Shown here piece by piece: positions 1 to 64,000 of a DNA stretch of 64,000 nt. The position numbers were made by a program, and so were the translations under genes. The DNA comes from Candidatus Muiribacterium halophilum (GTDB taxonomy: Bacteria > Muiribacteriota > Muiribacteriia > Muiribacteriales > Muiribacteriaceae). The notes under the pieces are model-generated. The model was not told where the DNA came from. It made no database searches and saw only the letters and a program-made list of their open reading frames with translations. The stretch covers positions 1-64,000 of the forward strand of contig PKTG01000130.1 in assembly GCA_002869225.1 (NCBI GenBank). Reading direction: 5' to 3'. Every line of letters begins with the position of its first letter. The first letter of the stretch is position 1.

Positions 1-1256
1 CCCTTTTTCACCTGACCCACATCTTTGATAAGCTTACCTTTTTCATCTGTTGTAAGACTATACCCTTTTGAGATGATATTCATAGGACTTAGAAGATTGA
101 GTTTCATCTTTAATCTATCAACTGTATCCTTCTTCTCTTTTAGATTCTCTAACATATATCTTTGTAGAGATTGTCTAAGATCATCCAGTTTCATATTAAG
201 TTCGTTAAAAGTCTTTTCTGTCTTCATAAGTCCGACAGATGCATTAGTAAGCCTCATCCTGTAATTCTCAAGCATAGATTTAGGTGATGATAATAGAATT
301 CTTCTATGGTTAATAAGTTGATATCTTTTTTCTGATACCACAGACATCAAGAGTTTTGATAGTCTACGTATAGAGAAATGTTGTAATTCTTTTTTTCTAA
401 TAAGAAGATTATTTTCAAGCATCCTGATAAGATGTCTCTTTAGATCACTAAGTCTTTTCCTTAACTCTCTTTTTTGTCTTACTAACATCTCTGCCGCAGC
501 TGTTGGAGTCTCTGCCCTTATATCTGCTACCATATCTGATATCAGAATATCTATCTCATGTCCTACTGCAGATATTACCGGAATCTTTGATTCAAACACC
601 GCTCTTGCGACTATCTCTTCATTGAAAGGCCATAGATCTTCAATTGATCCACCGCCTCTTCCTATTATAATAACGTCAACACGTCCATCTTCGTTTAAAG
701 CTTTTATACCTGCTACTATTTCACCTGCTGCTTCTTTCCCCTGAACCCTTGAGTTTTTAATTATCACATCAAAAAGCTCACCCTTTAGGATCTTGATCAT
801 ATCCTTAAACCCGGCAGCTTGCATTCCGCTAACAACACCTATCTTATTTACAATATCAGGAAGCTTTTTTTTATGTTCCGGCTCAAACAGTCCTTCCTTT
901 TTTAGTTTTGCTTTTAGTTCTTCAAACTTTCTTGCAAGAAGTCCAAAACCACTTTTTTCAAGATTTCTCACATAAAACTGATACTCACCTCTTGCGGTAT
1001 AAACTCCTATACTTCCATATATAAGAACATTATCACCGTTTTCTATTTTTGGAATATTTCCTTTATGATAACCTCTAAAATATACACATTTAATACTTGA
1101 CTGAGAATCTTTTACAGTAAAATATGCATGTCCAGATGGATATAATCTAAATCCTGATATCTCACCTTCAACAACGATATCATAAAGATTATGATCCTGT
1201 TCGATAAGACTTTTTATATATGAATTTAATTTGGTTACGGTTAAAATATCAGACAT
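1..1256 (-). CDS. xseA: Exodeoxyribonuclease VII large subunit (3' end beyond window)
   Basis: Manual translation of the minus strand from ATG at 1256: MSDILTVTKLNSYIKSLIEQDHNLYDIVVEGEISGFRLYPSGHAYFTVKD...VVSGMQAAGFKDMIKIL...IIIGRGGGSIEDLWPFNEEIVARAVFESKIPVISAVGHEIDILISDMVADIRAETPTAAAEM; classic XseA motifs. Absent from the ORF track because no stop lies in the window. Confidence 0.95.
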   Translation of the reverse strand, partial: MSDILTVTKLNSYIKSLIEQDHNLYDIVVEGEISGFRLYPSGHAYFTVKDSQSSIKCVYFRGYHKGNIPKIENGDNVLIYGSIGVYTARGEYQFYVRNLEKSGFGLLARKFEELKAKLKKEGLFEPEHKKKLPDIVNKIGVVSGMQAAGFKDMIKILKGELFDVIIKNSRVQGKEAAGEIVAGIKALNEDGRVDVIIIGRGGGSIEDLWPFNEEIVARAVFESKIPVISAVGHEIDILISDMVADIRAETPTAAAEMLVRQKRELRKRLSDLKRHLIRMLENNLLIRKKELQHFSIRRLSKLLMSVVSEKRYQLINHRRILLSSPKSMLENYRMRLTNASVGLMKTEKTFNELNMKLDDLRQSLQRYMLENLKEKKDTVDRLKMKLNLLSPMNIISKGYSLTTDEKGKLIKDVGQVKK

Positions 1257-2583
1257 TTTCTTCTAAAAACTTTGTTGTATATTTACCATTGGTAAATGTC
1301 TTATTATCCATTACCTTAGCATGAAAATCTGCAGTAGTAGAAAAACCTTCTACTTTGAATTCTGATAGCACTCTTTTCATCCTATTAATAGCTTCTTCTC
1401 TATCATTACCCCAGACAAGAAATTTGGCTACCATTGAATCATAATATGGTGGGATCTCATAACCGGAATATATAAACGAATCGATCCTTACATTTGGACC
1501 ACCAGGAAATATAAGCTGCTCTGCTTTTCCAGCATCTGGCATAAAGTTATTTTCAGGATCTTCTGCATTTATTCGACATTCGATAGCATGTCCATTGATC
1601 TTAATATCTTCCTGATCTATTGTTAGTTCTTCTCCAGCTGCTATTTTGATCTGCCATTTAACAAGGTCCTGATTACAGACCATCTCAGATACTCCATGTT
1701 CAACCTGCAATCTTGTATTCATCTCCATAAAAAAGAATTGACCTTTATCATAAAGAAATTCAAGGGTGCCAGCACCTTCATATTTGATCATTGCAGCGAG
1801 AGATGCTGCTCTTTTGCAGATATCCTCTCTCTGTGCATCATCTAGTACAGGACAAGGAGATTCTTCGATAAGTTTTTGATGTTTTCTTTGTACAGAACAA
1901 TCTCTTTCATATAGATAAAGGGCTTTTCCTTTACCATCACCTAGAACCTGAACTTCTATATGTTTTGGATTCTCAACAAATTTTTCAATATAAACATCAG
2001 GATTACCAAAAGCCGAAAGAGCTTCATTTTGAGCAATCTCAAAATAATGGGAAAGTTCTTTCAAATCTCTGGCGATTCTCATTCCTCTTCCACCACCACC
2101 GAAAGATGCTTTTATTATTACAGGAAACCCTACTTCCTTTGCTATGGTCTTTGCATCCTCAACATCTTTTACTGCACCTTCACTACCTGGCAAAACTGGA
2201 ACGGATGCTTCTCTTGCTATTCTTTTAGCCATTGCTTTGTCTGACATATTCATCATGGTGTTAAGAGATGGTCCAATAAATTTAATATCATGTGCCTCGC
2301 AGATCTCAACAAAATTCTGATTTTCTGATAAAAATCCATATCCAGGATGAATCGCCTCTGCTCCGGTTATCTGAGCTGCAGATATTATATTTGGAATATA
2401 TAGATAAGAATCAATACTCGCAGCTTCTCCTATACACACTGCTTCGTCTGCAAGCATACGATGAAGTGACATACTGTCCGCTTTTGAATAAACTGCAACA
2501 GTCTTTATCCCAAGCTCTTTACAAGCCCTTATGACTCTTATTGCTATCTCTCCTCTATTTGCTATAAGTATTTTATTAAACAT
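1249..2583 (-). CDS. accC: Biotin carboxylase subunit of acetyl-CoA carboxylase
   Basis: MFNKILIANRGEIAIRVIRACKELGI..., ATP-grasp GGGGRGMR, MEMNTRLQVEHGVSEM. Confidence 0.95.
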   Translation of the reverse strand: MFNKILIANRGEIAIRVIRACKELGIKTVAVYSKADSMSLHRMLADEAVCIGEAASIDSYLYIPNIISAAQITGAEAIHPGYGFLSENQNFVEICEAHDIKFIGPSLNTMMNMSDKAMAKRIAREASVPVLPGSEGAVKDVEDAKTIAKEVGFPVIIKASFGGGGRGMRIARDLKELSHYFEIAQNEALSAFGNPDVYIEKFVENPKHIEVQVLGDGKGKALYLYERDCSVQRKHQKLIEESPCPVLDDAQREDICKRAASLAAMIKYEGAGTLEFLYDKGQFFFMEMNTRLQVEHGVSEMVCNQDLVKWQIKIAAGEELTIDQEDIKINGHAIECRINAEDPENNFMPDAGKAEQLIFPGGPNVRIDSFIYSGYEIPPYYDSMVAKFLVWGNDREEAINRMKRVLSEFKVEGFSTTADFHAKVMDNKTFTNGKYTTKFLEENV

Positions 2584-2639
2584 GTTTTATTCCTCTCAAA
2601 ATAGTTATGTTTTTTATTCCTTTTAATTTCTAAAAAACT

Positions 2640-2725
2640 ATGGGGTTTGGGATTTGGTGTTTGGTGTTTGAGTCTGTCTTGTTCTTCCCAAAATCCTAAA
2701 TCCAGCTTCATCCCAAAATCTGCTT
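2640..2725 (+). repeat. Mosaic intergenic repeat, copy A, between accC and the BCCP-like gene
   Basis: TGGGGTTTGGGATTTGGTGTTTGGTGTTTGAG...TTCTTCCCAAAATCCTAAATCCAGCTTCATCCC. Confidence 0.8.
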
Positions 2726-3178
2726 CTAAATTGCCTCTACCTCATAGAGTGCCTGTCCATACTCTACCGGATCCGAATCATTAATATAAATATTTTTTAC
2801 TACCAGATCAAAAGGAGCAAACACATCATATACTACTTCCATAGATACAATATGTCCCATTCTTTCACCATGGGCTATTGTATCTCCTTCCTTTAATCTA
2901 TCTGGAGAATCAGGTGGATGTATAGAGAAATATTTTCCCACTCTATCCGCTTCAATAAAAACGTTTTTATCTTTATCATCTGATTTTTCAATTATATTTT
3001 TATTTTGTTCTATAATTTGGTTCTCATAGAGATCAGAAATAACAGGTTGAATCGGAATAGCTTTCTTTATTTTTAATTTCTTGCTATTTAATTCTAATTT
3101 TAAACTAGTTGCTTCGGACTCTTCAAATTTCTTTAATACATCTTTAATAAGTTTTGTATCTATACTTTTTTTACCCAT
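2726..3178 (-). CDS. BCCP-like (biotinyl/lipoyl domain) protein; biotin-acceptor Lys replaced by Glu
   Basis: Located just upstream of accC; C-terminal domain GDTIAHGERMGHIVSMEVVYDVFAPFDLVVKNIYINDSDPVEYGQALYEVE matches BCCP fold, but VSMEV in place of EAMKM. Confidence 0.85.
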   Translation of the reverse strand: MGKKSIDTKLIKDVLKKFEESEATSLKLELNSKKLKIKKAIPIQPVISDLYENQIIEQNKNIIEKSDDKDKNVFIEADRVGKYFSIHPPDSPDRLKEGDTIAHGERMGHIVSMEVVYDVFAPFDLVVKNIYINDSDPVEYGQALYEVEAI

Positions 3179-3782
3179 CTGATCTTTCCTCCATCCGGGA
3201 TATCTTTTTCAGAAAATCCTGAAGAGCAAATTCCGGATCTATATCTTTCTCTTTAGCTTTTAATACAATATCAAATAACTCTTTACCTATCAGTTCATTT
3301 TCATTCAGATCTTCATTTCCCAGTTTCTCTTCGATATTATTTGAAGTCGCATGTAACCTTTTAATCATCTTCGATGCTTTCATCAACGCTGGTAGCTTTG
3401 AAGGAATAGAATCAAGTACAGAACCTTTTTCTTTCTTTTTACTACTGTTCCATAACTTTAATACATCCTGAGCAGATTCTGCTTTTTCTTCTCCAAAGAC
3501 ATGAGGATGTCTTGTTATAAGTTTTGAACAAATACCTTTTTCAACATCTTCATAATCAAATAATTCTTCCTCTTCCGCGATCACAGCTTGAAATGCTATC
3601 TGCAAAAGAAGATCCCCCAGCTCTTCACAATGAGCTGAGGGGTCTTTACTATCTATTGCATCGATTACTTCATAAGCCTCTTCGATTGTAAACTCTTTTA
3701 ATGTTTCAAAAGTCTGCTGTTGATCCCAAGGGCAACCTTTATCAGACCTTAGAGTTCGCATTATATCTAATAGTTTTTTCAT
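3171..3782 (-). CDS. mazG: Nucleoside triphosphate pyrophosphohydrolase MazG
   Basis: LDIMRTLRSDKGCPWDQQQTFETLKEFTIEEAYEVIDAID...EELGDLLLQIAFQAVIAEE; MazG motif. Confidence 0.93.
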   Translation of the reverse strand: MKKLLDIMRTLRSDKGCPWDQQQTFETLKEFTIEEAYEVIDAIDSKDPSAHCEELGDLLLQIAFQAVIAEEEELFDYEDVEKGICSKLITRHPHVFGEEKAESAQDVLKLWNSSKKKEKGSVLDSIPSKLPALMKASKMIKRLHATSNNIEEKLGNEDLNENELIGKELFDIVLKAKEKDIDPEFALQDFLKKISRMEERSDG

Positions 3783-5434
3783 AGTTTGTCATAATGGTAC
3801 TTAACATCATAAGTACTTGAAAGATCTTTCATCAAAGCTTCAAAAGCATCAGCTTTCTTTTTCTGCTCAAGCTTTGCCTGAAGTCTATCTTTTATCTCTT
3901 CAAAGGATTTTTTCGTTATACTTTTAACTTTAAGAAGAGCAGCACCATTTGGAAGATTAACAAATCCAGTAGTTCCACCTTCTTTTATTGTTTTAAGTTT
4001 TTCTGCTATTTCAGGGAAAATATCACTTCTCATAAATTCTCCAAGATATCCAGTACCATCTTTTCCAGGATCATCTGAATATTCTTTTACAAGAGCTTCA
4101 AAACTTTCGCCTTTATTAAGTCTTTCCATAATCTCTTTTTTAAGTTTCTCTATCTGATCCATTGGATGATTCTGAATAGCAAGGAAAATATAATTTCCTT
4201 CAAATACTCTATTATTATCCTGATAATAAGCTTTTAACTCACCATCTTTAAGAGTTGAGTTTTTATTTACATAATCTTCAATATAAGCGTTATGAATAAA
4301 CTGATCTATACTATCCTTGATCTCATCAGAATCAGGTTTTATAACCTTTTTAGCCTCCATTAATAGTGCATCTTTTTCTGTCATTGATGCAAGTAATTTC
4401 TGACTATTATTATCTTTTTTATAAAAATCCTTCATATAATCAGGTAGATTTTTCATCTCATTATCAAGTTGTTCCTGTCTAACTGCAGGTTTACCATTGA
4501 TTGTTGAGAGAACATCTCCAGATTTTTCATATGAAATATTATATTTTTTAAGGATTCCATCTTTCCACTCATTAAAAGCATCTCCCTGCTTTTCACTTGA
4601 AAGATTCTTTCTGATATCTTCTTTAACACTATCAAAATTTTTACTTCCTGCAGCTTTTTTACCAGTAAGGTAAATCAAATGCCAACCGAATCTTGTCTTA
4701 ACTGGATCTGATATTTCACCTTCTTTCATAGCAAACGCTGCATCAGCGAAAGGTTTTACCATTCTATCTTTTGTGAAGAATCCAAGATCTCCACCTCTTG
4801 CTTTTGAAGGACATGTAGAATACTGTTTTGCAGCATCTTCAAATTTAACCTCTCCACTTTCTATCTTCTTTTTAAGATCAACTAATTTCTTTCTGTTTTC
4901 TTCACCTTCAGGAAGTAAAATATGTGATGCTTTAACCTCAGCTTCCTGTTTGAACTTGTCCTGATTATCATCAAAATATTTTTTACAGTCTTCATCAGAA
5001 GCTTTTGTTGACTGATTTATTTCCTGTCTTTTTTCTCCCATAAAACGTTCTAAGATAAGACTTTCTCTTGTCTTTTCTATTCTATCCTTGATCTTATCTC
5101 TATAATTTTCTTTATCTATTCTTCTACCAGCTAATTTAAAATTAACATATCTTTCCAGAAGTTTTTTCTTTCCTTCAGGGTCCTTAAGTAATCTCACTCT
5201 GTACATTGGCGGAATCTTTTCAATTTCTTTATCAAATTCTGCTACAGTTACTTTACCATCTTTATATTCTGCAAGAACCGCATTTGGATCTTTTTCTGTC
5301 TTCATTGTATCTACCCCTTTTTTTGTTATTTTATTTGGCGTAGATGCATCAGCAGACTTTTTTGTTGCGTCGCATGCAACAAGACTTAACATAGAAATTG
5401 TAATGACTAATACAACAGCAAGCTTTTTTAACAT
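3779..5434 (-). CDS. Parvulin-type peptidyl-prolyl isomerase lipoprotein (SurA/PrsA-like)
   Basis: Lipobox LVAC; parvulin motif VKASHILLPEGEENRKKLVDLKKKIESGEVKFEDAAKQYSTCPSKARGGDLGFFTKDRMVKPFADAAFAMKEGEISDPVKTRFGWHLIYL; second SurA-like region. Confidence 0.9.
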   Translation of the reverse strand: MLKKLAVVLVITISMLSLVACDATKKSADASTPNKITKKGVDTMKTEKDPNAVLAEYKDGKVTVAEFDKEIEKIPPMYRVRLLKDPEGKKKLLERYVNFKLAGRRIDKENYRDKIKDRIEKTRESLILERFMGEKRQEINQSTKASDEDCKKYFDDNQDKFKQEAEVKASHILLPEGEENRKKLVDLKKKIESGEVKFEDAAKQYSTCPSKARGGDLGFFTKDRMVKPFADAAFAMKEGEISDPVKTRFGWHLIYLTGKKAAGSKNFDSVKEDIRKNLSSEKQGDAFNEWKDGILKKYNISYEKSGDVLSTINGKPAVRQEQLDNEMKNLPDYMKDFYKKDNNSQKLLASMTEKDALLMEAKKVIKPDSDEIKDSIDQFIHNAYIEDYVNKNSTLKDGELKAYYQDNNRVFEGNYIFLAIQNHPMDQIEKLKKEIMERLNKGESFEALVKEYSDDPGKDGTGYLGEFMRSDIFPEIAEKLKTIKEGGTTGFVNLPNGAALLKVKSITKKSFEEIKDRLQAKLEQKKKADAFEALMKDLSSTYDVKYHYDKL

Positions 5435-5518
5435 AGTTCCTCCAATATTTTATTTGTTTTTATGTTACATCTAGCAATTAAGATAGTCAAGGGGGGAAGA
5501 TTGATACCATCAATCTTC

Positions 5519-5700
5519 AGGTAAAGGAACGGACTTAATAACTGGAACTTGGGATAAAGCTGGATTTTGGATTTTGGGAAGATCAAAACTAACCCAAAAC
5601 CCACTTTTTAGGACTTTCTGCTTTTGTGCCTAATACCCACATTTCGCTTTACGCTTTACGATTACATTACTGTTCTAATGTTCACTGTTCAATGCTTTTA
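5519..5700 (-). repeat. Mosaic intergenic repeat, copy B
   Basis: CTTGGGATAAAGCTGGATTTTGGATTTTGGGAAGATCAAAACTAACCCAAAACCC...CATTTCGCTTTACGCTTTACG...GTTCACTGTTCAATGC. Confidence 0.85.
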
Positions 5701-7324
5701 GAAGAGAATCATAAATCTCATAATAATGTATTGCTTTTTCTTTTGAGATATCATCATCCTTTTGTGAATAAAGCATATAAAGATTATAATAAGCTTTATA
5801 GGATACAGGATAAAACTCAACGAATTTCTCAAGATCCTTTATTGCCATATCGTTTTCTCCAACTCCTATAAAACTAAGACCTCTGTAGAAAAATATTAGC
5901 GGTCTCTTTGAATAGTCTAAAGCTCTGTTAAACAGTTGAAGACTTTCTGTATAATTACCTTTATTGTAGTAGAATATTCCAGCATTATAATATGGAAGAT
6001 ACCAACCCGGATTTATTTTTATTGCTTTCTTAAAGTAGACTTGTTTTTCTGCCAAAGTTCCTTTTTTCATTCCTTGTTTCATGTAAATTCCAGATACGAA
6101 ATATAAAGAACTAAAAGCAATGAACAAAATACAGACATATATCCCTATTGTCCTTTTAAATAAATTAAGTTCTAATTTTTTACTCGGTACCTTTCCGTTT
6201 ATTACTGCCTGATTTATCACAAAGAACAATAATACAATTACAGATGGCAATCTCATTGGAAATGAAAACATAGATTGAAAAATAAGGTATAATAAAAGAG
6301 GTCTATACTTAGAACTAAAAAAGTACTTAATAATTGGCAAAAAGAGTAAGAATATTAATGTAACCCCAACAATTCCTAACTCACTAAATATCTGTAAGAC
6401 TTCATTATGAGCAAATTTAGCATCACAGAAATAATTATAGTCAAAATCAAAAACACATTCGTTTTGATAATAAAGGAAGGCTTCTTCAAATAGACCTAAT
6501 CCAGTACCAAACATAAAATAATTCTTTATTACCTCAAAGGTTGTCTTCCAAATATATAGTCTCTGACTTAGTGAATTTTTTATGCTGAAATCAAATAATG
6601 TCTTTACTTGCCATATATTGACTTTATGAGCAGAAAGATACGATATTGATATTATTACAGCTAAAACAAGAAGCCATTTCATAAGAGATTTTTTATCTTT
6701 TATATCCTTAATAAAAAAATATATAAGAAATAGAATCAGGAAGAATACAGTAGTTTTGGTAAGGACTAAAAATACAACAGAGACATATAATATGTTTATT
6801 AATCTTCTATAACCATAACACAAGTTAAAGATCACTACAGATGCTAAAAATTCTGCCACAAAGTTTTTATTTCCAAGTGTTGAAAATACACCGTTTAATA
6901 ATTGATAATCAGAATAATCTTTGTTTAAGAAAAATGGGTCAATCTGAAAAAATTGAAAGTACGCATATATAGAGATCATTATTGCAGAAAAGTTAATTAT
7001 ATGAACAAATTTTCTTTCATTATATTTAAAATCAATTCCAATTAATATATAAAAAACGAAAAATAATATAAGTGATGAAAAAGACTTCAATGGAAGTTTA
7101 GATATAAATATAGTATTTAATGTTATATAAACTAAAAAGCTCAGAAAGACTTTAGGATTAATAATATTTAATACTTTTTCTTTTAAAATATTACTTCCTA
7201 TTAAAAAAGACGAAAATATAGTTATTAAAAATCTTTTTGGTAATAAGAATATCTCTATAGAATCCTTTAAGAAAAATAAAGGAATGAGAGGAATAAGATA
7301 CTGTACAATTATTGTATTTACCAT
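5675..7324 (-). CDS. O-antigen ligase/Wzy_C-family membrane protein with C-terminal TPR
   Basis: Multiple TM segments; GNKNFVAEFLA...SQRLYIWKTTFEVIKNYFMFGTGLGLFEEAF...KFAHNEVLQIFSELGIVGVTLI (Wzy_C signature); C-terminal TPRs. Confidence 0.85.
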   Translation of the reverse strand: MVNTIIVQYLIPLIPLFFLKDSIEIFLLPKRFLITIFSSFLIGSNILKEKVLNIINPKVFLSFLVYITLNTIFISKLPLKSFSSLILFFVFYILIGIDFKYNERKFVHIINFSAIMISIYAYFQFFQIDPFFLNKDYSDYQLLNGVFSTLGNKNFVAEFLASVVIFNLCYGYRRLINILYVSVVFLVLTKTTVFFLILFLIYFFIKDIKDKKSLMKWLLVLAVIISISYLSAHKVNIWQVKTLFDFSIKNSLSQRLYIWKTTFEVIKNYFMFGTGLGLFEEAFLYYQNECVFDFDYNYFCDAKFAHNEVLQIFSELGIVGVTLIFLLFLPIIKYFFSSKYRPLLLYLIFQSMFSFPMRLPSVIVLLFFVINQAVINGKVPSKKLELNLFKRTIGIYVCILFIAFSSLYFVSGIYMKQGMKKGTLAEKQVYFKKAIKINPGWYLPYYNAGIFYYNKGNYTESLQLFNRALDYSKRPLIFFYRGLSFIGVGENDMAIKDLEKFVEFYPVSYKAYYNLYMLYSQKDDDISKEKAIHYYEIYDSLLKALNSEH

Positions 7325-8142
7325 TGATAATAATATTTCCCGTTAAGCCCCATATAATATTTCTTTTCTCCAGGAAGTCCTATTCTATTTGATGGATAAA
7401 ATCTAATATCCATAATTTCTATTGATTCATTTGTATTATTTGCAGGATCCGGGTCCATTGGAAAATATAATTTACCAGTGCCCGGATCGTATACTCTTGT
7501 ATTTATCCTATACCATCCTGAATGTACTTCAGCTGTATCCACATAAAAAGTAGTTACTTCCTGTGTATCACATACAAGCAAAGGGCCAGGTAAACTTGGG
7601 TCAGCTGATAATGAATATACATGTGGGCCAAGATAACCTTTTCTTAATTTAACTTCCCAATCATATTTAGATTGAGTAAAAGGATTTTCATAAAATCCTT
7701 TTGATGTATCATCATGCCACAGTAGATCAGCCACAGTTCTTCCATCACCTCTAAGATATGGAGCTCTATATTTGCCTTCATCAGGATAAAACTCCCATCT
7801 TTGTGGTGGTATCTGCGGATCAAGCATAGCATTTTCAAGTATTGTCAATAATGTCCAATCTTCTGGAGGAAGATCAGGAACATAAAGAGTAGGATCAATA
7901 GAAGCAGCAGTATACAATGCATTTAAATAATTATAGGTCTCTCCAACTTTTGGAAAGTATGCAAAATCATTATTATAATTTAGGAGTCCTCTACGAGTCT
8001 TGTTAAGTATTTCAAGTAATCTTGCTTCTTTTCCAATTTTAACTTTAGACTTTGGATTGGGAATAATAAGAGTTGCAAGTAAAAGCAAGATAACAGTAGA
8101 TAACATTATCTCTATAAAAGAAAAACCCTTATTTTTTTTCAT
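7318..8142 (-). CDS. Type IV pilin/type II secretion-like pseudopilin
   Basis: Prepilin N-terminal methylation motif KNKGFSFIEIMLSTVILLLLATLIIP. Confidence 0.85.
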   Translation of the reverse strand: MKKNKGFSFIEIMLSTVILLLLATLIIPNPKSKVKIGKEARLLEILNKTRRGLLNYNNDFAYFPKVGETYNYLNALYTAASIDPTLYVPDLPPEDWTLLTILENAMLDPQIPPQRWEFYPDEGKYRAPYLRGDGRTVADLLWHDDTSKGFYENPFTQSKYDWEVKLRKGYLGPHVYSLSADPSLPGPLLVCDTQEVTTFYVDTAEVHSGWYRINTRVYDPGTGKLYFPMDPDPANNTNESIEIMDIRFYPSNRIGLPGEKKYYMGLNGKYYYQW

Positions 8143-8144
8143 GT

Positions 8145-8996
8145 TTAGAATTCAGAAAGATCTCTGTCTCTATTTCCTTTCTCGATAATTTTATGAAGAT
8201 ATTTTGGAAATCTTATATCAAATATATCTCTTGTCTTGTATACGTTTGATACATTATCATAGGTAGAAGTAGCATTTACTGTCCTTGCCACTTCATAATT
8301 ACCGTCAGGCCATCCTTTTGCATTAAGTAGATTCGTCACATCGGTTGCATTACTTGCTGTACCTAAAACAGGACCACCTTTCCATTGAAATATGTTTACA
8401 GGATAGCCACCAAGATTAGATGCTGCAGTATTGATTTCAGTTACTACAGTAGGAGCTGCTACACCAAGAGTAACAGTAGTTGTCATAACTTCACTGTAAA
8501 CACCAGTAGAACCTTCTCCACCTGTTCCATATACACCAACAGAGGAAGCTGTTGCAGGGTTCATAGCCTCGTTTATAGGTCTCCAGGTTCCAAGATAAGA
8601 ATCACGTATTTCCCAGTCTTCTTTTTTTCCAGTATATGGATTGGGTGGAATCTCGTTAATATATATACGCTGTGATTTGATCTTATCTCGATCCGGGAAA
8701 TCAACTATTTCTTTCCCTGTAAGTTCTCTTTCCAAAGTCTGCAATGCAGTGAACCTAAGTGTCGTAGAATCAGTTTCAGTAAATGTAGGTATTATTGGAT
8801 ATTTTCCATGATCTCGATAATAAGCATCAAGTGCTGTTCTGATCTTTTCAAGTGTATTTATAGTCTTCTCTTCTCTGACATTCTGATATAAGGTCTCACC
8901 AAAAGGTATTGATGAATATGCAAGAAGTGTTATAATAGCGGTAACAGCCATTAATTCGATTAATGTAAATCCTTTATTTCTAAAAAGATTAAACAT
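8145..8996 (-). CDS. Type IV pilin/type II secretion-like pseudopilin
   Basis: Prepilin motif RNKGFTLIELMAVTAIITLLAYSSIPF; Tyr-rich GspG-like YYRDHGKYP. Confidence 0.88.
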   Translation of the reverse strand: MFNLFRNKGFTLIELMAVTAIITLLAYSSIPFGETLYQNVREEKTINTLEKIRTALDAYYRDHGKYPIIPTFTETDSTTLRFTALQTLERELTGKEIVDFPDRDKIKSQRIYINEIPPNPYTGKKEDWEIRDSYLGTWRPINEAMNPATASSVGVYGTGGEGSTGVYSEVMTTTVTLGVAAPTVVTEINTAASNLGGYPVNIFQWKGGPVLGTASNATDVTNLLNAKGWPDGNYEVARTVNATSTYDNVSNVYKTRDIFDIRFPKYLHKIIEKGNRDRDLSEF

Positions 8997-9089
8997 TTAA
9001 TTCACCTCTTTCCTTTTTAATAAACACTTGTCTATTATTATTATAACATTAAAATGCGCTGCAAGTCAATTTAGCACTGTTTAACTAAT

Positions 9090-9122
9090 AAAAAAAAAGC
9101 CCTCCGTAGAGGGCTTTTTTTT
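9090..9122. terminator. Bidirectional intrinsic terminator
   Basis: AAAAAAAAGCCCTC-CGTA-GAGGGCTTTTTTTT. Confidence 0.85.
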
Positions 9123-9126
9123 AAAA

Positions 9127-11205
9127 TTAATCTATTCTAGTAATAGTGATTTTATCAATAAATATCTTATGTGTTGTTTGTATTGTGTTTCCGTATCTTG
9201 CTGCACTGAATACCAGATATACAGGATCAAACTGCTGCACTGTTATACTTGGCCATTCAAAATAGTCAGCATAGTTTGTAGTGCTATAACCGTTAAGTTC
9301 AAATCCCTGTCCTAAGACGCCAGCCTGATTTCTAAGAAGCACCCAATAAATACCTGAAGTATTTGTCTGAACATAATCTACCTTTATAGTATATTTACCG
9401 GTAGTCTCTGGCATCCACATAACTCTGAACTGATCCATATATGCTCTATCAGTATTATATGATAAAGCTCCTGTAGCAGTTCCACTTACGATAGACGTTC
9501 CATCGGTATTCCACCAGTAATTATTACTATAAGTGTATCCTTCTGATGCACCATGACTATCAAATTCTAGAACCTGTATTGAGTTTCCGCTAGCACTAAG
9601 TGAGTTTGATCTTAGCTGATACTGATTAGAGCTAAGATTTCCCCATGAGTTAGACCAGTTTCCAGTAGCATCAAGTACGTTTCTAATCTGTACAGCAGAT
9701 ATAAGAGATTCTCCTTCCATCTGCACAACATTTGTACCACCAGCCGTAGAATCGAATTTTGAAAGTCTTATAAAGTAAGTCTTGTTGGATTCCATAGCGG
9801 TAGTACTGTTATATGAAGCTATCTTATAATAGTAGTTTTTATCATCAGTAAGCTTTCTAGGCTGATAACTCGTACCTGAATGGTTACCCTGTAATAACTT
9901 ATATGTATTTCCATTTCTTGATTCATAAATATTATAAGTATATGAACCACCTACTGTATCCCATGAAAGCTGGACATAATCAGTATTGTCTATAGTAGCC
10001 TGGAAATTTGTCGGAACAGGAAGAACAGTTCCGTTTAACTTCATAGGCTGAGTCATGTCCCCTGTATTACCACTGTAATCAAAAGCTGCGACCCTATAAT
10101 AATAATCTATAGCATTTCCAGAACTATCAAGATTTGAACTATCGGTCCAGTTAGTCTGATTATTAACAATTGCAATTAAAGAATATGGCACCTGTGAAGG
10201 ATTAAAAGAAGAATTATCTACTGTGGATGAAGAATCCACACTTCTATATATCTTATATCCTAATACATCACCTGCTGATTCCTGTCCTGTTGTTCCATTA
10301 TCGTTATAAGGAGGTGCATTCCAGGTAAGCTTTCTTGCATTAGCATTTCCTTCGTATGTAATTTCTGTTATTGCACTTGAACTTGGCCACTGTGGTGCAG
10401 CTGGAGGATATCCATCGTCATTAGCATCATATTGAATAACAATTGATTTTTCTTCAGATTCTAATCCTAAAAGTCCGGATTCCGTTACCGCTCTGACCTT
10501 ATAATAATATCTTGTACTTTCTACAACAGTAGGATCGTTGAAGAAGAAAGCATCGGCTGAAACTCTTGCAACTATTTCATAACTTCCAGTTTCCCCGATT
10601 TTTTTGTATACAATATAAGAATCTATAGCATCGTTATTTGTCTGTATGTCTGATATATTTTCAGGTTCATCCCAAACTAAAGTCACTGAATTATTTGATT
10701 CTCTTACGAGTACAACATTCAGAGGTCTATCAGGCATGTGACCAGCAGCAGTAGTTGGAGCTATTCTGATTCTTTCTGCATCCGATCTTGTTTCTCTAAG
10801 AAGGGAATCAAAAGCTGCTACATAATATGCATATGTCTTTCCTTCTTTAAGGTCTGTTGAATTATCTTCATAGATAAGTGTATCCTTATCAACAATACCT
10901 AAAGGTTTTGTAGTATCATTTCTATAGATCTTGTAACCAATTACGTTGTCTTTAGAAGCACCTTTTATATTTGTAGATACTTTATTCCATCTTAAGATGG
11001 TCTTGTATCTTTTTTCGTTGTAATCTAAGGTCGGATTAGTAAACAGATACACCGACTGCACCTGCAAACCTTGTGGTATAGCTGGCGCTTCACCATCATC
11101 GTACATGGCGATCCCTGCTACTCCAGACTCCTTGCCTCCACAACCTATTACAACAAGTAAAATGAAGATTGCTCCTAAAAACACGAGAAAATGTTTCTTA
11201 CTCAT
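9127..11205 (-). CDS. Fibronectin type III domain lipoprotein
   Basis: Lipobox LVVIGCGG; repeated Fn3-like KIYRNDT...YAYYVAAFDS, YIVYKKIG...YYYKVRAV, YKIYRSVD...YYYRVAAFD. Confidence 0.85.
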   Translation of the reverse strand: MSKKHFLVFLGAIFILLVVIGCGGKESGVAGIAMYDDGEAPAIPQGLQVQSVYLFTNPTLDYNEKRYKTILRWNKVSTNIKGASKDNVIGYKIYRNDTTKPLGIVDKDTLIYEDNSTDLKEGKTYAYYVAAFDSLLRETRSDAERIRIAPTTAAGHMPDRPLNVVLVRESNNSVTLVWDEPENISDIQTNNDAIDSYIVYKKIGETGSYEIVARVSADAFFFNDPTVVESTRYYYKVRAVTESGLLGLESEEKSIVIQYDANDDGYPPAAPQWPSSSAITEITYEGNANARKLTWNAPPYNDNGTTGQESAGDVLGYKIYRSVDSSSTVDNSSFNPSQVPYSLIAIVNNQTNWTDSSNLDSSGNAIDYYYRVAAFDYSGNTGDMTQPMKLNGTVLPVPTNFQATIDNTDYVQLSWDTVGGSYTYNIYESRNGNTYKLLQGNHSGTSYQPRKLTDDKNYYYKIASYNSTTAMESNKTYFIRLSKFDSTAGGTNVVQMEGESLISAVQIRNVLDATGNWSNSWGNLSSNQYQLRSNSLSASGNSIQVLEFDSHGASEGYTYSNNYWWNTDGTSIVSGTATGALSYNTDRAYMDQFRVMWMPETTGKYTIKVDYVQTNTSGIYWVLLRNQAGVLGQGFELNGYSTTNYADYFEWPSITVQQFDPVYLVFSAARYGNTIQTTHKIFIDKITITRID

Positions 11206-11509
11206 AAAATGCTCCTTTCAAAGACAACTTGAAATATATCTGTCTTTTTATTTTTCGGAACATCACTTTAGAATACTTAATTTTTTTACACATTAGTTAC
11301 TGGTAAAAAATAGTGATTAGTGAATAGTGAATAGATTTTAAAAAAAGCATATCTAAGAGTTTAATCTTCTATAGAATCGAACCTTCCTAATAACGAGGTT
11401 CCTTTTCAATTCATCCATTTACTACCAAATACAACAAAGGAAAAATAAAAATAGAAGTTTTAAATCTCTCAGTGGGTGGCGGCGTAGAAAGATTCTATTA
11501 TTCGTAATA

Positions 11510-11675
11510 ATACCTTTAAAGAAGATATGTGATAAAGAAATTTATTAGGTAGTTTATCTTTAGTTTTTAACGACAATGACGGAGGCATACCCTTCGGTCT
11601 GTCGAGTAAAGTGGAGTTAAAAAGAAAGTAAAATAACAATAAATAATTTATTAGAATATCTTTTTTAAAGGTATC
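11510..11675. repeat. 166-bp segment with inverted termini (MITE-like candidate)
   Basis: ATACCTTTAAAgAAGATAT at left end and ATATCTTTTTTAAAGGTAT at right end; second segment with similar ends at 18652-18815. Confidence 0.4.
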
Positions 11676-12129
11676 ACAATCCATCTCCGTGAATTGAACA
11701 ACGAACCGAGTTCTTCTCATAGATCTCATACTCCCCACCCAATGGACACACAGGAAGATGAAAATCTTTTTCTCCGATTATATCACTAATAGCTTTCACA
11801 CTATTCTTATCAAGCTTAGTTATCGGCTCACCTTTCATCGTCTCATAAAAACTTAAAGCTTCATCTAAAAAGACTACATTAGCTCTGCATTCAACTCTGG
11901 ATTTAACATCGTACTTTTCCTGAAATTTTCCATAATAATTAAAGACTATTAAAAGTATTAAAGATAATGCTAAAAATACACCAACAAATGTTGAAATGAG
12001 ATTAAGACCTGAATTTACAAAAAGTCTTCTAAAGCTTTTTCTTCTTTCAATAATATAAGAATGACAATGAGGGCATTTTATAGCTCTCTCATCTATAGTC
12101 ATCTGACAATAAGGACATTTAACAGCCAT
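11674..12129 (-). CDS. Zinc-ribbon membrane protein with pilin-like C-terminal CPxGGxY motif
   Basis: MAVKCPYCQMTIDERAIKCPHCHSYI; TM segment; C-term CPLGGEYEIYEKNSVRCSIHG. Confidence 0.7.
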   Translation of the reverse strand: MAVKCPYCQMTIDERAIKCPHCHSYIIERRKSFRRLFVNSGLNLISTFVGVFLALSLILLIVFNYYGKFQEKYDVKSRVECRANVVFLDEALSFYETMKGEPITKLDKNSVKAISDIIGEKDFHLPVCPLGGEYEIYEKNSVRCSIHGDGL

Positions 12130-12131
12130 TT

Positions 12132-12986
12132 TTACGCCTTTTTCTGTGCCATATTCAGAATGATCTGCGCACTAGCTATCTTTTTATCTATTTCTACTGC
12201 TATTTCTTCCATAGCTTTCTCATCTAGTCCTAAAAACTCAGTCACTTCTTCGTTGAAATCCGGACCTAAAGAATCGCCTGAAAATCCAATCTTTTTAAGT
12301 CTGCACAGGTTATTAGCATGATTGACTATTCCTGCAAGTTCATCTACCGTTCCTGCAATCACTGGTGAATGATGTAAAGCGACAGTTTTAGTTATTACAG
12401 GAGGGAGTTTCCATTTTTCTGTTACCCAGCTACCGATTTGAGCATGATTAATACCTTCAAGTATTGCTTCTTCAGCCTGACTTATATATACAGGTTTCAT
12501 CTCAACTACTTTTAATATGAGCTTAAATCTATCAGAAAAATATTCGGATAATATCAATTTTCCAATATCATGAAGTAAACCACAAATAAATGCTTCTTCC
12601 GGTTTTGCATATTTCAATTTTTCAGCTATTACTTTTGATGCAATACCAACTCCAAGAGAATGTTTCCAAAATTCGCTTACATCTAAAAGACTTGATTTCA
12701 ATTTATCAAAGACAGTAAGAGACAATGCTATGTTTCTTATATCTGTAAATCCAAGAATTACTAAGGCTTGATTGATAGTTGTTATAGTTCGAGGAAAACC
12801 ATAGAAAGGTGAATTTACTATCTTCAGAATATTTGCAGTCAATGTAGGGTCTGAGGAAACAACTTTTGAAACATCAGATACTGAACTTTTGGGGTTTGAT
12901 GTCACTTCCAATAATTTACTTACTACTACAGGAAGCATATTTAGGTTTTTAATACTTTTTATCTTTTCAAGTACCTGAATCTTCAC
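12132..12986 (-). CDS. HDOD-domain protein
   Basis: LNMLPVVVSKLLEVTSNPKSSVSDVSKVVSSDPTLTANILKIVNSPFYGFPRTITTINQALVILG...FICGLLHDIGKLIL. Confidence 0.93.
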   Translation of the reverse strand: MKIQVLEKIKSIKNLNMLPVVVSKLLEVTSNPKSSVSDVSKVVSSDPTLTANILKIVNSPFYGFPRTITTINQALVILGFTDIRNIALSLTVFDKLKSSLLDVSEFWKHSLGVGIASKVIAEKLKYAKPEEAFICGLLHDIGKLILSEYFSDRFKLILKVVEMKPVYISQAEEAILEGINHAQIGSWVTEKWKLPPVITKTVALHHSPVIAGTVDELAGIVNHANNLCRLKKIGFSGDSLGPDFNEEVTEFLGLDEKAMEEIAVEIDKKIASAQIILNMAQKKA

Positions 12987-12998
12987 AATAAAAACTCC

Positions 12999-14000
12999 TT
13001 ATTTTTTTATCTTTCTAACAACATCCAATTTTCCTGCTACTTCGATATACTCTCTTTCATCCTCATTTAAAAGCGCAAGAGAATCTGAGTAAAATTTTAA
13101 AGCTATGTTGTTCTTTCCGTTCTGAACAAATTCATCACCTATCTGTTCATATATAACAGCAAGATTTTTTCTAGTTATATGATATTTTCTTTCATATTCA
13201 TTAGTATAAGTTGGAATATAAGGATTCTTTTCAGCTAATCCATATTTAAAGAAATTTTCCATAGATTCTTCAAATTCAGATAACGCTCTATCTAATATCT
13301 CTTCTTTTAGATGTCTATCACCTGTAAGCTCTTCACTTACTAGATTCTTTTTTATACTTGAGTATAGTTTTTCTATCTCTTTGACATCTTCCTGATCAAA
13401 ATCATCCACTATTGCTTGAGCCTGTTCGAGTTCCTTCCAAGCTTCTTCATATTCTTTTTTTTCAATCATATCTTCAGCTCTTTTTAAATAACCTGTTACA
13501 AGTTTATGTTCTATTTCTTTAAGTTTGGATTCTATATCTTTTCTAAGTTCATCTTTTTCATTAAGCTTTTTAAGACCATTGTATGCTTCTCTAAACTCAA
13601 CATATGCTTCTCTTATGTTTTCTTTTTCAATAAACTCTTCTCCTCTTTCAAGGTTTGCTTCATATTTCTCTACAATGTTTTCTTTTTTTATAAGAGTCTT
13701 TATTTCTTCAAGCTTTTTTCCAATAGATTTTTTATTTTCCTCTGAAGATAATTTCAAAGCCAGGACAAGTTCATCAAAAGCCTCTTCATATGAATTAGCG
13801 GATATAAGGTTTTCTGCAATATCAACATGTTTTTCTGATAGTTTCTGACATACCTCTGATATTTTTACTTTAATATCTTTTTTATTCTGGCCATCAGCAA
13901 GTCTTAAGGCTTTTTCGTACTCTAGTTTTGCATTTCCAAAATCTTCTTCATTAAAAAAATCTTCAGCTTTTTTTACAAAATCCTCATAATTATAAAACAT
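12999..14000 (-). CDS. TPR/coiled-coil repeat protein
   Basis: Repeated AxxLxxxGxxxEAxxEF-type helices. Confidence 0.6.
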   Translation of the reverse strand: MFYNYEDFVKKAEDFFNEEDFGNAKLEYEKALRLADGQNKKDIKVKISEVCQKLSEKHVDIAENLISANSYEEAFDELVLALKLSSEENKKSIGKKLEEIKTLIKKENIVEKYEANLERGEEFIEKENIREAYVEFREAYNGLKKLNEKDELRKDIESKLKEIEHKLVTGYLKRAEDMIEKKEYEEAWKELEQAQAIVDDFDQEDVKEIEKLYSSIKKNLVSEELTGDRHLKEEILDRALSEFEESMENFFKYGLAEKNPYIPTYTNEYERKYHITRKNLAVIYEQIGDEFVQNGKNNIALKFYSDSLALLNEDEREYIEVAGKLDVVRKIKK

Positions 14001-14031
14001 TGCCCCTCCTGTTATTGAACTTATCTAAAGT

Positions 14032-14550
14032 TCATTCAGTAATTAAACGTAATTTATTTTTTAAATGCTTATACAACTCTATTTGATTATTTTTTAGTTT
14101 TTCACTTTCAACTTTATTAAAAACATCTTTTGCCTTTTTAAATTCTCTTACCCTGTAATATGAATAAGATATAATAAGGTCTATGATATTTCTTTCTTCA
14201 GGAAACAAATCTATTCCTGAAAAGGAATGCTTTATTAAAGTATACCAATCCTCTCGATAATAATAAAGTATACCCAGATTCATGAAAGCACTCTTAAAAT
14301 CTTTCTTTATATCAAGCGCTTTATTAAAAAATCTTTCGGCTTTATTATATTGGTTTTTCTCTAAAAAAACAACACCAAGATTATTAAGAATATAAACATC
14401 TTCAGGTGATTTTTTATAAAGTTCTTCAAGAATGATCTGAGCTTGTTCAAATTTATTCTCTTTTATTAATTTTACAGAATCTTTAAAACTACTGGATTTT
14501 GAGATTATTATTCCAATTAATAGTAAAGACAGTATGATCTTTTTTTTCAT
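14032..14550 (-). CDS. TPR-repeat protein with signal peptide
   Basis: YILNNLGVVFLEKNQYNKAERFFNKALDIKKDFKSAFMNLGILYYYREDW. Confidence 0.8.
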   Translation of the reverse strand: MKKKIILSLLLIGIIISKSSSFKDSVKLIKENKFEQAQIILEELYKKSPEDVYILNNLGVVFLEKNQYNKAERFFNKALDIKKDFKSAFMNLGILYYYREDWYTLIKHSFSGIDLFPEERNIIDLIISYSYYRVREFKKAKDVFNKVESEKLKNNQIELYKHLKNKLRLITE

Positions 14551-16004
14551 TTTTTTCCCATTCTGACTCTTTCTATCGCAAGTCTTATCTCTTCTCTTTC
14601 TCTTTCAGTATTTTGCTTTTCGTATGCTTTTTTATAAGCTTCGATACTTTCATCAAATCTGTTTAGTTTATATAGGAGATAAGCATAATAATTTAGGATT
14701 ATATCGTCTCCATCAGAGTTTTTAAGATATTCTCTTATATTTTCGAGAGCTTTTTCAGGAGCTTTCATTTGATTATATAAGATACCCATTCTATATAATA
14801 CATCTGGGTTTTCTTTTTTATATTCATGAGCTTTCTCATAATGTTTTAAAGCATCAAAATAATTTTTTTCTCTATCATACTCAGCAGCTTCTTCAAGATT
14901 TTTTGAAAATGATAAGGAGTCTTTATACGGAGAGATCTGTGTATTCTTATTGAAGGCTTCTACTTTTTCTTTAAGTTTTGAAATAGTCTTTAATTTCTGT
15001 TTTTCAATATCTATTTTAGGTTTATCCGACTTAACTCCAGGAATTATATCTGTCTTTGAAATATAGGCCGAATCAATATTAGAAAGAGTCGACTCGGCTT
15101 TATAACGCCAATCAGAATCCGGATAATCTTCTACTATTTTTTCTAAAGCTACTTTTGCTTTTTTCTGATCTCCATTTATTAGCTGACTTTCTGCTATCAT
15201 ATACAAAGATTCAGCTTTTAGATCAGGATCATCCTCAATAACATTATCATAAGCTCTCTGATAGGCTTTTTCTGCTTTTTTATAATCTTTTCTGAAGAAA
15301 TAAATATCCCCTGTCTTGAAAGAGGCTCTACTAAAATACTCGTTATTTTTCTCGATCTCTTCCAAGAAAGTCAAGGCTTCATCATAATATCCCGCATTAT
15401 ATTTCATATCAGCCAGCATATACAGACTCGCATTATAATAAGGAGATTCCTTATAGTTTCTAACAATATTAAGATAATAATCAGATGCGATGGTATCCAT
15501 ACCTTTTCTTTGAAATTCAAGAGCTATATCATACAAGACATTATAAACCTTCTTCCCCTGACTCCTGGTATATCTTTTCAAAGATTGATTTGCTTCATGA
15601 ATCCAATAATTCTCAGGAAACTTTAAAATAAAATCCCTATATATATTTGCCATCTTATCGAAATTTTTCTCTATTTCATAGGACTTTCCGATAAGATAAT
15701 ATGAATCAGCCACGAGAGGACTCTGGCTATAATCAGTAATGATCTTCTGAAAATATTCCCTTGCCTGTTTTGGATCATTTCTTTTTAAAGCAATATCTCC
15801 TAAAAGATAATATGAAGCATCTGCCCAGTTATTCTCTTTGTATTTTTTGGTGATTACCTTTAATTTTTCTGTAGCTTCCTCAAACATGCCCTTATCATAC
15901 TCACTTACCGCTAAAGAGTATAAATTTTCTACTTCGTCAGCAAAGATATTCAAAGATAATATCATTAGAAGTACAACTATGATTCCTTTATATTTAAAAA
16001 ACAT
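14547..16004 (-). CDS. TPR-repeat (YbgF/BamD-like) secreted protein
   Basis: Signal peptide; ADASYYLLGDIALKRNDPKQAREYFQKIITDYSQSPLVADSYYLIGKSYE and further TPRs. Confidence 0.85.
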   Translation of the reverse strand: MFFKYKGIIVVLLMILSLNIFADEVENLYSLAVSEYDKGMFEEATEKLKVITKKYKENNWADASYYLLGDIALKRNDPKQAREYFQKIITDYSQSPLVADSYYLIGKSYEIEKNFDKMANIYRDFILKFPENYWIHEANQSLKRYTRSQGKKVYNVLYDIALEFQRKGMDTIASDYYLNIVRNYKESPYYNASLYMLADMKYNAGYYDEALTFLEEIEKNNEYFSRASFKTGDIYFFRKDYKKAEKAYQRAYDNVIEDDPDLKAESLYMIAESQLINGDQKKAKVALEKIVEDYPDSDWRYKAESTLSNIDSAYISKTDIIPGVKSDKPKIDIEKQKLKTISKLKEKVEAFNKNTQISPYKDSLSFSKNLEEAAEYDREKNYFDALKHYEKAHEYKKENPDVLYRMGILYNQMKAPEKALENIREYLKNSDGDDIILNYYAYLLYKLNRFDESIEAYKKAYEKQNTEREREEIRLAIERVRMGKK

Positions 16005-16014
16005 TATATCCTCC

Positions 16015-16344
16015 GGTAGAAGAACTATAAGCCGAATTCTGTTTTGATGTCCATTAGTCTAAATCATTATTTTCATAAAGATTTTAGCAACCAACCCGGT
16101 GGTTATGGCGGGACCAACCACCACCCTATTTGGTCTTGCTGCAGAAGGGGTTTGCCAAGCCGACAAATCACTTTGCCGCTGGTAAGCTCTTACCTTACCA
16201 TTTCACCCTTACCTTAAAAAAGGCGGTATATTTTCTGTTGCACTTTCCGTCAGGTCACCCTGCCCGGGAGTTACCCGGCTTCCTGTCCCAGCAGTTCGGA
16301 CTTTCCTCCCCTGATAATCAGGAGCGAACATCTGTTCTTCTACC
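16015..16344 (-). ncRNA. rnpB: RNase P RNA (bacterial type A-like)
   Basis: Minus strand GGGGAGGAAAGTCCGAACTGCTGGGACAGGAAGCCGGGTAACTCCCGGGCAGGGTGACCTGACGGAAAGTGCAACAGAAA ... ACAGAATTCGGCTTATAG; 11-bp P1 helix GGTAGAAGAAC/GTTCTTCTACC closes the ends. Confidence 0.97.
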
Positions 16345-17245
16345 TTTTTCTAAAAATCTTTTTATCAAAAAACACTTCTCTTTCACGATGTGAATATCCA
16401 CAAACATTACAATGAAGTGAGTTTTCCTTTATACCTGGTACACTATATTTTGGATATGATATCACTTTTTCCTCTTTTTGTAATCTAGCACCACATTGCG
16501 GACAACGACTCTTTAGATGAAAATATATAAAAGTTCCACCTATTAAACCAAGAAGACTCAATATTAAAGTAAGTACTATTGGATTATCAAAAACAACCTT
16601 TTCTATCCTATTATCACTTTTTACATCATCGTGTTTTTTAAGGTCATATTCAGCTTTAAGCAATATACTTCTAGCATTTGTAAGTTCATTACCCATCTTT
16701 TCTATGGCTGAAAATATTCCATCACCAATAATTGTCTTATATCTGGTATCTCCGGATTTACCCTCTTTCAAGGATATTTTCATATACTCATCAGCTTTTT
16801 CAAGAGTTGTCTTGATATCTTTAATTATTTCAACCGAAAAATCTTTTGTTAAAATAAAATCAAGGTCTTCTGTAAAAAGAAGATTTACTTCTGGTTCATT
16901 TTTATATATAGCTATAACCAAGGCATTTTGATCTTCTGTTGAATTTTTTTTTATCCATTTCTTTAATATAAGACGACTAAACTCTGTACTTTTTAGACCC
17001 TTTGAATCCTGAAGAGTTATTACTAGAAAATATACTCCAACTGAATTTTTTATTACATCAATACGATCACGAATAGCTACTCGTTTGTTTACTGGGATGA
17101 AGTTTGCAAGATCTATTACTGTATCATCCAATTCCAAAAAATCGGTCTTACTTTCTAATTTAAAATTTTCCTGCATCTTATCATAGATGATTATTCCACT
17201 AAATATCAGAAAAATTAAAAATATAGTTATTTTAACGACTTTCAT
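16340..17245 (-). CDS. TPM-domain (YgcG-like) membrane protein with C-terminal zinc ribbon
   Basis: VIDLANFIPVNKRVAIRDRIDVIKNSVGVYFLVITLQDS...; CPQCGARL...LHCNVCGYSHRE. Confidence 0.75.
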   Translation of the reverse strand: MKVVKITIFLIFLIFSGIIIYDKMQENFKLESKTDFLELDDTVIDLANFIPVNKRVAIRDRIDVIKNSVGVYFLVITLQDSKGLKSTEFSRLILKKWIKKNSTEDQNALVIAIYKNEPEVNLLFTEDLDFILTKDFSVEIIKDIKTTLEKADEYMKISLKEGKSGDTRYKTIIGDGIFSAIEKMGNELTNARSILLKAEYDLKKHDDVKSDNRIEKVVFDNPIVLTLILSLLGLIGGTFIYFHLKSRCPQCGARLQKEEKVISYPKYSVPGIKENSLHCNVCGYSHREREVFFDKKIFRKR

Positions 17246-18342
17246 CAGACACTCCAGTATACAGGACCCATTTTATCACTGATTTTCAGATCTATTTTAT
17301 CAAGTGTTTCTTTTGAGTTTAAAAAATCATACATCAAATTCATAAATACTTTTTCAGTACCATAATGGCCGATATCTATAAGACATAAACCATCTTTAAG
17401 ACTCTCCTGAGCATCATGATATTTAAGATCTCCAGAAATAAAAAGATCAGCTTTTATACGGGTTGCCTTTCTAAGCATTGATGCACCACTGCCATTGCAA
17501 TATACTAATTTTTTTATCTTCTTATCCTTGTTCCCGGATATTTTTATCATTGGATAATCATTCTTTAGTAGTTTTGCTATTTCAAGAAGACTCATTTCTT
17601 CTTTTAGCGATGTTAAAACTCCAAAACCGGATTTATCACCTTTTCTTTTAAGCTCATATACATCATAAGCAACTTCCTCATAGGGATGTTCTTTTATCAT
17701 CTGATCGATTACAGAATTTAAATTTGTTTCCTTGCAGATAGTCTCAACTCTGATCTCTTTAACTTCTTCATCCTTTCCTATTTCCCCAATATGTGGATCA
17801 GTTCCTTCCTGAGGTGTAAAGGTACCAATACCTGAAACATTAAAAGAGCATTTTGAATACTCACCGATATGTCCAGCTCCCTTATCAAACATGGCTTTTC
17901 TAACATTCTCTGTGTCTTTTTCAGGTACAAAAACTACTATTTTATAGAGTTTTTCTGCATCCACTGCATCAAACAGGTCTAATCTTTTTACATAAGACCT
18001 CAGAACATCTGGGAAAAAATCCTTATAGAACCTTTTATCTGCATTTGTATGTGCACATATAATCGATATATTATTTTTCATTGCTTCAAATAACAACAAG
18101 TTAGATTGTCGTGTGAATCGCGTTATCTTTCCAAAAATAACCGGATGGTGTGTAATAATAAGATCTATATTTTTTTCAATTGCTTCATTTAAGACATCTT
18201 GAGTAAATTCAAGACTTATAAGGACCTTTTGTATTTCCTGTTCCATATCTCCCACAAGAAGACCAGTATTATCCCAACTTTCAGATGTCCTAAAAGGCAT
18301 TTCAGAATTTATGATGTTGAATATATTTTTAACTTTTATCAC
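17245..18342 (-). CDS. Nif3-like dinuclear metal center / GTP cyclohydrolase I type 2 family
   Basis: SWDNTGLLVGDMEQEIQKVLISLEFTQDVLNEAIEKNIDLIITHHPVIF...IGHYGTEKVFM. Confidence 0.93.
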   Translation of the reverse strand: MIKVKNIFNIINSEMPFRTSESWDNTGLLVGDMEQEIQKVLISLEFTQDVLNEAIEKNIDLIITHHPVIFGKITRFTRQSNLLLFEAMKNNISIICAHTNADKRFYKDFFPDVLRSYVKRLDLFDAVDAEKLYKIVVFVPEKDTENVRKAMFDKGAGHIGEYSKCSFNVSGIGTFTPQEGTDPHIGEIGKDEEVKEIRVETICKETNLNSVIDQMIKEHPYEEVAYDVYELKRKGDKSGFGVLTSLKEEMSLLEIAKLLKNDYPMIKISGNKDKKIKKLVYCNGSGASMLRKATRIKADLFISGDLKYHDAQESLKDGLCLIDIGHYGTEKVFMNLMYDFLNSKETLDKIDLKISDKMGPVYWSV

Positions 18343-18411
18343 TTGATCCCTCTCATCTGTTTTTTCTTAGTCTTATATTACTATTTCATGAGATAATTTA
18401 CAAAATTTTGT

Positions 18412-18640
18412 AAATAGTGAATAGTGAATAGTGAACGGTGAACAGAAAACAATTAACGTGAAACGTAAAGATTTAAGCGTGAAGCGTAATGGGTAAAAGC
18501 AGAAAATCCTTAAATCGTGGGGTTTGGAATTTGGTGTTCGGGGTTTGGGTTGGTTTTGATCTTCCCAAAATTTAGTTTTATCCCTAGTCCCGGTTATTAA
18601 GTCGGAGTATCGTCAAGTCGAGATGTCGGAATGTAGGATT
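18412..18640 (+). repeat. Mosaic intergenic repeat, copy C
   Basis: TGAATAGTGAATAGTGAACGGTGAACAG...GCGTGAAGCGTAATG...GCAGAAAATCCTTAAATCGTGGGGTTTGGAATTTGGTG...TTGGTTTTGATCTTCCCAAAAT...TTATCCCTAGTCCCGGTTATTAAGTCGG. Confidence 0.8.
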
Positions 18641-18651
18641 TTTTTTCATTA

Positions 18652-18815
18652 ATACCTTTAAAGGAGTGTATTTTGAATAATAGATTATGAAGGATTCGGT
18701 TAATAGAAAAGCGAAAAAAGAAGAAGGACTACCAACGCTAATTCGATGATTTTTGAGCTTTTATATTGGTTGAAGACAATTAATATATGTTCGAAATATG
18801 CAACTTGAAAGGTAT
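18652..18815. repeat. 164-bp segment with inverted termini (MITE-like candidate)
   Basis: TAATACCTTTAAAGGAG at left and CTTGAAAGGTATCA at right; same size class and ends as 11510-11675. Confidence 0.35.
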
Positions 18816-18828
18816 CAAATAAAAAAAA

Positions 18829-18904
18829 TGGTAGTCCCTACGGGAGTCGAACCCGTGCCGCAGCCTTGAAAGGGCTGTGTCCTAGGCCACTAGACGAAGG
18901 GACC
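18829..18904 (-). tRNA. tRNA-Glu (anticodon TTC), CCA encoded
   Basis: GGTCCCTTCGTCTAGTGGCCTAGGACACAGCCCTTTCAAGGCTGCGGCACGGGTTCGACTCCCGTAGGGACTACCA; cloverleaf folds by eye. Confidence 0.95.
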
Positions 18905-18926
18905 ACCTAATTTTTTGTCAAATGAG

Positions 18927-19002
18927 TGGTGGACCCAACTGGAATCGAACCAGTGACCGCCCGGTTATGAGCCGGGAGCTCTACAAACTGAGCTATGGGT
19001 CC
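18927..19002 (-). tRNA. tRNA with CAT anticodon (elongator Met or lysidine-Ile2), CCA encoded
   Basis: GGACCCATAGCTCAGTTTGTAGAGCTCCCGGCTCATAACCGGGCGGTCACTGGTTCGATTCCAGTTGGGTCCACCA; isotype cannot be decided from anticodon alone. Confidence 0.93.
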
Positions 19003-19292
19003 TCTCATTTGGATTTTTATTTTACTATGCAAGGCGTTATATATCAATGTTATAGATTCGTTTTTTTTTTAATATATTTCTTTTTTACTCCTTTTTACTA
19101 TGTTTTACTTTGTATTCGATACCATTCTATATATTTAGATAAATTGTTATTCTTTTTAAAGAATTGAAAGTAAAACACAACTATCTGAATACGCACTAGG
19201 AGAATTTTATCTTTAGTGAGAATTATTTTTACAGTAGAAAATACCTCAGCAGATGATACCGCAGAAAGATTCTCAAAACTCTGATTATAAAT

Positions 19293-19329
19293 AAAAAAAA
19301 GTCTGATTATTAAAAATCAGACTTTTTTA
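19293..19329. terminator. Bidirectional intrinsic terminator
   Basis: AAAAAAGTCTGATTATTAAAAATCAGACTTTTTT. Confidence 0.8.
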
Positions 19330-19344
19330 TTTAAAAGATATAAC

Positions 19345-20823
19345 TTATTTTAAACGTAAGGTCCTTATTTTTTCGGCTGCTAATCTTGCTGTCTCAGAAC
19401 CAGGCGCTATTATAATCACTTTATTATAATGCTTTAATGCTTCATTAACATTATCCATAGCCAGATATAGATTACCAAGTGAAATATATGCGTTCACATT
19501 GTAAGGATCGATTTGCATAACAAGCTGATATTCATATATAGCTTTTTCTTTTATTCCCATCTTTTCATAAAGTGCTCCAAGATTATAATGAGCTACAGCA
19601 TATTCCGGGAATATCTCTATTGCTTTTTTATATTCTGATATTGCACTTGTGAAGACTTCGTTTAATACAAATGTATTTCCTAATCGATAATGCATCTTAG
19701 CTTCTTCAGGGATTTCCAAAGATTTTTTAACCATTTGAATCTCTTTTTCTTTCTCTTCAGCCTGTTTAGTGTTATTACCATCTGAATATTTATCAAGAAC
19801 CGCTTTTATAGGATCACTTGCCGGTATAGTATCGGATTTTCCACCATTTCTATCCTGCGGAACTACTCTTGCTTTTCTTACTATTTTTCCATCTCTATAT
19901 CTTTCTATTTCTCTATCAGCAGCTGTGAAGAATTTTTTGAGATTCATTGTAGCTGATATTACATTATTATCCTCTACTTCTCCAGCCATATAGGCATAAT
20001 CAAATTCCCAATTATCATATGCAAGTACCAGTCCCATTGTAACCTCACCATCTTTAAAACCTGCTCTTAAATTACAAAGTGCTGATACTTTATATTCACC
20101 ACCAAATGCATAATATGAGTCTGCATCCTGTTGACTTACAAGATCAATACCTACTTTAAAGTTCTTCCTTGTGGATGTATAACCTATACCAGCTTTTATA
20201 GTCAAAGGGATGTCCTCATCTCTTCCTGAATCCCATTCAAATGATGATAGGATATCCTGAAGATTAAGACCCACATCAAATTTTCTGTTTAATTTATATT
20301 TTCCACCTAGATCAAAAGAATAACCAGATCCTTTAAAACCAGATAGATCATTACTAAGTAATTTAAATGTTCCCCCTAAACGTGCTCTTTCAGTCAATCT
20401 TCTTGCATAACCAAAAGAAAACATAGTTTTAGATGTATCAGTGTATCCTATGATATTTTTACTGGCATCAGTAATAGGTATTCCATCAACACCTTCTTTT
20501 AAAAATGACATAGTTAAGTTAGATTTTTTCCAAGGCATAGAAAATGACATAAAATTCTCATCAATTCCAAGTCCAAATCTATTATCGTGAACAAAAAGGA
20601 GGGATTTATGTTCTACATCAGCAAGCCCCGCTGGGTTATACATAATACCAGATGCATCATCTGAAAAAGCCGTAAAAGCATCACCCATTCCGTTAGCTCT
20701 CACACTCATCTCATATTTTGTTATTGCATCAAGCATTACTCCACTATTTGCACTTAAAGTTAATATCAATAAGAACAATATGGAATTTACCCATCGTTTT
20801 CTAATAAAAACTTTTATCATCAA
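19345..20823 (-). CDS. PorV/TraF-like outer-membrane beta-barrel protein with C-terminal TPR
   Basis: ANGMGDAFTAFSDDASGIMYNPAGLADVEHKSLLFVHDNRF (PorV/UPF0164 signature), SFGYARRLTERARLGGTFKLLSNDL; TPR NTFVLNEVFTSAISEYKKAIEIFPEYAVAHYNLGALYEKMG. Confidence 0.82.
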   Translation of the reverse strand: MMIKVFIRKRWVNSILFLLILTLSANSGVMLDAITKYEMSVRANGMGDAFTAFSDDASGIMYNPAGLADVEHKSLLFVHDNRFGLGIDENFMSFSMPWKKSNLTMSFLKEGVDGIPITDASKNIIGYTDTSKTMFSFGYARRLTERARLGGTFKLLSNDLSGFKGSGYSFDLGGKYKLNRKFDVGLNLQDILSSFEWDSGRDEDIPLTIKAGIGYTSTRKNFKVGIDLVSQQDADSYYAFGGEYKVSALCNLRAGFKDGEVTMGLVLAYDNWEFDYAYMAGEVEDNNVISATMNLKKFFTAADREIERYRDGKIVRKARVVPQDRNGGKSDTIPASDPIKAVLDKYSDGNNTKQAEEKEKEIQMVKKSLEIPEEAKMHYRLGNTFVLNEVFTSAISEYKKAIEIFPEYAVAHYNLGALYEKMGIKEKAIYEYQLVMQIDPYNVNAYISLGNLYLAMDNVNEALKHYNKVIIIAPGSETARLAAEKIRTLRLK

Positions 20824-20831
20824 TCTCCCCC

Positions 20832-22658
20832 TTAACGTGCGATGATTATCTTTCCTTCTTTTTCAGTTGTCTCATTTCCAAAATCCGCAATTATTTTATA
20901 AATATAAATTCCGTTAGAAATACTGTTTCCATGCTTATCAAATAGATCCCATATAGCCTCTGAGGATGTTCCTGTTATATCTATTGGTCTTATAGTCGTA
21001 ACCAATTTTCCCCTCATATCATAGACCTTTATCTTTACGCTCTGAGCAGGTCTTGTAAAAGAATAATTGAACTTAAACACGCCACCTCTGAAAGGATTAG
21101 GATAACTAATCGCTTTTGTAATACTTCCTGTTGAAGAACTATCCTGTGCTCCTGTTGAAAAATCCCATGTTGTTGGGACAACCTGATTTCCATTTGAATC
21201 TAGACATCCTGATACACTTACTCTATATTCTGTATTTGAATTAAAATTACTACTTGGATTTAATATGACAACATTTGATGTAGTAGCAGTGATAGTAGCA
21301 GGTACAGATGCACCAGTGTTTTTAACATTAAGCTGTATATTAGTTGAGGTAAAAGTTGATGTATTCATACTAGTACTAAATTCTACTCTTACTCCAGCTC
21401 CGAGATCTACGTTAGTTGAATCTGGAGAAGGATATTTTGATACAACTGTTGGTAATCCGCTAGTACTTCCACCCGAAGTTGATAATGATGAGAATGAGAA
21501 ATATGCATGTCTTTCTGAATTATTCTCACCTGCATATACATAATATGCTCTATCAGTTCCGTCTGCAAAATCAAAATATTTAGCTCCATAAGGAGAAAAT
21601 TCAGTAGAAAGATTATAAACATTTGCATCCCACGTAGTTAATGAATATTTTTTATATTTTGGATAAAGCGTACCAGATACATCTTCTACCCAAAAGGCAT
21701 AAAGTTCACTACCAACTTCTATAAGCTGAGGATAATTAATATTTCCGTTTATAGGACCCTGAACAATAGAATAATTCCAAGTTGTTCCAGCATCTGAGGA
21801 TTTAACATATGCAATTTTGTTCACACCAGAAGTTATATCCTGGAACAACACATTGATATCACTACCCGACGCTTTCATAAATGGTAATGAATTAAAGATT
21901 TTTCCAGTAATATCCTGCTGAGTATTTGTAATAGCTGCTGCATCAGATCCGGACATGGATTCGTTCCAGTAATAACAGTTTAATATCTGATTGTATTCTC
22001 TTTCAAAACAAACATTATAATCACCATTAGTTGTAATATCTAATGAAAGTGAGGATATAAGACTGTCATATGCAGATGTAAATGAGTTTGTAATATTCTC
22101 AATACTTCCTGATGAAGACAAAAGATCTGTTAATGAAGTTATACCTGCATAGGTCCCGCTTGCAAAATAAACGTTTGAAAATATTGGATTCCCTGTTGTA
22201 GATGCAATAAAAACAACACCAATACCTGATGAGTCGGCTTTTATTTTTACTTCACTACAATCATATGTGCTTTTTTCAGCATCACCTGGAAAAAATACAA
22301 CTGGAGCACTAAAAGACATACCATTATTAGATGATACAGAGTAGTATATTCTTTTATTTGGATCATTGGCATCTTTCTTTCCAGTAAAGAAAACATATAT
22401 ATTATTTCCGTTTTTAACAATATCAGGTTCTCCAACAGAACTGAATAATGCTATTCTATAAGGGGTACTCCAGGTTAGAAAGTCACTTGTTCCTTTAACA
22501 AAATAGACAGAAGACCCATCTTTATAAACAACATAGGCATCTCCTGACTCAACTAATAGATTCATATCAGCTGCCTGTTGTGCATTTGTCTCCATTCTAA
22601 TATCTGAAAAAACAATGATATTTAGTAATATCAAGAAAACAAGAAAAATTCTTTTCAT
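20832..22658 (-). CDS. Secreted sialidase-like beta-propeller protein with Big_5 Ig-like domain and FlgD/T9SS-type C-terminal domain
   Basis: Signal peptide MKRIFLVFLILLNIIVFS; VVSKYPSPDSTNVDLGAGVRVEFSTSMNTSTFTSTNI (Big_5); YPNPFRGGVFKFNYSFTRPAQSVKIKVYDMRGKLVTTIRPI...SNGIYIYKIIADFG. Start chosen at internal Met 22658. Confidence 0.8.
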   Translation of the reverse strand: MKRIFLVFLILLNIIVFSDIRMETNAQQAADMNLLVESGDAYVVYKDGSSVYFVKGTSDFLTWSTPYRIALFSSVGEPDIVKNGNNIYVFFTGKKDANDPNKRIYYSVSSNNGMSFSAPVVFFPGDAEKSTYDCSEVKIKADSSGIGVVFIASTTGNPIFSNVYFASGTYAGITSLTDLLSSSGSIENITNSFTSAYDSLISSLSLDITTNGDYNVCFEREYNQILNCYYWNESMSGSDAAAITNTQQDITGKIFNSLPFMKASGSDINVLFQDITSGVNKIAYVKSSDAGTTWNYSIVQGPINGNINYPQLIEVGSELYAFWVEDVSGTLYPKYKKYSLTTWDANVYNLSTEFSPYGAKYFDFADGTDRAYYVYAGENNSERHAYFSFSSLSTSGGSTSGLPTVVSKYPSPDSTNVDLGAGVRVEFSTSMNTSTFTSTNIQLNVKNTGASVPATITATTSNVVILNPSSNFNSNTEYRVSVSGCLDSNGNQVVPTTWDFSTGAQDSSSTGSITKAISYPNPFRGGVFKFNYSFTRPAQSVKIKVYDMRGKLVTTIRPIDITGTSSEAIWDLFDKHGNSISNGIYIYKIIADFGNETTEKEGKIIIAR

Positions 22659-22740
22659 AACACTCTCCCCTATTTCTGTTAGTTTTTTTATCGGTAAAGG
22701 GAGTAAATACATTAAGGGTTTTTTCGCGTTTTCAGTGACC

Positions 22741-23053
22741 GGTAAATAAAACAGTGAATGGTGAGAAGTGAAAGGTGAATAGTTATCGTAAAGCGTAATG
22801 CGTGAAGCGAAACAGGTAAGAACAGGAAATAAAAAGGCAGTGAGAAGTGAAAGGTGAATAGTTATCGTAAAGCGTAATGCGTGAAGCGAAACAGGTAAGA
22901 ACAGGAAATAAAAAGGCAGCGAGAAGTGAAAGGTGAATACTTATCGTAAAGCGTAATGCGTGAAGGGCAGAATTGAGTCGATACCGGTTATTTGGCTAAA
23001 TCCAAAATCCAGCTTTATCCCAAGTCCCAATTATTAAGTCGAAAATTCGGCTT
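22741..23053 (+). repeat. Mosaic intergenic repeat, copy D, containing a 79-bp tandem duplication (22762-22966, ~2.6 units)
   Basis: Unit TGAGAAGTGAAAGGTGAATAGTTATCGTAAAGCGTAATGCGTGAAGCGAAACAGGTAAGAACAGGAAATAAAAAGGCAG starts at 22762, 22841 and 22920. Confidence 0.95.
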
Positions 23054-23060
23054 TGTTTTA

Positions 23061-24224
23061 TTACTTTAAAGATAATATCTCTGGTATATCTGAAAGTAAT
23101 TCCATAGCAGCTTTTACATTCTTTTCACATATTCCATCAACAAGTTCATCACTAGGAATGAAAGATCTGCCTAGTTCAAATGTAAACGCAAACGTTCTAT
23201 GTTGAGAATATAACCAATCATCTGAATCACCAGCAGCTGGATATAGATCACCACTTTGCATAACGCTATAATTAACATACTTGTTCATCTTATCAGCTAT
23301 CATCTTGAGCTGATCATGATCTTTACATTTTTCTTTATCAGTGTATGACCATGGGAATAGTATATCTCCACCATAAGAATGATAAGATATACTTACAGCA
23401 AATTTCTTTTTAGCTGCTATATCTCTAACAGCCTGAGTTTCTTTTTCTGAGAATGCCTCTTCTCCTTTATATGTATCTGACCATGCTGAGCTGGAAGCTC
23501 CTGACTCTCCCCAATGGTAACCATAGTTTCTGTTCGGATCTATACCATAGGTATTTCCAGTTATATGTCTTCTGTTTTTTCTCCAATAAGAATATTCTTT
23601 CATAGAATATTCTACTCCATCCGGATTAACCATTGGTACAACCCATATTTCATTATTATCAACTATTTTCTTAACTTCAAGATCTTTGTCATAGTTTTCA
23701 ATCAAATATTGTGCGATCGCGATTGGAACTTCTATCGATATCCATTCTCTGGAATGATGTGCACCCCAGAAAGCAGCTGTCGGTTCATCTTCATCAACAC
23801 CTGGATTGTCAGAAATAACTAGAGCCCATATATCTCTATCTTCCCAACTCTTTCCAATAGAACGCATACAAACTATATCACTATGATCTTTTGATATCTC
23901 TTTCATAAATACAACCATTTCATCATAAGTATGATAAACACTGTCTTCAGAAATAGCTTTACCAATATATCTTGAGTATATTGAGTCCATATCTTTTAAT
24001 AGAACAGTTGTTTGATAGGCATTTTTGAGAATATTATAAAAATCTTTTCTAACTATTATATCAACTGAATTTCCATTTCTTACATCAACTATCTCAGAGC
24101 CACTCGAGGCTAGAATATTAATATCAGATTTCGTAAGATCATCAATTCTAATAAACATAAGATCAGATGCAAATACAGAAAGTGAGATTATTGTAACCAA
24201 TGTCAATATAAAGATCTTCTTCAT
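23061..24224 (-). CDS. M14 family zinc carboxypeptidase, secreted
   Basis: Signal peptide; AAFWGAHHSREWISIEVPIAIAQYLI (HxxE), NPDGVEYS, YHSYGGDILFPWSY, FTFELG. Confidence 0.93.
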   Translation of the reverse strand: MKKIFILTLVTIISLSVFASDLMFIRIDDLTKSDINILASSGSEIVDVRNGNSVDIIVRKDFYNILKNAYQTTVLLKDMDSIYSRYIGKAISEDSVYHTYDEMVVFMKEISKDHSDIVCMRSIGKSWEDRDIWALVISDNPGVDEDEPTAAFWGAHHSREWISIEVPIAIAQYLIENYDKDLEVKKIVDNNEIWVVPMVNPDGVEYSMKEYSYWRKNRRHITGNTYGIDPNRNYGYHWGESGASSSAWSDTYKGEEAFSEKETQAVRDIAAKKKFAVSISYHSYGGDILFPWSYTDKEKCKDHDQLKMIADKMNKYVNYSVMQSGDLYPAAGDSDDWLYSQHRTFAFTFELGRSFIPSDELVDGICEKNVKAAMELLSDIPEILSLK

Positions 24225-24422
24225 ACCTTATACTCCCTTTTACCTACTTATTATTAACTTTTTTTAAGTATAATACTGTTTTTAAAATATTTCAATAGAT
24301 ATTTTAAAACCACTTATTGATTATGAAATAAACAATCAAGTTATTGTTCATAAAAAACAATAACTATTTTCATGTATGTTATAATAATATGTACATTCCA
24401 TTAATAAGATCAGGAGGTAAAA

Positions 24423-24935
24423 ATGAAAAACATAGTTATCGTTTTTTCTAATAGATTATTTAGAGATGAAGAACTTAAAAAACCATATGAATACTTGAGC
24501 TCTAAAGGATACAATATCAAGTTAGCCTCCGATGCGATGCAGGAAGCATTAGGCAAATTGGGTATGACAATCAAACCTGATATGCTAGCACATAATATTG
24601 AAGAAAAAGATTTTGATGCGATTCTATTTGTAGGTGGTCCTGGCACAAAAGTATTTTTTGAAGATAGAGTAATACATAAGATCATTAGAAATTTTAATGA
24701 AAAAGGTAAATTAATCGGTGCTATATGTATATCTCCAGTAATCCTCGCTTTTTCAGGAATTTTAAGTCAAAAAAAAGCCACTGTATGGATTGATGGTAAA
24801 GATACTCTTGAAAAGTTCGGAGCGACTTATACAGGGAACGTGGTTGAAATACACAATAATATAATAACCGCAAACGGACCTAAAGCTGCGCTTGATTATG
24901 CCAAAGAAGTTGACACCTATCTTTCAGGTACTTAA
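24423..24935 (+). CDS. DJ-1/PfpI family protein
   Basis: FDAILFVGGPGTKVFFED...GKLIGAICISPVILAFSGIL (nucleophile elbow AICIS). Confidence 0.92.
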   Translation: MKNIVIVFSNRLFRDEELKKPYEYLSSKGYNIKLASDAMQEALGKLGMTIKPDMLAHNIEEKDFDAILFVGGPGTKVFFEDRVIHKIIRNFNEKGKLIGAICISPVILAFSGILSQKKATVWIDGKDTLEKFGATYTGNVVEIHNNIITANGPKAALDYAKEVDTYLSGT

Positions 24936-26054
24936 ACCTCTGCCATCAACTTTTAATTTTTCTAAAATATTCGACTCATTGTCGACTAGATACATATTAT
25001 CAAATAGATTTGCCACATAGCATGCATGATTTGGTATTATCTCTATAACATCTCCAACCTTCAATCTCTTATCGGATAGATTTTCTATTATCCCATGTTC
25101 TTCAGATAATCTCTTTATTTTCATGTCTTTTATTATTTTATTAGAACCAGGTCTATCAAGTATCAATCCATAGGAATCCATAGTATTCATACTATGAGCT
25201 CCAAGATCAAGTCCCAGACTTTTTGATCCTGCATCTATGATGATCCTACTACCATGTTTTGATATCACACGACTTATGATTCTAAGAGCACATTCTTGCG
25301 AACTACTATATCCTATGTTTATTCCTATAGCATCGTTATACACGTAATTTCCAGGTCTTATATTTGTTATTCCTTCAGGAATAAATCCACTTTTCAAAGT
25401 AGGTGTCGATCCTAATGATATCTCTAGATCTAATCCAGTTTCTTTTTTTACAATTTCTTTTATAGTCAACATAGTCTTGTGTTCCTGCATGGCGATTTCA
25501 TATACTTCTTCAACATTTTTACATGAATAAGAATGTCCTGCATGAGATAATATTCCTATTAAATTCATTACTTTTGTAGCACTTAACAGTTTTTTTATTA
25601 TCTTTAGTGCAACTTCAGGTAAGACCCCTAATCTATTTAAACCAGTATCTATCTCCAGATAATAATCCACTTTGTCTATTGTACGGGATTTAAGATATTC
25701 ATCTAAATTTTTTACTGATACTACTGAATCGAAAACTGGTATCACCTTAGTATATTCCAAAAGGTTTATAAAACGTTGATAGTTTATTTTACCGACGACC
25801 GGATAAGCTAATATGATATTCTTAATTCCTTGTCTAGTTAACAACTCCGCTTCTGACAATGTCGCACATGTTATAGCCTTAGAACCATTCGCAATCTGGG
25901 CGTTAACCAGGTGTGAACTCTTGTGAGTCTTAAAATGTGGAGTATTTTGAGCTTGAATTTTTTTTGCAAAACGTTGCATATTCCATATATTATGTTGTAT
26001 AATTTTGTCATAAGCTAATAAAAATGGAGTGTTGATATCATATATATTAATCAC
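24924..26054 (-). CDS. Alanine racemase-fold PLP enzyme (D-threonine aldolase/D-serine dehydratase-like)
   Basis: NTPHFKTHKSSHLVNAQIANGSKAITCATLSEAELL; C-term metal-binding IIPNHACYVANL. Confidence 0.87.
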   Translation of the reverse strand: MINIYDINTPFLLAYDKIIQHNIWNMQRFAKKIQAQNTPHFKTHKSSHLVNAQIANGSKAITCATLSEAELLTRQGIKNIILAYPVVGKINYQRFINLLEYTKVIPVFDSVVSVKNLDEYLKSRTIDKVDYYLEIDTGLNRLGVLPEVALKIIKKLLSATKVMNLIGILSHAGHSYSCKNVEEVYEIAMQEHKTMLTIKEIVKKETGLDLEISLGSTPTLKSGFIPEGITNIRPGNYVYNDAIGINIGYSSSQECALRIISRVISKHGSRIIIDAGSKSLGLDLGAHSMNTMDSYGLILDRPGSNKIIKDMKIKRLSEEHGIIENLSDKRLKVGDVIEIIPNHACYVANLFDNMYLVDNESNILEKLKVDGRGLST

Positions 26055-26106
26055 TACTATTATATAATATTAAAAGCAATAGGTAAATCGGAAAGGTTAA
26101 TTTAAT

Positions 26107-26451
26107 ATGATAAAGATCACAGAAGAAATTAAGAACGACATCATCATCGTAAAGATTCAAGGCGAGATAGAAAAAGAAGATGAACAGGAAATTGTTTCTT
26201 TCTTTGACAAAAAGACGGATGAAGGTAATAGAAAGTTTATTATTGACTCCAGTAAGATAGACTATCTTGGCAGTTCTACACTTGGTGTATTCTCTAAGAT
26301 CTATCAAAAAACCTGTAACTCTGGTGGAAAGATCATATTTGCTGACCTATCCATGTTTGTAAAAAAAATATTTAAGATAACAACTTTTGATAAATTTTTT
26401 AATATTAAATATAGCGTAGAAGATGCTATTTCTGAATTAAAGAACTTTTAA
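26107..26451 (+). CDS. STAS-domain anti-sigma factor antagonist
   Basis: IIIVKIQGEIEKEDEQEI...FIIDSSKIDYLGSSTLGVFSKIYQKTCNSGGKIIFADLS. Confidence 0.9.
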   Translation: MIKITEEIKNDIIIVKIQGEIEKEDEQEIVSFFDKKTDEGNRKFIIDSSKIDYLGSSTLGVFSKIYQKTCNSGGKIIFADLSMFVKKIFKITTFDKFFNIKYSVEDAISELKNF

Positions 26452-27161
26452 ATATCTCTATATTTTTCTGTTGATATCCTAAAAAAGGTAACAATAGATA
26501 CTATGAAATTTATTAATGCATCTTTAAAAGAAGTATTAGTTCTGTAATGTCTAAATCTTGATCTCTTAGAATTATCTATTTTATATCCTTTAAGCGAGCA
26601 AAGTACAGCAAGTTCCTGAGCACATGAATACCTTATTCCTTTGAAAATCGGTTCAATATTTTTCATCATTTCAGGTGACATTATCCTATATCCAGTCTCT
26701 ACATCAAAAAAAGACTTCCCTGTAATTATACTAGTCCAAAGACTAAAGATCCTATTTCCAATCTTTTTATATAGAGGATAAACTCCCATTATTCTTCCTA
26801 TTAAAAGAAAATCAACTTCCATAGTCTGATAATAAGTTATATATTTTTCAAGCTTTGTAAGATCATGCTGGTAATCTCCATCGATTGTGATTAGAGGACC
26901 TTTATAGTCTATTTTATTTATATATCTAAATCCAATTTTTAAAGCTCCTCCCAAACAGGTATTCTTTTTTAAAGAAAGTATTTTAAAATTTTTCTTTTTC
27001 AGCTTTCTCAAAAAATCAAGACTACCATCGACCGAAGCATCATCAACAAATACAGCAAGATCTGAATCGTCCATATAAACATATAAATCTTTTGTTAATT
27101 CAGGCAAATGCTCTATTTCATTATAAACCGGAATCAGAAAAATTCTTCTATAATCATTCAT
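26448..27161 (-). CDS. Glycosyltransferase family 2 (DPM-like)
   Basis: IFLIPVYNEIEHLPELTKDLYVYMDDSDLAVFVDDASVDGSLDFLRKL...GPLITIDGDYQHD. Confidence 0.9.
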   Translation of the reverse strand: MNDYRRIFLIPVYNEIEHLPELTKDLYVYMDDSDLAVFVDDASVDGSLDFLRKLKKKNFKILSLKKNTCLGGALKIGFRYINKIDYKGPLITIDGDYQHDLTKLEKYITYYQTMEVDFLLIGRIMGVYPLYKKIGNRIFSLWTSIITGKSFFDVETGYRIMSPEMMKNIEPIFKGIRYSCAQELAVLCSLKGYKIDNSKRSRFRHYRTNTSFKDALINFIVSIVTFFRISTEKYRDI

Positions 27162-27165
27162 ATAT

Positions 27166-28551
27166 TTACCTTTTTATATAATAAAGAGAATATTTTCTTC
27201 CCTCAAATACTCTTTTTATATTATATTTAAAAAAATTTTCAAACCCGTTTTTATTTATATAGTATTTAAAATTATTATTTGTAAATAAATAAGCTTTATT
27301 TTCGTCAATAGTATCATCAAGTATATAAAACTTTCTTTTATAAGCAATCTTTAAAAGATTTGCCTCATCATATTTACCTTTATACTCAGGACTATAAGAA
27401 TAGAGTTTTGCAGGATTTTTTGAAATAATATCATTTATCTTTGAGATCTCATCAGGAAATTGAGAATATATTATAAAAAAACCGTGTATATATAAAAATA
27501 TCAAAATCGTTAAAACACAATATTTAAACTTGTTTTCTTTTATAATTAGTATTAACAAATATACTAAAGGGAATATTAGATTAGTTAACCTATTTGCCTC
27601 AAAAAAAATAATATTATTTGATTTAAGATAATATAAAGACAAGATATAGAAAGAAAATATGAAACCCAACATAGTGATCGCAACTGCATTTCTTTTCAAA
27701 CCATAGTAAATAAATACAAAAAGTACAAATATTCCTGAAAAAATATCAATATTTATTTGACTGGTATCCGTTCCGTATATCTGAGGCCTTGAAAGTATTT
27801 TCCCAATTGTGGCAAAAAAATATTTTATAGAATATGCGTTTGTTATTTTTGAAAAACTTGAAGATATATATTCACTTTCTCCTCTTACAAAAACATTTTT
27901 TTGAAATATATTGTTAAGATTCAGGAAAATTGAAAAAGAGATAATAAGCAAAAATATAATAATAATTTTTTTATGTTTTCTGTCTCTTCTAATCAAAAAA
28001 TAAAATGTAATAAAAAACAAAGAAAAGTAATGTGTGAAAACAGCCATTATCAAACTTAATACCTGTTTTATTTTTTTCTTTTTTTTATTTATAAGGTTGT
28101 CATACAGAGCATATATAAGAAAAAAACTCATAAAAATATATTTAGAAGAGATAGCTACCTCATACAATAAAAAAGGATTTAAAAGCAAAAGAATATCAAA
28201 AAATAAGAAAAGGATCTTATTATTAAATTTTTCCAGAATAATCTGTCTTAATAAGATAAACGTGCATAAAAACAAAAAAACCGATAATAGTCTGAAAAAT
28301 ATTAGCCCACCTGTTATTTTAAAAGCTATAGCTCTTAAAAGAAAATAAACCGGTGAATGATCACCATGTTTCATTACAAGAATAAGCGGAGTAATATCAC
28401 CGTGAAATACTTTTTCCATATCAAACCTATAATAAGATGATATCTCATCGGAAATAAAATCCCCCTTAAAAACTAAGACCATCAGGATTATAATTGATAA
28501 AGATAAAACAATCTTATTGATTAGCTCTAATCTTTTTATAAAGTTATACAT
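27166..28551 (-). CDS. Multi-pass membrane protein, probable GT-C glycosyltransferase (GT39/ArnT-like)
   Basis: ~10 TM segments; HGDHSPVYFLLRAIAFKITGGLIFFRLLSV; adjacent to GT2. Confidence 0.65.
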   Translation of the reverse strand: MYNFIKRLELINKIVLSLSIIILMVLVFKGDFISDEISSYYRFDMEKVFHGDITPLILVMKHGDHSPVYFLLRAIAFKITGGLIFFRLLSVFLFLCTFILLRQIILEKFNNKILFLFFDILLLLNPFLLYEVAISSKYIFMSFFLIYALYDNLINKKKKKIKQVLSLIMAVFTHYFSLFFITFYFLIRRDRKHKKIIIIFLLIISFSIFLNLNNIFQKNVFVRGESEYISSSFSKITNAYSIKYFFATIGKILSRPQIYGTDTSQINIDIFSGIFVLFVFIYYGLKRNAVAITMLGFIFSFYILSLYYLKSNNIIFFEANRLTNLIFPLVYLLILIIKENKFKYCVLTILIFLYIHGFFIIYSQFPDEISKINDIISKNPAKLYSYSPEYKGKYDEANLLKIAYKRKFYILDDTIDENKAYLFTNNNFKYYINKNGFENFFKYNIKRVFEGRKYSLYYIKR

Positions 28552-28692
28552 ATTGTCATTATCTCAATAACTATAAATCATAGTCAAATAATTTTACGTT
28601 TAGACGTTGGGACGTAACGTACTTCTTCAACGTCCTAACGTTATTACCGGATGCCTTAAAGTCCCGAAAGACTATTACCGATATGTCTTTGT

Positions 28693-29973
28693 ATGAAAAA
28701 ATTATATATTTTGGCTATTATTACTATATTTTTCACATCTTTATTTGCTCTTAATCAGGTAGATAATTTTAAAGTATGGGATACTGGCCAGGAAGGTGTT
28801 TATAGAATCACTCTGGACTGCAAGGAATCTCCTGATATTAAAGAGTTAAACTCAGGTTCTAAAAAGTATCTTATTCTTAATATTAAAGATTCTATTTTTA
28901 AAAAGAGCTCAGAGAGTTTCAGAATGAAACACCACGGTATAGAGTATTTTAAATTAGTTCAGTTTGATAAAAAAACCGTAAGATTAGTTGCAAAGATCAC
29001 AAAAGAATATCAGACAAAGTTTTTAATCATGCAAAAAAACAGTTCTTTTCCATATAGGATAATAATAGATTATAAACAAAAAGATATAGCTTGCGATATA
29101 GCTACAGGTCTTCCGACAATTGTGATAGACCCAGGCCATGGTGGAAAAGACTCCGGCGCAATAGGTACAAAAGGAACTTACGAGAAAGATATAGTTCTTG
29201 ATATTGCTAAACAACTTGAAAAGAAGTTATGGCAATCCGGAAGAGTCAATCCTGTTCTTACTCGAGAAGATGATACCTTTGTTGGCCTTAGAAATCGTGT
29301 AAGCCTAACCGAGAATAAAAACGCTGTTTTATTTTTATCTATACATAATAATGCTGAGCCGACCGGAAGAGCAAGAGGATACAGAGTATATGTTCTTGAT
29401 GAAAATGGAAAGTCTGGAAAGACTCATGATATTGTTGCAAGTGCAGAAAACAAATCTTTTGAGATGTTTGAAGATATAAATGATGTAAAAAAAATGGATA
29501 AAAACGTCTTAGGTATTCTTGCTGATATTAAACTTAATCAGACTATTGCGAAGAGTATGCGTCTTGGTAATTTAGTGATCGATAGTTTTAAAAACGAGTT
29601 TTCAAATGTAGATATAGAAATAAGAAGAGCCCCTTTTCATGTGCTTAAACTTGCTGGTATTCCAGGAGTTTTATTTGAAGCAGGTTTCATTACTAACAAA
29701 TATGATGAAAGACTATTGAAAAATGTCTTTTATCGTGAAAAAGTTGCTGAAGTTTTAAAAAGATCAATAATGTCCTATTTGACAGATAATAAATTGATAG
29801 CATGTGAACTGGAATCAAATAATCTACCGGAATATTATAAAGTAAAACCTGGTGATACTTTAATACATATAGCAAAAAGATTCTCTATAGACCTGAAAAA
29901 ACTTCAAAAAGTAAATAATATTGAAAACCCATCACGAATAATGGTTGGTATGAAACTAAGAATAGTAGAATAA
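28693..29973 (+). CDS. N-acetylmuramoyl-L-alanine amidase (AMIN-Amidase_3-LysM)
   Basis: PTIVIDPGHGGKDSGAIGTKGTYEKDIVLDIAKQLEKKL, FLSIHNNAEP, FEAGFITN; C-term LysM YYKVKPGDTLIHIAKRFSIDLKKLQKVNNI. Confidence 0.96.
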   Translation: MKKLYILAIITIFFTSLFALNQVDNFKVWDTGQEGVYRITLDCKESPDIKELNSGSKKYLILNIKDSIFKKSSESFRMKHHGIEYFKLVQFDKKTVRLVAKITKEYQTKFLIMQKNSSFPYRIIIDYKQKDIACDIATGLPTIVIDPGHGGKDSGAIGTKGTYEKDIVLDIAKQLEKKLWQSGRVNPVLTREDDTFVGLRNRVSLTENKNAVLFLSIHNNAEPTGRARGYRVYVLDENGKSGKTHDIVASAENKSFEMFEDINDVKKMDKNVLGILADIKLNQTIAKSMRLGNLVIDSFKNEFSNVDIEIRRAPFHVLKLAGIPGVLFEAGFITNKYDERLLKNVFYREKVAEVLKRSIMSYLTDNKLIACELESNNLPEYYKVKPGDTLIHIAKRFSIDLKKLQKVNNIENPSRIMVGMKLRIVE

Positions 29974-29990
29974 TTTTTGGAATGAATATA

Positions 29991-30023
29991 AAAAAAGAGC
30001 CTCATGATAAGGCTCTTTTTTTT
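29991..30023. terminator. Bidirectional intrinsic terminator
   Basis: AAAAAAGAGCCTCATGATAAGGCTCTTTTTTTT. Confidence 0.85.
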
Positions 30024-30036
30024 ATTTTTTAAAATT

Positions 30037-30237
30037 TCACTTAGTTTTTTCTATAGCTTCATTAGCATCTTTTAAAAAAGCTTCTACACTTATTCCATGT
30101 GCATTTAACCCTTGTTCTACCGTTTCAAACTGTGCAGCCATACACCCAAGACAACCTAATCCATATTTCTGGAAAACAGGTATAATCTCCGGATGGTTTT
30201 GAGCAGCTTCAATGATAGGTGTATCTTTCTTAATCAT
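30037..30237 (-). CDS. DUF1858 small protein
   Basis: IKKDTPIIEAAQNHPEIIPVFQKYGLGCLGCMAAQFETVEQGLNAHGI; CxxC. Confidence 0.9.
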   Translation of the reverse strand: MIKKDTPIIEAAQNHPEIIPVFQKYGLGCLGCMAAQFETVEQGLNAHGISVEAFLKDANEAIEKTK

Positions 30238-30248
30238 ACTATGTCCTC

Positions 30249-30407
30249 CTATGCTTCTAATTCGTTTACTTTCACTTGTTTTTTTGTTTTCTGTCCAGTA
30301 TTAACAAATTCAATTACACCAGCTTTGGAAAGAGCGTTGATAAGGACTTTGACAGTTTTATCAAGTTTCTCAACTTTATTTTTAAGATATTTTACGTCCT
30401 TTTCCAT
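30249..30407 (-). CDS. Small 52-aa hypothetical protein upstream of DUF1858
   Basis: MEKDVKYLKNKVEKLDKTVKVLINALSKAGVIEFVNTGQKTKKQVKVNELEA; RBS-like AGGGGGA just upstream; below the ORF-track length cutoff. Confidence 0.65.
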   Translation of the reverse strand: MEKDVKYLKNKVEKLDKTVKVLINALSKAGVIEFVNTGQKTKKQVKVNELEA

Positions 30408-30593
30408 TTAGCATCCCCCTTAATTTCAGTTAGAATTTATTATATCACTTTTTATATTAAATTTCAATAGGTATTATTATATTATGAACAGAAAGTAGGA
30501 AAATGGCAATAGAAAGCAGAAAACCTTTTTTAATGAAGAGTTTGGAGTTGTAAATTGGGAGTGTTGGTTTTATTTACAATAAATAACTTTAAT

Positions 30594-30630
30594 AAAAAAA
30601 AGGCTGCCCCAATGGGCAGCCTTTAGTTTT
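30594..30630. terminator. Intrinsic terminator downstream of ppdK operon
   Basis: AAAAAAAAGGCTGCCC-CAAT-GGGCAGCCTTT. Confidence 0.85.
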
Positions 30631-30639
30631 TATTAAAAC

Positions 30640-33327
30640 TTAAGCTTCTTTAGTCTTACTGTTTAAATCAGCTTTTTTTTTATTCTTTAGAGTTGCCTGT
30701 GCAGCAGCAAGTCTAGCAATCGGTACTCTGAAAGGAGAACAACTTACATAATTAAGTCCGATCTCGTTACAGAATTCTATTGATTCCGGTTCTCCACCAT
30801 GCTCACCACATATTCCAAGAACTAGATCTTTTCTTCTTCTCTTTCCAGATTCAACAGCAAATTTCATAAGTTGACCAACACCTTCCTGGTCAATTGTCTG
30901 GAATGGGTTTCTTGGAAGAACTTTGTTATCTACATAATAAGTAAGGAATTTACCTTCAGCATCATCTCTTGAATAACCAAATGTCATCTGAGTAAGGTCA
31001 TTTGTTCCAAATGAGAAGAACTCAGCATATTCAGCTATTTCATAAGCTGTAAGAGCTGCTCTTGGTATTTCGATCATTGTTCCTACCATATAATGAAGAT
31101 CTACACCATGTTTTTTGATGATTCCATCAACTGTTTCTCTTGTCATGTCATGAAGTATCTTAAGTTCATTCACATGTCCAACAAGAGGTATCATGATTTC
31201 AGGTTTTGGATCTTTTCCTGCTTTTTTAAGTTCACAAGCAGCTTCTATTATAGCTCTTACCTGCATATTGTATATAACCGGGAAGGTAACTCCAAGTCTA
31301 CAACCTCTATGTCCAAGCATAGGGTTGAACTCAGCAAGTGCTACGACTTTCTTAAGAAGTTCTCTTTTTTCTTCAAGAGAAGCTCCAGTTTCGTTTCTTT
31401 CTTCCATTCTTGCGATCTCAACCATAAGTTCTTTCTGATCAGGAAGGAATTCATGTAGTGGAGGATCAAGAAGTCTTACTGTTACAGGAAGACCATCCAT
31501 AGCTTCAAATATTCCATAGAAATCATCTTTCTGGAATGGGAAAAGTCTTTCAACAGCATCTTTTCTTGCTTCATCACTTTCTGAAAGAATCATTTCTCTA
31601 ACGATCGGTATTCTCTTTTCATCAAAGAACATATGTTCAGTTCTACAAAGTCCAATACCTTCAGCACCAAACTTTCTAGCATTTTTAGCATCTTCTGGAG
31701 TATCTGCGTTAGTCCATACACCAAGTCTTTTATTTTCATTAGCCCATGCAAGTAGAGTCTCAAACTCTCCTGAAAGTTCAGGATCAATAGTCTTAACTTT
31801 ACCATCAATTACTTCACCTGTTGTACCATTGATTGTTAACCAATCCATTTTCTTAAGCTGTTTACCGCTTTTTGTTACAGCAGTTTCTGTCTTAAGATCG
31901 ATCTTAAGGTCTTCACAACCAGCAACACAAGCTCTACCCATACCTCTTGCAACAACTGCTGCGTGAGATGTCATTCCACCTCTTGAAGTAAGAATACCTT
32001 TAGCTGCATGCATACCTTCAATATCTTCAGGAGTTGTCTCAGGTCTAACTAGAAGTACAGCTTCACCAGCTTCAGCAAGTTTAGCAGCTTCTGCTGAATC
32101 AAATATGATCTGTCCTGTAGCAGCACCAGGAGATGCCGGAAGACCTTTAGCAACAACATCGATCTTTTCGTTAGGATCGATCATTGGATGAAGTAGCTGA
32201 TTAAGAGCTTCTGGTTCTACTCTTTCAAGAGCTGTCTCTTTTGTTATCATACCTTCGTTAACCATATCAACTGCTATCTTAACAGCTGCCATTCCAGTTC
32301 TTTTACCAGTTCTGGTCTGAAGAAGATATAATTTTCTATCTTCAATTGTAAACTCGAAATCCTGCATATCTTTGAAATGCTGTTCAAGTTTTTCATAAAC
32401 TTCTAAAAGTTCTTCATAAACTTTAGGCATCAAAGGTTTAAGATCATCTATTTTCTTTGGAGTTCTTATACCAGCAACAACATCTTCACCCTGTGCATTA
32501 ATAAGGAATTCTCCGTAATGTTCTTTATTTCCGTTTGAAGGATTTCTTGTAAAGGAAACTCCAGTACCTGAATCTTCACCTTTATTTCCGTATACCATTG
32601 TTTGTACGTTAACTGCAGTACCAAGTTCATCAGGTATTTTATTAAGTCTTCTATAAGTTTTAGCTCTAGGATTATCCCATGAAGAAAATACAGCATTTAT
32701 AGCTCCATAAAGCTGATCTTTAGCATCCTGCGGGAATTCTTTTCCTTTTTCTTTGTTATAAAGTGCTTTATAACCGGATATAACTTCTTTAAGAGCTTCC
32801 GCACTAAGATCCTGGTCAAACTCAGCACCATGTTTTTCTTTAACTGAATCAAGAACTTCTTCAAATTTTGAATGTTCTATTTCGTCTATAACATCTCCAT
32901 ACATCTGTATGAATCTTCTATAACAGTCATATGCAAAAATCGGATTTCCTGTATTAGAAGCAAATGCTTCAACGTTTTTATCATTAAGACCCAAGTTAAG
33001 AACTGTATCCATCATACCAGGCATTGATATCTTAGCACCTGATCTTACTGATACAAGAAGTGGGTCGGTAGCATCACCAAGTTTTTTTCCCATAGCTTTT
33101 TCAAGTTTAGCTAGGTTTTCTTCGATCTCTTCTTTCATTCCGTCTGGATACTGTTTGTTTTTTGAAAAATATCTACAGTTTTCAGTGGTGATAGTGAATC
33201 CTGGAGGTACTGGTAATCCAGCCTTAGCCATTTCCGCAAGGTTAGCACCTTTACCACCTAAAAGATCTTTCATAGTACCGTCGCCGTCTGACATGTTAGC
33301 GCCGAAAAAATATACTTTTTTGCTCAT
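30640..33327 (-). CDS. ppdK: Pyruvate, phosphate dikinase
   Basis: GGKGANLAEMAKAGLPVPPGFTITTE; GILTSRGGMTSHAAVVARGMGRACVAGC; FGTNDLTQMTFGYSRDD. Confidence 0.98.
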   Translation of the reverse strand: MSKKVYFFGANMSDGDGTMKDLLGGKGANLAEMAKAGLPVPPGFTITTENCRYFSKNKQYPDGMKEEIEENLAKLEKAMGKKLGDATDPLLVSVRSGAKISMPGMMDTVLNLGLNDKNVEAFASNTGNPIFAYDCYRRFIQMYGDVIDEIEHSKFEEVLDSVKEKHGAEFDQDLSAEALKEVISGYKALYNKEKGKEFPQDAKDQLYGAINAVFSSWDNPRAKTYRRLNKIPDELGTAVNVQTMVYGNKGEDSGTGVSFTRNPSNGNKEHYGEFLINAQGEDVVAGIRTPKKIDDLKPLMPKVYEELLEVYEKLEQHFKDMQDFEFTIEDRKLYLLQTRTGKRTGMAAVKIAVDMVNEGMITKETALERVEPEALNQLLHPMIDPNEKIDVVAKGLPASPGAATGQIIFDSAEAAKLAEAGEAVLLVRPETTPEDIEGMHAAKGILTSRGGMTSHAAVVARGMGRACVAGCEDLKIDLKTETAVTKSGKQLKKMDWLTINGTTGEVIDGKVKTIDPELSGEFETLLAWANENKRLGVWTNADTPEDAKNARKFGAEGIGLCRTEHMFFDEKRIPIVREMILSESDEARKDAVERLFPFQKDDFYGIFEAMDGLPVTVRLLDPPLHEFLPDQKELMVEIARMEERNETGASLEEKRELLKKVVALAEFNPMLGHRGCRLGVTFPVIYNMQVRAIIEAACELKKAGKDPKPEIMIPLVGHVNELKILHDMTRETVDGIIKKHGVDLHYMVGTMIEIPRAALTAYEIAEYAEFFSFGTNDLTQMTFGYSRDDAEGKFLTYYVDNKVLPRNPFQTIDQEGVGQLMKFAVESGKRRRKDLVLGICGEHGGEPESIEFCNEIGLNYVSCSPFRVPIARLAAAQATLKNKKKADLNSKTKEA

Positions 33328-33343
33328 TCCACCCTCCTGAGGT

Positions 33344-33694
33344 TTATAGTGATTTTACTCTTTCTACGATCTGTCCAAATGCTTTTTCATCGTTTACTGC
33401 AAGTTCAGCAAGCATTTTTCTATTAATATCGATATTAGCTTTTTTTAGTCCGTTCATAAATCTTGAATAAGAGATTCCATATTTTCTAGCAGCAATATTG
33501 ATTCTAGTGATCCATAGTTTTCTGAATTCTCTCTTTTTAGTCTTTCTGTCTCTATATGAATATGATAGAGATTTCATTACCGCTTCGTTAGCTACCTTAA
33601 GAAGATTCTTTCTGGCAAGCCTGAAGCCTTTTGCTCTTTTAAATAATTTCTTCTTTCTTTTTCTTGATATTAATGCTCTTTTTACTCTTGGCAT
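33344..33694 (-). CDS. rplT: 50S ribosomal protein L20
   Basis: [35 protein letters not shown]. Confidence 0.98.
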
Positions 33695-33709
33695 GTTCTC
33701 CTCCTATAA

Positions 33710-33907
33710 TTAAGCTTCAAGCAACATTCGCTTCATTGTTCTTTCAAGTGATTTACCGACAATTATTGATTTTCTGAGTCTTCTTTTTCTTTTTCTAGAT
33801 TTTTTTGTAAGGATATGACTCTTTCCTTCTTTCATTCTTTTGATCTTTCCACTACCTGTAATTTTGAGCCTTTTCATAGCTCCTCTTCTTGATTTCATTT
33901 TAGGCAT
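33710..33907 (-). CDS. rpmI: 50S ribosomal protein L35
   Basis: [47 protein letters not shown]. Confidence 0.97.
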
Positions 33908-33933
33908 GATCTATTTCCTCCTAATGGTTTTTT

Positions 33934-34446
33934 TTACGCTTCTGGTGTTACCTCAAGTAGGTATAACCTTTTACCTTTATTTATATTTTTTTCCACTTTA
34001 CCAAAATCCTCAAGTTCCTGACCTATTCTGTCAAGAAGCTCTTCACCCTGCTCTTTATACGCATTCTGTCTTCCACGAAAACGCATATTGAATCTAACTT
34101 TATCACCTTTTTTTAAAAATTTTATAGCTCTGTTGATTTTAATATTGAGATCATGATCTTCAATATTAGGTCTTAGCCGTATTTCTTTTACATTAACTAT
34201 TTTCTGTTTTTTTCTAGCTTCTTTTTATTTCTTTTCCTGTTCATACTTGAACTTAGAATAGTTAATGATCTTACATACAGGCGGTTTAGCCTTTGGAGCT
34301 ATCTCAACAAGATCCAAACCATTTTCTTCAGCATCTTCGATCGCCTTGTTAATTGGCACTACTCCAACTTGTTCTCCTTCAGCCCCAATAAGTCTGACTT
34401 CTGTAGCAGTAATTTCTTCGTTAATACGGTAACTAACCTTTTTAAT
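33934..34446 (-). CDS. infC: Translation initiation factor IF-3, AUU start, interrupted by in-frame TAA at codon 74 (34225-34227)
   Basis: Minus strand: GGAGGTGG-GTT-ATT AAA AAG GTT AGT TAC CGT...; (I)[168 protein letters not shown]. Confidence 0.93.
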
Positions 34447-34471
34447 AACCCACCTCCAAAATTTTTAAAAT

Positions 34472-34499
34472 AAAAAAACGGGCAGTAAAAACTACCCGT
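34472..34499 (-). promoter_or_regulatory. Terminator/attenuator hairpin in the infC-rpmI-rplT leader
   Basis: Minus strand ACGGGTAGT-TTTT-ACTGCCCGT-TTTTTT, ~25 nt upstream of the infC SD. Confidence 0.8.
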
Positions 34500-34623
34500 T
34501 TCATTAAATATATAATATACTAATATTCAATCTATTTACCATTAACGCACCTCATGGGCACTAGTGGTGAGAAACAGGCTGTTTCTTCTTGTGTCTGCAT
34601 ATTAATGTTTTTCCCGACTTTTG

Positions 34624-35343
34624 TCAAGTATACCAATTACCTTGAAAGATACCTTTAAAAAGTATCTGTGCCTCTCCTATGAGTATTATACCATCTGAAG
34701 ATGTTTCCAGAAAAAGCGGTCCTCCATCAAATCTAAGCTTTATATTGCTTATATCCGAGAACTCTCTTAGCACTGAAAATATAGCAGTAGCTCCAGTTCC
34801 ACATCCCATAGTAAAACCAACACCCCTTTCGTATACCTTTACTCTATAACAATCATCCTGTTTCATAATAAACTCTACATTATAATCGGGATTGTTTTTG
34901 GCGACCTCTACTATCTCAGATTCAATATAATTATCTTTTATATATATTCGATGAAGATTGCCAACATCAACTTCAAAATAATCCTTTTCTGTCTTAATAA
35001 GTTGTGGATTACCCATGTTTACAGCAACAGTATTATCCTGCTTTATATTAAAATGAAATGCTCCAGCTCCTGTTATTATATTGCCTTCACTCGTACCTTT
35101 CTCTTCATGCATAAGCCTTGCTGCGCAACGAAGACCGTTTCCACAATTTTTAGCATGACTTCCGTCACTATTAAAAAAATCTACCTCGATCTCATTATCA
35201 GAATTATATTTATAGAAGATCACACCATCAGCACCTATTCCAAATTTTCTTCTACAGACCCTTACAATATCTATGTCATGCTTTTCTGGTATAAAAACAA
35301 AATCGTTTCCTAAAGCGGTTATCTTATAAAACTCGAGCATCAT
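34624..35343 (-). CDS. dapF: Diaminopimelate epimerase
   Basis: YKITALGNDFVFI; FNSDGSHAKNCGNGLRCAARLM; GVGFTMGCGTGATAI. Confidence 0.95.
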   Translation of the reverse strand: MMLEFYKITALGNDFVFIPEKHDIDIVRVCRRKFGIGADGVIFYKYNSDNEIEVDFFNSDGSHAKNCGNGLRCAARLMHEEKGTSEGNIITGAGAFHFNIKQDNTVAVNMGNPQLIKTEKDYFEVDVGNLHRIYIKDNYIESEIVEVAKNNPDYNVEFIMKQDDCYRVKVYERGVGFTMGCGTGATAIFSVLREFSDISNIKLRFDGGPLFLETSSDGIILIGEAQILFKGIFQGNWYT

Positions 35344-37571
35344 TCCTCCACTTTGTAATATGCAACTGTTAGATCATCATCAAAACTCTCGCTTTTTTTA
35401 AATTCTCGAACTTTTTTTAGAATAAAATCGAAAATGTTTTTATGATTCTTCTTAAACATCTCCTGAAGACGATCAGATCCAAATATCTTGCCTTTTTCAT
35501 TCATCGCTTCTACTAATCCGTCGGTGTAAAGAAACATCATGTCACCTTTTTGAAGTTTGACCATATCCTCATGATAGGAATAATTATCGAAGAAACCCAC
35601 AACTACATCATTTGTGTGGAGTTCCTCAACAATCTTATTATTTCTGACTATTATTGGATAATTATGACCTGCATTACAATACCTGACAATATGGTTTTCA
35701 ACATCCACCACTGCATAAAAGACTGTCACAAATACTCTTGTGTCAATATCTCCCATTATAAGAGTGTTTACTTTATCCATAACAGAAGATGGCGATAATT
35801 CTCTATAGGCAATAGAGCGAATAAGTGTCCTAAGCATTACCATAAGAAGTGAAGCCGGAACACCTTTTCCTGAAACGTCTGCTATTATCAGCCCTTTATG
35901 CTTTTCATCTATATCTATATAATCAACATAATCTCCACCTACTTCTTTTGCAGGTATACATCTAAAATCAACAGAAAAACCTTTTCCTTCAAGTTTTTTG
36001 TGAGGAAGAAGCTTCATCTGAATATCCCTAGCTATATTAAGTTCATGTGATACTTTTTCTTTTTCAATAAGTTGCGAACTTAATCTAAAGTTTTCAATCG
36101 TAATAGCGGTCTGGTTCGCGAGTATTTCAAGTACTTTTTTATCATCCTCGTTAAAATCTTTTCCATCTTTTCTATCAGAGACATTAATTATTGCTACTAC
36201 ATTATTTTTTATCTTGACCGGAACTGCAACAAAAGAACCAGTAGAATAGTTTCCTGAATATTTGCTTTTAAAAGATTTCTCATCATCTGAACAGACAAGA
36301 TATGATCTCTTATGTTTTATAATATCCTTACTTATCCTACCTCTTTTCTTAAGTTTTAGATTCTCGACTCTCTTACGATTTTTGCCGATTATTCCAGATA
36401 CAAGAAGATCTCCTTCACCATCATCGGATATAAGTAAAACTGATGCTCTGTTGACTTTCATCGAATATATAATAGTGTCTACTATCATCTTTAATAGTTC
36501 TTCAGCTACTACGGTGTTTCTAACGAAGGTATTTATACTATATAGAATATTAAGCTCATTACTTTTATTTCTTAGTTCTTCCTGAGTCTTTTCAAGCAGT
36601 GTAGCTGTCTTTGTAAGGTCTTTTACGAGTTTTGACTTATCGTATCTAAAAGTCTCTCGCTGAATGGCGATCTTTAAAAGTTCCTCAAAATTATTTACTT
36701 TCTGAGTAAAGAACCTTTCAAGCGAACCTGCTATTATCTCCACATTGTTTAGATCCTCTTTTTTAAAATTACCTCTTTCCTTGTCTGTAAGATATATTAC
36801 AGCTACAACATTTTTTTGAAATCTAACCGGTACAGCAATAAAACTTTTTGTCTCATAGATGTTTAAATTATTCATATACTGAGAATACTTTGTCTTTTCA
36901 ATATCTTTAATGAATAGAGACTTTGGTTTTTCAAGAAGTTCTTCAGTTACTTTTCCTCTTTGTACAAGATACAATTTTTTAAAAACTTTTTGATCCTTTA
37001 TATCTATATTATACAAAAGATCGTTCTTTTCTTTCTTATCTATAAGTATTACAGAAACCCTTTTAGCTCCAATCGATTCACTTAAATAGTCAATTATTAT
37101 ATTGATTATCTCATCAAGAAAGAATTGTGTATCTACAATAAAACTCTTTCCTATACTATCTGATAGATCTTTTATTCTTTCTCTAAAATCATTGTTTATC
37201 TTCTCGAGTTGTTTACTTGTTATATAAACAGCTGATAAAATATCCGAACTACTGGAAAGGGTCTGATTTATATGATTATAGAATATTTTTTCTTCAAAAT
37301 TCATAAATGGTTTTGAAAAAAATGCAGAGTTTTTAAGATCTTTTGCTAATCTTTTGTTTTTCTGCAATGAGAAGAATGCTACAATCCTATCTTTATCAAG
37401 AAGATCAAAACGTCTTGAGTTTTCATAATCAATTAAACAATAATCATAGTCTTTTGAATATCTTTTGGATAATATAATATTTTGATCTGAAAGAAGACCT
37501 TTTACTCTTTCAAACAACTTATCATCATTTGTATCAAAGAAGATCTTTTTTATATTATTCGTTCTGTTCAT
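35340..37571 (-). CDS. PP2C-type (SpoIIE/RsbU) serine phosphatase with two GAF domains and a degenerate receiver-like N-terminus
   Basis: C-term DFRCIPAKEVGGDYVDYIDIDEKHKGLIIADVSGKGVPASLLMVMLRTLIRS...LYTDGLVEAMNEKGKIFG; two GAF-like regions. Confidence 0.9.
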   Translation of the reverse strand: MNRTNNIKKIFFDTNDDKLFERVKGLLSDQNIILSKRYSKDYDYCLIDYENSRRFDLLDKDRIVAFFSLQKNKRLAKDLKNSAFFSKPFMNFEEKIFYNHINQTLSSSSDILSAVYITSKQLEKINNDFRERIKDLSDSIGKSFIVDTQFFLDEIINIIIDYLSESIGAKRVSVILIDKKEKNDLLYNIDIKDQKVFKKLYLVQRGKVTEELLEKPKSLFIKDIEKTKYSQYMNNLNIYETKSFIAVPVRFQKNVVAVIYLTDKERGNFKKEDLNNVEIIAGSLERFFTQKVNNFEELLKIAIQRETFRYDKSKLVKDLTKTATLLEKTQEELRNKSNELNILYSINTFVRNTVVAEELLKMIVDTIIYSMKVNRASVLLISDDGEGDLLVSGIIGKNRKRVENLKLKKRGRISKDIIKHKRSYLVCSDDEKSFKSKYSGNYSTGSFVAVPVKIKNNVVAIINVSDRKDGKDFNEDDKKVLEILANQTAITIENFRLSSQLIEKEKVSHELNIARDIQMKLLPHKKLEGKGFSVDFRCIPAKEVGGDYVDYIDIDEKHKGLIIADVSGKGVPASLLMVMLRTLIRSIAYRELSPSSVMDKVNTLIMGDIDTRVFVTVFYAVVDVENHIVRYCNAGHNYPIIVRNNKIVEELHTNDVVVGFFDNYSYHEDMVKLQKGDMMFLYTDGLVEAMNEKGKIFGSDRLQEMFKKNHKNIFDFILKKVREFKKSESFDDDLTVAYYKVEE

Positions 37572-38016
37572 AATTTAAGATTATATCAATGACATCCTTT
37601 GGATTTTTTGAATTGATAAGTTTATCTCTGAATTCCGGATATCTTACCATTCTTGATAATTTTGCAAGTACCTGAAGGTATCCTGAAGATTTTTCAGGAG
37701 AAGCACCGATCAAAAAAATACAATGTACTTTTTTATCATCTAGTGCATCAAAATCTACTCCTGTTTTGGAAAGTCCCAGTGAAAGAACCACTTCATCTAG
37801 ACCTTGCACTTTGCCATGAGGAATAGCTATTCCTTTTCCAATACCAGTACTGCCTAACTTTTCTCTGGCTATAACACTTTTTTTAAAGGAATCACCACAG
37901 GAGATAATATTTTTTTCTTTTAAAGAATCAATTAGTTCTTCTATTATGCTGTCTTTATCCTTTGACTTAATATCCATTATTATTGCATCTTCTCTAAGAA
38001 CATTTGATAGTTCCAT
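37555..38016 (-). CDS. PTS EIIA type-2 (PtsN-like) domain protein
   Basis: AREKLGSTGIGKGIAIPHGKVQGLDEVVLSLGLSKTGVDFDALDDKKVHCIFLI. Confidence 0.93.
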   Translation of the reverse strand: MELSNVLREDAIIMDIKSKDKDSIIEELIDSLKEKNIISCGDSFKKSVIAREKLGSTGIGKGIAIPHGKVQGLDEVVLSLGLSKTGVDFDALDDKKVHCIFLIGASPEKSSGYLQVLAKLSRMVRYPEFRDKLINSKNPKDVIDIILNYEQNE

Positions 38017-38073
38017 TTACACCTCCGATGAATCTTAAAAATATTATATACGTTTTCTCTGGAAAAAACTATC

Positions 38074-38415
38074 TTATTTACCTGAAATATATCTTACTGC
38101 TTCAATTATATCGTGTTTAATAATAAACACTTCCATCAAACCACTGATCTCGAATATATTTTGTATATACGGTCTGACACCAATAAAAACGACTTTTCCG
38201 CCAGATGAAGAAATATCTTTTATAACCGAAATAAATTGTCCGATTACAGCACTGTTGATATAAGGCATTCTTGCAAGATCAAAAATAATATTCTTTTCTC
38301 TTTGCCTTAAAAGATCATTAACAATATCTACAAAATCCTGAATATCATCATATTTTATGTTTCCATCGATTCTTACAACCGTGGAGTTTTTTAATTTATC
38401 TGTTGTAAATTTCAT
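38074..38415 (-). CDS. STAS-domain anti-sigma factor antagonist
   Basis: NIIFDLARMPYINSAVIGQFISVIKDISSSGGKVVFIGVRPYIQNIFEISGL. Confidence 0.9.
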   Translation of the reverse strand: MKFTTDKLKNSTVVRIDGNIKYDDIQDFVDIVNDLLRQREKNIIFDLARMPYINSAVIGQFISVIKDISSSGGKVVFIGVRPYIQNIFEISGLMEVFIIKHDIIEAVRYISGK

Positions 38416-38462
38416 ATTTTTTCCTCATTTAAATGATACTACTAGTAAATCTATAAAACAAG

Positions 38463-38600
38463 TTCTTGTCCAATATTGGGAATTGGGATAAAGCTGGATT
38501 TTGGATTTTGGGAAGATCAAAACCAACCCAAACACCAAATTCCAAACCCCACGATTTAAGGATTTTCTGGTTTTACTAATTTCGCTTCACGCTTAACCCT
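38463..38600 (-). repeat. Mosaic intergenic repeat, copy F
   Basis: GGGATAAAGCTGGATTTTGGATTTTGGGAAGATCAAAACCAACCCAAACACCAAATTCCAAACCCCACGATTTAAGGATTTTCTGG...TTTCGCTTCACGCTTAA. Confidence 0.85.
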
Positions 38601-38656
38601 TTTCGCAATTTTTTTACGAATTAAAAAAAATACTGTTAGTCTCCGATAAAGGAAAT

Positions 38657-38920
38657 ATGAAAGAAAGTCTGTATTTAAGAAAGAAGATAACTGAACTTAC
38701 CGAAAGAATATCTTTTTTAAAAAGGAAGATAGTTATTCTAGAACAGGAAAACCTTTCGTTAAGAAAAAGAATCTCTTCTAATAGAACATGGTTCCAAAAA
38801 ATAAAAGATATTTTAACTGGAAAAGTAGTATTTGAGATCGAGATGCCATGGTCTAAAAAACAGGCTAGTAAAATAAGTGAAGAATATGAACAACCTGAAA
38901 AGATAAGAAAGATAGGTTGA
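38657..38920 (+). CDS. Small coiled-coil hypothetical protein
   Basis: Heptad-like LRKKITELTERISFLKRKIVILEQENLSLRKRI; RBS AAAGGAAA upstream. Confidence 0.6.
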   Translation: MKESLYLRKKITELTERISFLKRKIVILEQENLSLRKRISSNRTWFQKIKDILTGKVVFEIEMPWSKKQASKISEEYEQPEKIRKIG

Positions 38921-40330
38921 TCAAAATAGTATTCTAAACGTTTCCGGTTTGTTTCTCCTTAATATTTTCTCAGAAACAAGTGAGTTTTTAATTAATAATT
39001 CCCAAAGCCAAAATAATCTTGAATCTTTTTTTTCATTTATAAATCTCATTAGGTATTCATAATTTTTATAAAAATAATAAAAGTTTTTAACAAGATACTT
39101 TTCTTTCATTAGAGATCTCTCAAAGTAGGTGTGATAATGCTTGTTATACAACATATCTTTTACCTGATCGTATAATAAGGTGTTTTTGTAAGGATAATAT
39201 ATCGACACCTGAATAAGATCAGGTTTCAGGATCGCATTGAGGTATATACCTTTAAATATATCCTCTGTAGTCTCTTTTAAAAATCCCATCATATTAAAAC
39301 TTCCTGTCTTTATTCCATTTCTTTTTAAAAGTTCGAAAGCCTTAAATATGATTTTTGTCTTAGGTGTCTTTCCAATACTCTTTCTGGTGCTTTCTGACCC
39401 CGATTCAATTCCCATAAGCACCTGCTCACATCCAGATTCTTTTAAAAGTTTTACCACATCCTTATCAACTTGTTCAACTCGCATAAGACAATGGTATGGA
39501 AGAGCTATCCTTTTATATTCCTTTACAAAATCATCAAGCCACTCCTTATTATCAAAGAAAAGATCAGACTGAAACTGTATTGACCTGATTTCAGGATATT
39601 TTTGAATACAATAAGCTATCTCATCACAAACATCTTTTGGACTTCTAAATCTCAGGTAGGTATCTTTAAAATAATATTTTCGTAAAACGCTATTTGAACA
39701 GAAACTACATGAGAATCGGCATCCTCTTGAAGTCATCATAGGAAGTCTTTTAAATAATTTATAATCATCAGTATTTTCAAAATCAAAGATATCCCTATCT
39801 CCAAATGGAAGTTCATCAAACTCCTTATGACATCTAACATTTATTCGTTCTTTTTTTTGTCCGCGTTTTATTACATTTGAAATATCAGATATTTTTTTAT
39901 CGGATGATCTTTTAAGGTTTTCTATTATTTCTATCAACGCTATTTCTCCATCACCTATTACTGCATAATCAAAGCCTTTCAATCTATCAATAAGTTCAGG
40001 TTCTATACTTATGGCAATACCACCGATTATCGTCGTCTTATCAGAAAACTCTTTTTCAAGAAGATCATTTATGAGTATTATCTCAGAAAGCATATGTGTC
40101 GTGCTTGAAAGGCATATTATATCCGGGTCGTATTTCCTTATATCAGACTCTACCTTTTCAATATCTATTTCGTTTACAATATGAATAAGTCCTGTATCAT
40201 GTCCATTTTGTTTTAGAAATGCACTAAGCTGACCTATACCATGATAGTATCTACCATTTATAAGCGTCAGATTGTTATATTTATTATATCCACTTTCAGG
40301 ATATATGAACTGTATTCTCATTTTTTTCAA
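38921..40330 (-). CDS. B12-binding domain radical SAM protein
   Basis: N-term cobalamin-binding-like; rSAM CxxxCxxC in MTSRGCRFSCSFCSNSV; MGIESGSESTRKSIGK; FNMMGFLKETTEDI. Confidence 0.92.
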   Translation of the reverse strand: MKKMRIQFIYPESGYNKYNNLTLINGRYYHGIGQLSAFLKQNGHDTGLIHIVNEIDIEKVESDIRKYDPDIICLSSTTHMLSEIILINDLLEKEFSDKTTIIGGIAISIEPELIDRLKGFDYAVIGDGEIALIEIIENLKRSSDKKISDISNVIKRGQKKERINVRCHKEFDELPFGDRDIFDFENTDDYKLFKRLPMMTSRGCRFSCSFCSNSVLRKYYFKDTYLRFRSPKDVCDEIAYCIQKYPEIRSIQFQSDLFFDNKEWLDDFVKEYKRIALPYHCLMRVEQVDKDVVKLLKESGCEQVLMGIESGSESTRKSIGKTPKTKIIFKAFELLKRNGIKTGSFNMMGFLKETTEDIFKGIYLNAILKPDLIQVSIYYPYKNTLLYDQVKDMLYNKHYHTYFERSLMKEKYLVKNFYYFYKNYEYLMRFINEKKDSRLFWLWELLIKNSLVSEKILRRNKPETFRILF

Positions 40331-41816
40331 AACCCTTCATATACATCTCTAAAATAAGATGTATCAGTAATATGTTATATACATTCTTTCCAGAATATAA
40401 CTCCTTTAATGTATTTTTTATATATTTTTCATCTATTATCTTTTTTAAGACTTGTCTTTTACATAGTGATTCTATACTATCTTCAAGAAATACTTTAAGC
40501 TCATTTTTAAAAAACCTGTTAAGTGGTGCTGAGAAACCCTGACTTGGTCTGAAGGCAAAATCCTTTCCAAAAATAGTCTCAATCCATTTCCTATATACAT
40601 ATCTTTGTACATAACCTCTTATTTTAAGTTCATTATCTATTGATGTTGCCATTTCAATAAAATTTTTATCTGTGTATAAAGCTATGTGTCTTTTCCCCGT
40701 CTTTTCACATATATTATTTATTACATAATTTTCATACTCTGTCTGCCAATACCTCATGTTAAACCAGGTAAGCTGATCTAAAAGTTCTTTTTGTTCTATG
40801 ATCTGTGGTCTTATTTCGTCATCATTAAAAGATACAAAACCAAGAAATTCCTCAAAAGGTTCTATATCATTTTTTAATCCGTTCGTCTCCATATTCTCTT
40901 TAAACTTTCTCAGCTTTTCACAGTGAAAATATTTTATATCTCCACCAAAAAGCTCATCTCCACCCATTCCTGAAAATATATGTTCAACTTCAGTATTTCT
41001 GGCTACTTTGTAATAAGCTGCACCTGTATGTGTTGATACAGGTTGAGGAAATATATCTGGAATACTTTGCCAGAAATCTATAAAATCCTGAGGATATAAT
41101 TTGAATATTTCTCTTTCAACACCTGTTTTTTCACTCACATAATCAGAAAAATCATCTTCATCATATTTCTCGCCTGGAAATAATACACTGAAAGCTTTTA
41201 GAGGTATATCAGGACAGTTTTTTCTTAAAAGATAAAGTACTGCAGATGAATCCATACCACCTGATAGAAAGATACCTGAATCTCTTTTTTTTATATTTTT
41301 TAAGGAGTCTTTTACAACTTCTTCGATCTCTTTTTTAAAATCATTAAAAGTGATATCTCTTTTCATAAATCTTATTTTGTACTTTGAAAGGACCTCTTCG
41401 TCCTTATTTTTCTTTATTTTTAATACAACACCAGGCTCAAGTGTCCTATAGTATTTATAAAAACAATATGGAGATGGTATATAACGATATTTAAGATAAT
41501 ACCTTATTGCCTTTTCACTAAGTTATACAGGGGTCTTTTCGGGTATATTTATATCAAAAGAAGCAAACGTATGATCTTTTTTATAATATATCTTATTTGT
41601 GGAAGTTATATCGCTAACTAGTATATATTCATCCTTCTCGATATCTTTTATTATTATAGAATAAAAGCCTCCAATATCATGAAACCTTTCAGGGCTTTCA
41701 ATACATTCTAATATAGTATTTTCTGATATATCGTTTGAAGCCTTTATTTTTATTGAATATCTATTTTTAATATTTAACTCTTTAATCAAGTTCATCTTCA
41801 AGCCACCTGATATCAT
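40296..41816 (-). pseudogene. Asparagine synthetase-like amide ligase, interrupted by one in-frame TAA (41523-41525)
   Basis: 40296-41366: SGIFLSGGMDSSAVLYLLRK (PP-loop), FSGMGGDELFGG. Upstream in the same frame: ...ILVSDITSTNKIYYKKDHTFASFDINIPEKTPV*LSEKAIRYYLKYRYIPSPYCFYKYYRTLEPGVVLKIKK, matching the AsnB interdomain region (YGYIPSPxTIYKxIKKLxPG). Confidence 0.85.
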
Positions 41817-42582
41817 CTTTAATCCACGCTTCTTTATGTTCCTTATAAAGTTTTTTATAGAGCTTTAGTGATTCTCTATACTCTCCTGTCATCTTTAAAG
41901 CATAAGCTCTAAACTGTTTTTCATTCTTTGAATCCTGTTTTCTATTTGTAAGTCTTTTAATAAGTTTAAATTTTTTCAATTTAACTAGTACAACAAGAAG
42001 TTCATCTAGGATCTCCTGGCTTCTGTTCTTTTTTAATGCTGACTTTATATAGAAAAGAGCTTTCTTATGATTTCCTAATTCGTTTTCAATAACAGCAATA
42101 TTTTTAAAATATAGAGGAATACTATCAGTATCCATGAAATTCAAAAACTGTTGGATTTTCAAAAGAGAAATATCAAATATTTTTCTTTCTTCTGATTCAT
42201 TAGAAGCATTAAAAAGAAGTCTATTATCATAGGATAAGTTTAAAACATCGTTCAAATTTATATATTTACCTTTTATAAAGTCTTCTTTTTTATCTTCTGA
42301 AATAACAAATACAGTATATTTAGAGAAATACTTGTTTATAAATGTCATTATCCATTCATAGTTATACATGGATATACCTACTTCGTTATCATCGGGATCA
42401 GCCAGACCATATATCCAGTCAAGAAGTTCGTATTTTCGATTATAAATGAACACATCAAGTATATCTCTTTCTCCGGTTTCAGGATTATCCGCAGAATTTA
42501 TTATAATAAAAACAGCTCTATTTTCCTTTATATAAGATGCAGTCTTAAGTCCAATCTTATGGTTTTCTCCTAGCTGCATCAC
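41782..42582 (-). CDS. TPR-like protein of the radical SAM operon
   Basis: YFKNIAVIENELGNHKKALFYIKSALKKN; 4-bp overlap with upstream rSAM gene. Confidence 0.65.
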   Translation of the reverse strand: MMQLGENHKIGLKTASYIKENRAVFIIINSADNPETGERDILDVFIYNRKYELLDWIYGLADPDDNEVGISMYNYEWIMTFINKYFSKYTVFVISEDKKEDFIKGKYINLNDVLNLSYDNRLLFNASNESEERKIFDISLLKIQQFLNFMDTDSIPLYFKNIAVIENELGNHKKALFYIKSALKKNRSQEILDELLVVLVKLKKFKLIKRLTNRKQDSKNEKQFRAYALKMTGEYRESLKLYKKLYKEHKEAWIKDDIRWLEDELD

Positions 42583-44273
42583 AGAAACTCCTTATTCAAT
42601 ATTGCTTCAGGATCAATATTAAATCTTCTACAAAAATATAATACCTCTTCAAGAATAGCTTCATGAGAATTGATTGACTTTCTTACAGAGCATTCCTTAC
42701 ATAGACTTATTCTATCACATATATGATCTTCAATAAATGCTTTTAATTTTTTCTCAAATTCAAAAATAGTATGATCAAAGATATTAAAATCCAGATTCTC
42801 AAGCAAAGTATCATGACAACAAAAAGTTATTTTTCCAGTGGAAGCTATCACTAGATATTCAAATGGAGAAAAACATATTTTTTTAATTGTAGTCTTTTTA
42901 TCTATTTCTTTATGATCGACAAATCCTTCATGACCTATATGTAATAAGTTTTCTCTTGTCTCTAAAAATAATCTATCACTTTCCAGAATATCTGTTTTTT
43001 TTATAGGATCCCATTTTCTGAAATAGATAATATGCTTTTTATTAAAATCAAAAAAGGATGTTATCTGATGATCAAGATCATTTTCTTTGAAAAATCTTAT
43101 CCAATATTCTTTGAAATCCGATAGTTCAAATTGATTCTGTTTATGCACAATAAACTGAAGGACATGTATTATATTGACCTTCTCTTTCGTCTCAAGAATA
43201 ATATTCTGTATATTTTCTTTAACTTTTTCTAAAAACGGATTTCCCTTTAAAGACATGTAAACATCTTTTGTATTAGCATCAACAGAATAATGTATTTTCA
43301 AAGGAAAGTTTATTTTTAAAATATTCTTAACAATATTTGTATCCATCTCTTGAGCATTTGTATGCAGCTCTACTTTTGAGAAAAGTTCTTTATTAGCTTC
43401 AAGTAGCTCCAGGATTTTTGGGAATTCTTCATGAAGAAGAGGTTCTCCAAGCCAGAATAAATGAATGTTTTCGAAAAAATATTCATTATTGTCAAAATCC
43501 TTAATAAGCTTTTTCAATTTATCAACATCTATGAAAAGGTTATCTTTTCCTCTAGAATCTTTTATTGAGTCGTTTTTTTGATTACAATAGATACATGCGT
43601 TCTGACAAACACTACTTGTCTCGATCATAAGATGTTTTATGATCTTTTTTTTCCTGATTCTTGCTTTGTAATATCTTTCTAATCCAAAAAGAGCCTGATG
43701 CTCTTTTGTATATTCATTTAAAAGTCCTAAGGACAAGTCTATAGATTTTTCACCCAGACATCTCTGACATAAAAACATATTCTCATAATTTCCCGATATA
43801 TGAGAATATCTGTATTTTTTAATTTTTTCGGAGTCAAACCAAAGATCATATATATCATTTTTATTAAGATCACCCAGGGACATATCAAAAAATGAATCAT
43901 TACAACAAATTGTAAGATCGCCTGATGAAGATACGACAGGAGATAACCAGGGACATAAACAACCCGGATTCTCCATTAGGGAACTTATATCAAGTTGAAA
44001 TATATCATCTATCTTTATCGTCAACTCTTTTTCTTCTTTATCAAGAAAATCTTTAAGAAACAAATGAATATGTCTGGCATCTTTTGTGTAACAATCAAAG
44101 GTTAGTTTTGTCTTTCCATTTGGAATAATATCATCACTTATTTCTAAAACACTTTCTCTTTTAAGGAATTCTGAATTAACTTTTTCATTCCAATCAGCTT
44201 CAGAGTATATTGAGACACAGAAAGTATATATTTTAAATCTTTCCAGTAGACTTTTTGATAAAGCTATTTTCAC
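42579..44273 (-). CDS. Radical SAM protein with SPASM-like domains on both sides of the rSAM core
   Basis: N-term CPWLSPVVSSSGDLTICCNDSFFDMSLGDLNKNDIYDLWFDSEKIKKYR...CQRC; core SSVCQNACIYCNQ; C-term CFSPFEYLVIASTGKITFCCHDT...CKEC. Confidence 0.88.
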   Translation of the reverse strand: MKIALSKSLLERFKIYTFCVSIYSEADWNEKVNSEFLKRESVLEISDDIIPNGKTKLTFDCYTKDARHIHLFLKDFLDKEEKELTIKIDDIFQLDISSLMENPGCLCPWLSPVVSSSGDLTICCNDSFFDMSLGDLNKNDIYDLWFDSEKIKKYRYSHISGNYENMFLCQRCLGEKSIDLSLGLLNEYTKEHQALFGLERYYKARIRKKKIIKHLMIETSSVCQNACIYCNQKNDSIKDSRGKDNLFIDVDKLKKLIKDFDNNEYFFENIHLFWLGEPLLHEEFPKILELLEANKELFSKVELHTNAQEMDTNIVKNILKINFPLKIHYSVDANTKDVYMSLKGNPFLEKVKENIQNIILETKEKVNIIHVLQFIVHKQNQFELSDFKEYWIRFFKENDLDHQITSFFDFNKKHIIYFRKWDPIKKTDILESDRLFLETRENLLHIGHEGFVDHKEIDKKTTIKKICFSPFEYLVIASTGKITFCCHDTLLENLDFNIFDHTIFEFEKKLKAFIEDHICDRISLCKECSVRKSINSHEAILEEVLYFCRRFNIDPEAILNKEFL

Positions 44274-44283
44274 AAACTATCCT

Positions 44284-45966
44284 TTAAACAGGTTCAGACA
44301 TTGTAACTCTATTCTTACCCATGTTTTTTGATTGCTTCAACGCATCATCAGTAGCTTTAACAAGACCAGCCAATTCACCGTCTAAAATATATTCAGCTAC
44401 GCCACCTGAAACTGTAAGATGCATCGTTCCACCATCTTCTAAAGGAAAAGTGAATTCCTCTATCTTAGCTCTAAGTCTTTCAGCAAAAAGCATAGCCATC
44501 TTAAGATCGGTCTCTGGAAGTATTAGTGCAATACTATCGCCACCATATCTAGCAGGAATATCGATATTCATTCTCAGATTACTTTTTATAAACCTTCCCA
44601 GATTCATAAGTACAAGATCTGCTTGAAGATTCCCATACTCTTCATTTATTTTAGAGAAATCATCTACATCCATTATTATAAGAGATAATTTCAAACCATA
44701 TCTTCTAGCTCTAAAAGCTTCTTCCTCAAGTCTTGAATAAAAATGACTCTTAATATAAAGACCTGTAAGACCATCTGTTATCGATTCATTATACATAGTT
44801 GATTTTGATATAGCTGTTGATATATGACCAACTAATGCATGAAGAAGTTTTACGTCAAATTCATCAAACCCATTATCTGAGTTTTTATTAACAACATTAA
44901 TAACTCCTACAATCTTATCCTCAACCTTTATTGGAACACATATTATGTTTTTTATCTTTTCATCACGCCATTTAGAATTTCCAAATTTTTTAAACTCCGG
45001 ATCGTTAAAACCACTATTGACTATCATAGGAATTCCACTTTCAAATACTTTTCCAGCTATTCCTTCACCAGGTGAAATGTTTACAACATCAAGTATCTCA
45101 CCTTCCAGTCCTCTAACTGTTTGAAGTTTTAAAAAACCTTCCTCTTCATCATAAAATAGTATTGAACTTCTCTCAGCATTCAAAGCCATAATAATATTAT
45201 CCATGATTACTTCAATAAGCTCTTCTGAAGGTGTTGAGAAATTGATCTTTTTAATGACATTAAACATTATCTTCATATTAAAGATCATCTTATTATATAT
45301 TTTTGCAAGAACTCCAAACTCATCACCAGAATGTATATCAACATGATTTTTAAAATCTCCACTTGCTAGAGATTTACTTGCCTGAATAAGAATCATCACC
45401 TTTTGTGAGAGTGATCCTGCTAGAAGATAGGAGAATAATCCGCCAAGTATAATACTCACGAGCAGAAATACCAACATCTTTTTTATAAATGCTCTTTCGA
45501 GGTCGGTGATAATACTTGATTTTAAACGTACTTCCATGACACCATACAGGATGTTCTTCTCAAGAATAGGTTCGACAACAATAAGTTCTTTTTTAAAGGA
45601 ATGTAAGCCTTTTTTTGTATCGAAGACTTTATTAATATGAGAAAGCACCGATGCTTTTCTACTATTATTGATGTTATGCGGATTAGTCGAGCCAACATTT
45701 TTACGGGTATCATCATAAATATTGATCTCATTTATCGGGTTTTGAATCCTCAAAGATTTTATGTAATTTTGAATCACCGGATAATCATTCGATATAAGTG
45801 CATCTTTTATTGGTATTGAAAATCCTTGTAAAAAGAAACTTATATCTTTTATCTTTTGCTGTATAAGATTATCTTTTTGAAAATTAAGTGTATAATAACC
45901 AAATCCTGCATTTATAAGGATTATTAATCCAAATGTATATATAAAGACCTTTAATTTAATCGACAT
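44284..45966 (-). CDS. HAMP-GAF-GGDEF-like protein with degenerate GGDSI signature
   Basis: Two TM segments, HAMP, GAF; DGLTGLYIKSHFYSRLEEE...RYGGDSIALILPETD. Confidence 0.9.
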   Translation of the reverse strand: MSIKLKVFIYTFGLIILINAGFGYYTLNFQKDNLIQQKIKDISFFLQGFSIPIKDALISNDYPVIQNYIKSLRIQNPINEINIYDDTRKNVGSTNPHNINNSRKASVLSHINKVFDTKKGLHSFKKELIVVEPILEKNILYGVMEVRLKSSIITDLERAFIKKMLVFLLVSIILGGLFSYLLAGSLSQKVMILIQASKSLASGDFKNHVDIHSGDEFGVLAKIYNKMIFNMKIMFNVIKKINFSTPSEELIEVIMDNIIMALNAERSSILFYDEEEGFLKLQTVRGLEGEILDVVNISPGEGIAGKVFESGIPMIVNSGFNDPEFKKFGNSKWRDEKIKNIICVPIKVEDKIVGVINVVNKNSDNGFDEFDVKLLHALVGHISTAISKSTMYNESITDGLTGLYIKSHFYSRLEEEAFRARRYGLKLSLIIMDVDDFSKINEEYGNLQADLVLMNLGRFIKSNLRMNIDIPARYGGDSIALILPETDLKMAMLFAERLRAKIEEFTFPLEDGGTMHLTVSGGVAEYILDGELAGLVKATDDALKQSKNMGKNRVTMSEPV

Positions 45967-45981
45967 CTATTTCTCCTTAAA

Positions 45982-46869
45982 TCATTTATAACCTAATACT
46001 TTTCTAAGGTTTCTGTATTCTTTTTCATTTGCATCAACGAATCCTTCAACACTAAGATCTTCTTTTATCTGCTCTGGTATATTTTTTATAAAATCTTTAT
46101 TAAATATCTTTTTAAATTTTTCAGAAATATCTTTTTTTACAATTATTGGCTCGTTAAGAATATATTCAGTCCTATCCAGTATACGAACTCCGTTTTTTCT
46201 TTCTTTTAAAATAGTCTCAGGCGCATCTTCAAATACAGCACCTGCATCTACTTTTCCATAATAAACATTTTCAATCACAGAATCATGTGAACCAAGATAT
46301 TTTATATCACTAAAAAAACTATATATATCAATACTATATTTATTCTCAAGAAGGGCTTTGGGAAGTATATATCCCGATGTAGAATTAATATCTGTAAAAG
46401 CAAAAACCTTTCCTTTCAGGTCTTTCATCTCATTTATATTACTTTTATTTGAAGTGATGATTATTCCTCTATACTTATCATTTCCATGTCTTACAGGTCT
46501 GAATATTGGTGTATAATCACCAAATTCATCAATATTTTCAACATAATGATTGGTTGCCGTCCAAATTACATCTGCATCACCTTTTTTAGCAATATCTACC
46601 ACTTCTTCATAGGACTTTGCCACGTTTAATTTTATCTTATAACCCGTTTTTTCTGATAAATACATAATAAAATTATAATTCTCATCCATAACTTTAAGAG
46701 AATTTGCATAAGGCATTCTGAGGAATCTTATTAGCTCTCTATCCTTTTCTACAGTCGTCTGTTTATACTGTTTCCCCTGTACAACAGTATTGTTTTTATT
46801 ATATAATAATATTAGACACACCAAAATTAACGGCAAAATAAACATCAATAATTTTAATATTTTTTTCAT
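45982..46869 (-). CDS. PhnD-like periplasmic substrate-binding protein
   Basis: Signal anchor; KGKVFAFTDINSTSGYILPKALL; VIENVYYGKVDAGAVFEDAPET. Confidence 0.88.
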   Translation of the reverse strand: MKKILKLLMFILPLILVCLILLYNKNNTVVQGKQYKQTTVEKDRELIRFLRMPYANSLKVMDENYNFIMYLSEKTGYKIKLNVAKSYEEVVDIAKKGDADVIWTATNHYVENIDEFGDYTPIFRPVRHGNDKYRGIIITSNKSNINEMKDLKGKVFAFTDINSTSGYILPKALLENKYSIDIYSFFSDIKYLGSHDSVIENVYYGKVDAGAVFEDAPETILKERKNGVRILDRTEYILNEPIIVKKDISEKFKKIFNKDFIKNIPEQIKEDLSVEGFVDANEKEYRNLRKVLGYK

Positions 46870-46962
46870 ACCAATTTAGTAAAACAGAAAACAATTTTAT
46901 TTTCAAGCAAAACAGGATAATCTCCGATAATAATGATGTGTAATAGGTGGAGGTTGTTAATT

Positions 46963-49900
46963 ATGAAAAAAAACACATATTATTTTTTCTCAATTTTATC
47001 GCTTTTGATATTTTTAGTTATCATCTCGATAGGTTGTGGTGGAGGTTCTGAATTAACTATTCCTGCAAAAGAAGTAGTTATCAGACCTAGTTCTCCTGTT
47101 TCCGGAGAGATCATCAATCTATATACAGAGACAGCGGAAATATCATGGTATGCTTCAAAAGAAGTAGAATTTTTCAACGTTTATGTAAACGGTGTATTGA
47201 AAAAAACAATTTCAGAAAATGAATACTCAACAAGTGAAGTAACTACTAATAATCAAAAGATTTCCTATAAATTAAATGATCTTAAAAAAGATAGTTCTTA
47301 TATAATATCAGTTAAATCCTTAAGCAGTAAAGGTGTAGAATCTGATAAATCAATGATATTTCAGATAAACACTATCGAAAGTGCATCTATACCTGTACCA
47401 CCAAAATCATTAACCTTTGTATCAAGTACACTTAGTTCAGCTAAAATTAATTTTAACGAAGGGCAATATGCTGCAAAATATCAAATTTATATTGACGGTT
47501 TACCATATACTCTCGATAGCAAACCCGTTTACATCTTTAAAGCAGGCACCTATGAGATATTAAATCTTAACGCATCAACTGATTATGATATTACGATCAA
47601 ATCCATCAACGGTTATGGTTATTCAGACACCTCAGAAGTCCTCGAGATCTCCACCGGATCATCTCCTTCTAAACCTACCATTCCTGTTGTTGGTACTTTG
47701 CTTGATAAATCAGTAAATATACAATGGAGCAGTGTTTTAAACGCAACCAAATATTTTGTTTATATAGCAAACATCTCAGCAGACCCTAACGCACAACTCT
47801 CCTTATATTCAACGGTTACAAACACAACCGCTATAATATCTAATCTTAGTCGTGGAACTACATATGATATTGCTATAAAAGCGTGGAATAAATACGGTGA
47901 CTCTCCATATTCAGATACTATTGAGATCACAACAAAAAATATTCCTTCTACACCAACCGGATTAGCATTTACTGAATTGACCTTGACTAGTTTTAAAATA
48001 AGCTGGCCATCAGTATCAACTGCTGATTCATACAAAATATATAAAAACGGTCTTTTTTATGCATCTGTAAATGCATCAGCAAGTACTCCATCCTACACGT
48101 TGGGAAGTCTTTCTTCAGACTCGACATATGAAATACAGGTTTCTTCAGTAAATGAGTTTGGTGAATCGGATAAATCCACAAAAGAATACGTACACACCCT
48201 TTCAGAAGATGGTGACCCACCTGCTATACCTGCTGGTTTTACGATAACACCATCTAATATTAAACCTACATCGATGATAATAACATGGACGACTGTCCCT
48301 GAGACATCAAATTATCGAGTATATTATAATGATGTTTACGGTAATACCAATAATACATCATATCAGATTGATAATCTTACCCCGGATACATCTTATACTA
48401 TTGGGATTGAAGCCTATAATGATTTTGGTTACACTACTAAACAGACTACAACTGTTTCTACATTATCCGAACCATTACCAGTTGAATCTATTGAAGTTGA
48501 ATCAAAAAGTAAAAACTTTATAAAAATAAATTGGTCAGAAGCAGACGGAGCGAACAAGTATTTTGTTTATTGTAGAAGAACAGCACCTACAACTGCTGTA
48601 ATTACTGAGGATACTGTAGAAGTTACAACCTACTCCTTCTCTGGTCTGACTTCAGGAGCTACTTTTGAGATAACTATTTATTCATCATATAATTCAAATA
48701 GACAGACAAGTATAAATAGCGGTAGTAATGAAAATCAGATATATGTCTTCACCCCAAGCACTCCGGATACACCAATAATATCAGGAGCAACAAATATATC
48801 ACAAAATTCTGCAGATGTTACATGGGGATCCGTTTCAAATGCAGATTATTATAATGTATATAGAAAACGAATTCTTACCGAATCGACTTATTCACTTGCA
48901 TCAGGTTCAGGTACATCTCTTACAACAACTACACTTAGTATAGATTCTCTTACTGTAGATTCAACATATGAGATATTGGTTACTGCAGTATCAATAACAC
49001 CAACAGGCGAACATCTTGAATCAGCAGTTCAGACAAATGCTTTATCCTTTAAGACATTACCAAATATTCCAAACCCACCAAATAATCTAAGGTATGATGG
49101 ACTTACAAAGGATACAGATGAAATCTTTGTATATTGGGAAAGACCAAGTTCTACCGATTATTATTACGTTTATGCACCAGGACATAACCCTGAAAGACAA
49201 AAAGTATTAACTGAATTTGTAAGATTAGATGACTGGTCTCCAAGTCCAGGTAGTATCATTCCAACTTCAACTACAATTGAAGTAAGTGCATACAATTATT
49301 TTGATTTAAATTCAGGTACTTCAGAGATTTTGATACCTCTTGATGAACTTACTACACCAGTTATCGGAATTCCTTATCCAGATGCAGTTAATACTGACAC
49401 ACAGATGTACGTTGAATGGGATACAACTGAGATATCAACTGCTTATTCATATATTATTAAACTTTACGATGATGATGCAGCTTCATATGTAGTTTTAGAT
49501 AACGGACAGGAAGAAAAAGCATTAAATAACAAATATTATACTTTTACTAATCTAACTTCAGATAACAACTATACAGTTGAAGTTAAAAAGATTAAGAACG
49601 GTAAAGGAGAATCATTTACCGCAAGTAAATCATTTGCAACTAATTCAGCTCCTGATACCGTAGTATTTGAAGCTATCACTCTAGCAGATTATAGTACAAA
49701 AGAGATAATAATAAATTGGGATAGTGCAACACCACATGCACTACTTGCAGATTATAATACAGATACATTTGAGATCTATGCGAAACAAAGCACATCAACA
49801 ACATGGAAATTAATAGCAGAAGTAGAAGATGATGACATTGATACAGGTGGAAACAATCCTGCATTCACTTATACTATGAACAAACTCGGTGATACAGGAG

Positions 49901-51534
49901 CTGCTCCACCACTTTCGGCCGATACAACTTATGATATAAGAGTTGTTGCTAAGAATTCAATAGCTTCAAGGACTACTACTTTAGAAGATACTTACAAAAC
50001 AGATTATGCTGTTGATACTCCTTATAACCTTACCGTTCTTGACAAAGGTCTGGATTTTATATATCTAAGTTGGGAAATCGATTCCTTTATGTCTAATAAT
50101 GATCGTCCTGATACTTTCGTTGTAGAATGGGATACAGGTAGCAGAGTCGTATCTGGAGATACATACGAGATCTATATTGGCAGCCTTTTTAGCAGTACTA
50201 CATATAATATAAATGTAACTTCTGTTAATCCAACTGATACAGATCATGCAGTAAGTACCCCTACAAAAGCAGTCAAGACAGGTTCTATTCCAGATGTACC
50301 AATAATTACTGCAATAGATGAGATCACTTCTTCTTCAATGAAAATAGATTGGTCAGAAGGAAGTTTTACAGACTATTATATAGTTAGATTAACTGACGGA
50401 ACAAACGAGATCACCTCTAACGAGTTATCAGCTGTAACCGAATATACTATGACCGGTCTTGACTATAGAACAACTTACACTGTGGAAGTACAGGCTTATA
50501 ACACTTACGGATACAATAGTGGAGAGGCATCGAAAAAAATCACAACAAAAGCTAAATTCGATGTTTTTGAAGATAAGATAACAGGTGGTGCGATAAATAC
50601 CTCATCTCCATATAACCCTTATATTAGTGTTGCACCAAATGGTGATGTTGTATTTTCAAAACCTGGAAATATTGGAGATGGAACTGAACTTGTTTATAAG
50701 ATCTCTTCCGGTTCGACATCAATCACTGATATTACTTTAATACCTAACCCGGATGGAGGAGCTGATCCAACAGGTATTTGTATAAATGGATCAAATATTT
50801 ATTCAAATATACAAAGCACAGCATTAAATTTCCCTCATGCATTTACAGTAGCTGGTGGTAATGATGGTTCTACTGATGCTTATAATCTGATTTTGGATAC
50901 TATTGCTACCTCATGGGGAAATTCATATGATTTGATCTGGGATGAAACAAACACCTCGTTATATGCTATAAGTGAATATGGTGGAGATGCTGACCCTGAT
51001 CTTATTAAACTCAATGATATAGACGGTGCTGGAGATGGTTCACTTGAGATAGAGGTAGTTGCAACTGATACAGGTGCACAAAACCTTGCTTTAGACGAAG
51101 ATGGTTATCTGTTAGTGGCTAATCCAACTACAAAGATCATATCAATTTATGATACTAATAATATATCATCTACCCCAATTGGAACAATAAACCTCTCATC
51201 ATTCACTATAGATGGAGTATATGGTATGGCAACAAACTTTGATGGAACAACAAAATATCTTGTTGTCGCATGTGGCAATAAAATACTATTTTATTCTGGA
51301 ACCGGTTCGAGTTATACAAACGACCCAGACCTTACTTTAGATTCATCAAATCCATATACAACTACGGACCCAGATGATGGTCTATCAAGCGGATTCTCTA
51401 TTAGTGGAACAACTGTAGGAACAGGCGGACCAAGTAATGCTCGTGGTATAGCTACTCTTGAAAGTGGAGCAACGCCAGTATATATAGTAATTGATAGTGG
51501 AAATAACCAGATCATTAAAATCAAAGAATTTTAA
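46963..51534 (+). CDS. Large multi-Fn3 lipoprotein with C-terminal beta-propeller-like region
   Basis: MKKNTYYFFSILSLLIFLVIISIGCGGGS lipobox; ~12 Fn3-like repeats (YEIQVSSVNEFGES, YTIGIEAYNDFGY...); RBS GGTGGAGG. Start chosen at internal Met 46963. Confidence 0.9.
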   Translation: MKKNTYYFFSILSLLIFLVIISIGCGGGSELTIPAKEVVIRPSSPVSGEIINLYTETAEISWYASKEVEFFNVYVNGVLKKTISENEYSTSEVTTNNQKISYKLNDLKKDSSYIISVKSLSSKGVESDKSMIFQINTIESASIPVPPKSLTFVSSTLSSAKINFNEGQYAAKYQIYIDGLPYTLDSKPVYIFKAGTYEILNLNASTDYDITIKSINGYGYSDTSEVLEISTGSSPSKPTIPVVGTLLDKSVNIQWSSVLNATKYFVYIANISADPNAQLSLYSTVTNTTAIISNLSRGTTYDIAIKAWNKYGDSPYSDTIEITTKNIPSTPTGLAFTELTLTSFKISWPSVSTADSYKIYKNGLFYASVNASASTPSYTLGSLSSDSTYEIQVSSVNEFGESDKSTKEYVHTLSEDGDPPAIPAGFTITPSNIKPTSMIITWTTVPETSNYRVYYNDVYGNTNNTSYQIDNLTPDTSYTIGIEAYNDFGYTTKQTTTVSTLSEPLPVESIEVESKSKNFIKINWSEADGANKYFVYCRRTAPTTAVITEDTVEVTTYSFSGLTSGATFEITIYSSYNSNRQTSINSGSNENQIYVFTPSTPDTPIISGATNISQNSADVTWGSVSNADYYNVYRKRILTESTYSLASGSGTSLTTTTLSIDSLTVDSTYEILVTAVSITPTGEHLESAVQTNALSFKTLPNIPNPPNNLRYDGLTKDTDEIFVYWERPSSTDYYYVYAPGHNPERQKVLTEFVRLDDWSPSPGSIIPTSTTIEVSAYNYFDLNSGTSEILIPLDELTTPVIGIPYPDAVNTDTQMYVEWDTTEISTAYSYIIKLYDDDAASYVVLDNGQEEKALNNKYYTFTNLTSDNNYTVEVKKIKNGKGESFTASKSFATNSAPDTVVFEAITLADYSTKEIIINWDSATPHALLADYNTDTFEIYAKQSTSTTWKLIAEVEDDDIDTGGNNPAFTYTMNKLGDTGAAPPLSADTTYDIRVVAKNSIASRTTTLEDTYKTDYAVDTPYNLTVLDKGLDFIYLSWEIDSFMSNNDRPDTFVVEWDTGSRVVSGDTYEIYIGSLFSSTTYNINVTSVNPTDTDHAVSTPTKAVKTGSIPDVPIITAIDEITSSSMKIDWSEGSFTDYYIVRLTDGTNEITSNELSAVTEYTMTGLDYRTTYTVEVQAYNTYGYNSGEASKKITTKAKFDVFEDKITGGAINTSSPYNPYISVAPNGDVVFSKPGNIGDGTELVYKISSGSTSITDITLIPNPDGGADPTGICINGSNIYSNIQSTALNFPHAFTVAGGNDGSTDAYNLILDTIATSWGNSYDLIWDETNTSLYAISEYGGDADPDLIKLNDIDGAGDGSLEIEVVATDTGAQNLALDEDGYLLVANPTTKIISIYDTNNISSTPIGTINLSSFTIDGVYGMATNFDGTTKYLVVACGNKILFYSGTGSSYTNDPDLTLDSSNPYTTTDPDDGLSSGFSISGTTVGTGGPSNARGIATLESGATPVYIVIDSGNNQIIKIKEF

Positions 51535-51554
51535 TTAGAGATTGATTTAAAAAT

Positions 51555-51585
51555 AAAAAAGGGACTGATCATCAGTCCCTTTTTT
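51555..51585. terminator. Bidirectional intrinsic terminator
   Basis: AAAAAAGGGACTGATCATCAGTCCCTTTTTT. Confidence 0.9.
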
Positions 51586-51593
51586 CTATAATT

Positions 51594-52583
51594 TTATGAT
51601 ATGAATTCGGATGAATCTCCAACATTGACTTTATTATATCTATTTTTGAAAATCGCATTCTCTCCTATTAGCGATTCTGAAAGTAAAGCATTTTCAAGTA
51701 TTGCATCCTTATTTATAATACTTTCCCTTACTACAGAGTTTTTTATCTTCACTCCTGAAGCAATAGAAACATTTGGTCCTACAACTGAATTTTCGATTAC
51801 TACACCATCTGCTATTGCAACTGGTTTTTTTATAACAGCATTCTTAAAATTATAATCTTTTTCCTTAAAATATATATTTAAAAGCTGCCTGTTTGTATCG
51901 AGTAAAGTTTCTGGTTTCCCACAATCAAGCCAAAGAGGACAAAGAGCATCTTTAAAGTTGGCTCCTTTTTTTAACATTCGTGCTAAAGCATCGGTAAGTT
52001 GATACTCTCCTCTTGTCTTTATATTGTTATCATAAATGTATTTCAGACTTTCATGTAGGAGTCTAGTATTACTTATATAATAGATTCCTATAATCGCTCT
52101 GTTAGAAACAAATTTTTCAGGCTTTTCAACAAGTTCTTTTATCCTATTATTTTCACTTACAACAACTCCAAACCTTTCGGGATTATTGACTTCTGAGGTA
52201 ACTATCACACCATCTATATCAGGTAGCATTATCTTTTCAATATCCATCTCAAATAAAGTGTCTCCGAGCATTATAAGTACAGGTTCATCCAGATTATCCA
52301 TCTTATTCATCGCTACATAAATAGCATGACCCAAGCCTTTTCTTTCTTTCTGATAGACAAACTTTGATTGAAAACTATAATTATTCTGAATAAAATCTAC
52401 GATCTTATCACCGAGATAACCTACCACAAATACTACTTCTGTAAGATCCTTCAAATCCTTTATCTTATCTAATATATGACCAAGCATTGGTTTCCCGGCT
52501 ACCTGAACTAAAGCTTTGGGTACAGTATATGTATGTGGTGCAAGTCTTGATCCTATACCAGCAACTGGAACTATTATTTTCAT
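51594..52583 (-). CDS. Sugar-phosphate nucleotidyltransferase (NTP_transferase with left-handed beta-helix)
   Basis: MKIIVPVAGIGSRLAPHTYTVPKALVQVAGKPMLGHIL; C-term hexapeptide-like repeats. Confidence 0.92.
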   Translation of the reverse strand: MKIIVPVAGIGSRLAPHTYTVPKALVQVAGKPMLGHILDKIKDLKDLTEVVFVVGYLGDKIVDFIQNNYSFQSKFVYQKERKGLGHAIYVAMNKMDNLDEPVLIMLGDTLFEMDIEKIMLPDIDGVIVTSEVNNPERFGVVVSENNRIKELVEKPEKFVSNRAIIGIYYISNTRLLHESLKYIYDNNIKTRGEYQLTDALARMLKKGANFKDALCPLWLDCGKPETLLDTNRQLLNIYFKEKDYNFKNAVIKKPVAIADGVVIENSVVGPNVSIASGVKIKNSVVRESIINKDAILENALLSESLIGENAIFKNRYNKVNVGDSSEFIS

Positions 52584-53809
52584 TTAAAACTCCCCTTCAA
52601 ACCATCTTTGTATACTTCTTCTATTTTTACTTTTTGTATACTTCCTTCGATTGGTCTCTGATTGCTATTTTTTATATATACTTTTATGTAGTTTTCACTA
52701 TATCCAGTATAAAACTCATATTCATATTTTTCAACTAGAACAGAAAGTGTACTATTTATATATTTTTGAAGATATTTTTTAAGTACATGTGCTTGAACAT
52801 CTCTTAACTGAGATGCTCTTTCCTTTTTTTCTTTATTTGTAAGATATTCCTTCATATCATATGCTTTAGTCCTTTTCCTTTTTGAAAATGGAAAAGCATG
52901 AACAAGTATAGGTTTATTTTCTTTTATAAATTTGACACTTTGATTAAATTCTTCTTTAGTCTCTCCAGGAAATCCAGCAATAATATAAACAGAAAACTCA
53001 AATCTTTCGATTTTATCTTTTAAAGTTGAGATGAGTTCTTTAATTTTTTCAACCTTATAATTTCGTTTCATAAGTCCAAGTATACGATTATCTGCTGATT
53101 GAAGTGATAGATGTAAATGTGGTGCAAATTTTTTACTATTTGAGATAGCATTGATAAACTCATCGTTTATATCATCAGGCTCTATAGATGATATTCTAAA
53201 CCTTTGAATATCAGGGTTTTTTTCTATAATCTTGATAATATCGGATAGTCCTTTACCTTTGTAGGAATACTTATTGATATGAGTACCTGTCAATACTATT
53301 TCTTTATAACCATTTCCTGCAATAAATTCGATCTCTTTTTTAAATAGGTTAATAGGTTTTGAATACATCTTATTTCTCATAAGTGGAACAATACAATAAG
53401 AACAAAAGTTCTTACATCCTTCCTGTATCATAACAAATGCTCGTGAATGGTCATGAAATTCTGATAGATATTCTATGTTTTTATGATCTTTTTTAAAGAT
53501 CTCATAGATTTTTTCTCTTTCCCTTGTGTGAATCTTTCTATAACAATCTATATCTATATCCTCTTCAAAGCAACCTGATAAAATTATTTCCGAATTCGGT
53601 TCTTCTCGTTTAATACGATTTATGAGTAGTCTGGATTTTCTTACCGCATTATTTGTTAATGAACACATATTGACAATAATATAATCAGGTTTTTCATCAG
53701 AATATTTCAGTCCTATCTCCTCAAGATTCTCTCTAAGTAAAGATGAGGTGTACTGATTCACCTTACAACCGAAGGTATATATTTTGAAAGTGATTTTTTT
53801 GTTTATCAT
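52580..53809 (-). CDS. mtaB: tRNA t6A37 methylthiotransferase MtaB (MiaB-like family)
   Basis: KIYTFGCKVNQYTSSLLRENLEEIG; rSAM QEGCKNFCSYCIVPLMRNK; FPGETKEEF. The longer ORF start at 53860 lies inside a 5' duplication/insertion, so Met 53809 is preferred. Confidence 0.9.
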   Translation of the reverse strand: MINKKITFKIYTFGCKVNQYTSSLLRENLEEIGLKYSDEKPDYIIVNMCSLTNNAVRKSRLLINRIKREEPNSEIILSGCFEEDIDIDCYRKIHTREREKIYEIFKKDHKNIEYLSEFHDHSRAFVMIQEGCKNFCSYCIVPLMRNKMYSKPINLFKKEIEFIAGNGYKEIVLTGTHINKYSYKGKGLSDIIKIIEKNPDIQRFRISSIEPDDINDEFINAISNSKKFAPHLHLSLQSADNRILGLMKRNYKVEKIKELISTLKDKIERFEFSVYIIAGFPGETKEEFNQSVKFIKENKPILVHAFPFSKRKRTKAYDMKEYLTNKEKKERASQLRDVQAHVLKKYLQKYINSTLSVLVEKYEYEFYTGYSENYIKVYIKNSNQRPIEGSIQKVKIEEVYKDGLKGSFK

Positions 53810-53938
53810 AGTTTTATAAAGGTGTCCTTTCGGTGTGGTCAGGTCGAGTATGCATAGCATTTTCTTGGGATCGACTCTGACCCCTACTATTACAACAGAA
53901 GGTATATATTTTGAAAGTGATTTTTTTATTTATCATAG
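53763..53938. repeat. 49-bp direct duplication (53763-53811 and 53890-53938) flanking a palindromic insert
   Basis: TTACAAC[C/A]GAAGGTATATATTTTGAAAGTGATTTTTTT[G/A]TTTATCATAG, 2 mismatches in 49; insert contains GGTCAGGTCGA...TCGACTCTGACC. Confidence 0.93.
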
Positions 53939-54209
53939 ATAGTATAATAAAGTTATTGTTTGCTGAAAGCAAACAAGTTATTGCTTAAATTTTATTTAAC
54001 CAAGTTATTGATAGTATCTATCAAGTTATTGTTTGCCTTGAAAACAAGTCTCGGATTTTATTTAAATAACAAAGGTTTTAGGGGTTAGGGTCGGATTCTT
54101 TGTTAATAAAACCTTCCCTCATACCTCACACCTCATCCCTTATCCCTGGTTTCTATTACCCGTTTCGCTTCACGCTTTACACTTTACAAAAATCTTTCTT
54201 TTCCATGTT

Positions 54210-54905
54210 TTACTGCATTTCATATCTAAGTATCGATAGAAATACTAATGCTGCGGTCTCTGTTCTTAATACATTTGCTGGTAATTTTACAGGTATAAAA
54301 CCTTTTTCTTTTAATTCTTGTATTTCTTCTATTGCAAGTCCTCCTTCACTACCAACAATAAAATTTACAGAATTTATATTTCTATTTTCTTTTATTACCT
54401 GTCTTAAATTGTTATCTGCTTCATGCCATAATATTAGATTTAGTCCTTCTGCTGGTTTTATATCTGATATATCAATAATATCTTTTATCTCTGGCATATT
54501 AGGGTTATGACTTTGAATACATGCTTCTTTTGCAATCTTTTTAAAACGTTCTTTTTTCTTCGATTCATATTTAGAAACTGAATTTTTGGATTGGAAAGGA
54601 GTGATTGAGTCAATCCCTATCTCAACTACCTTTTCTATAATATATTCAAATTTCTTCTTCTTTGGATACCCCTGATAAAGATTAACTTTTATTTTAGTTT
54701 CGAATATATCTTCCTTATCAAGTATTTTAAATTCAGCTCTTTTTTTCGATAATTCTGATACCTCACAAAGATATATAGCATCATCAAAGACAATTCTTAG
54801 TCTTTCATCACTATTAAGTCTAAGTACTTTTAAATGGGTTAGATCATCTTTATTATCGATTATCAGTTTATCGTTTTCTTTTCTATCAGCAAAAAAGAAA
54901 AACAT
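54210..54905 (-). CDS. rsmE: 16S rRNA (uracil1498-N3)-methyltransferase
   Basis: FEYIIEKVVEIGIDSITPFQSKNSVSKYESKKKERFKKIAKEACIQSHNPNMPEI; FIVGSEGGLAIEEI; LPANVLRTETAALV. Confidence 0.95.
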   Translation of the reverse strand: MFFFFADRKENDKLIIDNKDDLTHLKVLRLNSDERLRIVFDDAIYLCEVSELSKKRAEFKILDKEDIFETKIKVNLYQGYPKKKKFEYIIEKVVEIGIDSITPFQSKNSVSKYESKKKERFKKIAKEACIQSHNPNMPEIKDIIDISDIKPAEGLNLILWHEADNNLRQVIKENRNINSVNFIVGSEGGLAIEEIQELKEKGFIPVKLPANVLRTETAALVFLSILRYEMQ

Positions 54906-54919
54906 CTCGTTCTCCTATT

Positions 54920-55127
54920 AAAAAAAATTTGGGATTTGCGATAAAACTGGATTTTGGATTTTGGGAAAATTATAACCGCAACTCCCCACTCCCAATTCCA
55001 AATTCCCCACTAAATAAGCAGCAAATTCCAACCCCAACGAATTTTATATTTCTCTGCATTAGTCCACATTACCATTTTACCTAAATACCTTATTACCTTA
55101 GTACACGTTTCGCTTAACGCTTTACGT
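54920..55127 (-). repeat. Mosaic intergenic repeat, copy H
   Basis: GATAAAACTGGATTTTGGATTTTGGGAAAATTATAACCGCAACTCCCCACTCCCAATTCC...CGTTTCGCTTAACGCTTTACG. Confidence 0.75.
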
Positions 55128-56198
55128 CTAGGTAAACTTGATCTTAACATTTTTAAATAATACCTTTACCACAATAAGAAAAGGTATTGAAAGAAACATA
55201 CCTATTATTCCACCATACATACCACCGGCAATTAAAAATAGAATCACAAATACTGGTGATAGATCTAAAGTTGAGGATAGTATCTTTGGTGAAAGCAAAA
55301 AACCATCAACAGCCTGAACTATCATAACAAGAATGATTATTTTAATTATTGCTATAAGAAGCTCCATAGTAAAACCAAGTTTTAAAATAGAAAATAGTAT
55401 TGCAATAACAGTACTTACAATAACTCCTAAATATGGTACAAGATTAGAGATCCCAGCTAAAACACCTAAAAGCAATGGGAAATCAACTCCGATTATAAAA
55501 AATCCTATACCCATTAAAAATCCTAATATTATACAAATAACCAATTGTCCTCTAAAAAATTTAGATATCTCTTTTTCTATTTGAATTACTATTTTCATTG
55601 CCTTGCCTTTACCTGGTAATTCCCAATCCATAAGAACGGATACTATCTTTTTAAAATCTAACATAAAATAAAATGTTATAACAGGTAAAGTAAAGACCCA
55701 CATAAAACTAGAAATAAATTTAGAAATATTGTTTGATATCATACTTCCAGAATATTGAATAAAATCTTTAAACTTATCCATTATAAAGTTCACTATATCA
55801 CCTTGCGAGACATTGATCTTCTGAAGAAAATCATAAACTATTACTGTCTGCTTACTGTTAGATATCTTATCTATTGTATCTTTAAAGTTTTGGCTGTAAG
55901 TCCCTATCTTTTCCTGGAGAGTACCAACTTCCTGTAAAAGCGAAAGAATCAACGGAAGAACTATTAGAACAAGAACAAGCACCATCAAAGCCCATATAAT
56001 AACAACCGATATTGTTCTGGATACTTTTTTCTTTTCTAATTTTCTAATAAGTGGTTCAAACATATAAGCAAAGAAATATGAGATAAGAAACACTAATAAT
56101 AAAGACTTATAAAAAACAAATAATAGAGCTGACACAATAATCAGCCCTATAATAAAAAGTATTTTTGATAATCGATTTTCAATATTTATCGTCAGCAT
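55128..56198 (-). CDS. AI-2E family transporter (permease)
   Basis: Multi-TM; FFRGQLVICIILGFLMGIGFFIIGVDFPLLLGVLAGISNLVPYLGVIVSTVIAIL; GMYGGIIGMFLSIPF. Confidence 0.92.
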   Translation of the reverse strand: MLTINIENRLSKILFIIGLIIVSALLFVFYKSLLLVFLISYFFAYMFEPLIRKLEKKKVSRTISVVIIWALMVLVLVLIVLPLILSLLQEVGTLQEKIGTYSQNFKDTIDKISNSKQTVIVYDFLQKINVSQGDIVNFIMDKFKDFIQYSGSMISNNISKFISSFMWVFTLPVITFYFMLDFKKIVSVLMDWELPGKGKAMKIVIQIEKEISKFFRGQLVICIILGFLMGIGFFIIGVDFPLLLGVLAGISNLVPYLGVIVSTVIAILFSILKLGFTMELLIAIIKIIILVMIVQAVDGFLLSPKILSSTLDLSPVFVILFLIAGGMYGGIIGMFLSIPFLIVVKVLFKNVKIKFT

Positions 56199-56463
56199 CT
56201 TTTAGACTTTCGTAGTAAAGGATCTTTTCATCGACCGCTTCAGCCACTTCCTCCAACTCTATAATTGATTTTTTTAGTTGTTTGATCCTTTCTTTCGATA
56301 GTTCATCAAACTTTTCTTTTATCTTAAGTATTTCAAGAATACAATTCTTATATTTCTTTATCTCCATATCAAGTATTATTTTTCTTAAATTAAAGAATAC
56401 TGCAATAAGAAGAAAACTTATGATTAAATTAACAATTGTAAGGATTAGTACATAGTCAGTCAT
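56179..56463 (-). CDS. Small membrane/coiled-coil hypothetical protein
   Basis: TM + helical; overlaps downstream gene by 20 bp. Confidence 0.6.
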   Translation of the reverse strand: MTDYVLILTIVNLIISFLLIAVFFNLRKIILDMEIKKYKNCILEILKIKEKFDELSKERIKQLKKSIIELEEVAEAVDEKILYYESLKDADDKY

Positions 56464-56480
56464 ATGTTATATCTTCCATT

Positions 56481-57506
56481 TTATGATTCTTTTAATTTAA
56501 CTACGACTTCCTGTCTTATCTCGTTGTACAACTCATCATTTTCTTTTAAATAACCAGATACATTGTCTTTTCCCTGACCTAGTTTATTATCTTTATAGGA
56601 ATACCATGATCCAGCTTTGTTTATTATATTATGCTCTACTGCAAGATCTATTGTCTCGGAATAAGGACAAATACCAATACCGAAAAGAATGTCAAATATA
56701 GCAGCTTTAAACGGCGGAGCAACTTTATTTTTAACAACTTTTGCTTTAACTGTATTTCCTATTGAAGAATCACCAACTTTTATAGTTGTCTTTCTTCTTA
56801 TATCTATCCTTACGGATGAATAAAACTTTAATGCTCTTCCACCAGGAGTAGTTTCAGGATTACCAAACATAACTCCTATTTTTTCTCTTATCTGATTTAT
56901 AAATAATGCAGTTGAATTAGATTTTGAGATTATTCCTGTCAATCTTCTTAAAGCCTGTGACATAAGTCTTGCCTGAAGTCCGACAAAAGAATCACCTATC
57001 TCACCTTTGATCTCAGCAGCTGGTACAAGAGCTGCTACTGAGTCTATAACAACAATGTCGACTGCTCCACTTCTGATAAGCATTTCAGCTATCTGAAGAG
57101 CTTCCTCTCCACTTGTTGGCTGTGATATAAGAAGATCTTCAACATTCAAACCAATCTTTTCTGCATAAGTTGGGTCAAAAGCATGTTCAGCATCTATAAA
57201 TGCAGCAGTTCCACCAGTTTTTTGACATTCAGCTACAGCATGCATAGCTAGAGTAGTCTTACCTGAAGATTCAGGACCAAAGATCTCAACTATTCTACCT
57301 TTTGGAAATCCACCCACACCAAGAGCTCTATCTAAAGCAAGCGAACCAGTTGAAATAATATCCATTTCTGTCTTTGTAGGTTTATCACCAAGTTTCATTA
57401 TAGCACCACTACCAAAGTTCTTTTGTATTTGTGATATTGCAAGTTCCAGAGCTTTGTTTTTACCTGATTGTTTAGATGTTTCATTTTCTTTCTGAGTTTT
57501 AGCCAT
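56481..57506 (-). CDS. recA: Recombinase RecA
   Basis: [57 protein letters not shown]. Confidence 0.99.
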
Positions 57507-57530
57507 TGTTTCCCCCTTCTCTTGTTAAAA

Positions 57531-57775
57531 GCAGGGATTTAAAGCTGGTGTTTGGGATTTGGTGTTTGGGAAATTCAAGTCCTTTCCTAATTCCTAAATC
57601 CTGTTTCATCCCTAAATCCTGTCTTTACTGCTTTTATATATTTTTTATTTAATTAATTTTATTAAAGCTGTGATTTAAAGCTGGGTTTGGGGATTTGGTA
57701 TTTGGGAATTTCAAGTCCTTCCCTAAAACCAAATTCCAGTTTCTTCCCAAAATCCTGCCTTTGATATTTTAGCAT
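57531..57775 (+). repeat. Mosaic intergenic repeat, copies I and J, in direct orientation (136-bp offset) upstream of recA
   Basis: GATTTAAAGCTGG at 57536 and 57672, each followed by ...TTTGGxATTTGGTxTTTGGGAAxTTCAAGTCCTTxCCTAA... Confidence 0.85.
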
Positions 57776-57984
57776 AATCGCACTTTTAATAAAAACGAAT
57801 ATTTACTAAAAATTCAGAATTGAAGCTATAAAAGAGTTTCCCGATAATTTACCGAAATTATTTTACCTGAAGACATTTAAAACCAGAATGTAGAAAATCT
57901 TTTTTTAGTTGCTTTCACCGTTTCCTGTTCTAATGTTCCCAGTTTCTACCCGTTTCGCTTTACGCATTACGCTTCACGAAAATT

Positions 57985-58458
57985 TCAACTGCTTTTATTG
58001 AGTTCCTCCAATAAAAAACTTATTGCTTTTTTCGTAGTCTGCTCCCTAATCGACTCTCTATCACCCATAAATCGATACTCACAAACTTTCGTTTCATCTG
58101 AGTAATAAATCCCTATAAAAACTGTTCCAACTTCTTTTCCTTCCAATGAATCAGGTCCTGCAACACCTGTTGTGGAAATCGATATATTTGTATTTAGTGA
58201 TTTTGCACAGTTTTTAGCAAGATATTCAGCTGTCTCATAGGATACCGCGCCTTTTTCTAAGATTATATTTTCAGGAACATGAATTAAATTTATCTTTAAC
58301 TCAGACGAGTACGCCACAATAGAACCTTTAAAGAATTTAGAAGCTCCTTCTAATGAACAGATTGTTGATGATAACATACCACCTGTTAAACTCTCACAGG
58401 TTGATAAAGATAAGTTTTTTTCAATAAGAAAATGCTTTAGGCATTGTAGATTTTCCAT
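57985..58458 (-). CDS. CinA C-terminal (nicotinamide-nucleotide amidase, PncC-like)
   Basis: LSTCESLTGGMLSSTICSLEGASKFFKGSIVAYSSELKINLIHV...STTGVAGPDSLEGKEVGTVFIGI. Confidence 0.93.
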   Translation of the reverse strand: MENLQCLKHFLIEKNLSLSTCESLTGGMLSSTICSLEGASKFFKGSIVAYSSELKINLIHVPENIILEKGAVSYETAEYLAKNCAKSLNTNISISTTGVAGPDSLEGKEVGTVFIGIYYSDETKVCEYRFMGDRESIREQTTKKAISFLLEELNKSS

Positions 58459-58922
58459 ATATATCCAGCAAATTTAAGTATACAATTAGCAAATATTCCA
58501 GCTACAAAATCATCTGCCATTATACCTATACCACCTCGAACATTTTCCAGACCCGATATAGGATATGGTTTTGCTATATCAAATATTCTAAAAAGAACAA
58601 AGCCACCTATAAGGTAATAAAAGAAGTATGGACCAGCTAAATTTAATCCCCAGAAAGTAACAAGGATTCCTGTAAATTCATCGATAACTATAAATCCAGG
58701 ATCTCGTTTTCTCTCGTTTTTCTCTATAAAACTACCTGAAAGCCACCCAATCACAAAAAGAACTATTATCAAAAGATTATAATAACCATCACTGGTATTC
58801 AGATTGAAATAATAAAGATAATATACAAATAAAGTTGCAACTGCTGAACCAGCTGTACCCGGAGCGAAGGGAAAATATCCTACCCCAAATACTGAACTTA
58901 AAATATATGAAAGTATTCTCAC
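58437..58922 (-). CDS. pgpA: Phosphatidylglycerophosphatase A
   Basis: FGVGYFPFAPGTAGSAVATLFVYYLYY; DPGFIVIDEFTGILVTFWG; GIGIMADDFVAGIFAN. Confidence 0.93.
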   Translation of the reverse strand: MRILSYILSSVFGVGYFPFAPGTAGSAVATLFVYYLYYFNLNTSDGYYNLLIIVLFVIGWLSGSFIEKNERKRDPGFIVIDEFTGILVTFWGLNLAGPYFFYYLIGGFVLFRIFDIAKPYPISGLENVRGGIGIMADDFVAGIFANCILKFAGYIWKIYNA

Positions 58923-59521
58923 TTTTCTATCTTCCTGTTTTTAATATAGTAATCTAAACCTGAATATACAGTGAAAAATATGCTTAAACCTTCAAGTAAT
59001 CTGATTATATAAAAATAATTAGCATTAAACAAATTTGTATAATGATTATTTGTTAAAAATCTTAAAAAACAAATCTCGAATGATACAAACACGAGTAAGG
59101 TTATAATATGTATTAGCTGAAATGTAGTCTTCCATTTTCCTAGTCTCGATGCTGCAATTACCTTTCCCTGTTCAATGGATACAAGTCTAAGACCTGACAC
59201 AAAAAACTCTCTGCTTATTATTATTATAGCTGTATAGGGCAATATCATCTTATAATAAAGAAGACATATCAAAGTTGAAGAAACTAATATCTTATCTGCT
59301 ATTGGATCCCATAACTTTCCAAAGTTACTTGTCATACCATATTTTCTGGCATAATAACCATCCATACCATCGCTTATCGCACCAAGTATGAAAAGTACAG
59401 CAGCAGCGATTTTCAAGAAATCTTCCTGAATTCCTTGGATTCCAGTATCAACAACAAAGAATACTACTATAAACGGAACAACAATAACTCTAAAAAATGT
59501 AAGTTTATTAGCTATGTTCAT
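58919..59521 (-). CDS. pgsA: CDP-diacylglycerol-glycerol-3-phosphate 3-phosphatidyltransferase
   Basis: NIANKLTFFRVIVVPFIVVFF; SDGMDGYYARKYGMTSNFGKLWDPIADKILV. Confidence 0.95.
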   Translation of the reverse strand: MNIANKLTFFRVIVVPFIVVFFVVDTGIQGIQEDFLKIAAAVLFILGAISDGMDGYYARKYGMTSNFGKLWDPIADKILVSSTLICLLYYKMILPYTAIIIISREFFVSGLRLVSIEQGKVIAASRLGKWKTTFQLIHIITLLVFVSFEICFLRFLTNNHYTNLFNANYFYIIRLLEGLSIFFTVYSGLDYYIKNRKIEK

Positions 59522-60840
59522 ATTATCACACCGAAAAGATCATACTCTGATGCTTCTTTAATCATCACTTCAACAAAATCTCCTGGTTTTAATTCCTTTT
59601 TACTTTCAACAAAGACAAATCCATCGATCTCCGGAGCGGACATATATGTCCTTCCAACATAGACACCATCATCGTTCCCATCTATCAAAACTTTAAATCT
59701 CTTTCCAACAAGACTCTGATTAAATTCAAGAGATACATCCGATTGTGCTAACATTAACTCGTTTTGTCTTTTCTGCATCGTATCCTTATCAACCTTTGGC
59801 TCCATTTCATAAGCCCTGGTTCCTTCTTCATCAGAATACATAAAAACCCCAAGTCTTTCAAGTCTTGCTTCCTTAATAAATTCCAGATTTTCTTCAAATT
59901 GTTTTTGAGTCTCACCTGGAAATCCTGTTATTAAAGTACTTCTTATAATTAGTCCAGGGATATTTTCTCTAAGCCATCTTATCTTCTCTATTATTTCTTC
60001 TTTATTACCTCTTCTGTTCATTGCCTTTATGATATCAGAAGATATATTCTGTATAGGAATATCAAAATATTTACATATTTTTTCATTTTCATTTATTACT
60101 TTTATTAGTTCTTCATTTATATCCCAAATATTTAAATACATTATTCTGATCCATTCAATGCCAACTATCTCAGATAACCTTTCAAGTAATTCGGATAATC
60201 TATATTGCGAGTATAGATCAACTCCATATTTTGTTGTTTCCTGCGCAATAACGATAAGTTCTTTCACACCTCTTTCCGCAAGAGTCTCAGCTTCGGAAAT
60301 AATACTTTCAAATCTTTTCGATCTATAGTCTCCTCTTATTATAGGAATAACACAATAAGAACAATAATTATTACATCCATCTGCTATCTTTATTTCTGAG
60401 ACATGTTGCTGCCTTGAAGACCTGGAAATAGTAGAATCGAATATAACTGGTTGGTCCTTGTTTACTTTCAGTATCCTTTTCTTTTCTTTAAAAAGTTTTT
60501 CCATTGTCTCATATAGCTCTTTAAAAGCATAAACACCAAGGACAGCATCAACTTCTGGAATATCATTGAATATATCTTCCGGATATCTTTGAGATAGACA
60601 TCCTGTCACAATAAGAAAGATATCTTTTTTTTCTTTTTTTAACTCTGCATAGAAAAGTATTGTATCTATAGCTTCTTTTTTTGCACTTTCTATAAAACCA
60701 CATGTATTGACTATTATAAAGTTTGCCTTTTTATAATCATCAGTATATTTAAAGCCTTTAGACTCAAGAACCGAGCCCATCAGTTCAGCATCATTTGAGT
60801 TCTTAGCACAACCAAGCTTTTCTATATAATATTTTAACAT
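59518..60840 (-). CDS. rimO: Ribosomal protein S12 methylthiotransferase
   Basis: YYIEKLGCAKNSNDAELMGSVLESKGF; KIADGCNNYCSYCVIPIIRGDYRS; TGFPGETQKQFEENLEFI. Confidence 0.95.
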   Translation of the reverse strand: MLKYYIEKLGCAKNSNDAELMGSVLESKGFKYTDDYKKANFIIVNTCGFIESAKKEAIDTILFYAELKKEKKDIFLIVTGCLSQRYPEDIFNDIPEVDAVLGVYAFKELYETMEKLFKEKKRILKVNKDQPVIFDSTISRSSRQQHVSEIKIADGCNNYCSYCVIPIIRGDYRSKRFESIISEAETLAERGVKELIVIAQETTKYGVDLYSQYRLSELLERLSEIVGIEWIRIMYLNIWDINEELIKVINENEKICKYFDIPIQNISSDIIKAMNRRGNKEEIIEKIRWLRENIPGLIIRSTLITGFPGETQKQFEENLEFIKEARLERLGVFMYSDEEGTRAYEMEPKVDKDTMQKRQNELMLAQSDVSLEFNQSLVGKRFKVLIDGNDDGVYVGRTYMSAPEIDGFVFVESKKELKPGDFVEVMIKEASEYDLFGVII

Positions 60841-60895
60841 TAATTTACCCTGTGTGTAGTTATTGTTTGACTTGCAAACAAGTTTCGGACTTATT

Positions 60896-61030
60896 TAAAT
60901 AACAGCAGGGACTTGGGATAAAACCGGATTTTGGATTTTGGGAAGATCAAAACCAACCCAAACCCCAAACACCAAATTCCAAACCCCACGCTTTTTCTAT
61001 CTTCTGCTTCTATCTGTTCACTGTTCTACT
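60896..61030 (-). repeat. Mosaic intergenic repeat, copy L
   Basis: GGGACTTGGGATAAAACCGGATTTTGGATTTTGGGAAGATCAAAACCAACCCAAACCCCAAACACCAAATTCCAAACCCCACG. Confidence 0.85.
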
Positions 61031-61071
61031 GTTTTTAAAATTATTCAATCTTCATTATTAATTGTTAATTA

Positions 61072-61135
61072 CAGTGCTTATGGGTCAGGCTGAGCTTTGT
61101 AAGCTTAATTTTGGGAACAGCCAGACCCGGCACTG
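61072..61135. repeat. REP-like imperfect palindrome
   Basis: CAGTGC ttat GGGTC a GGCTG ... CAGCC a GACCC g GCACTG. Confidence 0.75.
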
Positions 61136-61136
61136 T

Positions 61137-63992
61137 TCACTGCTTCTTCGCTAGATTCTTCTCAATATATATAAGTGATCTTCTAGCATCTTTAGCATAA
61201 GATGAGTTAGGTTTCAATTCTATTACCCTGTTATACTCTTTCATCGATTCCTTAAGCATATTCTTTGTCTTGTATAATGAAGCAAGTTTAAAATGCGCCT
61301 CAACCAACTGATTATCAAGAGTTATTGCATTTCTATACTCTTCCATTGCCTCACCTTTCATATTGACCTTAAGGTTCTCATTATAGGCTTCAGCAAGTTC
61401 AAAATGTGCATATGCATTATTGGTATCCCTTTCAACTGCTTTTTTTGCAATATCGATAGCAGCACTATAATCAGGTTCTTCTGATTCCAGTCCTTCCTTA
61501 TCAAATAATCTTCTCATTGCAAAATAAGGCCATAGGAAATCAGGATCTATAGATATTCCCATCTTATATGCAGATACTGCTGCAACTTTATCATCAGTAG
61601 ATAATGTTATTGTTGGAATAAGTTTAGTATTTGCATAACCGTAAACAAAGTAAGTCATTGCATCCCTATTTTGATTCTCGGCTTCTTCTTTAAATTTCTT
61701 CTTATAATCAAAGAACTTTTTCTCTTTCTCATCAGAATTATTAAATCTATCATAGAGAGCATCAACATAACATACAGCTGCATGTCCATCATATGGATCA
61801 AGTTCGATTATCTCATGATATATCTCAGATGCTTTTGCATAATTTTTCATAACAACAAGAATCTCTGCATATTTATGCATGACATCAAGATTGTCCTCAT
61901 CCTGAGATTTTATTATCTCGTATAAAGATGATGCTTTATCAAAATCTCCCATTTTAGAATAAGTGTCAGCAAGAAGCTCTCTATAGAAAAGATTATCTTT
62001 ATCCATATCACATGCTTTTTCAAGCTCTGATAAAGCTTTTTCTTTAAGATTTGCTTCTGTAAAAGCACTTTCCGGTATCACTGAATATAAATACCCTAGT
62101 TCAAAGTGTACCATAGGATCTTTTGCATTTGATTCAACTTCTTTCTTATATTTTTCAATAAGCTCTGCAATATGATTTCCATCATATTCTTCGTTGAATA
62201 TCTTTTCCCTATAGGAATCTATTAATGTCTTTTTCAGATTCATATTAGTCTTATAAAATTCTGATGCTTTTTCAAGATATTTGATAGCTTTATCAAACTG
62301 TCCCAATCTAAAAGCAAGCATACCGGCTTTGAGATTTACTTCTTTAAAGTTTTCAGAATCATCAATATCAAGGACTCTTTCATATTCAAAGAAAGCTTTA
62401 CTAAATATTTCCTGAAGTTCATATATTTTTCCAAGTCTATATCTTGCTTCAAGATAATTCGGATTTATCTCAATGACAGATTGATATTTCATCATCGCAT
62501 TCTCTAGATCGCCATTTGCCTCAAATTCTCTTGCTGCAGCTAGATGTTTATTTATTTCCTTATCAGTCTCAGCTTGATGCATCTTATCAAAGAACCTTTT
62601 TGCCTGAGAATTGTCAGGTTGAAGATTTAAGAGTTTATCATAGATAGTCTTAGCTTCATTGAAATCCTGTTTTGCTTCAAGGATCTCTCCTAGTTTACTA
62701 AACGCATCTATAAATCCTTCATCCATACTCACAGCAGTTCTCAACTCTTCAAGAGCTTTTTCTACATCACCCTTAAGCCAATATATTGAACCAGCCTGAT
62801 AATGACCATGTACATCAGTATAATCCTTTTTAATAAGTGAAGTGAATTCTTCTAATGCACTATCAAGATCATTCTTTGAAAGATAGATCATACCAAGATT
62901 ATAAAAGGCTTTTGTAAAATCTTCATTTTTCTGTTTTACAAGCTTATAATAAGCCATAGCCTGAGCCTTATCATTTCTTGCATTATATATCTCAGCAAGT
63001 TCAAAATAAGGTCTATAATCATCAGGGTTCGTTTCGATGATATTTTCATATTCTTTTATTGCGTTTTCTTCCATTCCTCTTTCTCTATATACTTCAGCTG
63101 CTTTTAATCTTTCCTCGACTTCTTTCTTCTGTTCACTTGACGTGAATTCATTATAAAGTTCTTTGATATTTATATTATCCGGTTCAATATCTATAGCCAA
63201 CTTTATTTCATTTACAGCTTCATCAAGCATGTTTTTGTCTTTATATACTTTAGCAAGTTCATAATAAGCTTCCCCACGGTTTTTGGAGAGTTTTTTAGCC
63301 TGTGAGAACTCATTCATAGCATTGTTTATCATAATCTCATCCTTATAGGATTTTCCAATACTATAATAAAGTCTACCTAGTTCAAGATGAGCTTCATAAC
63401 TATCAGGTTCGACTTCAATGACCTGCTTAAACTCAAGAACAGCTTTATCTATCATTCCTGTCTTCTTGTATAGTTTACCCATCTCTATCCTTGCTTTGAG
63501 ATTTGCTGGATCCGATGCAACGACTTCCTTAAGCTTTTCAATAGCTTCATCGTTTTGAGCCTGAGAAGCTAATGTAAGTGCTATCTCGATCTTCGCTTCA
63601 TATCTCATTGGAGCGATCTCAAGAACCTTCTTAAATAACTTCATAGCCTGTTCATACTGTTTGTCATCTCTATAGACTTTTCCAAGCATTATATAAGTAT
63701 CAAGATTATCATTTTCATGAGCCAAAGCATTCTTTAGAGTCTTGACTGCTTTTTCCTTTGCACCTGTCTTCCAATACATTATAGCAAGTGAGTGATAATC
63801 CTCTATCTGACAATCAGGATTTTTCACTAATTGTTCAAAGACTTCTATTCCCTTGTTATACATATTCTTTTCCAGATATATCTTGCCCAGCATTCCTGAT
63901 AATTCAGGATATAATGGTTGAAGTTGTCTTGCTTTTTCGAAATACATAAGAGCTTCATCATAGTTTCCTTCCTTATAGAAAAGCTCTCCCAT
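61137..63992 (-). CDS. Large TPR-repeat protein (N-terminus may extend beyond the window)
   Basis: >20 tandem TPRs, e.g. YDEALMYFEKARQLQPLYPELSGMLGKIYLEKNMYNKGIEVFEQLVKNP. Confidence 0.92.
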   Translation of the reverse strand: MGELFYKEGNYDEALMYFEKARQLQPLYPELSGMLGKIYLEKNMYNKGIEVFEQLVKNPDCQIEDYHSLAIMYWKTGAKEKAVKTLKNALAHENDNLDTYIMLGKVYRDDKQYEQAMKLFKKVLEIAPMRYEAKIEIALTLASQAQNDEAIEKLKEVVASDPANLKARIEMGKLYKKTGMIDKAVLEFKQVIEVEPDSYEAHLELGRLYYSIGKSYKDEIMINNAMNEFSQAKKLSKNRGEAYYELAKVYKDKNMLDEAVNEIKLAIDIEPDNINIKELYNEFTSSEQKKEVEERLKAAEVYRERGMEENAIKEYENIIETNPDDYRPYFELAEIYNARNDKAQAMAYYKLVKQKNEDFTKAFYNLGMIYLSKNDLDSALEEFTSLIKKDYTDVHGHYQAGSIYWLKGDVEKALEELRTAVSMDEGFIDAFSKLGEILEAKQDFNEAKTIYDKLLNLQPDNSQAKRFFDKMHQAETDKEINKHLAAAREFEANGDLENAMMKYQSVIEINPNYLEARYRLGKIYELQEIFSKAFFEYERVLDIDDSENFKEVNLKAGMLAFRLGQFDKAIKYLEKASEFYKTNMNLKKTLIDSYREKIFNEEYDGNHIAELIEKYKKEVESNAKDPMVHFELGYLYSVIPESAFTEANLKEKALSELEKACDMDKDNLFYRELLADTYSKMGDFDKASSLYEIIKSQDEDNLDVMHKYAEILVVMKNYAKASEIYHEIIELDPYDGHAAVCYVDALYDRFNNSDEKEKKFFDYKKKFKEEAENQNRDAMTYFVYGYANTKLIPTITLSTDDKVAAVSAYKMGISIDPDFLWPYFAMRRLFDKEGLESEEPDYSAAIDIAKKAVERDTNNAYAHFELAEAYNENLKVNMKGEAMEEYRNAITLDNQLVEAHFKLASLYKTKNMLKESMKEYNRVIELKPNSSYAKDARRSLIYIEKNLAKKQ

Positions 63993-64000
63993 TCCAAAAT

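Follow-up and report, generated by a model that had tools for sequence, protein, structure and literature searches.

The window, by which we mean the whole stretch of 64,000 nucleotides analysed here, encodes a protein resembling BCCP, the biotin-carrying subunit of acetyl-CoA carboxylase (ACC). The BCCP-like gene is located directly upstream of a complete accC, i.e. in the accB position (Table 1), and TIGR00514 (accC) matched the AccC of the window with 686 bits, at a cut-off of 626. The residues V111-S112-M113-E114-V115 occupy the place where BCCPs carry E-A-M-K-L/M. The plus strand reads TTC at the acceptor codon, corresponding to GAA on the minus strand; the claim of the initial annotation, that the BCCP beside accC has Glu (E114) at the biotin-acceptor Lys position, was thereby read directly from the DNA. 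Elsewhere in the window (46933-51534), we observed by eye a 1533-aa ORF whose product starts like a lipoprotein and contains many fibronectin-III-like repeats.

Table 1. Genes and protein features at the accC locus of the window.
Feature	Position	Strand	Basis or remark
xseA-like gene (exodeoxyribonuclease VII large subunit), downstream of accC and truncated by the contig end	1..1256	minus	named by eye
accC, biotin carboxylase subunit, complete, motifs VIIKASFGGGGRG and MEMNTRLQVEH	1249..2583	minus	ORF, TIGR00514, motifs
Lys-less BCCP-like protein, 150 aa (N-terminal helix and hairpin, linker, C-terminal biotinyl domain)	2726..3178	minus	ORF, TIGR00531 profile match, AlphaFold2
V138-E139-Y140-G141-Q142	2753..2767	minus	alignment; within the same groups, all Lys-less and none of the Lys-bearing copies have the aromatic
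Glu114 codon (GAA) in place of the biotin-acceptor Lys, at the 106-112/115-120 hairpin turn	2837..2839	minus	sequence, alignment, AlphaFold2
N-terminal region, residues 8-38 (helix 8-20, strands 25-30 and 33-38)	3065..3157	minus	predicted structure, conservation; ungapped in the family
MazG-like pyrophosphohydrolase gene, overlaps the start of the BCCP-like gene	3171..3782	minus	named by eye; same order in ADurb.Bin243-type relatives
SurA/PpiC-like gene, upstream of mazG	3779..5434	minus	named by eye; same order in relatives L050, L051 and L059

Judged from profile and fold comparisons, the window protein is a BCCP homologue over its full length. TIGR00531 matched residues 7-148 (8.5e-12) with 45.8 bits, below its cut-off of 115.2, and Pfam Biotin_lipoyl scored 21.9, marginally below its cut-off of 22.1. 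The profile of the family found 4hr7 (E. coli BCCP in the BCCP-BC crystal) as the top PDB match over the whole length, at 2.6e-33. The AlphaFold2 model, calculated from an alignment of eight sequences (the window protein and relatives), contains a biotinyl domain at residues 71-150 with pLDDT of 82-92. The domain is preceded by helix 8-20, strands 25-30 and 33-38, and a disordered linker; the nearest PDB folds are 1bdo and 4hr7, both E. coli BCCP. In the model, M113-E114 lies at the hairpin turn, the site of biotin in BCCPs. The N-terminal region of BCCPs presumably docks on biotin carboxylase. Of the hallmarks of a catalytic AccB, the protein has this region and the predicted biotinyl-domain fold; Glu114 stands in place of the Lys of the (A/S)MK(L/M/V/I) hairpin, and the TIGR00531 cut-off is not reached. 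Since the acceptor Lys is required for biotinylation, which Lys553Ala abolished in the BCCP domain from Chloroflexus (PMC11077971), the Lys-less protein should be unable to carry carboxybiotin.

We searched 40 genomes of the same phylum and read the matches. The accC-adjacent BCCP is without the acceptor Lys in 35 of the 40, and none of these orthologues (0/35) carried it. The replacing residue is Asn (e.g. AMNIE, SMNLK, SLNST, AINVP), Ser (GISFQ), Gln (SMQLR), Gly (CLGID) or, in the window, Glu. Relatives with AMKM at this position, which the initial annotation regarded as a sign of a local mutation or error, did not occur among the same-phylum genes in this place; such a mutation or error is ruled out by relatives that lack Lys and carry different residues. 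An ACC-type accC was not found in the remaining five of the 40 genomes, namely two of family f3 and three assemblies of 64-75% completeness without a detected accC. Family f3 (G002 and G007) has no full-length AccA, no ACC-type AccC and neither BCCP. We observed only decarboxylase- or PCC-like carriers, and no acetyl-CoA-carboxylase-type BCCP, in these two genomes and in G382-G385 (family f253). In one genome (L045:831-2107, G020:C684), the accC adjoining the Lys-less gene runs over two overlapping frames, which an assembly frameshift would probably explain.

A second, Lys-bearing AccB is encoded elsewhere in 32/40 genomes; among them are all genomes with this accC whose completeness reaches 90% (20 genomes). 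Twenty-two genomes encoding both proteins gave a single AccC-like match at E ≤ 1e-60, and no second accC for the Lys-bearing AccB was found in them; therefore, the same AccC must deal with both BCCPs, the biotinylated AccB included. The Lys-bearing gene repeatedly adjoins a dihydrolipoamide-dehydrogenase-like gene (L061:4079-5934, which is G000:C119, and L073, L080, L085, L086). Unusually for accB, it lies near gcvT/gcvH/gcvP-like genes in the window's genome and G005. The Lys-bearing AccB of genus g16 (L143, L148, L149) has SSCKNLNEI for EAMKLMNEI, with Lys kept and the flanking Met and Glu changed.

The assembly to which the window belongs comprises 2.93 Mb in 148 contigs and is 89% complete. 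It encodes a canonical AccB on contig C119 (ESMKLMNEI; TIGR00531, 136.7 bits, above the cut-off), AccA and AccD from neighbouring genes on C51, and the biotin ligase birA on C138 (TIGR00121 above the cut-off, GRGRYNDRKW). The second accB with Lys, birA and accA/accD, for which the initial annotation had proposed a search, are thus all present, and by its gene content the genome holds a complete ACC set even without the Lys-less protein. Two options had been offered, a BCCP-like subunit in the accB position with a putative regulatory or scaffolding role, or an AccC that works with another BCCP elsewhere; with the canonical AccB on C119, the evidence fits both together. Two further loci were identified: C3 is PCC-like, with a biotin carboxylase having its own EAMKM carrier and a carboxyltransferase, and C74 is sodium-pump-decarboxylase-like, with one more Lys-bearing carrier.

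In a survey of the same domain, two Brevinematales genomes (Spirochaetota) were among the best matches, and their class was searched. A Lys-less copy was present in 13/18 Brevinematia genomes from four families, always with Gly (VLG), and 12 of these 13 encode a Lys-bearing AccB elsewhere. The Lys-less gene adjoins accC in families f25, f254 and f255, where accC fell within the stretch read; in f256, accC lies outside it. As a control, we took the best-matching BCCP from other phyla, one protein per genome, a sampling that would miss additional Lys-less copies in those genomes. Lys was kept in 78/78, of which 71 were encoded beside accC. Because 35/35 accC-adjacent BCCPs of the phylum lack Lys versus 0/78 in other phyla, its loss exceeds what chance would give. 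In another phylum, an accC-adjacent BCCP on a long branch (L058:6356-6787, G054) has Lys in the divergent motif AMKIRHDI, possibly an intermediate state.

Pairwise dN/dS values of the Lys-less gene within genera were mostly 0.06-0.3, the same range as for the Lys-bearing paralog, and reached 0.49 in genus g11; the very close pair G006-G013 (dS 0.02) was uninformative. By these ratios the Lys-less genes are under purifying selection, and a pseudogene is ruled out by dN/dS and the intact frames. After removal of the acceptor columns, the tree placed the Lys-less proteins of the phylum apart from the Lys-bearing ones and counted two changes in the Lys-less label. AU tests rejected neither one origin for the phylum (p = 0.49) nor one shared with Brevinematia (p = 0.49). 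We must also note that the copy in the window sits on a long branch (3.45 changes per column), meaning that it may have drifted more than most.

Column comparison between the groups indicated that the Lys-less copies keep the ungapped N-terminal region, the VG-F start of the domain and its V-E-Y/F-G end. The N-terminal region is kept in the Lys-bearing copy too. The aromatic residue of VE(Y/F)G was found in 48/48 Lys-less copies versus 0/44 Lys-bearing ones of the phylum and Brevinematia. At the position of E. coli Phe148, the counts for the phylum were 35/35 and 0/32, and 18 of 19 other BCCPs were aromatic there, the exception being a Lys-bearing copy from Brevinematia; the class search carried out afterwards gave 13/13 Lys-less versus 0/12 Lys-bearing. 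The single BCCPs of other phyla have both the Lys motif and the VE(Y/F)G aromatic. The thumb segment, from VG to the next conserved Gly, usually has 17-18 residues; it has 10-14 in 21/35 Lys-less copies, whereas it was shortened in 0/32 and had 18 residues in 32/32 Lys-bearing ones. Among the sequence features, the split of the VE(Y/F)G aromatic hints most specifically that the two copies may divide an ancestral task. Tentatively, and with slightly more doubt than confidence, we propose that an ancestral BCCP was duplicated into two specialised subunits. One would keep the AccC-holding surface, including the VE(Y/F)G aromatic, without biotin, and the other would keep biotin without the surface, so that ACC would need both. 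We know of no bacterium with a two-part carrier of this kind.

Plant BADC proteins lack the biotinylation motif and help to assemble BC-BCCP; they are 25-30% identical to BCCP and have been called unique to the plant enzyme (PMC11926652, 2025). Like Arabidopsis BADC1-3, which are BCCP paralogs without the AMKL motif and coexist with the catalytic BCCPs of a heteromeric ACC, the protein described here is a BCCP paralog without the biotinylation motif. It coexists with a biotinylatable BCCP, BC, CT-alpha, CT-beta and biotin ligase, where birA and accD were examined in the window's genome only. Unlike plant BADC, the present proteins are bacterial, are encoded beside accC in place of accB and occur in two bacterial groups. 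Moreover, their acceptor-position residue varies by lineage, and their binding and function are putative, the likeness being one of gene content. The Lys-less protein thus looks like a bacterial BADC by gene content, with no claim of membership in the plant BADC family, and from the distribution we assume a separate origin. With bacterial AccB/BCCP (TIGR00531; E. coli AccB, 1bdo, 4hr7) it shares length, N-terminal helix-hairpin, biotinyl-domain fold and the position upstream of accC; it differs in the missing acceptor Lys, in the thumb often shortened within the family, and in the TIGR00531 score given above. The non-catalytic subunits of actinobacterial acyl-CoA carboxylases are likewise bacterial and are said to be holoenzyme glue (cited in PMC11926652). 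They are set apart in that the passage citing them does not describe them as BCCP paralogs.

Taking gene content and conservation together, we consider the non-biotinylatable paralog to be probably a non-catalytic, BADC-like ACC subunit, which would scaffold or limit the AccC-BCCP core while the other AccB carries carboxybiotin. The Lys-less protein would bind AccC, and possibly also the other AccB, via the N-terminal helix-hairpin and the VE(Y/F)G face of the biotinyl domain. A mixed AccC:BCCP-like:AccB core would result, in which the transfer of carboxybiotin between AccC and AccAD would fall to the Lys-bearing AccB alone; assembly or activity would be set by the proportion of the two BCCPs. 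This working principle would be the one reported for plant BADC proteins. Co-occurrence with ACC supports a role there, as family f3, without ACC-type AccC and full-length AccA, is also without both BCCPs. It counts against this explanation that the Lys-bearing AccB, having kept its N-terminal region, could bind AccC unaided, and so does the long branch of the window's copy. As regards a scaffold or a brake, the genome data appear to fit either.

The same genome facts would also suit a protein acting mainly as an inhibitor or dosage regulator, which would compete with biotinylated AccB for AccC; with its gene beside accC, the supply of AccC would come with its own brake. The gene order and spacing point to co-expression with accC, and in vivo work read plant BADCs as inhibitors, as PMC11926652 notes. 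We nevertheless regard it as unlikely, because a protein that occurs in all ACC-bearing genomes of the phylum is more readily understood as an obligatory subunit than as an optional brake, and the shared-out motifs suggest division of labour over simple competition. Control of accC operon transcription through the N-terminal part, with the biotin site irrelevant and lost, appears considerably less probable still. In E. coli, autoregulation of accBC by the N-terminal part of AccB has been reported. The ungapped N-terminal region and the location of the gene in the operon to be controlled agree with such a role, but an N-terminal regulator would not need the C-terminal biotinyl domain, which keeps its predicted fold and its conserved motifs.

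Two other explanations are highly improbable. The genome has a lipoate-ligase-like gene, which would be in line with a carrier of another prosthetic group or with another acceptor (e.g. lipoyl, or another nearby Lys). However, there is no conserved Lys at or next to the hairpin turn, where the window has M-E-V and relatives have M-N-I, G-I-S, V-L-G and M-Q-L; an alternative acceptor Lys was rejected, none being conserved in the alignment. Least probable of all is that the gene is a relic in decay, or that the Lys codon was misread in sequencing or assembly. GAA is one base from AAA and the window protein is divergent, but Lys is absent from all relatives with differing residues in its place, dN/dS lies far below 1, nearly all genomes have an intact ORF, and Brevinematia, a second lineage, has the same pattern.

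Our search of freely accessible papers found no report of a Lys-less bacterial BCCP. As read from the genomes, in a little-known phylum and one spirochaete class the biotin-carrying subunit of ACC exists as two proteins, the accC-adjacent one without Lys and the other predicted to bear biotin. Acetyl-CoA carboxylase commits carbon to fatty acids. Non-biotinylated BCCP paralogs have been described as a plant speciality whose role, inhibitor or assembly glue, is disputed. The bacterial counterparts, present in every ACC-bearing genome seen of the phylum and sharing out conserved motifs with a biotinylated partner, offer a simpler system for this question, and the position of E. coli Phe148 provides one testable residue for a role separate from biotin transfer.
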